Shown: positions 1 through 64,000 of the stretch, in pieces | Layout of the letters: each line of letters opens with the position of its first letter | Numbering within the stretch: position 1 is the stretch's first letter | Assembly: GCF_041296385.1 (NCBI RefSeq) | Contig: NW_027184061.1 | Location: 1,364,001 to 1,428,000, forward strand | Direction: 5' to 3' | DNA length: 64,000 nt | Source: Aphelocoma coerulescens | Taxonomy: Eukaryota > Chordata > Aves > Passeriformes > Corvidae | The notes under the pieces: generated by a model | What the model was told of the DNA's origin: nothing | Seen by the model: the letters and a program-made list of their open reading frames with translations, nothing else | The model's database searches: none | Made by a program: the position numbers and the translations under genes

Positions 1-330
1 TGTACATCTGGTCTGGGGTCATATGGTTGGAACATCCCCTTTGCTGGATTTGGGTCCGCTGGCCTGGCTGTGTCCCCTGCCAGGATCCTGCCCACTCCCA
101 TCCCCTCTGATGGGGGAAGGAATGGCAGAGGGACAGCGCTGCTGGGCAGTAGCCAGAACACCGCTCTGTTACCAGCACCCGTCCAGCTACCAATGCAAAG
201 CACAGCCCTGGAAGGCCCGTGAACTTTCCCTCAGGCAGACCCAACACACGGGACTTGAGCTGCCAGCAGCCCAGGTCACCCTCTGCCAGCCCTGCTCCTT
301 GGACCTTGTGTCCCCACAAGCAGACACAAA
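1..330 (+). repeat. LTR-derived repeat, unit A copy
   Basis: The start of unit A is nearly identical to 33,520-33,840 and to 38,020-38,345, so this piece occurs three times in the window. The wording (a gctgtcctggctgtgtcccc-like stretch followed by 'ttaccagcaccc' and 'caatgcaaagcacagc') resembles a widespread avian ERV LTR family that I know only from memory. It is cut by the window edge. The long open frames across it carry no recognisable domain. Confidence 0.5.
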
Positions 331-1860
331 GTGTTTCTGCTGCTCCCCCTTCTGCACAAATCCACAGAGAGCTGGGATTTTTCCAAGTCTCGTGTCTCCG
401 TTGTGCCGTATTCCCAAAGAAGCCACAGCCCCCCCCGATGAACACAGCGAGTTGCACGGATGCTTGTCAGCTCCACTGCCTGCCTAGAAATCTGGAAACT
501 GCTTCTAAATGCTGCTCCCTTCAGCTCTGGGGCACCGACTGACACAGAGCTGGGAAACAAATGCCCTGGCTGCTGGCTGACAAGGTGAGTTCCGCCAGAG
601 TCAGAGCTCTGTGGGAAATCTCTATCCACGCCTCTCCTTCGAATAGATCCACACACGGGGTGCGCAGGGACGTGTCCTGTATGGAAAGGAAGGAGTGTGC
701 CAGCACCGTGGCTGACACTTTCCCTCTCCATGTGCGTTCCACAGCCACGGGTACACAGACGTGATGGAAACCCTCGCACAGCCAGAGCCTTCTGTCCCTG
801 CAGAACGGAGCCGGCGGGTGGGGGCGGTTGGTGGGCAGCGAGTCCCGGACAGCGGGCGAGATCCGGCTCCACAGCTGCCAGGCCCCGCTAAGGCTTAATG
901 CCGCCTCCTCGGCATCAGGAAAGGCCTTCAGCCTCGTCCCTGCCCAGAGGGGCAGTGCTGGCCTGGCTGCACAGCTCGTTTTCCCCACAGGTTGCAGGAG
1001 ATGAGATCACAACGCTTGCAAACAGCGACTGCGAGCCACAGCTCTGGGTGCTCACCATGAACCTCAGCTCTGCCAGCGCTGTCTGCCCCAGGCTCCAGGG
1101 GATGCAGTGGGAGCCCGGCTGGGCTCTGCCCTGGGGCCATCCTCCAGGGACAGCTGCACACAGGGAGCATTTGGTTGCCACAAAGAGCCAGGCCATGGCT
1201 GCAGGGAGCTGCTCCAGGTGCGGCCTGCACTGCTGTGTGCTGCGCTCTGGGGCTGCTGCTCCCCGCAGAGGGGACTGCACTGGGGTGCCAGAGGAGACAG
1301 AGAAGCTCCAGCTTAAGCCTAACTGGGCTGGGTGGCTGGGCTGGGAAGAGTGGCGAGGGTCAAGGGCATTCACAGAGCTCATCCTGCTCTGTGAAGAACG
1401 AGGAAAAGGGAGTGGGAACCCAGCAGTGAGCAGAGCTGAGGCCTGGAGAGCAGCTCTGAATGACCCCCAAATCTCACCAGAGCTCTGAGACATTGCTGTT
1501 CTTCAGCCAGTGACAACATGAGTCCCTAAACCTGGGGCTCACTCTTCCTCGTGGCCAGGGGCATCAAGGAAGGCTACAGTGCAATGGGGACTGCAGTGAG
1601 CTGGGAACTCACTGGGGGAAAGAGGGAGCACTTGTGGAGCAAAAGGCAGGTGGGGGAGAGAACTGTTGAGAGAAAGGCTGAGCTTCAGCTTGAGCAAGCT
1701 GAAAAATGGCATTGGGGGTCATCCCAGACTGATTCCATTTCAGAAGTTACTGAACAAGTTTGTTATTGGGGGGGTGTCATATTTTCCCCTGGAGGTGCAC
1801 GCTCTGCAAACTTGAGCTGCACTGCCGAGCTGCTCAAGCACGTCTCTGCTGCAGGTCACG
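331..1860. other. Unassigned duplicated DNA
   Basis: This stretch recurs in unit B at 38,346-39,870 with few differences. I recognise no gene. Isolated splice-like sites are present, for example a donor near 583 ('aaggtgagtt') and an acceptor near 990 ('ttttccccacag'), but the flanking frames show no known domain. Confidence 0.5.
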
Positions 1861-3260
1861 GCGTTTCTTCTTTGGCTTCTCGTGGCCCCGGGGCTGAGCC
1901 GCAGCAGAGCCCTGGCGGAGCCCAGAGCAGCCTCAGCATCCACAGAGCCCGGCTGCAAGGAGAGAAAGCAGAAAGCGCCCGTCAGCTGAAGGCTCCTGTC
2001 CCCCTTGTCCCAGCCGCCCGCGGTGCCCAGGCCGTGCTGGCCGCGCTCAGAGCGCTGCCCAAAGCTGCCCAGCATTGCTGCCTCTGGCAGGAGAGCAGGA
2101 GGGCAGGACACGTGCCCAGCCTGCAGCCGGCCGTGGCACAGCCACCTCCTCAGCAGCTGCCCAGAGCGGGATGCTGCTGCGCTCGCTGCCGTCTCCCAAA
2201 AGCCCTTATCCCAGCCGTGCCAAGAGGACGGGCACCCACCTCACGCCTCCCGCCGCCAGAAGAAAAGCTGCTCCCAAACGGTGTCCTCAGCCCTTCTCCA
2301 AGGGCACGTCCCACCCACGCCACAGCTGCTCCCAAGCACTTCGCCATCCGGACCAGACAGCACCTAGAACGCTTCCTTTGGAAAAACAAACCATAAATCA
2401 ATGAAAAGAGATTACAGACAAAAAGGGAAAACAAGGGAAAAGGTAAAAAATCTTCCCTCTGCTGGGGCCCTGAGGAAGGTCCAAGCCCGCCATGCGAGGG
2501 AAAAACCCACCCACAGGCCAGGGCAGCCCACGCTTTCTGCCTTCCCCCTGCACTGCCCCCAAAAGTCATGCTGAGCCCAAAGCCAACAAGGGCAGTGGAG
2601 CAGCCCAAGCCCTTCCTTGCCTGCAGAGCAAAGCAGCCCATGCACAGCTTCTGGTGTCCAACCTCTGCTCCCACCATGGGGCTTTGTTTGTGTCGGGCTG
2701 GCTGCCCCAGCCCCAGCCCCAGCGCGGGCCACGGTGGGTGCTGGGGGCTGTTGGCAGGGCCAGGAGCAGACTCCCAGTTCAAAACCAGCCCAGCCCATCC
2801 CCCCAGCCCTGCCAAAAAGCAGCTTGGCAGCCAACTGAAGAATTGGTTGCATCCGCCCCAGCAAAGGGGGGAACCTTTGCTTCCCGGCCAGGCTGTGCAA
2901 TGCACAAATCTGGGAGCATCCCCCTGCGTGTGGACTCATCTGCAAATTCGCTGTGGAGCCTGGCTTTGGAGAAGGTGCCACAATTGAAGTCCATCATCTT
3001 CAGCTTGCCAGGTGGAGGAAGAGCTTGTCATCCTTGATGTCACCCTCCATGTCTCCAGCAGCAGCAGCCGCACCTGGCACAGCTTCTCCAGGGGCTCCTT
3101 CTTCCCTGGGGCTGGAGCAGGCTGTCAGTGCTCTGCCCAGGGCCCCGGCTGTCGCTGAAGCAGAACAAGCAAAAGCAGCTGGCATGGGGGCCACCAGTGC
3201 TGGGAAGAGCAGCTCAGCTCCAGCAGCAGGGCTGCGCGTGCCCAGCTGAGGAGCCCTGCG
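1860..3260 (-). pseudogene. PIM1-like kinase pseudogene, unit A
   Basis: The stretch aligns along its length with the 3' half of the intact PIM gene just downstream (3,380-4,980), including its introns, so it is a partial tandem copy. At 2,928-3,060 a relic of exon 3 can be read on the minus strand: the DFG position reads MMDFNCG, and the exon end reads HSEFA where the intact gene has YTSFA. The relic is preceded by an in-frame stop. A decayed exon 4 lies near 2,240-2,370. No ATP-binding loop or catalytic HRD exon is present. The same pseudogene is in unit B. Confidence 0.7.
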
Positions 3261-3379
3261 CAGCGATTCAGGCAGGACAAAAACTCTGCCTTTCTTTGCT
3301 GCTTCTTGCCAAGGCGCGTGTGCAGCTGGAACTTACCGGCTCCCTGGGTCAAAGCGTGCGTGTGGCTCTCTCCCTTCTC

Positions 3380-5900
3380 CTATGGCACGTGAATATCCTG
3401 CATCCAAGGATCACAGGACAGGTCTTCTAATGAGGGCCTTTCCGAGGAGAGCACGGATAAACACCGTCGGATGAGATTCTGGCACTCTGTGGAGTGAAAG
3501 CAGAAAGCACCAGTCAGTTGCAGAAGGCTCCTGTCCGCTTTGCCCCACTCTTGCCATGGCCAGGCCGTGCTGCGTGTGCTCAGGGCTGTGCCTAAACTTT
3601 GCCATCAATTCTTTCTTTTGGAGGAGAGCAGGAGAGCAGGACATTGCCACCTCCTCAGCAGCTGCCAGTGTGGGATGCTCCTGAGCCCGCTGCTGTCTCC
3701 CAGCACTGCTATTCCCCCCGTGCTGCAGAGACGAGGATCCACCTGGAGAGAGCCGTCGTGGGAGCGAGAGCCGGCCCCAGGTGCTGTTCCAGCCCCTCCT
3801 GAAAGGGTGCTCCCCGCAGACCATCTGGTGCAGCACGATGCCCAGGGACCAGACGGTCGCTGCCTCGCCGTAGTACCAGCCGAACTGGGTCCATTCCGGG
3901 GGGCTGTAGGATGGTGTTCCTATGGAATAGAGATGGAGTTCTTCAGGGGGACGCTGCCTGCTCCCAGAGCCTCGCCCCAGCATCCCTGGGCATGCGGGGG
4001 CCGCAGCAGCGGCACGCGGCGTGACCCGCTGCCCTCTGGCCAGCACCTGGGACTTGTGTACAAACTGGGGGTTGGAAAAGAAGCCGCTGGTGTTGCAAGA
4101 GGGCAGCGGAAGCCCTGGCAAGGCCCGAGCATTCCATGCAAAGGAAAAACCCACTTGGTGCTGGGGAAAAACCACGCTTTCATCCTCCCTGCCTGCACTG
4201 CCCCAGAAACCATTCTTAAGCCAAGGCAACCATGGGCAGCAGAGCAGTCCGAGCCCTGTCTCGCCTGCACACCAAACGGGCTGGAGCACAGGTTCTGGCC
4301 TCCCCTCTCTGCTACCCCCACCCACGGGTGTGTCTGTGGCGCTGGCTGCCCCAGCCCCAGCGCCAGTCCTGGGCAGAGTGGCTGGTGAAGGCTGCCAGCA
4401 GGGCTGGAAGATGGCCCCTCAGCCAGCGCCGCTCAAAAGCAGCTCAGCTGAAGACTCCGGCTGCCATGACTGGCAGCAAAAGGGAGAATCCCCCCCTGCC
4501 ACAGCCGGCTTGGGCTTGAGATGTTGGGCTCTGAGACGCTGGGCCGTGAGATGTTGGGCCGTGAGATGTTGGGCTGTGAGATGCCGCTACCAGGAGCCTC
4601 CCCCTGCGTGGGCTCACCTGCAAAGCTGGTGTAGGCTGCGGCTTGCAGGTAGGTGCCACAGCCAAAGTCGATGAGTTTGGCCTGCCCGGTGGCCAGGTCG
4701 ACCAGGATGTTCTCCGGTTTGATGTCCCGGTGCAGGACCCCGCAGCTGGTGCAGTGCCGCACGGCCTCCAGCACCTGGCGGAACAGGTGCCGCGCCACCT
4801 CCTCGCACAGGAAGCCCCGTGCCCAAATGAAGCGAAGGAGGTCCTGACACCGCTCCGGGCGCTCCAGCACCATCAGCACGTTGTTGGGGAGCTCCAGCCA
4901 CTCGTGGAGCTGGACGATGCCAGGGAAGCCAGCGGACACCTTGTCCAGCAGCACGATCTCCAGTGGTGCTCGGGTGCCGTCGGGCTGCGGGAGGAGCACG
5001 GTGCCGTCAGCGGGGCTGATGCCGTGCCGGGGCTCGGGAAGCCCTCAGCCAGCCGGGGACGCTCTGCGCGCTCCGCTGGCCCCACGGCCGCTCTCCCTCG
5101 AGGCGTTCTGGCGGCTTCCACCCTGCCGGGCCTCGGCTCATCCCCGCCCGTCGCGCCCCGGCTTCTCCCGCTGCCCCTCGCTCACTCACCAGCTCGCCCC
5201 AATGGCCGATGCGGTTCCGCGGCACCCGTTTGATGGCCACCTGCAAGGCAAGGGGAGCAGCGGGCTGAGCTCGCCGCCCGCCGTGCCCAGCCGCATGCTC
5301 CTTCTCCTCCTCCTTTGCCCCCCGCCTCCTGCGCCCGCCGCCGGCCCCGCCACTCACCGGCGCGCCGTCCGAGAGCCGCGTGGCCGCGAAGACGCTGCCG
5401 AAGCCGCCGCGCCCCAGCAGCGAACCCAGCCGGTAGCGCTCCTTCAGGCCCTGCTGCGCCTTCCGTGCCCGCGAGACGCGGCCGTCAGCGCTCGGCCCGG
5501 GGCCAGGAACGGCCCCCGAGCGCCGCTCAACCGCCCCGGGCCGGCCATCCGCACATGGGGGCTCTTTTGGAGGGGCCACCGGCGGCTCGGGGCCGGCGGC
5601 CGCGCTCAAGAGCGGCGGAGCTCGGAGCGGGGAAGACGCTGCGGAGGCGGCGGGAGCGGCCGCGCCGCCTGTGTCCCCGGCGGGCCCCGGGAGGAGCCGA
5701 GGCCGGGGCCGGGGTCGGGGTCGAGGTCGGGCCAGCCGGAGCCAGGGGCTGGCGATGGTGCCCAGGAGCCAGGCACTGATGCCCGCCCAGCAGCGCCACA
5801 GCCAGGACGGCGAGAGCCGGGCGGAGGCGGGACCGCGGCGGGACGCCCGGGGGCGGGGAGGGGGCAGCCCCGCCCGGGGCCGGGGGCGGGCCGGGGGCAT
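3380..5900 (-). CDS. PIM1L: PIM1-like serine/threonine kinase, unit A (5 exons)
   Basis: This is a complete kinase gene. Exons on the minus strand are 5900-5358, 5240-5190, 4984-4618, 3919-3743 and 3486-3380; GT/AG sites and phases fit, giving 414 residues. The N-terminus is Arg/Pro-rich with a hydrophobic tryptophan-rich stretch at about residues 29-56, then Ala/Pro-rich sequence. Kinase motifs are intact: GRGGFG at 163-168, VAIK lysine 185, Glu207, the PIM-type hinge ERPE at 239-242, HRD at 283-285, DFG at 304-306 and SPPEW after the activation loop. The last exon has the PIM C-terminal signature (ECQNLI, then [10 protein letters not shown] and stop). PIM kinases are constitutively active because they need no activation-loop phosphorylation; that is family knowledge. 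The start at 5900 is the first Met before the conserved exon and could be further upstream. An X/Y promoter-like module lies about 1.3 kb upstream. Confidence 0.9.
4518..4582. repeat. 15-bp tandem repeat in PIM intron 3
   Basis: About four units of a tgagatgttgggctg-like 15-mer sit just inside the intron after exon 3. Unit B has about two units at the same place (near 42,532-42,570), so copy number changed after duplication. Confidence 0.8.
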
Positions 5901-7160
5901 GGCCCGGCCGGGCCTGGGGAGAGGGAGGCCGCGGGAGGGGGGGTTGGGGAACCAAAGGGAGAGCGGGAGAGGGTGCGAGACACTGGGAGAGGGAGAGGAG
6001 GAGCAGGAGAAGGGACGCAGAGGGTTCGTAGACTCGCTGCTTTTGCGCTGCTGCCGCTGCTGCCGCTGCTGCCGCTGCTGCCGCTGAAGCGCTGGGAGCG
6101 TTTGTCCGCGTGTCCGTGTGTCCGGTGCCCGTGTGTCCGTTCCCCCCCGCGCGCCCCACGGCCGAGCCCCGCGCGCCCCGGGGCAGCACGGGCCGCTCCG
6201 CTCCGGGGCCGAGGCGGAGTCCCGGAGCATCTCTTCCTCCCGCAGCCGCACCAAACCCGCTCGGCCATTGGCAGCAGTTTTGCACACGTTTCCCTTTGAA
6301 GGGCTCCTCTCTACCCCCATTTCCAAGGAGTCTCCCTGCGGTTTTGGCACCTGCAGCGACAGGGCAGCGACTGAGCTTCAAACTGCAAGAAAGACATGGA
6401 GGGGCTGGAGCACGTCCAGAGATGGGATTGGAGCTGGGGAAGGCTCTGGAGGACTTCTGAGGGGCAGCTGAGGGATCTGAGGGCGCTGAGCCTGGAGGAA
6501 AGGAGGCTCAGGGGGGACCTGGCTCTCTCCAAGTCCCTGACAGGAGGGGGCAGCCAGGAGGGGTGGGGCTCTGCTGCCAAGGGAAAGCACGAGAGGAAAT
6601 GGCCTCGGGGGAACTCTTGGGGTGGATGGTGGGGAAATTCTCATCCTCCGTGTCTCGACAAAGGGGGAGGGGGGCAGGGGTGGGGCACGACCTGGGGAGA
6701 CGGGGGTGGTGACGCTGGGCTGGGGACACGGGAAAGGGCACGGGAAGCCAAAGCCCCGCTGAGCGCTGGCGCTGGGCTGGCACGGGGTGAGCCGGCAGCA
6801 GGGCCCCGCAGCCCTGAGGGACTCGCCCTGACGGCCGGGGAGTATTGATCCTGGTCTCTAAAACATGAGACTCAATAAAATATCATTAAAAGATGCCTCC
6901 TTCTCCTTCTCCTCCTCTCCCATCCCTTCTCATGCTCCCCCCGGGCCCAGCGCCCACCCTTGGCCCCCCGTTCTCCCAGCGCGGCCGCATCCCGCGGGAG
7001 GAGCCGGGATGGAGCCGGGACAGGTCGGGCTGGGGCAGCGCAGGGCTCTGGGCCCGGCCTGGGCGCCCCCCACGCGCCCCCTCCCCAAATTCCCCTGGCG
7101 GGGGGCGCTGGGGGCGAGGGGGGGGGCGCAGGTGGGGTCCGGGTGGGGAGCGCTGAGCGC
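5901..7160. other. PIM 5' flank, GC-rich
   Basis: This is the upstream flank of the PIM1-like gene. It includes a short imperfect gctgctgcc repeat near 6,047-6,087 and GC-rich sequence typical of a promoter. An AATAAA on the plus strand at about 6,875 follows a 150-codon plus-strand ORF, which I do not accept as a gene (see rejected items). The unit B counterpart is 43,880-45,270. Confidence 0.5.
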
Positions 7161-7170
7161 TGCGGGTCTG

Positions 7171-7214
7171 CCTGGCAACTGGTGAGTCACCAGCGCCGCG
7201 CGCTCTGATTGGCT
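7171..7214 (+). promoter_or_regulatory. MHC class II-type X-X2-Y promoter module, unit A, first copy
   Basis: The X box reads CCTGGCAACTGGTG, followed by an X2-like TGAGTCA and the Y box CTGATTGGCT (inverted CCAAT). The distance from X-box start to Y-box start is 34 bp, the spacing I recall for the human HLA-DRA promoter. In vertebrates RFX binds X, CREB binds X2 and NF-Y binds Y, together recruiting CIITA. No clear W/S box is visible upstream. No class II first exon follows on the plus strand, so the module has been separated from its gene. Confidence 0.8.
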
Positions 7215-7559
7215 GAAGGTTGTTCAACGCCTGCTCTGATTATCTGATACTCGCGGGGAATTTTGGTTGGTCCTTGGGGGCTGTGGGGCGGCTTAGGGGG
7301 GGTCTCTGCGCCTTTGGGGTTCGCTGGGTGCCGATTTAGGGTTCAGGTGCCTCCCAAGGGCCCCCTGGGGGGGGGTGACACAGGGGTGACACACGGGGGT
7401 CCCCATTCCCGATCCATCCTGGGGCTGGTTCTGCCCCCTCCACTCTTGGTCCCCCCGCGGGATCCCCCAAAGTCCCTTCCCACTGTTGCCCAATAAACGG
7501 GACCGGGGCGAACTGGGAAGCCTTCCTGGGAACACTGGGAGCAGCCGGGCAGGGGCAGA

Positions 7560-7900
7560 GTGACAGCGGGGCTGGGGGGGACACACGACCCCCCAAAATC
7601 ATCGCAGGGATGGGGCGAGGGGTCCCGGCTGGGCCCGAGGCCACAGGGAGGGGCTGCGGCCGCCGGCGGCTCAGGAGCTCTGTGGGCAGAGCAAAGGGGG
7701 TGACACCGGGCTGGGGGGCCCCGGGGGGAGCTCAGAGCTCCGGGGGAGGGGGGACATGACCCCCAGGCCCCTCCCATCACCTGCTTGCGCAGGTAGAAGC
7801 CGAGCCCCAGCGCCAGGAAGACGAAGCCCAACACGAAGCCCCCGATCCCTGTCAGCATCTTGGGGGGCAGGGGGGCAGCTTTGGGGAGTGGAGGGCAGAA
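7560..7900 (-). pseudogene. Orphan MHC class II beta transmembrane/tail exons, unit A
   Basis: On the minus strand an exon ending at 7781 (donor GTGATG) encodes MLTGIGGFVLGF...ALGLGFYLRKQ, starting at the Met at 7858. This is the conserved transmembrane segment and stop-transfer of class II beta chains. A second acceptor (cccacag) at 7682-7680 opens a short tail exon; read in phase it gives Ser-Ser-stop. No Ig-domain exon 3, beta-1 exon or signal exon follows upstream on this strand within the next 5 kb. Minisatellite DNA replaces the expected position. I read this as a 3' fragment of a class II B gene. Confidence 0.82.
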
Positions 7901-7924
7901 GGATCCGGGAAATGGCGGTGGCTG

Positions 7925-8610
7925 CCGGGAAGGGACCGGAATGGACTGGGACAGAATGGGATGGACTGGGACAGAATGGGATGAACTGGGACAGAATGGG
8001 ACAGGAGGATACACTGGGACCAGGATCAGGACTGGGCAGGGCCACATTTGGAGCACCAGGGATTATACTGGGATATATTGGGACCACACTGAGGGCTACT
8101 GGGAACATGCTGATGTCCAATGGGTGCTGCTGGGATATACTGGGAGTGATTTGCATCATACTGGGAATGACTGGGATTGTACTGGGAGTGACTGGAACCA
8201 CAGTGGTGGTGAAAGGGCGCAATTGGAAAGATGCAGGGATCATCCTGGGAGCAGCTGGTCCATACTGGGGTCATACTGGGATCATACTGGGAGTGACAGG
8301 GTCATGTTGCAGTGACTGGCATAGTTCTGCGAGCATCTGGAAATGACTGGGATCATACTGGGTGCGACTGGACTCATACTGGGATCATGCTTAGAGCAAC
8401 TGGGACCATGATGGGGGCAAAAGGCATCAGAGGGACTGACTGGGAATGACTGGGTTCATACTGGAAGTGACTGGAGCTGTACCTGACTCCTACTGGGAGG
8501 GACTGAGAGTGAAAGGAACCCTACAGGGCATGACTGGGAACAACTGGGACCATGTTGGGGGCAACTGGGACCTTATTGGGAATGACTGGGAACATAAAAG
8601 CTTGAGTGGA
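7925..8610. repeat. ACTGGGA-type minisatellite, unit A
   Basis: Many degenerate tandem units of about 11-21 bp built on 'actgggatcatactgggagtgactgg' fill the DNA upstream of the MHC transmembrane exon. The unit B array at 46,020-46,740 has the same character with small gains and losses. Confidence 0.85.
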
Positions 8611-10250
8611 GTTTTTATCCCGTGGCATTCCCGGGGAGCAGCGGCAGCTCGGCGCCCCCAGCCCGGGGGGTGGGAGCAGGGGAACCGCTGGCAGCACCTT
8701 CGGGGCACAGCCGAGGGCTGGGGGGCTCCTCCCCCACTTCATTTTCTCTGCCCAATTCAAATCATCCCCTCCCATTCAAATCCCCTCCATTCACATTTTC
8801 TCCCCACCATTAAAGTTTCCTTGCCCCAATTCAACTTTTCTCCCCAGTTAAGCCCTGAGGCCCCTCCCTGCCCCCGGCTCCTCCCGGCAGGACCCGGCTG
8901 GGACCTTCTGGAAACAGCAGCGGGAAGAGTTCCAAAATTCCTCATTACTTCCATCGATTTCCTTGGTTTCCGGGGCATTTTCCTGCGGCTGCTCCGGGCC
9001 GTGGCTGAGGATTCCCCTCGGGCTCCAGCCTCTTTCCAGCCCCTTTTGCCAGCTCTTTTCCTCAGCTGACCCAAAGCTGCGGATTTTGGGGGGTGGGAAG
9101 AGTCGCTCTGCTCGGGGGGATCCCCGCGGTGCCCCAGGGAGGCCCCGAGGCCGCAGCGCGGTTCCCTCCGGCCCCTTGGAGCGTTTGCAATACCCAACTC
9201 TCAGCAATCGCTGTCTGTGCGATTCAGTCTCCCCTGCAGGGTTTTCCCCCAGCCCGGCTTCCTTTCCAGAGGGTTTTGTGGTTTCGCTTCGAGCCGGGGC
9301 CTGAGGGCACCGGAGCGGCCGCGGGTGCTGGGGCAGGAAGGGCTGAGGGACAGCAGCGCCCCACAAACCTCCGGGACGGGGACAAGGGCTAGAGGGGGCA
9401 AAGAGAGAATAAACACGAGACTTTAGAGAAAGAAAAAAATCCAGTAAAATATAGATGATATCTAAAATATAATAAAAAGAACTCTGAATGAAGAAAGTAA
9501 CAGCAGAGCTTCTTCTCCTGGGACTTTGGGTTTCTTGTCCAAGCTCCGAGCTGGATGTGAGCCAGAAACCAGTGGCTGGGAGAGCCATTGCTGCTGAAGG
9601 GCTTCCTATGGCCAGAACTAAAGTGTCGAGTATCAAGGAACAGCTTGAGGTTACAGAAGCGCCAGCGCTCCCGTTGGCGGCGGGCGGGGCTCTGTTGGAG
9701 CTGCCCCGAGGAGTTTGTGCCACGCCGGGTCCCTGAAGGAGTCGCTCCGCGGGACGGGCGAGCTGGGAACGAAAGGAAATACAGAGAAGAGAATAAAATA
9801 CAACCAAAGAGCCGCACCGAGAGGCGTCTCCCCCGCCCGCGTCTGAAGGAGCTGCACCGAGGGACGGGCGGAGGGTGAGTAGAATAAATTCAAGAGAATG
9901 GAGTAAAATAGACTAAAAAACTGCACCGGGATGTCCGCGGCGCCCGCTGTCACTCAAGAGCCGCACGGCGGGACGGGCGCTGTCGGGTGTGGCCAGAAGG
10001 GCAGCGCCGAGGAGGGTGAGAGGTGAGAACAGAAAAAACAATAGAGAGAATAGAATAAAATGCAATGAAAAAGCCTCACCCGGGGATCTCCGCAGCCCCG
10101 TGTCCCTGAAGGAGGCGCAGCGAGGGACGGGCGGGGCGCGGCCCGGATCGAGCCCCTCCAGCTGCGCCTCGAGCGGCGACACCGCGGGACCGCGCCGGGG
10201 CCGGGCGGCGGCGGCCGCCGGAGCCGGGAAAGCGGCTTGGAGCGGCGGAG
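8611..10250. repeat. Intergenic DNA with degenerate 100-140-bp tandem repeat
   Basis: No gene is recognised. From about 9,770 to 10,130 a unit recurs roughly three times: an A-rich part (gaataaaata...) followed by a GC-rich part with 'tgaaggagctgcaccgaggg' and 'gacgggcg'. An AT-rich patch lies at 9,400-9,490. Relative to unit B, about 430 bp is missing near 9,675. Confidence 0.55.
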
Positions 10251-10269
10251 ACGAGCGGGGGGTTCCCCT

Positions 10270-10450
10270 CAGCTCCGCTCAGCCCTCGGGCACCGGGGGG
10301 TTCCGGGGGTTGTTCCCGACCAGCTCCGCTCAGCCCTCGGGCACCGGGGGGTTCCGGGGGTTGTTCCCCACCAGCTCCGCTCAGCCCTCGGGCACCGGGG
10401 GGTTCCGGGGGTTGTTCCCGACCAGCTCCGCTCAGCCCTCGGGCACCGCG
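10270..10450. repeat. 51-bp GC-rich minisatellite, four units
   Basis: Units starting cagctccgctcagccctcgg begin at 10270, 10321, 10372 and 10423, an exact 51-bp period. The period is a multiple of three, so repeat-derived open frames appear on both strands. Unit B has five units. Confidence 0.92.
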
Positions 10451-10925
10451 CTGGGGTCGCCGCGCACTTTTCACCTCCGGCCGCCCCCACGGGCCGGGCC
10501 CCGCGGCTCCCGCTGCCGTCGTCTCGGCCCCGCCGAGCCCAGAAACCACGAAAAATCGCTGCCATGCACTAAAAAAGCTTTTCGTGCGCAGTGATGGGTG
10601 CGGGGGGAGTCCTTATGAACTCCCCTCCCCTCAGACCCTCCCGGGCACCGCCGGGCATTAGCGCAGCTCCCGGGGCCGTGTCCCTGCCACACTTGGGTAT
10701 TAAATCCGAGAGATCTGAGGAGCGGGCACAGCCCTAGAAACCAGGGCTTTGCCCTCGGGAGCTTGGAGCGGCACGAGGGGGATAAAGGGCCCCCTGCGCG
10801 CCCCGATGCCTCCTGAAGCAGCTCTGCCCCCCTAAGAACGAGGCTGTATTTGGGAGAGGGAGGGTGGCTGGGATGGGATCTTGAATGAGACAGACACATG
10901 TTGGGATGAAGAGGTTTGAAGGGGT
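10451..10925. other. Unassigned DNA
   Basis: Duplicated in unit B (49,066-49,539). It contains a GC-rich start and no recognised gene or repeat family. Confidence 0.4.
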
Positions 10926-10929
10926 CCCG

Positions 10930-12890
10930 TCACTGAGGAGGTTTTGGGGCACCCTCCTGCAGGAACTCAAGATTTTCAATCATGGCACCATCCATACGCC
11001 TTTCCCAACCCGCTTGCCATAGCAGTCTCTGTGTGGGTTTCAAAAAGATTTCTGCCAGCTTTCTACAGTCAAACGGAGTCATTAAACCACTCGTAAAAAT
11101 ATGGTGCAACAAAGTTTGCACGTACGGGTTGGTTAATCCATACTGCATCCCAGCTTTTTCTCCTTTTCGGATGAGCTTCCAATTGAGCCCCGCCCACTGG
11201 CGTTGGTTCGGATTACTGGGGGCAGCAATTCCCGGGAACGCTTGTGAAATAAATTCACCCTCAATCAAAGCCTCCCGTATGATTCCCTGCCACCGCCGAG
11301 CAGGTTTGTCGGAAGCAGGGCGGCTTGGGGAGCCGTGGGCAGGACTTTCTTTTTTCCGCTCCGCCCTTTGAGCCGGGGGATCAGTCGTTCTTCGCATTCC
11401 CCGGCTCCGCTCCAGCTTTTGCCCCGGTTGGAATTTCCCCGCATCCCCTTCTCGCTCCCACGGTTTTCCCCCTTCTCTGTTCGCCAAACTGTTTCCTCGG
11501 CAGGAGTCACAGGGCGGACGGACCCCCACCGGGGCCACCCCCCCGGGGAGCCGGGCCCGCGATCCCCGCGGCCAACGCGGACCGAAGACTCGGCACCGCG
11601 ACACACATTCAGCAGCTGATTCAGGATTCTCTCTCCCCTCCGCCACCAGCAGCGGTTTCTGCTTTTCTCTTTCTTTCTCCTGCCGCTTGTGTTCTCAAAG
11701 CGGCTCAATCGCTCTGCCTTTGAACACCCGCCGTTCGCATTGGAATCCCCGCTCTGGCTAAGCCGCGGTGAGGCAGACGGCGATGGGGGTAGCGGGGGAC
11801 ACACACGCCCCCCCAGTGCTAAAGTTAACTCTTCGGGGGACACCACGGGACACCTCCTAGGCAGTTCTGGTGCTTGCGGAGAGGGAGCTCATCCACTTCC
11901 ATTTTCTCTGGTTCTGGCGCGGGCTGCGGAGCCTGTAACTCCGTCTCCGCGGGTGCAGAAGGCAGGGACGGTATAACTGGGTCTACTCCCCCAAAGAATT
12001 CTCGGGCGTACGTCGGAAAGGCAGCCGCGGGACGGCCTGGCTCTAGATGGGCTGCTGCCCCTACCGCAGCTGTTTTTTCTGCCTCTATTTGCCTCAGCGC
12101 CGTTATTATTAACTTCCATAGCGTACTAAGCCCCTTAGTCTCTTTTAATCCATTGCTTACGGCGTCCCAGAGAGTGATTCCCAGCCTTTCCCACTCAAGA
12201 GTGCTGAGAACGCTCCCGTTGGTGGCAAAAAATCCTCTCTCCCAATCCCATCTTAACAGTCTTTTCAAGACCTCCGGGTCATGCTTCTCTCAAAGAGAAT
12301 ATGCTGGAGGACCCTGAACATGGCCTGCTCCTCTTTTGACAGACCCTTCCCCATCCTCCAGCCCCTGGCCTCTCACCTCTTCGGGTGCACCCGCTGCAGC
12401 GTACGTTTTCCGGACTTCTTTCCCCAGGAGCTTTCTTCGGCTCCCCCAACTCCAATGGAGCCGTTCTCCGACTCTCCCCTCCACGGTCCAGCCGTGGCAG
12501 GCTCTGACCGGGGCCTCCCGCCTTTTCACTCCACAGACCCCCTTCAGAATCCAAAGGGTCCGGTCTGCTTCATTATCGCAGCGTTTATCACGTCGCGAGG
12601 TCACCAGCATGCGGGAGCTCAGGACTTCTGAACAACAAAGCAATATGATTCCGCAGAAGACATTTTATTGTTTCCATTGCACTCTGCTTATGCATTTTGC
12701 AACTGCTGTGCACGTGATCACGCACTTCTTGATTGGTCCCTCGATTTCGTCCACGCGTTCTGCACGCAGTTTTCAGAAAACAGGATTGGTTCTAGTCCAG
12801 TGTGGCACAGTCCTTCTTCATCTATTTCTCGCTGCCTTGGTATTCTGCTTCTCAGCTTCTTCTTTCCCATGAGAGTCCCTTCATTTCCCC
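10930..12890 (-). pseudogene. Class II-like ERV remnant: LTR, primer site, broken gag (unit A)
   Basis: Read on the minus strand, an LTR-like segment (about 12,890-12,610, poly(A) signal at 12,669-12,664) ends in CA. After a TGC comes a candidate primer-binding site at 12,606-12,589 beginning TGGTGACC and ending ACGTGAT, close to the 3' end of tRNA-Trp. Gag follows in broken frames: a matrix-like part (12,268-11,825, motif LKRLLRWDWERGFF-like) and a capsid N-terminal part (about 11,340-10,930) with the motifs NWKLIRKGEKAGMQYG, TPFDCRKLAE and LLWQAGWE. Pol, env and the far LTR are absent. The frame changes between matrix and capsid mark it as defective. The position 12,346-12,351 (cttccc) is the unfilled insertion site of the unit B element. 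Confidence 0.7.
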
Positions 12891-13140
12891 ATCACTTGAT
12901 CTCTTCAGCTGTTCCCTGGGGCTCTCGGAGGGGCAGAACCTCACGGGGGTGGTCCCCAAACCCCTGTCCCTCCCTGGGGGTCTCATGGGGGGTTCCTCCC
13001 CACCCAGCAGCTGGTGCTGAGGCGGCTGTGGGGCAGAGAGGGGTGGGAAAGGGGTGTCCAGGGGGGTCCCTTGAGCTCCCAACCTGCTGAGGGGTGCTGG
13101 GGGCTGCTGGAGGGGGGCACCCCCTGACCTGTCTCCCACA
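12891..13140 (+). other. Probable MHC class II B intron 1 remnant
   Basis: G-rich sequence leads into an acceptor (cccacacag) directly before the exon 2 fragment. It looks like class II B intron 1 but has no recognisable exon 1. Unit B keeps only the part to about 53,888. Confidence 0.4.
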
Positions 13141-13143
13141 CAG

Positions 13144-13254
13144 GTGTGTTCCATTCCTGGGGAAAAGCCCACTGGCACTTCCTTGATGAAAACAACTGGG
13201 TGAAGTTCATGGACAGGAACATGTACAACTGGGAGCAGTTTAGGCATAGGGGAT
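13144..13254 (+). pseudogene. MHC class II beta exon 2 fragment (beta-1 domain)
   Basis: After a cag acceptor the plus strand reads a degraded start of the class II beta-1 domain: VF...KAHWHFLDENNWVKF, then DRNMYNWEQFRH. These match the family pattern of a Phe-Leu strand, VxF-x-(D/E)R and YNxxQF. The normal FDSDVG continuation is lost and a stop follows within about 50 bases. The fragment lies on the opposite strand to the transmembrane exon at 7.8 kb, so they are not parts of one gene here. It is missing from unit B. Confidence 0.75.
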
Positions 13255-14385
13255 ACCCCAAAATTTGGAGGTGGGATGGAGTTGTTTTGAGGTGGAATTG
13301 AGCCGTTTGCAGCGGGATGGAGTCGCTGTGAGGCGCCTTCGATCCCTCTCGGCTTTTGGGGTGCAGAGCTGTGAGGGACTGAAATGTTCCGGGTTAGTGG
13401 CTCAAACCATTGGCCACCGGCAGCAGCAGCGGGGCCTTTGCTGGCCGTGGGCACAGGGAGCGCCCGGGGGCACAGGGGGGGAACACCCAGCCCGGAGGGG
13501 CCGAGCCGGGCCTGGAGCCAGGGAAGGGCAGAGGCCGATGGGAAGCAGATCCGGCCAGGTGGGACAGGGCTTTGGAGCAGGGCAGCGCCCTCCCTTACAC
13601 AACTGGCCCAGCTCTGGGAACCCGCCCGGGCCAGGCCCGGGACATGCACACAGAGGCCTGGAGGTTGCCATCCCTTCGCATGGGCCATGCCTGGCTCAGC
13701 TGCGCTGCCGGGAGGGGCAGGGCCATGTCTTAGAAGGGGCCATAAACCATCAGAGCCCCCAAAGTGCCCCGGGATCCACAGTGTGACATCGGACACTGCA
13801 AAACTGCCCCGGGGGAGGTACCTGGGTGTTCACCCAAACCTGAACCTGTATTAACCCACCGAACTTGGAGTTTCCGGGGCTTCCCCAGCCCCCACGGGAT
13901 CCAGCCTGGGACCATCACTTACACCAAGGACAGGGACATTGGAACAACCAAAACCAAAAGTTTTGTTGCTGATCCAGGGCTGCTGACTGTGTATCCTTCT
14001 ACTCTCCTACTTTCTTTGCCCTTACACGTTTCCTAAGTGTTACTTTTATGCTTTTAATATTACTGGAGATGGTAACCAAAAGGGCTCCAAACCCCCTTCA
14101 CACAGCAACCAAACTGTTCTGAAATAAACCCCACAGAGATATATTTATAAACACAGATCTTTCACTGTTGTTTCACTCTAATCTGCCCCAGGGGAGCCAT
14201 GAACCAGACCCTGGGTTACCCTCGCCTTCAGGGGCGGGGCGGAACAGGAGCCAGACACGGGGGAAGCTTCTGGAAGCTGCTGACGGAAGCCACCCCTGGA
14301 GGCCCCCTATTTCCAAAGCCTGGCCATGCAAACCCAGGACACTGGATCCAAACATGGATCACTCAGGAGGCACCAGGGCTCTGCC
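13255..14385. other. MHC-flank and unassigned DNA
   Basis: The first 415 bp belong to the segment absent from unit B (13,008-13,671). The rest (13,672-14,385) matches 53,889-54,607. No gene is recognised. A poly(A)-like aataaa lies near 14,123. Confidence 0.4.
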
Positions 14386-15075
14386 TGTCGTGGTTTGACG
14401 CAGCTGAGCATCAAGCACACAAAATCTGCTTTTTTTCATAAGGGGAAATAAGAAAATATTGAGGAAAACTAGAGAGCTGCGAGGCAGAACAGGTTCAAAC
14501 TTAAACAGTTGCTGTACAAAGAAAAAGTTTATTACCAACAGAATTAAAAGTAAACAGAATTAACAAGAAATTAAAGCAAACCTTCCCTCTCTTCCAGCAC
14601 TTCCCTCCTTTTACCCAACTCACAGAAAGGAAGCAGAACATGGGATTTTAGTCAGTTCTTGAAGAGTCTCTTTGTTATGCTTAAGGAAAAAAGGTTTTCT
14701 TCTGCATCACGTGGTTCCCAAAGTGCCACCAACAGCAGAACCGCCCGGGAAGAAACAATCTGCTGTGGTGTAAAACATCTCTGCCCTGAAAAATCTCAGA
14801 GTTCCTTCACAATGCCAGACAGGGGCCATCACATGGGGTTATTAGTCTTTGTAAGGATGAATTACTTTGGCCTGAACACAAAGGGTTGTTTGTTTTTTTT
14901 TTTTTTGTGACAGGAGGTCTGTAAAAGCCTCTCAATACTTCTATATAGCCTGGCATAGGCACTTTTCCTAAATTTCATGGGCCATAGGTTAACTTTCCAT
15001 CCCTCCATGTACTCCAAATGGATCAAAGAGACAAACAGTCTGTGATATTACAGTTTCTTACCACGGCCTGCAGGA
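14386..15075 (+). repeat. LTR-like repeat starting TGTCGTGGTTTGACGC, unit A
   Basis: The opening TGTCGTGGTTTGACGC matches the start of an abundant avian LTR family as I remember it. The following 690 bp are AT-rich and non-coding and are duplicated at 54,608-55,310. The right edge is uncertain. Confidence 0.5.
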
Positions 15076-15800
15076 AGTTTTTTAAGCTGCGCGCGAGAAT
15101 CGCGGCACCGCCCTCTTTTCTCCCGTCGCCATTTCCAGCTCCGTCCCACAGGACTCACTTTCTCTTCTCTCTGGCTCCGAAGCCGCCACGTTGAAGAGTG
15201 TTCTTGTTCGGGCTCTACGGTGGAGAAAGCCTGGCTCCCTTTGTGCTGCTGGCTGCGTGGTGTCCTCTTCAGTTCAGCGCGGAGTGTGCTGGCTGCAGAC
15301 AGGAGGCTCCGCCGGCTCCCGCTGGCTCCGCCGGCCCCGCGTGGAGAGGAGAGGGACCCGCCGGTGCCAGGGAGCCGCGCCGGATGGGTTTAGCTGTGTG
15401 GCACTCCATGGCTGGCTTTAGCTGCCTGCGGCTCTGGGACAGTTCCCCCCCAGCAGTGACACGGGGTCTGTGCTGCGGCGTTGGGAAAGGAGGGGGTGCT
15501 GGGGCCCTGACCCGGCGGGGCCCGGAGCCTCCAAGGCCCCCCCACCTTCCGGCAGGAGAGCTGGAACAAAAGGAATTCCCGCCTTTCCGTGTGGTTTAAA
15601 TAAACAAACAGAGGACCCCCACAAGCCCCTCATAACGCCCGGGACTAAGCTGGCCTTGCCTGGATGCCAAGAGACACCAAAAATGCTCTGTCCCTGCCCT
15701 CTGCTACTGCACAGGGACAGGAAATACAAGGAAAGGCCCAGGAGCTGAGAGGATGACCGGGAGAGATCCTGCCCCGAGCACCAGCACGGGCACAACAGAG
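15076..15800. other. Unassigned GC-rich DNA downstream of the zinc-finger gene
   Basis: CpG-containing sequence with no recognised gene, duplicated at 55,311-56,030. Short open frames here show no domain. Confidence 0.4.
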
Positions 15801-15823
15801 CCAGCCTGGGCACAGGGAGGGAA

Positions 15824-15829
15824 TTTATT
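15824..15829 (-). terminator. Poly(A) signal of zinc-finger gene, unit A
   Basis: AATAAA on the minus strand, about 210 bases beyond the stop codon of the zinc-finger ORF. The position is conserved in unit B at 56,052-56,057. Confidence 0.65.
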
Positions 15830-16040
15830 CCCAACCAAATCCCAGCAGCACAAGGAGAAGGCAAAGAAATCTCTCCAACACCTTCCCCCCACCCAGCGCG
15901 GATCACCCAGAACGGGGGTCACCAGGGCTCTGCCCCACGGGGGTCACTGGGGATCATCCAACGCCGATCCTCCCACGGGGGATGGAGCTGGAGCAGTGCA
16001 CGAAGCTCTTCCCGCACTCGGGACACTCGCAGGGCTTCCC

Positions 16041-17690
<1,650 letters not shown>

Positions 17691-17692
17691 CC

Positions 17693-17762
17693 GGCCCGGC
17701 CTTGGCGCTCCCCCCCTCCCACCTCCCCAAATTCCCCTGGCGGGGGGCGCCAAGGCCGGGCC
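17693..17762. repeat. Inverted repeat beside the X/Y module, unit A
   Basis: A 16-base arm ggcccggccttggcgc (17,693-17,708) is perfectly complementary to 17,747-17,762, with six further C/G pairs after a one-base bulge and a loop of about 26 bases. It is conserved in unit B. Confidence 0.9.
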
Positions 17763-17805
17763 ACACGTGGGCTCCAGCTGGGGAGCGCCGGGCGCTGCGG
17801 CTCTG

Positions 17806-17849
17806 CCTGGCAACTGCTGAGTCACCAGCGCCGCGCCTTCTGATTGGCT
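17806..17849 (+). promoter_or_regulatory. MHC class II-type X-X2-Y module at the zinc-finger gene 5' end, unit A
   Basis: CCTGGCAACTGCTGAGTCA is followed by CTGATTGGCT with the same 34-bp X-to-Y spacing as the module at 7,171. The surrounding 300 bp are related to 6,890-7,215, so one module was copied from the other. The zinc-finger gene is transcribed away on the minus strand, so the module is in reverse orientation relative to it. Whether it drives that gene, a plus-strand transcript or both is not shown by sequence. Confidence 0.78.
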
Positions 17850-18049
17850 GAGCGCTGCCTGAGGGCCGCGCCTGCACCAAGGGGGGACACCCTGCTCCAG
17901 GGGGGATGTCCCGAAAACCGGGCACCCCCAGCGAACCAACAACACCAACGCCTCCTTACAAACACATCCTCTGAATCTGCTCGGACACAGCCACACGCAC
18001 TTGCACACAAGCAAGTGACAGCACAAACCAGCAGCTCCACAAAATGGCA
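17850..18049. other. Spacer between X/Y module and ERV relic
   Basis: No gene is recognised; the plus strand has only a very short open frame. Duplicated at 57,834-58,030. Confidence 0.4.
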
Positions 18050-21000
18050 CTGACTGACACACACTGCTGCTCAGCCAAGCTCCTGCTCAATTCCTCGACT
18101 TCCAGAACAACAACAAAGCCGGAACAGAACCATGGACATCGTTTCCTAATCAAAAGGCAGTTTGCACATTCTCCCAGAGCTAATTAAGGACATGGACACC
18201 CAGCAGGGTAAAAAGGGAAGTCGAGAAGGGGTCTCGGCAACAGGGGACGGATGGTGTTGGTGTGCTGGGAAGGGATTGGTTGAAGGGAGTGTGCAGGAAT
18301 ACGGTTAGGGCAAACAGCAGCAGGAGGAATCTATGTGGTAAGAAAGGAAAAGGAAGATGGAAAAGAGGAGGAAGAGAAAAAAAGGAGGACAGGGAGGCCT
18401 TATAGCACAATCTTATCCTCAAAATTTCTTTGATTACTCAGGGAATAAGTGGGAAAGATGAGCAGGGGTGTTTTATTCAACCACTATTAGTAGATGTGGG
18501 GGATGGGTTTGAAAGGCATCAATTTCTGTTTGCTTCTAATTGTGATTGTAATTTACTGGGAAGGCATTTGGTGGCTGAAGTGGGAATGCAAATTAACATT
18601 GTCAAAGGAGATACAGAGGCTAATGCTGCTCTACCTTGGTGTCAAATGTCTGCGAAGGCCTCTGCTGAAGGGAACCCAGAAGTGTGGGCAGCCCCACGGA
18701 AATAGGGAAAATCAGATATGGAGCCTCTCCAAATTCCTCTGAAGCATCCAGGACAAGTGGTGTCTAAAAGCAATACCCTGTTCCAAGGGAGGCAAGGAAG
18801 GGGTTACAGCCTCTTACTGAGTCCCTGCTAAAGGCAGCGCTTCTGGAGCCAGGCATCTCTCCCTACAACTCTCCTCTCCTGCCAGGCAAGAAACCCGATC
18901 ATGGACACCAGAAGGAAAGCACAATTTTCAAGGCTTCAAAAGCAGATTAACTGAGCCTCCTGCCCTGGCCCTCCCAGACACTGAAAAACCATTTGAATTG
19001 CATGTGGATGTTAATCAGGGCCATGCCAAAGGAATTCCTGGGCTCAAATGTTTCACCCAGTGGCCAGAGAGTGGCCTCATTGTCTGCAGAATTGTGCAGC
19101 CCCGGCTTTAATGGGAACTGAGGCCTGAAAACTGACAGCAGCAGAATCTCTCATTGTTCAAGCCTGGCATCAAGGTAAAGCTTTGTTAACCAAAGGAGCC
19201 TCTAAATGGATGAGCAGCGCTGGGTTCTTACAGAATGAAACTTGTTGGATGGAACAGGAGGATTCAGAGTTGAGGACAGGGCAAGGGTTGAACCCAGCCT
19301 CCTGTTTGAACGGCCCTGGACACGGGGCTGGCAAGAAACCCATGGCTGCAGTCAAGTGACAGAGCTCCAGAGCCGGCCTAGGAGAGATTTACCAGACATT
19401 CCCTGGCCTGAGGGAGAAAAGGTGTTTAGGGATGGGGCTTCAAGGGCAGCAGAAGGGAAAAGAGTGACAAGACACGCTGCTCTTAAGGAAAGGGAAGGAG
19501 ACAAAGCGCAGCTCAGCGCCCGCATGCTCAGCTCAAAGGGCCGAGCTGGGGGTGCCTGGAAGAGCCTGGCACTGAAATGCCCTGAGCAGGAAGGCTTCAA
19601 TATCTTCTGCTAACAGCATGGCAGCTCACAGCGGGGCAGAAGCATTTCCAACTGCTTCAGCAATCCCTGCATCAGTTCTTAAGGCATGTTTGGAACAAAC
19701 AATTCCAAGATATGGGATTGTGGAAGCAATGGACTCAGATAGGGGAACTCATTTTACAGGAATGACCCTTCAGGCTGTTCTGGCTGCTTTAGGAACACAG
19801 TGGGACCTCCAAACGCCCTGGCACCCCCAGAGTTCGGGTCGGGTGGAAAAAATGAATGGGGAAATAAAGAAACACCTTCTGAAGCTGCTGAGAGAAACCA
19901 AGATGCCACGGGTACGGCTGCTGCCATTGGCTTTGGCAAGAAGAGCCAGACCCAGGGCAGATATTCAATTATCTCCCCTGGAATTGAGGTTTGCAATTCC
20001 TCATCCTGCTCATTCCCGACCTAGTGGGGGGTGGAGATAAGGGATGTCTGTTTCAAGCAGTCTGTGGCCAGAATCCTGTCTCTTGTGAAATCTCTTCCAC
20101 AGGAAGCTCGGCTGGCACAGACCCTGCCTTGGGACTTTGCTGCCCACAACATCCAACCAGGACATCGGGTCCTGCCTGAGGGCTGCAAAGAAACACCACT
20201 GGTGGCCAAGGGCGTGGCCCATTCCAAGTGTCCCCGAGCACAGAAACAGCCGCCAGCACAGCTGAACACGGGGGGACCCCTCAGCCTCGCCTCAAGCTCT
20301 CGGAAGCCCCGCGGATTTGCACTCCCCGGCTGCAGGAGGAGCAGGCGAGGCCGCCACTGCCCCTGCACAGAAGGGGCCGCAGCAGCAGCCAGGGCTCCAC
20401 AGCGGGGCAAGCCCCGGGGGCTGCCCACAGATCCTCTGCTGAAATTGTCTGGCTGGGCACCTCCTCTGGCATCTCCAGGCACTGGGGGCCAATCCTCGCT
20501 GGCACCGGGCGAGCTTCAGAGCTTTCTGTGCCTGCACTCGCCACAGCTGCTGCGGGAGACAGCGGGAGAATTCCACTCTGGCTCTCAGTTACACTCACAC
20601 TCTGGGCTGGGCGGGATTCGATTTCTGGAAAATATACCAAGTTCAGAATTGTTTTAAAAGTTTATTTCTCTACTCAGGCTTGCTTTGCCTCTGCCTTGGC
20701 GAAAGGAATTTTAAAGTGTTTCTTAAGGGATGTTACACCACTCAACAGAGATGAGCTTAACATCTCAACAGACTGGGAACAGCCCAAAGGATACCCAAAA
20801 GATAACGCCCATCAACAGAACATCAACGCCCATCAGCAAACATCAAGGAACAGCTACCCCAGACACTGCCCCCGGCACAGCTGGAGACCCCTGCTCTGGA
20901 AAAGGCTGAGAAGGAAATCAAGGAGTGTGGACCTAATGAACATCAGAGGCCAAGCAATCCGGGGCCAACAGGAAACCAAATACTAAGAACTACCCAACTT

Positions 21001-22725
21001 GGAACCAATGAACATTAAACCTACGGATTTCTATGGGTTTAGACTGCATCAAGTTGAGGAAAAATTGAGAAAAACTCGCGTGCCATGGGATGATTTTCTC
21101 TGCACACCCGGGCTATGTGTGCATGAAACGATTTCTGTTGCACATCCTGGCCAGAATAAAGTAATGCCTTGAACCTCTAACACTAAAAAGGTCGTTGGAG
21201 AGTTTTTGTTCTTCCCGCAGTTTCAGTGACAAGACTACACAATTAAAATGGTTTGTTTTTTTTTTTCATAATCCTACTCTGACATTGTCAGCTGGGTTTG
21301 GGCCAGGGGTGTGAGAAACAATTTTTAGACTTAGGGGAAGAAGTAGAAAAATCGTTATTGCTTTGGATTTTTCTGTGTATGTGTGTGCGTGGCTGTTAGT
21401 AATGGAAGAATTTTGGAATGGGTTTTCGAGGTTCACCTTTAGGTTGCATTTTGCAAAACTGGAAGAGCTTTAAAGGTGACCCTTTAAGTCATTAACAATT
21501 AATGAAACACCATTTTAAAAAACAGGTAAAAAGAAAAAAAAAAAAGGGAGCGGAGGGGGGAGGGGCACATGCAACTCCTGGGATGGCTGAGCTGGAAGAG
21601 AAGCTTCCTTCCAGGCAGCCAGCAGAGGAGCTTTAGAAATGCAAATTAACTCTGCTGCGGGAAGTGTGCACAATGTCCCAGGCTCTCCTCGCCTGCCAGA
21701 GGAATTGGGCTGATTCCCTCTGCCCCTCACCCCAAGCTCTGCCTCCCTGCACAGACGGAATTTGCGTCGCTAAAGGCAGAGCCCACACTGAGCATCTCGG
21801 ACTCTGCAACAGAAATCCCTGAAGCTGCAAAGGAAAACAGCAAACGGAGAATGTTGGGAGAACTTCACTCACAAAAGCGGGGGGGAATCATCCCTCTCCC
21901 CACTCCAACATCTGCTGGCACTGTCTGGGTTATACAGGGTGCGTTTGACCACTGGGCTGCTTTTGCTGCCACAAGGTCAGCGAAATCACTTGGGAATCCA
22001 AGGATGTGATGATTTAATCAGAGAAAAGAGGTCAATTGATGCATCCCTGGCATTTTTGGGAGCGCCCAAAAATGGGGAAAAGATGAACGGCCACCAGAAC
22101 AAATCCTACAACACCATGGAGCAGCCCCTGGGAACCCGAACAAATTCATACCAGGTGCCAGAGAACCCAGTGATCATTTCAATGCATCATTAGATTACAA
22201 GCTGTCCTCCAAATCATAACCAAGCACACAGCTCCAGCTCCTGACCTTCTCACCCACCAATCCACTCCCATGAGCAACGCCACATTTCACCCTGGGATGG
22301 CATCAGATTCTCTCTCAGCAGAAGGACCAGGAGGTTGTGGAAAATTAAAGGACTCAAAGTGCTCTTGGCAAAGAGATGGCCAAGGAAAAGTGGTGAAACA
22401 GAGAACAAAGGAAATAAAACTTCACAGAGCCATGAATATCGGATGTTATACAAAGTGGGGGTGCACATTAAGGGGCACATGCAGCAGGCGCATCGGGAAG
22501 TCTGTACCTTCCAAGGACCTCAGCCAAGGGGGAAAGGGACACGGAGATGCGGCCGGCGAAATCGGCATAAAAAGGAGGCTGCGTCCTCCAACACTTGGAC
22601 AGACCCCACAAGAAATGCCCCGTGGCCTCTCCCTTGGTCCAGGAATAAAGTTCCTTTTACAGGACTCCTCCGGCTCCTCTGGGGACACAAACCTCTGGCC
22701 ACGGGAACTTTCCCGCACACTCCCG
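18050..22725 (+). pseudogene. Class I ERV relic: protease, polymerase and integrase pieces (unit A)
   Basis: A degraded gammaretrovirus-like provirus on the plus strand. Pieces in order: LTR-like sequence from about 18,050; the C-terminal half of the protease (18,430-18,705, motif NLLGRHLVAEVGMQI); fragments of the reverse transcriptase connection (near 18,960, KPFELHVDV); the integrase core (19,618-20,030) with DSDRGTHF and SGRVEKMN; an integrase C-terminal piece (about 20,050-20,220); and a 3' LTR ending near 22,720 with a TATA-like ataaaaagg at about 22,568 and AATAAA at about 22,645. Stops and frameshifts are frequent. Gag, the protease active-site segment and the env tail are missing here, although unit B keeps parts of them. 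Confidence 0.78.
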
Positions 22726-22729
22726 CCGA

Positions 22730-23410
22730 CGGGGCAGCCACCTCTGTCCTACCCACAGCAGCCGGGACGAGCCAGCGCTGCTCCGGCACCGGCTCCTGCC
22801 GAGGCATCAGCGGCAAGGAGAGCGCGGGCAGCCGCTCCCGCAGCGCCCTCACGCCAGGGTGAACACGGCGCCCACACGGCACAACGAACCCGCCCCAGCC
22901 CGCTGCCGCCCCCTCCGCCCGCAGCCAGCGCCGAGCCCCGCCAGAACCGAGCGCGGCTCCCACCTGCGCTGGGGCCGCCTCCGAGCTCCGCCGCCGCCTC
23001 ACCGGGCTCCGGCCGCCGCCGCCGCTCCCGGGCCCGCACAGACGCTCCGCCAATGGCGCCTCTGCTGCGCCACGGCCGCCCTGCCGGCGGCTCCGGGCCC
23101 GGGCTGCTCCCCGCTCCGACCAATCAGCGCGCCAGAACCACGACTGACGGCAGCACCGCCCAATCGCAGCGAGGGGCGGGCTCTGCACACGGCCCAGCCT
23201 CGCCCCGCGCTCCCAGCGCCCCCCGGGCTGCGTGAGGGGAAAGCCGCAGCTGAGGAACAGCCCTGGAACGGGCCCGGCCCGAGCCGCCATTCAGCTGGGA
23301 AGGGAAACAAAGCTCTCCGCTGCTCCCGGCCCGACTTGCCCAGCCCTGCGTGTTGGCTGCCTCCGGCTCCTTGGGAAGCCCTGCAGCCTCCCGACTCCCG
23401 CCCCTAATTC
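22730..23410 (+). promoter_or_regulatory. CpG-island promoter of the PAK3-like gene, unit A
   Basis: About 680 bp of very CpG-rich DNA lies immediately after the ERV LTR and 390 bp before the first PAK3-like start codon. It includes a CCAAT box at 23,120-23,124. It is the likely promoter and 5' UTR source. Long GC-driven open frames across it are not credible proteins. Confidence 0.65.
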
Positions 23411-23797
23411 GGAGCATCAGTGCATGGCTTTGATTTCGTTGTTCAGGCTCGGCTCTGGGCTGTCCTGGTCTGCTGCATTTTCTGGGTTCCTCTTGGATCC
23501 TTTGAGCAACAGGCTGTGCCCCGGGAGGATCCTTTGTGCTCCTTTGTGACAGAGGAGAACCTTCCAGGCGGTTCTTGCGGGAGCTGCTGCTGTGATGTCA
23601 CGGGAACGCTGCCGCGTCCTCGCCGTGTTCCCGTTGCTGTGGGCACGGAGCCCTCAGTGTCCAGAGCGGCTCTGGGCGCCCGCTGGTTGCCGGAGGATCC
23701 TCCTGCCCGAGGCATTCTCAGCAGCCAGCCCGGCCCCTGCCGGGTGTCCTTCTGTGCTTGCAGGGGTACAGTCTGCCACGTGTGCAGCACGGCCAAA

Positions 23798-31954
<8,157 letters not shown>

Positions 31955-31974
31955 AGCACCTGCGGACACCTTTT

Positions 31975-32076
31975 TGTTATAGTAGTTAGGACAAGTGGAT
32001 AGTTACGGTAGTTAGCACTGCTAGTTAGTTATGGTGGTTAGGACAGCCTGGTAGTTATGGCAGTTTTTTGAATAAA
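31975..32076 (+). terminator. PAK3-like 3' UTR with short tandem repeat and poly(A) signal
   Basis: Just after the stop codon a tagttatggtagttagga-like motif repeats about four times. AATAAA at 32,071-32,076 closes the transcript. Confidence 0.75.
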
Positions 32077-32091
32077 AGCTCTGTTAAACCT

Positions 32092-32690
32092 CAAGTCCCT
32101 TGACGTGTCCCTTCCTTGTCCCCCCGTGACTCAGCTGCCCGGAGCAATGCGAGGGGAGAACGGGCCCAGCCTTGCCCAGAGCTGAGCCCCAGCAGAGCCC
32201 CGGCAGAGCCCAGAGCAGCCGCAGCATCGGCAGAGTCAGCCTGGAAGGAGGCGCCTGGAGCCTTCTCGACTGCAGCCGACTCTTGTTTACAAACCGCGTG
32301 GGGTGGGAAATGCCACTGGTTCTGCAAGAGGGCAGAGGGGGCCCGGGGAAGGCCCAAGTGCTCCAGGCGAGGCAAAAACCCGCCCAATGCTGGAGAAAAA
32401 CCACGCCTTTTTCCCCTCCCACGTCGGCCAAAATATTGAATCCTAAACCAAGTCAAACGGGGCAGGGGAGGAGCCCAGGCCCTTCCGTCCCTGCAAACCA
32501 AAGCTTCCCTTGCACGGCTCTGAGCCCCGGTGGCCTCGCGGGCGTTGGTTTCTGTCGGGTTCGCTGCCGCCAGCCCAGGGCCAGCCCGGGACAGGGCGGG
32601 CGCTGGAGGCTGCGGGCGGGGAGATGCGATCCCGGGACACGCATTCGGTGGCACCTTCGAGCGCAAGCAGGGGAGGGGCCCCAGCAGTTA
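32092..32690 (-). pseudogene. PIM1-like intron/pseudogene fragment in the spacer
   Basis: The stretch aligns with pieces of the PIM pseudogene (1,860-1,980, 2,460-2,760) and with PIM intron 3 (4,090-4,390), in the same orientation. No exon is intact. It is a third PIM-derived locus in the window and shows the PIM block once continued downstream of a PAK3-like gene. Confidence 0.6.
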
Positions 32691-32860
32691 CAGGGGGGAA
32701 GGAATAAGGTGAATGTGACTTAAACAAACAAAGCCCGTGAATCTGCTTTAGATAGGGCCAGGGAGCTGTAGGTAGGAAGGAGTGAAAGAAACTATCACTT
32801 CCAGAAAATGTTACTGATTGCCATGAACTGCTGCTCAGCCAATACAAAGATAATAATAAG
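32691..32860 (+). repeat. Class I ERV LTR fragment
   Basis: It matches the start of the unit B 3' LTR (63,092-63,240), sharing 'gatagggccaggga' and the cagaaaa...gttactga block, and stops abruptly. Confidence 0.6.
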
Positions 32861-33519
32861 GATAAATACAAAGAAATAAATACAAAGAAATACAAAGAGG
32901 TGAAAGAGGACAGGAGCTCACTGGACTGGTCCTTGGCACCGCCCGGGCAGACCCTGCATGAATTTGGCTGCCTGAATGCAGCTCTTGCCTGGGCCCCAGG
33001 GGTGGCCCCCTCTGGGTGTCTCTCCCAGCACCACAGGGATGCTCCTGCTCCTTCCCTGCTGCCCCAGGGTCCTGCAAGCGCCTTCTGGGGCCACCCAGAC
33101 ACCTCCCTGGGCCTCTGGAGGCCCTATGGCATGGTGCAGACAGGGATCGAATCAAAGCTTCCTTGGAAGATGGAGGCAGGAGAATATTGCCCACCATCTT
33201 CTTTCCAGCTGCCCTCCACACTCCTGCAAATCCTGCTGGGACACTCAGGCTCTCCATTCCGGGGCTCTGGAGCTCCCATGCAAACCCATCCATCACTGTG
33301 TCCCCTCTCATGTGGATATCAAGAAAATGACACAGCAATATCTAGAAAATGTGAACTTGATTAATTTGACTGCTCTAAAATTCTACAGCTGGGGGGTGAT
33401 TGGAAGCCTACGGGGTGAGAACGTTATGCCTCCAAAAAGGGTCAAGAGTTTGGAACTGGAACACTCAGGGAAACATCAGCTTCTGGGGGAAAAGGTGCCC
33501 TTCCTCCTCTGTCCCTTCG
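32861..33519. other. Unassigned spacer DNA
   Basis: An A-rich simple stretch (about 32,845-32,900, aatacaaagaa units) is followed by unique sequence without a recognised gene. Confidence 0.4.
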
Positions 33520-33840
33520 CTTTATACATCTGAGCTGGAGTCATATGGTTGGAACATCCCCTTGGCTGATTTGGGTCCGCTGGCCTGGCTGTGTCCCCTG
33601 CCAGGATCCTGCCCACTCCCATCCCCTCTGATGGGGGAAGGAATGGCAGAGGGACAGCGCTGCTGGGCAGTAGCCAGAACACCGCTCTGTTACCAGCACC
33701 CGTCCAGCTACCAATGCAAAGCACAGCCCTGGAAGGCCCGTGAACTTTCCCTCAGGCAGACCCAACACACGGGACTTGAGCTGCCAGTGGCCCAGGTCAC
33801 CCTCTGCCAGCCCCGCTCCTTGGACCTTGTGTCCCCCTGG
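33520..33840 (+). repeat. LTR-derived repeat, spacer copy
   Basis: Nearly identical to 1-320 and 38,020-38,340 but ends abruptly at 'tgtccccctgg', where the other two continue with cacaagcagacac. It marks a partial third copy of the start of the duplicated unit. Confidence 0.65.
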
Positions 33841-36800
33841 AGCAGAGGGAAGTGCTGAACGAGGAGCCTGCCAGCGCCGGGCAGAGGCAGCCCCGTGGGA
33901 GGGCAGAGCAGGCCATGGGCAGGGCGAAATGCAGCCCCTGCGGGCAGCGCTGCTCCCCGGCCGCTCGGGGCGGGCAGCGGCAGCGGCGGGGCCGTGCCCG
34001 GCCCGGTGCCCTCGCCCCCGGGGCTGTTGCTGTTTTCTTGTCCGCTTCCAGGTGCAAATGGGAGACTGCCGCTTGGAGGATTACAATAAAAGAATGAAAA
34101 CGCTCTTTTTGCCGAGTTTGGATGCCAGTCCAATAGAGCAGCTCAGCTCTCAGCTGTCTGCCTCCTCCGTGCCAAGCCAGCACTTTCAGCCTGAAGCAAA
34201 GGCCCTCTCTGCAAAGAACCTGCTGGCTGCTTTCTTTCTCCTGCTGTTCATTGACACAGGCAGAAAAGCAGCAACCTGCTTTGGATGCTGAGTCTGTCCA
34301 AACAGGTGAACTTTGCCATGGGAAGCCAGGACACGGTGTCTTGAGCCCTGCCCAGTGTCATAGCAATCGCCTTTACTGCTGCCGTGTATTGTCACTGCCG
34401 AGGGTGAAACCCCATGGGAGCACATGCCCTGTCTCTAGAAGCCACAGCCGAGCAAAGCACTGTGCTCTACAATCTTCCATCGGCAGGTTTCTGGTGTCTC
34501 CAGCATTGCTTTCAAAGCAAACCAGGGAGAAGGCAAACTGTGTGTAGCCAATGCTACTGGAGAGGGTCTGAGACTTGCTGAGTCCTGGGTCTTCGAGTTG
34601 AGATCAGTTTGGAATGAGTGTGATGTGGAACTCGTGCAAGGCAGAAAAGGGGAGCACAGAAGGAAAGGAATGAATTGTGGCCATGAACACCTTGGCTTGT
34701 TTCTTTTCATTTTCATTTCACTTCTGGGAAGCTGTTTTGCTTTTGCAAGAATCTTCTCCACAGTGTGGTTTGCTCTTTTCAAGAGCCTTTCCTGGAGAAC
34801 TTTGTAGGAGATAAGAAGAATGGTTTTTACCTTTGTTAAATATGTTAAAACTGTTCAATTCTGTTCCCAGAAAGGCACTCTGGGAAGGGCTCAGCTGCAG
34901 ATGGGGCAGGCGGCTGAGTGTCAGTTGATAGTGAGGCAGTGACTGGCTGGGGAGATGCGAGGACCATGTGAACAGAAAGCTGATTGGAGGCAGGGGCGCG
35001 TGAGCAGCGAGCCTGCAGCTGCAGCACCCAGTGAGTGCTTTTCTTGGATAGGTTTCAGTTCAGTTCTGTTAAGGTTTGTTTCAGTTCTGCTGAGTTCAGA
35101 GTATAAAAAGACTCATTTTGCTACAATAGATTGATCTTCTCCAGAGGTATAAGGAGGTCCGTGTGCTTTGCTGCCCATTGCTACAGAACTGGCTCGAGCT
35201 CCTGTCACAGGATGTGCCACCACTTGCAGCTTCTCTTGGCCTTGCACACTGCGTGCAGCTCAACTCTTGCAGCAAAGCAGGACCAAAGTTTTGAGACCTT
35301 GACCACTTGTCCTTTCTTCTCCTGGTGGACGAGAGAGTTGTGCCATGGCTGAGGTTTTCATTGCTGCTGTTCTACTCTAAGGAAACATGAGGGGCTACCA
35401 GGAGTTGTTAGGGAATACAGGGCTGGGGGAATTCAGAGAAAGAATCTGCAGAGCCTGCAGCCAGAAGTGGAGAGTTGATTGCCAATCCTTCCAAGCTCTC
35501 GGTGATCATCTTGCAAGTGATGTGGAATGTGAAAATGGTCTGACAGAGGCAGTTGTTTTCTGAGTTCAGTGTAGATGATTGCACATCTGGTGCATTGGTG
35601 CGCAAATCGAGAGTACAGTCAGTTCCTTGGAAGCAGCAGAACAAGCTGGAGCTCTCCGAGCAGATGACTGAAAGAATCTGCAAAGGAGAAATGCAGGAAA
35701 TGACTTGGTCAGCCTTGCCTGGAAGAAGGGTAATTTTCTCTAATAATTACTAACCCTTTCCCTTGGCTTTTGACTTTCTTCACAAGGCCATTTGCATCCC
35801 AGCTTCAGCATGAGGTGAGAAGCCCGGGCTCACAGAACTGCGTGAAAGATTCCTCCGCAGCAACACTTGGGTGGAAAAGGGAGCGGGGCGCCCAAGCACC
35901 GTCTGGGGAAGCCTCCTGCCAGGTGGAATTTGTGCCGTGCTGGGAGAGGAGGAGGGGAGAAGGATGGGCGCTGTGTGGCAGCAGCAGGAAGTCTGGGCCG
36001 CAGGACATTCCCCCTGCGCCGCTGCCCCGCAATCGGCGGCCGTGTCCCTGGGGCTGCGGCCCTGGCACCGCGTCCGCTGAGCTGCCGTCGCTGCGGGAGC
36101 TCCCCGGGCTGGGCTCAGGTTCCCGCTGGCACCGGGCAGCAGGCTGTGCTCTCGCTGTGCTCAGCAGCAGCGGAAAATGCCTCTGGACATGCACGTCTCC
36201 TGCTGCTGGGAAGAAGCGAGGAAGCGAGTCGAGAAGTTCTGGTTTCTCTTTGTCCTGGTGGATTTTTTAATTTCATTCCATGCTCCAGAGGCAATTGCTG
36301 TGCTGGCCTCTGTCAGCTGGTTCTATTTCAAGAGCAGCAGCAACAGGACTGTGTTTGAGCGCTGGCAATGGGGCCTGTATGGCTTTCATTCTCCTCGCCT
36401 TCGTGCTCAGTGGGCATTCCAGTATCTGCTGATCCTTATGCCTGCAACAAAAAGACTGACTTCAGTGCCATGAAAACACGGTGGGTAGCCCTGACTGAAA
36501 GAGGCAATTGCAGTTTGGCTGAAGAACTTCAGGCAGCAGCCAGAAGGGCACAACAGCAGCCGTGATCTCCAAGTCACAAGGCAAAGGCAACAGCAGCATC
36601 CCGATGGCGCATCACGGTGAGTGAAACGGTGCGGAAACGCGATCATTCCTTCCTCTGAAGTTTGGTGCAGGGCAGCCCAGGCAGGCTCTGAGGAATCAGG
36701 GGTGTTTGTGGGTGACTGCTGTTCTGCTGGAGAGATTCAATTAGAAAAAGAAGGTGTTCTGCCATCGGAGTCTTGACGTCAGTGCTTCGTCAGCAAGAGC

Positions 36801-36990
36801 CGGCTGCTCCGTTCTGCGCTGGGTCCAGTGCAGGCAAAGGGCTGAGTGTGTGAAGTGAGTCGTGTTTTTCAGCCGTACAGCTGTGTCCTGTGCCACTCTC
36901 TGCTGACATGAAACGGGAGGGAGCAAGTTGACCTTTGGCTGGGTGGCAGGTGCCCACTAAGTGGCTCTATCAGTCCCTTTCCCAATGGCC
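33841..36990. other. Unassigned spacer DNA, 3.1 kb
   Basis: GC-rich patches lie at 33,850-34,050 and 35,870-36,180. A possible acceptor occurs at about 34,050 (ccgcttccag). A TATA-like tataaaaag is at 35,102. Open frames of up to 166 codons show no domain I recognise and have no second copy for comparison. I see no supported gene. Confidence 0.4.
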
Positions 36991-37050
36991 CAGGGCAGAG
37001 AATAAGATGGAGAACAACGAGCAGGGTGAGATAAGGCAGTTTTATTACAG

Positions 37051-37840
37051 AGAAAGGGAAGGGGAAGGGGAAGGGGAAGGGGAAGGGGAAGGGGAAGGGG
37101 AAGGGGAAGGGGAAGGGGAAGGGGAAGGGGAAGGGGAAGGGGAAGGGGAAGGGGAAGGGGAAGGGGAAGGGGAAGGGGAAGGGGAGGGGAGGGGAAGGGG
37201 AGGGGAGGGGAGGGGAGGGGAGGGGAGGGGAGGGGAGGGGAGGGGAGGGGAGGGGAGGGGAGGGGAGGGGAGGGGAGGGGAGGGGAGGGGAGGGAAGGGA
37301 AGGGAAGGGAAGGGAAGGGAAGGGAAGGGAAGGGAAGGGAAGGGAAGGGAAGGGAAGGGAAGGGAAGGGAAGGGAAGGGAAGGGAAGGGAAGGGAAGGGA
37401 AGGGAAGGGAAGGGAAGGGAAGGGAAGGGAAGGGAAGGGAAGGGAAGGGAAGGGAAGGGAAGGGAAGGGAAGGGAAGGGAAGGGAAGGGAAGGGAAGGGA
37501 AGGGAAGGGAAGGGAAGGGAAGGGAAGGGAAGGGAAGGGAAGGGAAGGGAAGGGAAGGAAAGGAAAGGAAAGGAAAGGAAAGGAAAGGAAAGGAAAGGAA
37601 AGGAAAGGAAAGGAAAGGAAAGGAAAGGAAAGGAAAGGAAAGGAAAGGAAAGGAAAGGAAAGGAAAGGAAAGGAAAGGAAAGGAAAGGAAAGGAAAGGAA
37701 AGGAAAGGAAAGAAAAGAAAAGAAAAGAAAAGAAAAGAAAAGAAAAGAAAAGAAAAGAAAAGAAAAGAAAAGAAAAGAAAAGAAAAGAAAAGAAAAGAAA
37801 AGAAAAGAAAAGAAAAGAAAAGAAAAGAAAAGAGAAAGAA
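37051..37840. repeat. Graded all-purine satellite
   Basis: About 780 bp of pure G/A on the plus strand, in successive blocks: GGGGAA hexamers (about 37,057-37,181), GGGGA pentamers (to about 37,291), GGGAA (to about 37,555), GGAAA (to about 37,711) and GAAAA (to about 37,833). G content falls stepwise from left to right. All frames are open on both strands simply because of the repeat. Confidence 0.97.
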
Positions 37841-38019
37841 GATTCTGCATGTGCACAGGCTAAAGAAGAAAAGCCAAGCTCTATTTGCCATTAGCAGCGA
37901 TGTTCAGACACTTCCCAGCAATCTGGGCTTCTGCACACGGAATGGTTTCTCTGGGAGGGAAAAGCTGAGGAATCACGAAAGCTCCCCCTGCCCTTCCTCC
38001 TCTCTCCCTTTGCTTTATA

Positions 38020-38345
38020 CATCTGAGCTGGGGTCATATGGTTGGAACATCCCCTTGGCTGATTTGGGTCCGCTGGCCTGGCTGTGTCCCCTGCCAGGAT
38101 CCTGCCCACTCCCATCCCCTCTGATGGGGGAAGGAATGGCAGAGGGACAGCGCTGCTGGGCAGTAGCCAGAACACCGCTCTGTTACCAGCACCCGTCCAG
38201 CTACCAATGCAAAGCACAGCCCTGGAAGGCCCGTGAACTTTCCCTCAGGCAGACCCAACACACGGGACTTGAGCTGCCAGCGGCCCAGGTCACCCTCTGC
38301 CAGCCCCGCTCCTTGGACCTTGTGTCCCCACAAGCAGACACAAAG
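38020..38345 (+). repeat. LTR-derived repeat, unit B copy
   Basis: Third copy of the repeat at position 1 and the left end of unit B. It starts 'tttatacatctgagctgggg' within about 180 bp of the purine satellite. Confidence 0.55.
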
Positions 38346-39870
38346 TGTTTCTGCTGCTCCCCCTCCTGCACAAATCCACAGAGAGCTGGGATTTTTCCAA
38401 GTCTCGTGTCTCCGTTGTGCCGTATTCCCAAAGAAGCAGCAGCCCCTCCCGATGAACACGGCGAGTTGCACGGATGCTTGTCAGCTCCACTGCCTGCCTA
38501 GAAATCTGGAAACTGCTTCTAAATGCTGCTCCCTTCAGCTCTGGGGCACCGACTGACACAGAGCTGGGAAACAAATGCCCTGGCTGCTGGCTGACAAGGT
38601 GAGTTCCGCCAGAGTCAGAGCTCTGTGGGAAATCTCTATCCACGCCTCTCCTTTGAATAGATCCGCACACGGGGTGCGCAGGGACGTGTCCTGTATGGAA
38701 AGGAAGGAGTGTGCCAGCACCGGGACTGACACTTTCCCTCTCCATGTGTGTTCCACAGCCACGGGTACACAGACGTGATGGAAACCCTCGCACAGCCAGA
38801 GCCTTCTGTCCCTGCAGAACGGAGCCGGCGGGTGGGGGCGGTTGGTGGGCAGCGAGTCCCGGACAGCGGGCGAGATCCGGCTCCACAGCTGCCAGGCCCC
38901 GCTAAGGCTTAATGCCGCCTCCTCGGCATCAGGAAAGGCCTTCAGCCTCGTCCCTGCCCAGAGGGGCAGCGCTGGCCTGGCTGCACAGCTCGTTTTCCCC
39001 ACAGGTTGCAGGAGATGAGATCACAACGCTTGCAAACACTGACTGCGAGCCACAGCTCTGGGTGCTCACCATGAACCTCAGCTCTGCCAGCGCTGTCTGC
39101 CCCAGGCTCCAGGGGATGCAGTGGGAGCCCGGCTGGGCTCTGCCCTGGGGCCATCCTCCAGGGACAGCTGCACACAGGGAGCATTTGGTTGCCACAAAGA
39201 GCCAGGCCATGGCTGCAGGGAGCTGCTCCAGGTGCGGCCTGCACTGCTGTGTGCTGCGCTCTGGGGCTGCTGCTCCCCGCAGAGGGGACTGCACTGGGGT
39301 GCCAGAGGAGACAGAGAAGCTCCAGCTTAAGCCTAACTGGGCTGGGTGGCTGGGCTGGGAAGGGTGGCGAGGGTCAAGGGCATTCACAGAGCTCATCCTG
39401 CTCTGTGAAGAACGAGGAAAAGGAAGTGGGAACCCAGCAGTGAGCAGAGCTGAGGCCTGGAGAGCAGCTCTGAATGACCCCCAAATCTCACCAGAGCTCT
39501 GAGACATTGCTGTTCTTCAGCCAGTGACAACATGAGTCCTTAAACCTGGGGCTCACTCTTCCTCGTGGCCAGGGGCATCAAGGAAGGCTACAGTGCAATG
39601 GGGACTGCGGTGAGCTGGGAACTCACTGGGGGAAAGAGGGAGCACTTGTGGAGCAAAAGGCAGGTGGGGGAGAGAACTGTTGAGAGAAAGGCTGAGCTTC
39701 AGCTTGAGCAAGCTGAAAAATGGCATTGGGGGTCATCCCAGACTGATTTCATTTCAGAAGTTACTGAACAAGTTTGTTATTGGGGGGGTGTCATATTTTC
39801 CCCTGGAGGTGCACGCTCTGCAAACTTGAGCTGCGCTGCCGAGCTGCTCAAGCACGTCTCTGCTGCAGGT
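38346..39870. other. Unassigned duplicated DNA, unit B
   Basis: Counterpart of 331-1,860, with scattered single-base differences and no recognised gene. Confidence 0.45.
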
Positions 39871-39871
39871 C

Positions 39872-41275
39872 ACGGCGTTTCTTCTTTGGCTTCTCGTGGC
39901 CCCGGGGCTGAGCCGCAGCAGAGCCCTGGCGGAGCCCAGAGCAGCCTCAGCATCCACAGAGCCCGGCTGCAAGGAGAGAAAGCAGAAAGCGCCCGTCAGC
40001 TGAAGGCTCCCGTCCCCCTTGTCCCAGCCGCCCGCGGTGCCCAGGCCGTGCTGGCCGTGCTCAGAGCGCTGCCCAAAGCTGCCCAGCATTGCTGCCTCTG
40101 GCAGGAGAGCAGGAGGGCAGGACACGTGCCCAGCCTGCAGCCGGCCGTGGCACAGCCACCTCCTCAGCAGCTGCCCAGAGCGGGATGCTGCTGCGCTCGC
40201 TGCCATCTCCCAAAAGCCCTTATCCCAGCCGTGCCAAGAGGACGGGCACCCACCTCACGCCTCCCGCCGCCAGAAGAAAAGCTGCTCCCAAACGGTGCCC
40301 TCAGTCCTTCTCCAAGGGCACGTCCCATCCACGCCACAGCTGCTCCCAAGCACTTCGCCATCCGGACCAGACAGCACCTAGAACGCTTCCTTTGGAAAAA
40401 CAAACCATAAATCAATGAAAAGAGATTACAGACAAAAACGGAAAACAAGGAAAAAGGTAAAAAATCTTCCCTCTGCTGGGGCCTTGGGGAAGGTCCAAGC
40501 CCGCCATGCGAGGGAAAAACCCACCCACGGGCCAGGGCAGCCCACGCTTTCTGCCTTCCCCCTGCACTGCCCCCAAAAGTCATGCTGAGCCCAAAGCCAG
40601 CAAGGGCAGTGGAGCAGCCCAAGCCCTTCCTTGCCTGCAGAGCCAAGCAGCCCATGCACAGCTTCTGGTGTCCAACCTCTACTCCCACCATGGGGCTTTG
40701 TTTGTGTCGGGCTGGCTGCCCCAGCCCCAGCCCCAGCGCGGGCCACGGTGGGTGCTGGGGGCTGTTGGCAGGGCCAGGAGCAGACTCCCAGTTCAAAACC
40801 AGCCCAGCCCATCCCCCCAGCCCTGCCAAAAAGCAGCTTGGCAGCCAACTGAAGAATTGGTTGCATCTGCCCCAGCAAAGGGGGGAACCTTTGCTTCCCG
40901 GCCAAGGCTGTGCAATGCACAAATCTGGGAGCATCCCCCTGCGTGTGGACTCATCTGCAAATTCGCTGTGGAGCCTGGCTTTGGAGAAGGTGCCACAATT
41001 GAAGTCCATCATCTTCAGCTTGCCAGGTGGAGGAAGAGCTTGTCATCCTTGATGTCACCCTCCATGTCTCCAGCAGCAGCAGCCGCACCTGGCACAGCTT
41101 CTCCAGGGGCTCCTTCTTCCCTGGGGCTGGAGCAGGCTGTCAGTGCTCTGCCCAGGGCCCCGGCTGTCGCTGAAGAAGGACAAGCAAAAGCAGCTGGCGT
41201 GGGGGCCACCAGTGCTGGGAAGAGCAGCTCAGCTCCAGCAGCAGGGCTGCGCGTGCCCAGCTGAGGAGCCCTGTG
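39872..41275 (-). pseudogene. PIM1-like kinase pseudogene, unit B
   Basis: Counterpart of the unit A pseudogene with the same decayed exon 3 (MMDFNCG at about 41,012-40,992), so the gene was already broken before the unit duplicated. Confidence 0.7.
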
Positions 41276-41394
41276 CAGCGATTCAGGCAGGACAAAAACT
41301 CTGCCTTTCTTTGCTGCTTCCTGCCAAGGCGCGTGTGCAGCTGGAACTTACCGGCTCCCTGGGTCAAAGCGTGCGTGTGGCTCTCTCCCTTCTC

Positions 41395-43879
41395 CTACGG
41401 CACGCGAATATCCTGCATCCAGGGATCACAGGACAGGTCTTCTAATGAGGGCCTTTCCGAGGACAGCACGGATAAGCACCATCGAATGAGATTCTGGCAC
41501 TCTGCGGAGTGAAAGCAGAAAGCACCAGTCAGTTGCAGAAGGCTCCTGTCCGCTTTGCCCCACTCTTGCCATGGCCAGGCCGTGCTGCGTGTGCTCAGGG
41601 CTGTGCCTAAACTTTGCCATCAATTCTTTCTTTTGGAGGAGAGCAGGAGAGCAGGACATTGCCACCTCCTCAGCAGCTGCCAGTGTGGGATGCTCCTGAG
41701 CCCTCTGCTGTCTCCCAGCACTGCTATTCCCCCCGTGCTGCAGAGACGAGGATCCACCTGGAGAGAGCCGTCGTGGGAGCGAGAGCCGGCCCCAGGTGCT
41801 GTTCCAGCCCCTCCTGAAAGGGTGCTCCCCGCAGACCATCTGGTGCAGCACGATGCCCAGGGACCAGACGGTCGCTGCCTCGCCGTAGTACCAGCCGAAC
41901 TGGGTCCATTCCGGGGGGCTGTAGGATGGTGTTCCTATGGAATAGAGATGGAGTTCTTCAGGGGGACGCTGCCTGCTCCCAGAGCCTCGCCCCAGCGTCC
42001 CTGGGCATGCGGGGGCCGCAGCAGTGGCACGCGGCGTGACCCGCTGCCCTCTGGCCAGCACCTGGGACTTGTGTACAAACTGGGGGTTGGAAAAGAAGCC
42101 GCTGGTGTCACAAGAGGGCAGCGGAAGCCCTGGCAAGGCCCGAGCATTCCATGCAAAGGAAAAACCCACTTGGTGCTGGGGAAAAACCACGCTTTCATCC
42201 TCCCTGCCTGCACTGCCCCAGAAACCATTCTTAAGCCAAGGCAACCACGGGCAGCAGAGCAGTCCGAGCCCTGTCTCGCCTGCACACCAAACGGGCTGGA
42301 GCACAGGTTCTGGCCCCCCCTCTCTGCTACCCCCACCCACCGGTGTTTCTGTGGCACTGGCTGCCCCAGCCCCAGCGCCAGTCCTGGGCAGAGTGGCTGG
42401 CGAAGGCTGCCAGCAGGGCTGGAAGATGGCCCCTCAGCCAGCGCCGCTCAAAAGCAGCTCAGCTGAAGACTCCGGCTGCCATGACTGGCAGCAAAAGGGA
42501 GAATCCCCCCTGCCACAGCCAGCTTGGGCTGTGAGATGTTGGGCTGTGAGATGTTGGGCTGTGAGATGCTGCTACCAGGAGCCTCCCCCTGCATGGGCTC
42601 ACCTGCAAAGCTGGTGTAGGCTGCGGCTTGCAGGTAGGTGCCACAGCCAAAGTCGATGAGTTTGGCCTGCCCGGTGGCCAGGTCAACCAGGATGTTCTCC
42701 AGTTTGATGTCCTGGTGCAGGACCCCGCAGCTGGTGCAGTGCCGCACGGCCTCCAGCACCTGGCGGAACAGGTGCCGCGCCACCTCCTCGCACAGGAAGC
42801 CCCGTGCCCGAATGAAGTGAAGGAGGTCCTGACACCGCTCCGGGCGCTCCAGCACCATCAGCACGTTGCTGGGGAGCTCCAGCCACTCGTGGAGCTGGAC
42901 GATGCCAGGGAAGCCAGCGGACACCTTGTCCAGCAGCACGATCTCCAGTGGTGCTCGGGTGCCGTCGGGCTGCGGGAGGAGCACGGTGCCGTCAGCGGGG
43001 CTGATGCCGTGCCGGGGCTCGGGAAGCCCTCAGCCAGCCGGGGACGCTCTGCGCGCTCCGCTGGCCCCACGGCCGCTCTCCCTCGAGGCGTTCTGGCGGC
43101 TTCCACCCTGCCGGGCCTCGGCTCATCCCCGCCCGTCGCGCCCCGGCTTCTCCCGCTGCCCCTCGCTCACTCACCAGCTCGCCCCAATGGCCGATGCGGT
43201 TCCGCGGCACCCATTTGATGGCCACCTGCAAGGCAAGGGGAGCAGCGGGCTGAGCTCGCCGCCCGCCGTGCCCAGCCGCATGCTCCTTCTCCTCCTCCTT
43301 TGCCCCCCGCCTCCTGCGCCCGCCGCCGGCCCCGCCACTCACCGGGGCGCCGTCCGAGAGCCGCGTGGCCGCGAAGACGCTGCCGAAGCCGCCGCGCCCC
43401 AGCAGCGAACCCAGCCGGTAGCGCTCCTTCAGGCCCTGCTGCGCCTTCCGTGCCCGCGAGACGCGGCCGTCAGCGCTCGGCCCGGGGCCAGGAACGGCCC
43501 CCGAGCGCCGCTCAACCGCCCCGGGCCGGCCATCCGCACATGGGGGCTCTTTTGGAGGGGCCACCGGCGGCTCGGGGCCGGCGGCCGCGCTCAAGAGCGG
43601 CGGAGCTCGGAGCGGGGAAGACGCTGCGGAGGCGGCGGGAGCGGCCGCGCCGCCTGTGTCCCCGGCGGGCCCCGGGAGGAGCCGAGGCCGGGGCCGGGGT
43701 CGGGGTCGGGCCAGCCGGAGCCAGGGGCTGGCGATGGTGCCCAGGAGCCAGGCACTGATGCCCGCCCAGCAGCGCCACAGCCAGGACGGCGAGAGCCGGG
43801 CGGAGGCGGGACCGCGGCGGGACGCCCGGGGGCGGGGAGGGGGCAGCCCCGCCCGGGGCCGGGGGCGGGCCGGGGGCAT
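41395..43879 (-). CDS. PIM1L: PIM1-like serine/threonine kinase, unit B (5 exons, HQD variant)
   Basis: Exons on the minus strand are 43879-43343, 43225-43175, 42969-42603, 41934-41758 and 41501-41395, with splice sites and phases as in unit A. The product is 412 residues, two fewer because of a shorter Arg-Pro repeat in exon 1. The G-loop, VAIK lysine, hinge ERPE and DFG are intact. The catalytic loop reads [11 protein letters not shown] instead of [11 protein letters not shown]: the HRD arginine is Gln282, while the catalytic Asp283 and Lys285 are kept. VAIK is followed by W instead of R. The frame is fully open, so this is either a functional variant or a recently inactivated enzyme. PIM kinases do not depend on activation-loop phosphorylation, so loss of this Arg may be tolerated; that is inference. 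Confidence 0.88.
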
Positions 43880-44876
43880 GGCCCGGCCGGGCCTGGGCAG
43901 AGGGAGGCCGCGGGAGGGGGGGTTGGGGAACCAAAGGGAGAGCGGGAGAGGGTGCGAGACACTGGGAGAGGGAGAGGAGGAGCAGGAGAAGGGACGCAGA
44001 GGGTTCGTAGACTCTCTGCTTTTGCGCTGCTGCCGCTGCTGCCGCTGCTGCCGCTGCTGCCGCTGAAGCGCTGGGAGCGTTTGTCCGCGTGTCCGTGTGT
44101 CCGGTGCCCGTGTGTCCGTTCCCCCCCGCGCGCCCCACGGCCGAGCCCCGCGCGCCCCGGGGCAGCACGGGCCGCTCCGCTCCGGGGCTGAGGCGGAGTC
44201 CCGGAGCATCTCTTGCTCCCGCAGCCACACCAAACCCGCTCGGCCATTGGCAGCAGTTTTGCACACGTTTCCCTTTGAAGGGCTCCTCTCTACCCCCATT
44301 TCCAAGGAGTCTCCCTGCGGTTTTGGCACCTGCAGCAACAGGGCAGCGATTGGGCTTCAAACTTCAAGAATGGCATGGAGGGGTTGGAGCACGTCCAGAG
44401 ATGGGAATGGAGCTGGGGAAGGCTCTGGAGGACTTCTGAGGGGCAGCTGAGGGATCTGAGGGCGCTGAGCCTGGAGGAAAGGAGGCTCAGGGGGGACCTG
44501 GCTCTCCCCAAGTCCCTGCCAGGAGGGGGCAGCCAGGAGGGGTGGGGCTCTGCTCCCAAGGGAAAGCACGAGAGGAAATGGGCTCGGGGGAACTCTTGGG
44601 GTGGATGGTGGGGAAATTCTCATCCTCCGTGTCTCGATAAAGGGGGAGGGGGGCAGGGGTGGGGCACGACCTGGGGACACGGGGGTGGTGACACTGGGCT
44701 GGGGACACGGGAAAGGGCACGGGAAGCCAAAGCCCCGCTGAGCGCTGGCGCTGGGCTGGCACGGGGTGAGCCGGCAGCAGGGCCCCGCAGCCCTGAGGGA
44801 CTCGCCCTGACGGCCGGGGAGTATTGATCCTGGTCTCTAAAACATGAGACTCAATAAAATATCATTAAAATATGCC
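43880..44876. other. PIM 5' flank, unit B
   Basis: Counterpart of 5,901-6,890, GC-rich and without a recognised gene. The plus-strand ORF of 150 codons is present here too and is rejected as coding. Confidence 0.5.
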
Positions 44877-45022
44877 TCCTTCTCCTTCTCCTTCTCCTTC
44901 TCCTTCTCCTTCTCCTTCTCCTTCTCCTTCTCCTTCTCCTTCTCCTTCTCCTTCTCCTTCTCCTTCTCCTTCTCCTTCTCCTTCTCCTTCTCCTTCTCCT
45001 TCTCCTTCTCCTTCTCCTTCTC
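44877..45022. repeat. (TTCTCC)n expansion, unit B only
   Basis: About 24 perfect hexamer units. Unit A has only two to three at 6,892-6,915. The array lies about 260 bp upstream of the X/Y module. Confidence 0.97.
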
Positions 45023-45279
45023 CTCCTCTCCCATCCCTCCTCCTGCTCCCCCCGGTCCCAGCGCCCACCCTTGGCCCCCCGTTTTCCCAGCGCGGTCGCA
45101 TCCCGCGGGAGGAGCCGGGACGGAGCCGGGACAGGTCGGGCTGGGGCAGCGCTGGGCTCTGGGCCCGGCCTGGGCTCCCCCCACGCGCCCCCTCCCCAAA
45201 TTCCCCTGGCGGGGGGCGCTGGGGGCGAGGGGGGGCGCAGGTGGGGCCCGGGTGGGGAGCGCTGAGCGCTGCGGGTCTG

Positions 45280-45323
45280 CCTGGCAACTGGTGAGTCACC
45301 AGCGCCGCGCGCTCTGATTGGCT
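45280..45323 (+). promoter_or_regulatory. MHC class II-type X-X2-Y module, unit B, first copy
   Basis: Identical in X box, X2-like TGAGTCA, 34-bp spacing and Y box to the module at 7,171. It is again followed by the 3' end of the orphan class II beta fragment on the opposite strand. Confidence 0.8.
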
Positions 45324-45659
45324 GAAGGTTGTTCAACGCCTGCTCTGATTATCTGATACTCGCGGGGAATTTTGGTTGGTCCTTGGGGGCTGTGGGGCGG
45401 CTTAGGGGGGGGTCTCTGCGCCTTTGGGGTTCGCTGGTGCCGATTTGGGGTTCAGGTGTTTCCCAACGACCCCCCGGGGGGGGGTGACACAGGGGTGACA
45501 CACGGGGGTCCCCATTCCCGATCCATCCTGGGGCCGGTTCTGCCCCCCCCACTCCTGGTCCCCCCGCGGGATCCCCCAAAGTCCCTTCCCACTGTTGCCC
45601 AATAAACGGGACCGGGGCGAACTGGGAACACTGGGAGCAGCCGGGCAGGGGCAGAGTGA

Positions 45660-45965
45660 CAGCGAGGCTGGGGGGGACACACGACCCCCCCAAAATCATC
45701 GCGGGGATGGAGCGAGGGGTCCCGGCCGGGCCCGAGGCCACGGGGAGGGGCTGCGGCCGCCGGCGGCTCAGGAGCTCTGTGGGCAGAGCAAACCGGGCTG
45801 GGGGGCCCCGGGGGGAGCACAGAGCTCCGGGGGAGGGGGGACACGACCCCCGGGCCCCTCCCGTCACCTGCTTGCGCAGGTAGAAGCCGAGCCCCAGCGC
45901 CAGGAAGATGAAGCCCAACACGAAGCCCCCGATCCCCGTCAGCATCTTGGGGGGGCGGGGGGCAG
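45660..45965 (-). pseudogene. Orphan MHC class II beta transmembrane/tail exons, unit B
   Basis: The transmembrane exon spans 45,945-45,868 (Met to donor GTGACG) and encodes the same segment as unit A with one Val-to-Ile change (VLGFIF). The tail acceptor lies at 45,779-45,777. The beta-1 and Ig-domain exons are absent. Open frame and splice sites survive in both units, but no complete gene is visible. Confidence 0.8.
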
Positions 45966-46019
45966 CTTTGGGGGGTGGAGGGCAGAAGGATCCGGGAAAC
46001 GGCGGCGGCTGCCGGGAAG

Positions 46020-46740
46020 GGACCGGAATGGACTGGGACAGAATGGGATGGACTGGGACAGAATGGGACACCAGGATACACTGGGACCAGGATCAGGACT
46101 GTGCAGGGCCAGATTTGGGACACCAGGGATTATACTGGGATATATTGGGACCACACTGAGGGCTCCTGGGAACATGCTGAGGCCCAATGGGTGCTGCTGG
46201 GATATACTGGGAGTGATTTGCATCATACTGAGACTGACTGGAATCATTCTGGGAGTGACTGGAACCACAGTGGTGGTGAAAGGGTGCAATTGGAAAGATG
46301 CAGGGGGCAACTGGGATCATCCTGGGAGCAGCTGGCCCATACTGGGGTCATACTGGGATCATACTGGGAGTGACAGGGTCATGTTGGAGTGACTGGCATA
46401 GTTCTGGGAATATCTGGAAGTGACTGGGATCATACTGGGGGTGACAGGAATCAATCCAGACTCATACGGGGAAGTTACCTGGAATCATCCTGGGGGTGAC
46501 TGGACTCATACTGGGATCATGCTTAGAGCAACTGGGACCATGATGGGGGCAAAAGGCATCATAGAGGGACTGACTGGGAGTGACTGGGTTCATACTGGAA
46601 GGGACTGGAGCCGTACCTGACTCCTACTGGAAGGGACTGAGAGTGAAAGGAACCATGCTGGGCATGACTGGGAACAACTAGAACCATGTTGGGGGCAACT
46701 GGGATCTTATTGGGAGTGACTGGGATTATAAAAGCTTGAG
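46020..46740. repeat. ACTGGGA-type minisatellite, unit B
   Basis: Counterpart of 7,925-8,610, with unit gains and losses relative to unit A. Confidence 0.85.
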
Positions 46741-48828
46741 TGGAGTTCTTATCCCGTGACATTCCCGGGGAGCAGCGGCAGCTCCGCGCCCCCAGCCCGG
46801 GGGGTGGGAGCAGGGGAACCGCTGGCAGCACCTTCGGGGTGCAGCCGAGGGCTGGGGGGCTCCTCCCCCACTTCATTTTCTCTGCCCAGTTCAAATCATC
46901 CCCTCTCATTCAAATCCCCTCCGTTCACATCTTCTCCCCACCATTAAAGTTTCCTTGGCCCAATTCAACTTTTCTCCCCAGTTAAGCCCTGAGGCCCTTC
47001 CCCTCCTCCCGGCAGGACCCGGCCAGGACCTTCTGGAAACAGCAGCGGGAAGAGTTCCAAAATTCCTCATTGCTTCCATCGATTTCCTTGGTTTCCGGGC
47101 ATTTTCCTGCGGCTGCTCCGGGCCATGGCTGAGGGGTCCCCTCGGGCTCCAGCCCCTTTCCAGCCCCTTTTGCCAGCTCTTTTCCTCAGCTGACCCAAAG
47201 CTGCGGATTTTGGGGGGGGGGGAAGAGTCGCTCTGCTCGGGGGTCCCCGCGGTGCCCCAGGGAGGCCCTGAGGCCGCAGCGTGGTTCCCTCGGGCCCCTT
47301 GGAGCGTTTGGAATCTCCAACTCTCAGCAATCGCTGTCTGTGGCATTCAATCCCCCCTGCAGGGTTTTCCCCCAGACCGGCTTTCTTTCCAGAGGGTTTT
47401 GTGGTTTCGCTTCCAGCCGGGGCCTGAGGGCACCGGAGCGGCCGCGGGTGCCGGGGCAGGAAGGGCTGAGGGACAGCAGCGCCCCACAAACCTCCGGGAG
47501 GGGGACAAGGGCTGGAGGGGGCAAAGAGAGAATAAACACGAGATTTTAGAAAAAGAAAAAAAATCCAGTAAAATATAGATGATATCTAAAATATAATAAA
47601 AAGAGCTCTGAAAAAAGAAAGTAACAGCAGAGCTTCTTCTCCTGGGACTTTGGGTTTCTTGTCCAAGCTCCGAGCTGGGTCTGAGCCAGAAACCAGTGGC
47701 TGGGAGAGACATTGCTGCTGAAGGGCTTCCTATGGCCAGAACTAAAGTGTCGAGTATCAAGGAACAGCTTGAGAGGTCACAGAAGGGCCAGCGCTCCCGT
47801 TGGATTCCCTCGTTTGAAGCTGAAAGTGGAGCTCCATCTGTGACTCTGCTTTGTAAGGACTTAATGTAAAACTCCAGAGCAATCCCCGTTTCCCTCCCTC
47901 CTCTGGCCAGCGGCGCACGGAGAAGGGATGGGAGTTTCGGTGAGTCCGTGCTTCCCCCTGAGGGACAGGAATCCTTGCCGTGTCCAGCGGGGGTCCCTCC
48001 CCAGCCGTGCGGTCACTCCCCGGCCCGGCCCTGAGGCGCGGGGCAGTCGCGGGGCAGCCGCGCTCCGGCCCCGTCAGCGGCAGCGCCGCTTCGTGCCGGG
48101 CAGGAGCGGCAGAAGGAGCCGGGCGGCGGCGGGGGCTGAATCCCGGCAGGAGGAGGAAGAAGAAGAGGAAGAAGGGGCCGGGTCGGCCTGCGGTGTCCGA
48201 TGGCCGGGGAGCAGCGGGGAGGCCTCGGGGAGCGGCGGCGGGCGGGGCTCTGTTGGAGCTGCCCCGAGGGGTTTGTGCCGCGCCGGGTCCCTGAAGGAGC
48301 CGCTCAGCGGGACGGGCGAGCTGGGAACGAAAGGAAATACAGAGAAAAGAATAAAATAGAACCAAAGAGCCGCACCGAGAGGCGTCTCCCCCGCCCGCGT
48401 CTGAAGGAGCTGCACCGAGGGACGGGCGGAGGGTGAGTAGAATAAATTCCAGAGAATGGAGTTAAATAGACTAAAAAACTGCACCGGGATGTCCGCTGCG
48501 CCCGGTGTCACTGACGAGCCGCACGGCGGGACGGGCGCTGTCGGGTGTGGCCAGAAGGGCAGCGCCGAGGAGGGTGAGAGGTGAGAACAGAAAAAACAAT
48601 AGAGAGAATAGAATAAAATGCAATGAAAAAGCCTCACCCGGGGATCTCCGCAGCCCCGTGTCCCTGAAGGAGGCGCAGCGAGGGACGGGCGGGGCGCGGC
48701 CCGGATCGAGCCCCTCCAGCTGCGCCTCGAGCGGCGACCCCGCGGGACCGCGCCGGGGCCGGGCGGCGGCGGCCGCCGGAGCCGGGAAAGCGGCTTGGAG
48801 CGGCGGAGACGAGCGGGGGGTTCCCGAC
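46741..48828. other. Intergenic DNA including a 430-bp segment missing from unit A
   Basis: Matches 8,611-10,250 except for about 47,804-48,235, which unit A lacks between two short GTTGG/cggcgggc junction sequences. The extra segment is GC-rich, with a gaagaagaggaag purine stretch and no recognised gene. Confidence 0.5.
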
Positions 48829-49065
48829 CAGCTCCGCTCAGCCCTCGGACACCGGGGGGTTCCGGGGGTTGTTCCCGACCAGCTCCGCTCGGCCCTCGGG
48901 CACCGGGGGGTTCCGGGGGTTGTTCCCCACCAGCTCCGCTCAGCCCTCGGGCACCGGGGGGTTCCGGGGGTTGTTCCCGACCAGCTCCGCTCAGCCCTCG
49001 GGCACCGGGGGGTTCCGGGGGTTGTTCCCCACCAGCTCCGCTCAGCCCTCGGGCACCGCGCTGGG
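48829..49065. repeat. 51-bp GC-rich minisatellite, five units
   Basis: Units begin at 48829, 48880, 48931, 48982 and 49033, one more than in unit A. Confidence 0.92.
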
Positions 49066-49539
49066 GTCGCCGCGCACTTTTCACCTCCGGCCGCCCCCAC
49101 GGGCCGGGCCCCGCGGCTCCCGCTGCCGCCACCTCGGCCCCGCCGTGCCCAGAAACCACGAAAAATCGCTGGCATGCACTAAAAAAGCTTTTCGTGCGCA
49201 GCGATGGGTGCGGGGGGAGTCCTTATGAACTCCCCTCCCCTCAGACCCTCCCGGGCACCGCCGGGCATTAGCGCAGCTCCCGGGGCCGGGTCCCGGCCAC
49301 ACTTGGGTATTAAATCCGACAGATCTGAGGAGCGGGCACAGCCCTAGAAACCAGGGCTTTGCCTTCGGGAGCTTGGAGCGGCACGAGGGGGATAAAGGGC
49401 CCCCTGCGTGCCCCGATGCCTCCTGAAGCAGCTCTGGCCCCCTAAGAACGAGGCTGTATTTGGGAGAGGGAGGATGGCTGGGATGGGATCTTGAATGAGA
49501 CAGACACATGTTGGGATGAAGAGGTTTGAAGGGGTCCTG

Positions 49540-50961
49540 TCACTGAGGAGGTTTTGGGGCACCCTCCTGCAGGAACTCAAGATTTTCAATCATGGCACCA
49601 TCCATACGCCTTTCCCAACCCGCTTGCCATAGCAGTCTCTGTGTGGGTTTCAAAAAGATTTCTGCCAGCTTTCTACAGTCAAACGGAGTCATTAAACCAC
49701 TCGTAAAAATATGGTGCAACAAAGTTTGCACGTACGGGTTGGTTAATCCATACTGCATCCCAGCTTTTTCTCCTTTTCGGATGAGCTTCCAATTGAGCCC
49801 CGCCCACTGGCGTTGGTTCGGATTACTGGGGGCAGCAATTCCCGGGAACGCTTGTGAAATAAATTCACCCTCAATCAAAGCCTCCCGTATGATTCCCTGC
49901 CACCGCCGAGCAGGTTTGTCGGAAGCAGGGCGGCTTGGGGAGCCGTGGGCAGGACTTTCTTTTTTCCGCTCCGGCCTTTGAGCCGGGGGATCAGTCGTTC
50001 TTCGCATTCCCCGGCTCTGCTCGAGCTTTTGCCCCGGTTGGAATTTCCCCGCATCCCCTTCTCGCTCCCGCGGTTTTCCCCCTTCTCTGTTCGCCAAACT
50101 GTTTCCTCGGCAGGAGTCACAGGGCGGACGGACCCCCACCGGGGCCACCCCCCCGGGGAGCCGGGCCCGCGATCCCCGTGGCCAATGCGGACCGAAGACT
50201 CGGCACCGCGACACACATTCAGCAGCTGATTCAGGATTCTCTCTCCCCTCCGCCACCAGCAGCGGTTTCTGCTTTTCTCTTTCTTTCTCCTGCCGCTTGT
50301 GTTCTCAAAGCGGCTCAATCGCTCTGCCTTTGAACACCCGCCGTTCGCATTGGAATCCCCGCTCTGGCTAAGCCGCGGTGAGGCAGACGGCGATGGGGGC
50401 AGCGGGGGACACACACGCCCCCCCAGTGCTAAAGTTAACTCTTCGGGGGACACCATGGGACACCTCCTAGGCAGTTCTGGTGCTTGCGGAGAGGGAGCTC
50501 ATCCACTTCCATTTTCTCTGGTTCTGGCGCAGGCTGCGGAGCCTGTAACTCCGTCTCTGCGGGTGCAGAAGGCAGGGACGGTATAACTGGGTCTACTCCC
50601 CCAAAGAATTCTTGTGCTTACGTGGGAAAGGCAGCCGCGGGACGGCCTGGCTCTAGACGGGCTGCTGCCCCTACCGCAGCTGTTTTTTCTGCCTCTATTT
50701 GCCTCAGCGCCGTTATTATTAACTTCCATAGCGTACTAAGCCCCTTAGTCTCTTTTAATCCATTGCTTACGGCATCCCAGAGAGTGATTCCCAGCCTTTC
50801 CCACTCAAGAGTGCTGAGAACGCTCCCGTTGGTGGCAAAAAATCCTCTCTCCCAACCCCATCTTAACAGTCTTTTCAAGACCTCCGGGTCACGCTTCTCT
50901 TAAAGAGAATATGCTGGAGGACCCTGAACATGGCCTGCTCCTCTTTCGACAGACCCTTCCC
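49540..50961 (-). pseudogene. Class II-like ERV gag remnant, unit B, 3' part
   Basis: Counterpart of 10,930-12,351 with the same capsid and matrix motifs and the same frame breaks. It is interrupted at 50,961 by the cold-shock LTR element. Confidence 0.7.
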
Positions 50962-51234
50962 TGTTGGGGTCTCCTCCCCCCGCCATGTAGCCCTGAGGGA
51001 GGCACGGGGTTTCCCTGCCCCTGGTCAGCCTCGTTCCCCATTGGTTGGTTTGTGTTCCCCTGCGCGGGCAAAGCAGCTCGGGTGCTGACTGCAGCAGTCT
51101 CTCGGCAGAGCCCGGCCATGCGGCTGGGGAAATAAACATCTCTGAAACATCTAGCAAGAATCCGTCCGTATATATTTCTTTTCCACAGGACTCCTGGTTT
51201 GATATAGGCGTGTTGCAGTATCCCCACTGCAACA
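50962..51234 (+). repeat. 5' LTR of the cold-shock retroelement
   Basis: 273 bp, TG...CA ends. It contains AATAAA at 51,131-51,136 and an inverted CCAAT (ATTGG) at 51,040-51,044. No clear TATA box is seen. Confidence 0.95.
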
Positions 51235-51355
51235 TAATGGTAGAGAATTGAGGCCAGAACGATCCCCGATCCCTAAGCGACTGATTTATGTGAGTAAACC
51301 CTGGAAACTTTGGATTCCTCTTCTTGGTTTTGTTTCGCTATTCCATATCTGGACT

Positions 51356-52744
51356 ATGGAAGAATCGTGGGAAATGGGGCTCTCTGAGCCACAGAAAAAA
51401 ATGTATCTAGAAGTAAAAGGAATCCTTGAACAACAAAACAGAAAAGTATTGGAACCGGGAGATCTTGAACATCTTTTTATCTGGCTTTTCAAAGGGTTCC
51501 CCTGTATTTCTCGAGACTTACTTTTTGATATCGGACCTCCTGGATATTATCAGGAGTGTTACTGGAACGAGATCTGTGATAAGCTAAGGGATGGACGATC
51601 GATAGAAGCTGTCCGCGGATCCTATGTAATCAGTGACGCTCTTCAGAAGCATCTGTATGGTCCCATTACCCCTAAAGCAGAAGATCATACCTCTCCCGTG
51701 GCCGAGACCGCGTGGCAGCCATCCCGGGAGTGTATGACTGCAGCCATGCCAGCGGAGGTGCCTGTGCTGGATGTGCCCGGCCCCCTCGGGAGCGCGCGCC
51801 TTACCGCGGACCCCATCCCTGTCTCGGGGTCCCCGGCCACCCGACCGCGAGTGAGGGAGCGACGCCGCAGGCGCCACGGGTGCCGTAGGCCACGAGCAGC
51901 CAGGAACCGGAGGTCAGTGTGGAAGCCCGCTCTGAGCATACGGCTCGGAGAGCCCTGTGGAGGGAGAAGCGGTGGTTTCCACAGTGACACGAGAAGCCGC
52001 GCAGCGCAGCGCCGAGCCGAAACGAGGCCGCTCTCGAAGCAGCGTGGAGTTTGCGGAGCAGAGCCGCTCACGGGGTGTGGGGCCAGCGGCGATGGCAGCG
52101 CGGGGCCGCGCAGAGCCCAGACAGGCGCTGGAGCGGGGCCGCGCAGAGCCCAGACACGCACCGGAGCAGCGTCGTGCAGAGAGCGCAGAGCGGCCGCGGC
52201 GCGGGGGCCTGACCGAGACGTCGGAGTCGGCGAGGCGGCGGCCACGCGGGACCGGCACCCACGACAGACACGCAAGCACGTGATAGGAGACGTTCTAGCA
52301 ACGAAAGTCACAGGAACTGTGAAATGGTACAATGTAAAAAACAACTATGGATTTATAACACGAGATGATACAGGGGAAGATTTATTCATCCATAGAACTG
52401 CCATTAAAAGGAATAACCCTAAAAATTACCTGCAAAGTGTAGGAGATGGGGAAGTTGTTCAATTTTATATAGTTCAAGGAAAGAAGGGTTTACAAGCAGC
52501 GAATGTTACTGGGCCTGGAGGTATTCCCGTTAAAGGCAGCCGTTATGCACAAAATTATAAACAATATCCATTCCAGCAATTTCCCTACCCACAGCCTAAT
52601 TTCCCCTTTTACCCTATACCCAATATGAACCCTTTCCTAAGTTTACCCTATCCCCAGTTTATTCCTAATCCGTTTTTCACTCCATGGCTTCCTTATACAG
52701 TTCCATTTCCCTACAATTCCTCTCCGATGCCGATGGGGGGATGA
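51356..52744 (+). CDS. Gag matrix-like / Y-box cold-shock domain fusion protein
   Basis: An uninterrupted 462-codon ORF from the ATG at 51,356; the frame is open further upstream but without an earlier in-frame ATG. Residues 1 to about 105 look like a retroviral matrix domain, with the alternating pattern [13 protein letters not shown]...YWNEICDKL. Residues 106-312 are a GC-rich, Arg/Ala-rich linker with a repeated GPRRAQT motif. Residues 313-398 (52,292-52,549) are a cold-shock domain of the Y-box family, about 70% identical by eye to human YBX1 recalled from memory, with the RNA-contact motifs GTVKWYN, NYGFI and LFIHR. Residues 399-462 form a tail with 18 Pro and 17 aromatic residues in 64. 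It contains no capsid, zinc knuckle or enzyme. Cold-shock domains bind single-stranded RNA or DNA, so an RNA-binding, Gag-like role is plausible. Confidence 0.88.
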
Positions 52745-52956
52745 AAAGGGGGAGGGAAGAAACCCTCTCCTGCCTCAGTTTCCTCACAGGCATGTCCAGA
52801 GAGTTCTGTCTCCCTTCTGTCAGCCCTAAGATGTTCCACAGAATCTGTTTGGACATTTAAAGACTCAGGAGAGTGGCTTGTTTTGTTTTGAAACTGTTCT
52901 TGTTATGGTTATCCAGTTGTCTTCATTCTCCTTTTATTAAAATAAAACGGGTGAGA

Positions 52957-53228
52957 TGTTGGGGTCTCCTCCCCCGCCATGTAGCCCTGAGGGAGGCACG
53001 GGGTTTCCCTGCCCCTGGTCAGCCTCGTTCCCCATTGGTTGGTTTGTGTTCCCCTGCGCGGGCAAAGCAGCTCGGGTGCTGACTGCAGCAGTCTCTCGGC
53101 AGAGCCCGGCCATGCGGCTGGGGAAATAAACATCTCTGAAACATCTAGCAAGAATCCGTCCGTATATATTTCTTTTCCACGGGACTCCTGGTTTGATATA
53201 GGCGTGTTGCAGTATCCCCACTGCAACA
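52957..53228 (+). repeat. 3' LTR of the cold-shock retroelement
   Basis: 272 bp. It repeats the 5' LTR, including ATTGG at 53,034-53,038 and AATAAA at 53,125-53,130. Confidence 0.95.
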
Positions 53229-53760
53229 CTTCCCCATCCTCCAGCCCCCGGCCTCTCACCTCTTCGGGTGCACCCGCTGCAGCGTACGTTTTCCGGACTT
53301 CTTTCCCCAGGAGCTTTCTTCGGCTCCCCCAACTCCAACGGAGCCGTTCTCCGACTCTCCCCTCCACGGTCCAGCCGTGGCAGGCTCTGACCGGGGCCTC
53401 CCGCCTTTTCACTCCACAGACCCCCTTCAGAATCCAAAGGGTCCGGTCTGCTTCATTATCGCAGCGTTTATCACGTTGCGAGGTCACCAGCATGCGGGAG
53501 CTCAGGACTTCTGAACAACGAAGCAATATGATTCCGCAGAAGACATTTTATTGTTTCCATTGCACTCTGCTTATGCATTTTGCAGCTGCTGTGCATGTGA
53601 TCACGCACTTCTTGATTGGTCCCTCGATTTCGTCCACGCGTTCTGCACGCACTTTTCAGAAAACAGGATTGGTTCTAGTCCAGTGTGGCACAGTCCTTCT
53701 CCATCTATTTCTCGCTGCCTTGGTATTCTGCTTCTCAGCTTCTTCTTTCCCATGAGAGTC
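53229..53760 (-). pseudogene. Class II-like ERV remnant, unit B, LTR/leader part
   Basis: This continues the sequence interrupted at 50,961 and corresponds to 12,346-12,890. The primer-site candidate lies at 53,489-53,472 and starts TGGTGACC. The LTR-like part follows on its upstream side. Confidence 0.65.
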
Positions 53761-54607
53761 CCTTCATTTCCCCATCACTTGATCTCTTCAGCTGTTCCCT
53801 GGGGCTCTCGGAGGGGCAGAACCTCACGGGGGTGGTCCCCAAACCCCTGTCCCTCCCTGGGGGTCTCATGGGGGGTTCCTCCCCACCCATCCCTTCGCAT
53901 GGGCCATGCCTGGCTCAGCTGCGCTGCCGGGAGGGGCAGGGCCATGTCTTAGAAGGGGCCATAAACCATCAGAGCCCCCAAAGTGCCCCGGGATCCACAG
54001 TGTGACATCGGACACTGCAAAACTCCCCCGGGGGAGGTACCTGGGTGTTCACCCAAACCTGAACCTGTATTAACCCACCGAACTTGGAGTTTCCGGGGCT
54101 TCCCCAGCCCCCACGGGATCCAGCCTGGGACCATCACTTACACCAAGGACAGCGACATTGGAACAACCAAAACCAAAAGTTTTGTTCCTGATCCAGGGCT
54201 GCTGACTGTGTATCCTTCTACTCTCCTACCTTCTTTGCCCTTACACGTTTCCTAAGTGTTACTTTTATGCTTTTAATATTACTGGAGATGGTAACCAAAA
54301 GGGCTCCAAACCCCCTTCACACAGCAACCAAACTGTTCTGAAATAAACCCTACAGAGATATATTTATAAACACAGATCTTTCACTGTTGTTTCACTCTAA
54401 TCTGCCCCAGGGGAGCCATGAACCAGACCCTGGGTTACCCTCGCCTTCAGGGGCGGGGCGGAACAGGAGCCGGACACGGGGGAAGCTTCTGGAAGCTGCT
54501 CAAGGAAGCCACCCCTGGAGGCCCCCTATTTCCAAAGCCTGGCCATGCAAACCCAGGACACTGGATCCAAACATGGATCACTCAGACGGGGGCACCAGGG
54601 CTCTGCC
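53761..54607. other. Unassigned DNA with deletion junction
   Basis: At about 53,888 'ccccaccc' joins directly to 'atcccttcgc'. The 660 bp present in unit A between these points (13,008-13,671, with the MHC exon 2 fragment) are absent. The remainder matches 13,672-14,385. Confidence 0.5.
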
Positions 54608-55310
54608 TGTTGTGGTTTGACGCAGCTGAGCATGAAGCACACAAAATCTGTTATTTTTCATAAGGGGAAATAAGAAAATATTGAGGAAAACTAGAGAGCT
54701 GTGAAGCAGCACAGGTTCAAACTTAAACAGTTGCTGTACAAAGAAAAAGTTTATTACCAACAGAATTAAAAGTAAAAAGAAGTAACAAGAAATTCAAGCA
54801 AACCTCCCCTCTCTTCCAGCACTTCCCTCCTTTTACCCAACTCGCACAAAGGAAGCAGAACATGGGATTTTAGTCAGTGTTGCAGTTCTTGAAAAGTCTC
54901 TTTGTTATGCTTAAGGAAAAAAGGGTTTTCTTCTGCATCACGTGGTTCCCAAAGTGCCACCAACAGCAGACCCGCCCGGGAAGAAACAATCTGCTGTGGT
55001 GTAAAACATCTCTGCCCTGAAAAATCTCACAGTTCCTTCACACTGCCAGACATGGGCCTTCACATGGGGTTATTAGACTTTGTAAGGATGAATTACTTTG
55101 GCCTGAACACAAAGGGTTGTTTGTTTTTTTTTTTTGTGACAGGAGGTCTCTAAAAGCCTCTCAATACTTCTATATAGCCTGGCACAGGCACTTTTCCTAA
55201 ATTTCATGGGCCATAGGTTAACTTTCCATCCCTCCATGTACTCCAAATGGATCAAAGAGACAAACAGTTTGTGATATTACAGTTTCTTACCACGGCCTGC
55301 AGGAAGTTTT
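54608..55310 (+). repeat. LTR-like repeat, unit B
   Basis: Counterpart of 14,386-15,075, starting TGTTGTGGTTTGACGC. Confidence 0.5.
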
Positions 55311-56030
55311 TTAAGCTGCGCACGAGAATCGCGGCACCGCCCTCTTTTCTCCCGTCGCCATTTCCAGCTCCGTCCCACAGGATTCACTTTCTCTTCTCTC
55401 TGACTCCGAAGCCGCCACGTTGAAGAGTGTTCTTGTTCGGGCTCTACGGTGGAGAAAGCCTGGCTCCCTTTGTGCTGCTGGCTGCGTGGTGTCCTCTTCA
55501 GTTCAGCGCGGAGTGTGCTGGCTGCAGACAGGAGGCTCCGCCGGCTCCCGCTGGCTCCGCCGGCCCCGCGTGGAGAGGAGAGGGACCCGCCGGTGCCAGG
55601 GAGCCGCGCCGGATGGGTTTAGCTGTGTGGCACTCCATGGCTGGCTTTAGCTGCCTGCGGCTCTGGGACAGTTCCCCCCCAGCAGTGACACAGGGTCTGT
55701 GCTGCGGCGTTGGGAAAGGAGGGGGTGCAGGAGCCCTGACCCGGCGGGGCCCGGAGCCTCCAAGGCCCCCCCACCTTCCGGCAGGAGAGCTGGAACAAAA
55801 GGAATTCCCCCGTTTCCATGTGGTTTAAATGAGCAAACGGAGGACCCCACAAGCCCCTCAAAACCCGCGGGACTAAGCTGGCCTTTACTGGATGCCAGGA
55901 AACACTAAAAACTCTCTGTCCCTGCCCTCTGCTACTGCACAGGGACAGGAAATACAAGGAAAGGTCCAGGAGCTGAGAGAAGGACCGGGAGAGATCCCGC
56001 CCCGAGCACCAGCACGGGCACAACAGAGCC
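55311..56030. other. Unassigned GC-rich DNA downstream of the zinc-finger gene, unit B
   Basis: Counterpart of 15,076-15,800; nothing recognised. Confidence 0.4.
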
Positions 56031-56051
56031 AGCCTGGGCACAGGAAGGGAA

Positions 56052-56057
56052 TTTATT
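56052..56057 (-). terminator. Poly(A) signal of zinc-finger gene, unit B
   Basis: AATAAA on the minus strand at the same relative place as in unit A. Confidence 0.65.
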
Positions 56058-56268
56058 ACCAACCAAATCACAGGAGCACAAGGAGAAGGCAAAGAAATCT
56101 CTCCAACACCTTCCCCCCACCCAGCGCGGATCACCCGGAACGGGGGTCACCAGGGCTCTGCCCCACGGGGGTCACTGGGGATCATCCAACGCCGATCCTC
56201 CCACGGGGGATGGAGCTGGAGCAGCGCACGAAGCTCTTCCCGCACTCGGGGCACTCGCAGGGCTTCCC

Positions 56269-57015
<747 letters not shown>

Positions 57016-57676
57016 TCACCAGGCATCTTGTGTCTGTAAAAACCTCCAAAACACCAAGATTCAGCCCAAAATGCCCCCAAACATCAAGACACAGACCCAA
57101 AACGCCCAAAACATCAAGATTCAGACAAAACATCCTCCAGAATATAAACACATTCAGCCCCCACAAAAAATCCAAAGCACCAACATGGACCCCAAGAAAC
57201 CTCAGAAACACCAAGATTTACCCCCTGGAAAATCATGGATCCCCCTCCCTGATCACCTGCTGGATGGGGGGGGGAGGACAACGCTCCTGGGGCTGGGGGG
57301 AGGCTGCAGATACAGCGAGTGCTGGAACCTTGCGGTGCCTCCTCTTCCTGCTCCTCCTCCTCCTCCTCCTCTATCCCTACTCTTCCTCACACGCCTCTTC
57401 CTCACACTACTCCTTCTCCTGCAGAATCCCACCTGCTGCTCCCACGGCCATCGTTTCACCATTCTGGTCTCCAGCCCTGCTCCTCCAGCCTTTCTCCTGC
57501 TCCCCCCAGGCCCAGCACCCAGCCCTGGCTCGCTCTGCCCCCCAGAGCTCTCGGATCGCACAGCACGAGCAGCGATGCAGCTGCGGCAGCTCGGGCTGGG
57601 GCAGCGCTGGGCTCTCGGCCGCTCCTGCCCGCACTCGGCCCCCGCCGCAGCCACTTCTGCCAGCACAGCACGGCCC

Positions 57677-57746
57677 GGCCCGGCCTTGGCGCTCCCCCCC
57701 TCCCACCTCCCCAAATTCCCCTGGCGGGGGGCGCCAAGGCCGGGCC
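57677..57746. repeat. Inverted repeat beside the X/Y module, unit B
   Basis: The 16-base arms at 57,677-57,692 and 57,731-57,746 are unchanged from unit A. Confidence 0.9.
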
Positions 57747-57789
57747 ACACGTGGGCTCCAGCTGGGGAGCGCCGGGCGCTGCGGCTCTG

Positions 57790-57833
57790 CCTGGCAACTG
57801 CTGAGTCACCAGCGCCGCGCCTTCTGATTGGCT
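57790..57833 (+). promoter_or_regulatory. MHC class II-type X-X2-Y module at the zinc-finger gene 5' end, unit B
   Basis: Identical to the module at 17,806, with 34 bp from X box to Y box. Confidence 0.78.
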
Positions 57834-58029
57834 GAGCGCTGCCTGAGGGCCGCGCCTGCACCAAGGGGGGACACCCTGCTCCAGGGGGGATGGCCCGAAA
57901 ACCGGGCACCCCCAGCGAACCAACAACACCAACGCCTCCTTACAAACACATGCTCTGAATCTGCTCGGACACAGCCACACGCACTTGCACACAAGCAAGT
58001 GACAGCACAAACCAGCAGCTCCACAAAAT

Positions 58030-61000
58030 GGCACTGACTGACACACACTGCTGCTCAGCCAAGCTCCTGCTCAATTCCTCAACTTCCAGAACAACAACAA
58101 AGCCTGAACAGAACCATGGACATCGTTTCCTAATCAAAAGGGGACAATGTTGAGGCAGTTTGCACATTCTCCCAGAGCTAATTAAGGACATGGACACCCA
58201 GCGGGGGTAAAAAGGGAAGTCGAGAAGGGGTCCCAGCAACAGGGGACGGATGGTGTTGGTGTGCTGGGAAGGGATTGGTTGAAGGGAGTGTGCAGGAATA
58301 TGGTTAAGGCAAACAGCAGCAGGAGGAATCTATGTGGTAAGAAAGGAAAAGGAAGATGGAAAAGAGGAGGAAGAGAAAAAAGTGAGGACAGGGATGCTTT
58401 TCAGCGCCATCTTATCCTCAACATTTGCCAGCTGATCCAGATCTTTTGTATCCCCGCGTTCCAGGACAGGACAGAAAAAGAAGCTCAGGATTTCAGGGGG
58501 TTTCTCTGTGGTGGGGAGCAGCAGGACAGGGCAGCACGGGCTGGGGGCCTGTGGGGAGCTGCGGGGCCGGGCTGGGGCTGTGGGGCAGCCGGGGCTCAGC
58601 GCCGGGCACTGCCTGACCCCAACACCCCCCGGGCAGGGCCGGCAGTGGCCCCCGGCCCCCAGGAGGCTGTGGGATGTGGAAGGATCAGGATTTTCTTTCA
58701 TTGATCTTGTTTGGGTCACTGGAGAAACGAATGATTTTGCAGAAAGCTCAGCAGCTGTCAGAGGATGAGCACCCACAGGCACTGAGGGGGCTCCAGGAGA
58801 GGCACAAGAAGCCCCTGCAGCACTTGGCCAGAAAGGCTCAGCAGGGGAATGCAAGAAGGGATGAGCAAAAGGCCAAGGTGAAGGCAAAGGCCATGGCAGA
58901 GTTTCTACAGCCCCCCAGGGATGAACCGCAGGGCCCAAGGGGGCCCCAGCACCCAGGGGACGGCGGTGGCCACAAGCACCTGGCACAGGCATTGCCCTCC
59001 TCGGCACGGCAGAGCCCACCCAAACAGCCCCTGGCAAGGAATCAGGGGTCCATCTGCAGGCCAGAAGGACACTGCAAGCACAGACAGCAGCACCCTCAGC
59101 ACCAGCAAGTCCACCCCACATGGACATGGATTGTCAGGGCTGGCAGAGCTCCCAGCAGACCAGGGACCCACCGCACCAGAGCCCTTGAGAACATTCAGGG
59201 CGCGTCCGGATCGAGACGAGGCCGCTCCTGATGGACACAGGGGCCTCTCGATCCACTCTGAATCTGACACCTAAGGGGGGAAATTGTCAAGAAGTTCTTT
59301 CATTATCCAGGGAATAAGTGGGAAAGATTGCCAGGTGTGTTTTATTCAACCACTATCAGTAGATGTGGGGGATGGGTTTGAAATGCATCAATTTCTGTTT
59401 GTTCCTAATTGTGATTGTAATTTACTGGGAAGGGATTTGGTGGCTAAAGTGGGAATGCAAATTAACATTGTCAAAGGAGATACAAAGGCTAATGCTGCTG
59501 TACCTTGGTGTCAAATGTCTGCGAAGGCCTCTGCTGAAGTGAACCCAGAAGTGTGGGCAGCCCCACGGAAATAGGGAAAATCAGATATGGAGCCTCTCCA
59601 AATTCCTCTGGAGCATCCAGGACAAGTGGTGTCTAAAAGCAATACCCTGTTCCAAGGGAGGCAAGGAAGGGGTTACAGCCTCTTACTGAGTCCCTGCTAA
59701 AGGCAGCGCTTCTGGAGCCAGGCATCTCTCCCTACAACTCTCCTCTCCTGCCAGGCAAGAAACCCCATCATGGACACCAGCAGAAAAGCACAATTTTCAA
59801 GGCTTCAAAAGCAGATTAACTGAGCCTCCTGCCCTGGCCCTCCCAGACAGGGAAAAACCATTTGAATTGCATGTGGATGTTAAACAGGGCCATGCCAAAG
59901 GAATTCTTGGGCTCAAATGTTTCACCCAGTGGCCAGAGAGTGGCCTCATTGTCTTATTGCAGAATTGTGCAGCCCCGGCTTTAATGGGAACTGAGGCCTG
60001 AAAACTGACAGCAGCAGAATCTCTCATTGTTCAAGCCTGGCATCAAGGTAAAGCTTTGTTAACCAAAGGAGCTTCTAAATGGATGAGCAGCGCTGGGTTC
60101 TTACAGAATGAAACTTGTTGGATGGAACAGGAGGATTCAGAGTTGAGGACAGGGCAAGGGTTGAACCCAGCCTCCTGTTTGAACGGCCCTGGACACGGGG
60201 CTGGCAAGAAACCCATGGCTGCAGCCAAGTGACAGAGCTCCAGAGCCGGCCTAGGAGAGATTTACCAGACATTCCCTGGCCTGAGGGAGAAAAGGTGTTT
60301 AGGGATGGGGCTGCAAGGGCAGCAGAAGGGAAAAGAGTGACAAGACACGCTGCTCTTAAGGAAAGGGAAGGAGACAAAGCGCAGCTCAGCGCCCGCATGC
60401 TCAGCTCAAAGGGCCGAGCTGGGGGTGCTTGGAAGAGCCTGGCACTGAAATGCCCTGAGCAGGAAGGCTTCAATGTCTTCTGCTAACAGCATGGCAGCTC
60501 ACAGCGGGGCAGAAGCATTTCCGACTGCTTCAGCAATCCCTGCCTCAGTTCTTAAGGCATGTTTGGAACAAACAATTCCAAGATATGGGATTGTGGAAGC
60601 AATGGACTCAGACAGGGGAACTCATTTTACAGGAAAGATCCTTCAGGCCGTTCTGGCTGCTTTAGGAACACAGTGGGACCTCCAAACGCCCTGGCACCCC
60701 CACAGTTCGGGTCGGGTAGAAAGAATGAATGGGGAAATAAAGAAACACCTTCTGAAGCTGCTGGGAGAAACCAAGATGCCACAGGTACGGCTGCTGCCAT
60801 TGGCTTTGGCAAGAAGAAGAGCCAGACCCAGGGCAAATATTCAATTATCTCCCCTGGAATCCATGTTTTCAATTCCTTACCCTGGTGTGATAAATGAGTG
60901 AATGATAAATGTTGTCTTTCACATATATGATTCAAACATTTAGAAGTGATGATGGATTGTGTAGAAAGAGTGTTACAGTAAAATGTAGTTAAGTAGAAAC

Positions 61001-63590
61001 AAGATTAAGATAACTGTAACTTCGAAATAGTTGTAGTATGTTAAGAAATGTATTAATAAACACATGGTAATAAATGTCTTTTGAGCTGAGAAACTACAGA
61101 GCCAGGAATCTAAGACATCTTAGAGAAACAAAGAAGATAAACCGCATGCATCCCAGGAAGATTGTTACCTCATCAGAGCTCACACCGCCCAAGGGAACTG
61201 GCAGCTGCAAATGAGGCTGGAGACTGCGGAGGCACCGGAGAGAGGGGGCCTGTCTGCAGTTCTGAAGCGATCCAGAGGAATGAGGCGGTGTCCTGCTGGG
61301 GGAAGGGGCAGAAACGGGACAGGGGGAAAGGGGAGGGAAGTGTAAATTCCTTTCTGGGTTAATGAATATGTAACAGTTCAGGAGAGTACTTCAGCCCACA
61401 GTAAAATGAATGGAGGGCGCCTCTGGCAACATTGCCAAGCGCCCCAGGCTGTGATTTGTACCCTTGTTCTACTAATAAATGTTCAATGTTATATTGCTAA
61501 AAATTTAGCTTCTGTATTCATTTTCTTCAGTCTTGATCCTCTAACCCTAAAAAGGTTGTTGGAGAGTTTGTGTCCTACCCACAGTTTTGGTAACAAGTTT
61601 ACAAAATTAGAAGGCGTTTTCTTAATAATCCTACTTTGATATTGTCAGATGGGTCTGGGCCAGGGGTGTGTCAATTTTTATTCTTAGGACAAGAAGCAGC
61701 AAAAATCTTTATTGCGTGGGGTTTTTTCTGTTACGTGTGTGTGTGGCTGTTAGTGATGGCAGAATTTTGGAACGGGTTTTTCAATGTTCACATTTCGGTT
61801 ACATTTTGCAAAAGTGGAAGAGCTTTAAAGGAGACCCTTTAACTCATAAACAGTTAAAAAAAACATTTTAAAAAAAAGAAAGCCGCTTTTGGGGGTGACA
61901 CGTGAAAGTCACCTGATGGCTGCCCCGGAAGAGAAGTTTCCTTCCAGGCAGCCAGCAGAGGAGCTTTAGAAATGCAAATTAACTCTGCTGCGGGAAGTGT
62001 GCACAATGTCCCAGGCTCTCCTTGCCTGCCAGAGGAATTGGGCTGATTCCCTCTGCCCCTCACCCCAAGCTCTGCCTCCCTGCACAGATGGAATTTGCAT
62101 CGCTAAAGGCAGAGCCCACACTGAGCATCTCGGACTCTGCAACAGAAATCCCTGAAGCTGCAAAGGAAAACAGCAAACGGAGAATGTTGGGAGAACTTCA
62201 CTCACAAAAGCGGGGGGGAATCATCCCTCTCCCCACTCCAACATCTGCTGGCACTGTCTGGGTTATACAGGGTGCGTTTGACCACTGGGCTGCTTTTGCT
62301 GACACAAGGTCAGCGAAATCACTTGGGAATCCAAGGATGTGATGATTTAATCAGAGAAAAGTGGTCAATTGATGCATCCCTGGCATTTCTGGGAGTGCCC
62401 AAAAATGGGGAAAAGATGAACGGCCACCAGAACAAATCCTACAACACCATGGAGCAGCCCCTGGGAACCCAAACGAATTCATACCAGGTGCCAGAGAACC
62501 CATTGATCACTTCAATGCATCATTAGATTACAAGCTGTCCCCCAAATCATAACCAAGCACACAGCTCCAGCTCCTGACCTTCTCACCCACCAATCCACTC
62601 CTATGAGCAACGCCACATTTCACCCTGGGATGGCATCAGATTCTCTCTCAGAAGGACCAGGAGGTTGTGGAAAATTAAATTACTCAAACTGCCCTTGTCA
62701 AAGAGATGGCCAAGGAAAAGTGGTGAAACAAGAACAAAGGAAAGAAGAAAGCAGCTCATGTACCGCTCCAAATGTGGAAAGGATGGGAATGGGACACGTT
62801 TTCGTGGTCCCCTGGCAGACCATGGGTTAAACCAATGCTGTTTCTCCTCTCAGGTGCTATAGCAAGTCTCATCTTTTTACCATGCACCACACCTTGCTCA
62901 GTGCAGCTCATTCAGCAGGGGATCAAGGGCATGCAGGTGGCAGCCAGGCCTCCTGACCCAGAAACGGCCACAAAAGGACACAGAATGAGGTCACTGAGAA
63001 TAATCCCAAAACCAAAGAAGGCCCAGGAAAAACAGATTAAGGCATTTTTAAAGTTTGTAAAGAAAAGTACTGAAAAAATAAGAAGGGGGGATTAAAAGGA
63101 AAAAAATGAACGTGTCTTTAGAAACAGATGCTGTGAATCCCATTGGAGATAGGGCCAGGGACTTGGAGGTAAGGATGTAACGAGAGAAACCATAAAATTT
63201 CAGAAAAGTGTTACTAGCTGACAGGAACCGCGGCTCAGCCAAGCTCCTGCGAAATTCCTGAACTTCCCGAAGAAGAACAAGGACTCCACAGAGCCATGAT
63301 TACCGGATGTTCTACAAAGTGGGGGTGCACATTAAGGGGCACATGCAGCAGGCGCATCGGGAAGTCTGTACCTTCCAAGGACCTCAGCCACGGGGGAAAG
63401 GGACACGGAGATGCGGCCGGCGAAATCGGCATAAAAAGGAGGCTGCGTCCTCCAACACTTGGACAGACCCCACGGGAAATGCCCCGTGGCCTCTCCCTTG
63501 CTCCAGGAATAAAGTTCCTTTTACAGGACTCCTCCGGCTCCTCTGGGGACACAAACCTCTGGCCACGGGAACTTTCCCGCACACTCCCGC
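58030..63590 (+). pseudogene. Class I ERV relic with gag, protease, integrase, env tail and LTR (unit B)
   Basis: A fuller but still broken version of the unit A provirus. Gag fragments lie at about 58,420-59,220. The protease follows at 59,225-59,575 with its active site MDTGAS visible and the C-terminal motif NLLGRDLVAKVGMQI, split by a frame change. An integrase core at 60,473-60,880 has DSDRGTHF and SGRVERMN. About 60,888-61,535 is AT-rich, unrelated to unit A and probably an inserted LTR. An envelope transmembrane C-terminal piece (near 62,860-63,095, motif FLPCTTPC) is followed by a polypurine tract (aagaagggggg, about 63,080-63,090) and the 3' LTR (63,092-63,588; AATAAA at 63,508-63,513). 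Stops prevent any complete product. Confidence 0.78.
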
Positions 63591-64000
63591 CGACGGGGCA
63601 GCCACCTCTGTCCTACCCACAGCAGCCGGGACGAGCCAGCGCTGCTCCGGCACCGGCTCCTGCCGAGGCAGCAGCGGCAAGGAGAGCGCGGGCAGCCGCT
63701 CCCGCAGCGCCCTCACGCCAGGGCGAACACGGCGCCCACACGGCACAACGAACCCGCCCCAGCCCCCTGCCGCCCCCTCCGCCCGCAGCCAGCGCCGAGC
63801 CCCGCCAGAACCGAGCGCGGCTCCCACCTGCGCTGGGGCCGCCTCCGAGCTCCGCCGCCGCCTCACCGGGCTCCGGCCGCCGCCGCCGCTCCCGGGCCCG
63901 CACAGACGCTCCGCCAATGGCGCCTCTGCTGCGCCACGGCCGCCCTGCCGGCGGCTCCGGGCCCGGGCTGCTCCCCGCTCCGACCAATCAGCGCGCCAGA
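63591..64000 (+). promoter_or_regulatory. CpG island, unit B, predicted PAK3-like promoter
   Basis: Nearly identical to 22,730-23,133, with the CCAAT box at 63,984-63,988. The window ends inside it. By analogy a PAK3-like gene should start roughly 0.65 kb beyond the edge. Confidence 0.6.

Follow-up and report, generated by a model that had tools for sequence, protein, structure and literature searches.

Most of what is known about the capture of host genes by retroviruses comes from transforming viruses, which are short-lived. The locus considered here raises the question of whether a captured host RNA-binding domain can instead persist under selection while its carrier is copied many times over and, if so, what such a domain might do. 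The locus lies in a stretch of 64,000 nucleotides of Florida scrub-jay (Aphelocoma coerulescens) DNA, referred to as the window, in which the initial annotation had described, at positions 50962..53228, an LTR retroelement carrying a host-type Y-box cold-shock domain (CSD).

Structure of the window element

The element is bounded by LTRs of 273 and 272 nt (50962..51234 and 52957..53228, plus strand), which differ by one substitution and one indel. The 5′ LTR has TG...CA ends, with ATTGG at 51040 and AATAAA at 51131, and the pair is enclosed by a target-site duplication (TSD) of 6 bp, CTTCCC, at 50956..50961 and 53229..53234. The 1,722 nt between the LTRs contain one ORF of 462 amino acids. An empty, pre-insertion site is found at 12351..12352 in a tandem paralogue, and the flanks of the element, taken with one copy of the TSD, align end to end with 11891-12817 at 97.95% identity; the window element is thus a single clean insertion, and the paired LTRs and target duplication around a single ORF that had been annotated are confirmed. 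The tandem duplication itself is large, comprising 3-22414 and 38018-62743 of the window at an offset of about 38 kb, with blocks that are 90-98% identical, and the element is present in the second unit only.

Downstream of the 5′ LTR, and like it on the plus strand, there is a primer-binding site (51238..51255) that we take to be tRNA-Ala-like; 13 of its 18 positions agree with the 3′ end of that tRNA in the window copy, and two of the 35 copies compared agree with it at all 18. The ORF then encodes a matrix-like (MA-like) domain (aa 1-110, 51356..51685), an Arg-rich linker of Arg, Ala, Gly and Pro that is GC-rich (72%; aa 111-308, 51686..52279), an intronless piece with the Y-box-type CSD (aa 309-400, 52280..52555), and a Pro/Phe/Tyr-rich tail followed by the stop codon (aa 401-462, 52556..52744). 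A probable polypurine tract, A/G-rich and with little variation in 35 copies of subfamily A and 8 of subfamily B (see below), lies 5′ of the 3′ LTR at 52937..52956. A further polypurine run coincides with the stop codon (52743-52762), about 190 nt 5′ of the 3′ LTR, and may be left over from an earlier LTR border. No protease, reverse transcriptase or integrase is encoded, and Pfam gives the CSD alone for the 462-aa ORF.

The frame had been read as a matrix-like Gag N-terminus joined to a YBX-family CSD. The CSD is recognised by sequence, whereas the matrix assignment comes from fold and not from sequence: the fold modelled for the first domain is nearest to the MA proteins of RSV, MMTV and MPMV, and the domain is homologous in subfamily B (hhalign 97.5%). 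Neither Pfam nor PDB gave sequence evidence of MA, and a protein search with the region yielded two relatives among 44 candidates, both of them family members. Foldseek found no PDB or viral match to the model at E <=0.001 and no matrix protein among its 42 PDB rows; in the viral rows a Gag-pro-pol fragment came second (prob 0.82, E 1.0), and the gag-crk protein of CT10 was among the weak fold matches (prob 0.30, E 6).

Copies in the scrub-jay and relatives in other songbirds

A comparison of the 1,601-base interior with the jay genome gave 40 scored matches out of 2,058 candidates, the window included, at 88-100% identity, and all 40 are element copies in which nearly the whole query is covered (subfamily A). 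Two or more LTR matches were found at 39 of these loci and one at L007. Both LTRs are complete at 32 of the 40, and 29 of those 32 have a perfect 6-bp TSD; by hand count, these TSDs comprise 25 different 6-mers. Three pairs of loci (L001/L002, L010/L011 and L027/L028) have TSD and flank in common and were taken as segmental duplicates, with longer flanks compared for L001, the window copy, and L002, its duplicate, while L026 and L034 have the same 6-mer at different places. Divergence within LTR pairs is 0-3.9%, with a median of 1.1% and zero differences at seven loci, including L027 and L028. All three coding pieces are open in 27 of the 39 other A loci, a set that includes L002, L011 and L028, and, taken singly, the CSD plus tail is open in 37, the MA-like domain in 35 and the linker in 31; because the 40 loci are the best matches to the window element, these counts are biased towards young and intact copies.

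Subfamily B is represented by the crow protein P0006, which, searched over its whole 440 aa, gave 96 scored matches in the jay from 37,955 first-look candidates; 68 of the 96 contain no stop, as counted by hand from a table that does not show frameshifts. Eight B loci were examined, and all of them have LTRs of the window type (85.7-95.6% identity for complete matches), with the frame open from the start codon at six and perfect TSDs at five of the six that were testable. Many copies that share LTRs and the cold-shock ORF are thus found at unrelated sites in both subfamilies, as the initial annotation had anticipated for a true family. It had also named the outcome that would overturn it, namely that LTRs merely happened to flank a host YBX-like gene or retrocopy and that no other element copies carried it. 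Insertions with their own TSDs, the recurrent LTR-ORF-LTR layout and the empty site rule this out, and we regard it as virtually inconceivable. We consider it nearly certain, for family and structure jointly, that the window element is a young member of a family of non-autonomous LTR retroelements in songbirds, chiefly corvids, and that this family comprises subfamilies A (that of the window) and B.

The family can also be followed in protein databases. A protein search returned a full-length relative from A. coerulescens itself (87%) and, among the matches listed, nine proteins of the crow Corvus moneduloides, one of which is a cluster of 24; a profile search added three further crow proteins. 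The family clade of CSDs discussed below includes a partial protein from Mimus melanotis (P0178, Mimidae) and a contig-derived protein that ends in a tail of the family's type. In the gene model of P0005, from C. moneduloides, the CSD runs, by eye, into an R-U5 and leader like those of the window LTR, which suggests that the annotation fused parts of an element. P0123, from an ena contig, has three cold-shock domains; it was judged not to be a family member and was excluded from the tree. No relatives were found among 92 pattern stretches in viral contigs, and the phage DNA search gave no match. The family is numerous and has moved recently, and it supplies bird genomes with Y-box-like proteins that are listed as uncharacterised in the databases searched.

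Origin of the cold-shock domain and selection on the reading frame

The window CSD is 68-71% identical to the CSDs of YBX1, YBX2 and YBX3, and identity to these host CSDs across the 16 family rows is 56-79%. In a tree on 87 columns, these 16 rows form one clade beside and apart from YBX1/2/3, with support of 99/99. A tree of this kind had been proposed for finding the donor; YBX1 is weakly favoured as the donor paralogue, and neither a grouping of the family with YBX2 (AU p 0.37) nor one with YBX3 (0.29) is rejected. The CSD of host YBX1 (contig C22) is interrupted by two introns, both with GT/AG borders, whereas the element has none and is continuous there, so that capture went by way of spliced RNA. 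Between element and host YBX1 (65 codons and three copies, with L045 and the beginning of the host CSD left out), dN is 0.21-0.27 and dS is saturated, and the capture is thus old. The likeness to the host proteins consists of CSD identity and common stacking residues. The flanks of the window CSD are unlike the YBX N-terminus or C-terminal repeats, neither of which was found, PDB and protein matches outside the family covering the CSD alone; moreover, the window CSD is intronless and lies between LTRs. Most simply, the CSD was captured once, before the split between A and B, from a spliced YBX-type mRNA. The earlier claim that a non-autonomous retroelement captured a host RNA-binding gene is supported.

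Selection on the frame was estimated within subfamily A from 37 rows (the window copy and L003-L040, minus L011 and L028). For the CSD, dN/dS is 0.20 (95% 0.09-0.45, codon bootstrap) and hence below 1, as the initial annotation had expected of a family; it rises to 0.36 (0.18-0.71) in the tail, 0.62 (0.46-0.85) in the linker and 0.79 (0.48-1.42) in the MA-like domain, where constraint is weak at most. Between A and seven B copies (the eight loci minus L042), the CSD has dN of 0.185-0.199, dS of 0.91-1.15 and dN/dS of about 0.19, in support of the annotated view that the element lived with the domain before this insertion. Among CSD variants common to at least three copies, 6 of 17 are nonsynonymous (about 76% under neutrality; p 0.0004), and among private variants, 17 of 29 (p 0.03); the contrast between the two groups is not significant (Fisher p 0.22). 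Both shared indels are in frame, and all seven private ones are frameshifts. Source lineages were selected while single copies decay, and it is in these lineages, which do the replicating, that purifying selection has preserved the CSD.

These figures also bear on whether the ORF is merely a passenger, open only because the insertions are young. The LTRs are indeed young by their median divergence, an open linker frame could have arisen by chance (P 0.03), and dN/dS in the MA-like domain is not below 1 with confidence. Nevertheless, for the CSD this is refuted by the ratios within A and, at dS of about 1, between subfamilies, and the restriction of shared indels to in-frame changes also argues against it, so that we consider it highly improbable; for the MA-like domain taken singly it may hold.

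PMC7226217 gives W65, F74, F85 and H87 as the stacking residues of the YB-1 CSD and states that K118 and K64 are needed for RNA binding. The nucleic-acid-contact residues are kept in the window copy, as annotated, with 12 of 12 listed contacts (simulation p 0.004), and the four stacking residues are present in all 16 family rows, an outcome that taken alone would not be unlikely (p 0.09-0.35 in six rows). There is no excess of kept contacts in P0012 (p 0.43) or P0178 (p 0.46), K118 is replaced by R in P0012 and by N in P0178, K64 by E in P0003, and E121 by Q in all 16 rows. Compared with the neutral expectation, the substitutions in P0001, P0004, P0006 and P0012 are milder (0 of 1000 each), those in P0122 marginally so (0.048) and those in P0178 not significantly so (p 0.12). 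The YB-1 motif CAUC is not enriched in the three segments analysed.

Probable movement in trans and the possible role of the captured domain

The 6-bp TSD and the paired TG...CA LTRs are features of class II (alpha/beta-like) LTR retroelements, and it is likely that the element was moved in trans by a class II endogenous retrovirus. In a tree of LTRs from 38 A and 8 B rows, the subfamilies are intermixed, with 8 changes against a shuffled mean of 7.6; the A rows include the window twice (WIN and L001), few forks are supported, and the use, for each copy, of the LTR closer to the window could add some mixing. That the LTRs are intermixed although CSD dS between subfamilies is near 1 suggests co-packaging. 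Furthermore, the crow protein P0004 is a mosaic, closest to B in its MA-like domain (90%) and left linker (74%) and to A in its right linker, CSD and tail (82%). Both observations fit template switching between co-packaged RNAs, from which we infer a shared helper.

Candidate helpers were sought with RVT_thumb, which we take to be a marker of class II pol. It was scored at 150 places in the jay, several of them in open frames of more than 900 codons, and the upstream pieces examined, at six of these 150 places, showed no related LTR or MA. Other ERV groups lie near RVT_thumb matches (L079, L082 and L083, and L080, L081 and L084); one of these groups has a frame with MGQRQAKPS and, at L083, a tRNA-Lys-like primer site (14/18). 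Many of the matches are on contigs C34-C38, and C34 (21 Mb) may be the W chromosome, according to PMC11631490.

We propose that the element RNA would be reverse transcribed and integrated in trans by the class II retrovirus, that the CSD could take the place of nucleocapsid by binding RNA of the element itself, and that the MA-like domain might bring the resulting RNP to the assembly site of the helper Gag. The captured CSD would thereby provide cis-preferential packaging and RNA protection. MMTV offers an analogy: according to PMC4486188, YB-1 joins its Gag in assembly, and fewer particles are produced when YB-1 is knocked down. A fusion of MA-like and Y-box domains could carry its RNA to the assembly site. 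Packaging or protection of RNA as the job of the CSD is plausible, though we hold it tentatively, and the whole explanation, averaged over family, movement in trans and CSD function, seems to us fairly probable and the best available. The kept stacking residues speak for the proposed role, while the outcome of the helper search at six places, the unenriched CAUC motifs, the weak constraint on the MA-like domain, the non-significant contrast of shared and private variants and the changes at K118, K64 and E121 speak against it.

Two other roles can be weighed against it. The captured CSD might act on expression, coating, stabilising or masking the element mRNA as germ-cell Y-box proteins do, or shielding it from small-RNA silencing, while packaging would depend on cis signals read by the helper Gag. 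The constraint on the CSD and the weak constraint on the MA-like domain are in line with this, as is the description of YB proteins as general mRNP proteins in PMC7226217. However, both subfamilies have retained an MA-type domain in fusion with the CSD and N-terminal to it; this speaks for a function tied to Gag, and we judge an expression role rather unlikely. Alternatively, the fusion could be a dominant-negative, Gag-like inhibitor of other retroviruses or of the helper, kept because carrier hosts or elements gain. Its truncated Gag-like architecture and the fast evolution of the MA-like domain (dN/dS with an upper bound of 1.42) would fit such an inhibitor, but what is under constraint is a large set of mobile source lineages and not a single fixed locus, and the family is numerous and recently mobile, so that we find this reading improbable. 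Returning to packaging, a stronger version would be a class of vertebrate retroelements in which the viral nucleocapsid has been replaced by a captured host Y-box protein, the MA-CSD fusion packaging its own RNA into the particles of another retrovirus and the family owing its high copy number in songbirds to this cis-encoded RNA chaperone; this is possible but doubtful.

Several known systems resemble the window element in part. In acute transforming retroviruses with Gag-oncogene fusions, such as the avian sarcoma virus CT10 with gag-crk, a Gag N-terminus is joined to host cDNA, pol and env are lost, the LTRs are kept and a helper is needed; these captures are recent, exogenous and oncogenic. 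The window element likewise has a part derived from host cDNA and no pol, its gag part being recognised by fold only, but its family is multi-copy and germline, with an RNA-binding cargo long held under purifying selection. Maize Bs1, chicken ENS-1/Soprano and the FAM8A1 transduction are non-autonomous LTR elements with captured or orphan ORFs and are also like the window element in having LTRs, no pol and non-pol sequence aboard; to our knowledge, none of them has a cold-shock domain or retained selection on a captured RNA-binding cargo. The betaretrovirus MMTV is similar in MA fold and in the tie between a Y-box protein and Gag assembly (PMC4486188); it uses host YB-1 in trans, whereas the window element encodes its Y-box domain in cis, fused to the MA-like domain. 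The form of the fusion echoes the host protein that is recruited by MMTV Gag, and the family offers a natural setting in which to test which tasks the packaging of retroviral RNA demands of an RNA chaperone.

The annotation had called the element unlike any described ERV family. In the literature searched, which did not extend to most subscription papers and repeat libraries, we found no LTR element described as carrying a cold-shock domain, and the repeats section of the jay assembly paper (PMC11631490) names no such family. The element is of a known kind, a non-autonomous LTR element with host cargo; what is new to us is that the cargo is a CSD, that it is fused to an MA-like domain and that selection has retained it for so long.

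Other features of the window were also noted. A pair of ORFs on the minus strand, at 5007-6320 and 42992-44299, read like the start of a serine/threonine kinase, and we take them to resemble the multi-copy pim-like kinases of birds. Arrays of a C2H2 zinc-finger-like 84-nt repeat are present in both duplicate units (16041-16949 on the minus strand, and 56230-56774), and long microsatellites (AAGGG/AGGAA, CTCCTT) occupy 37054-37838 and 44876-45028.
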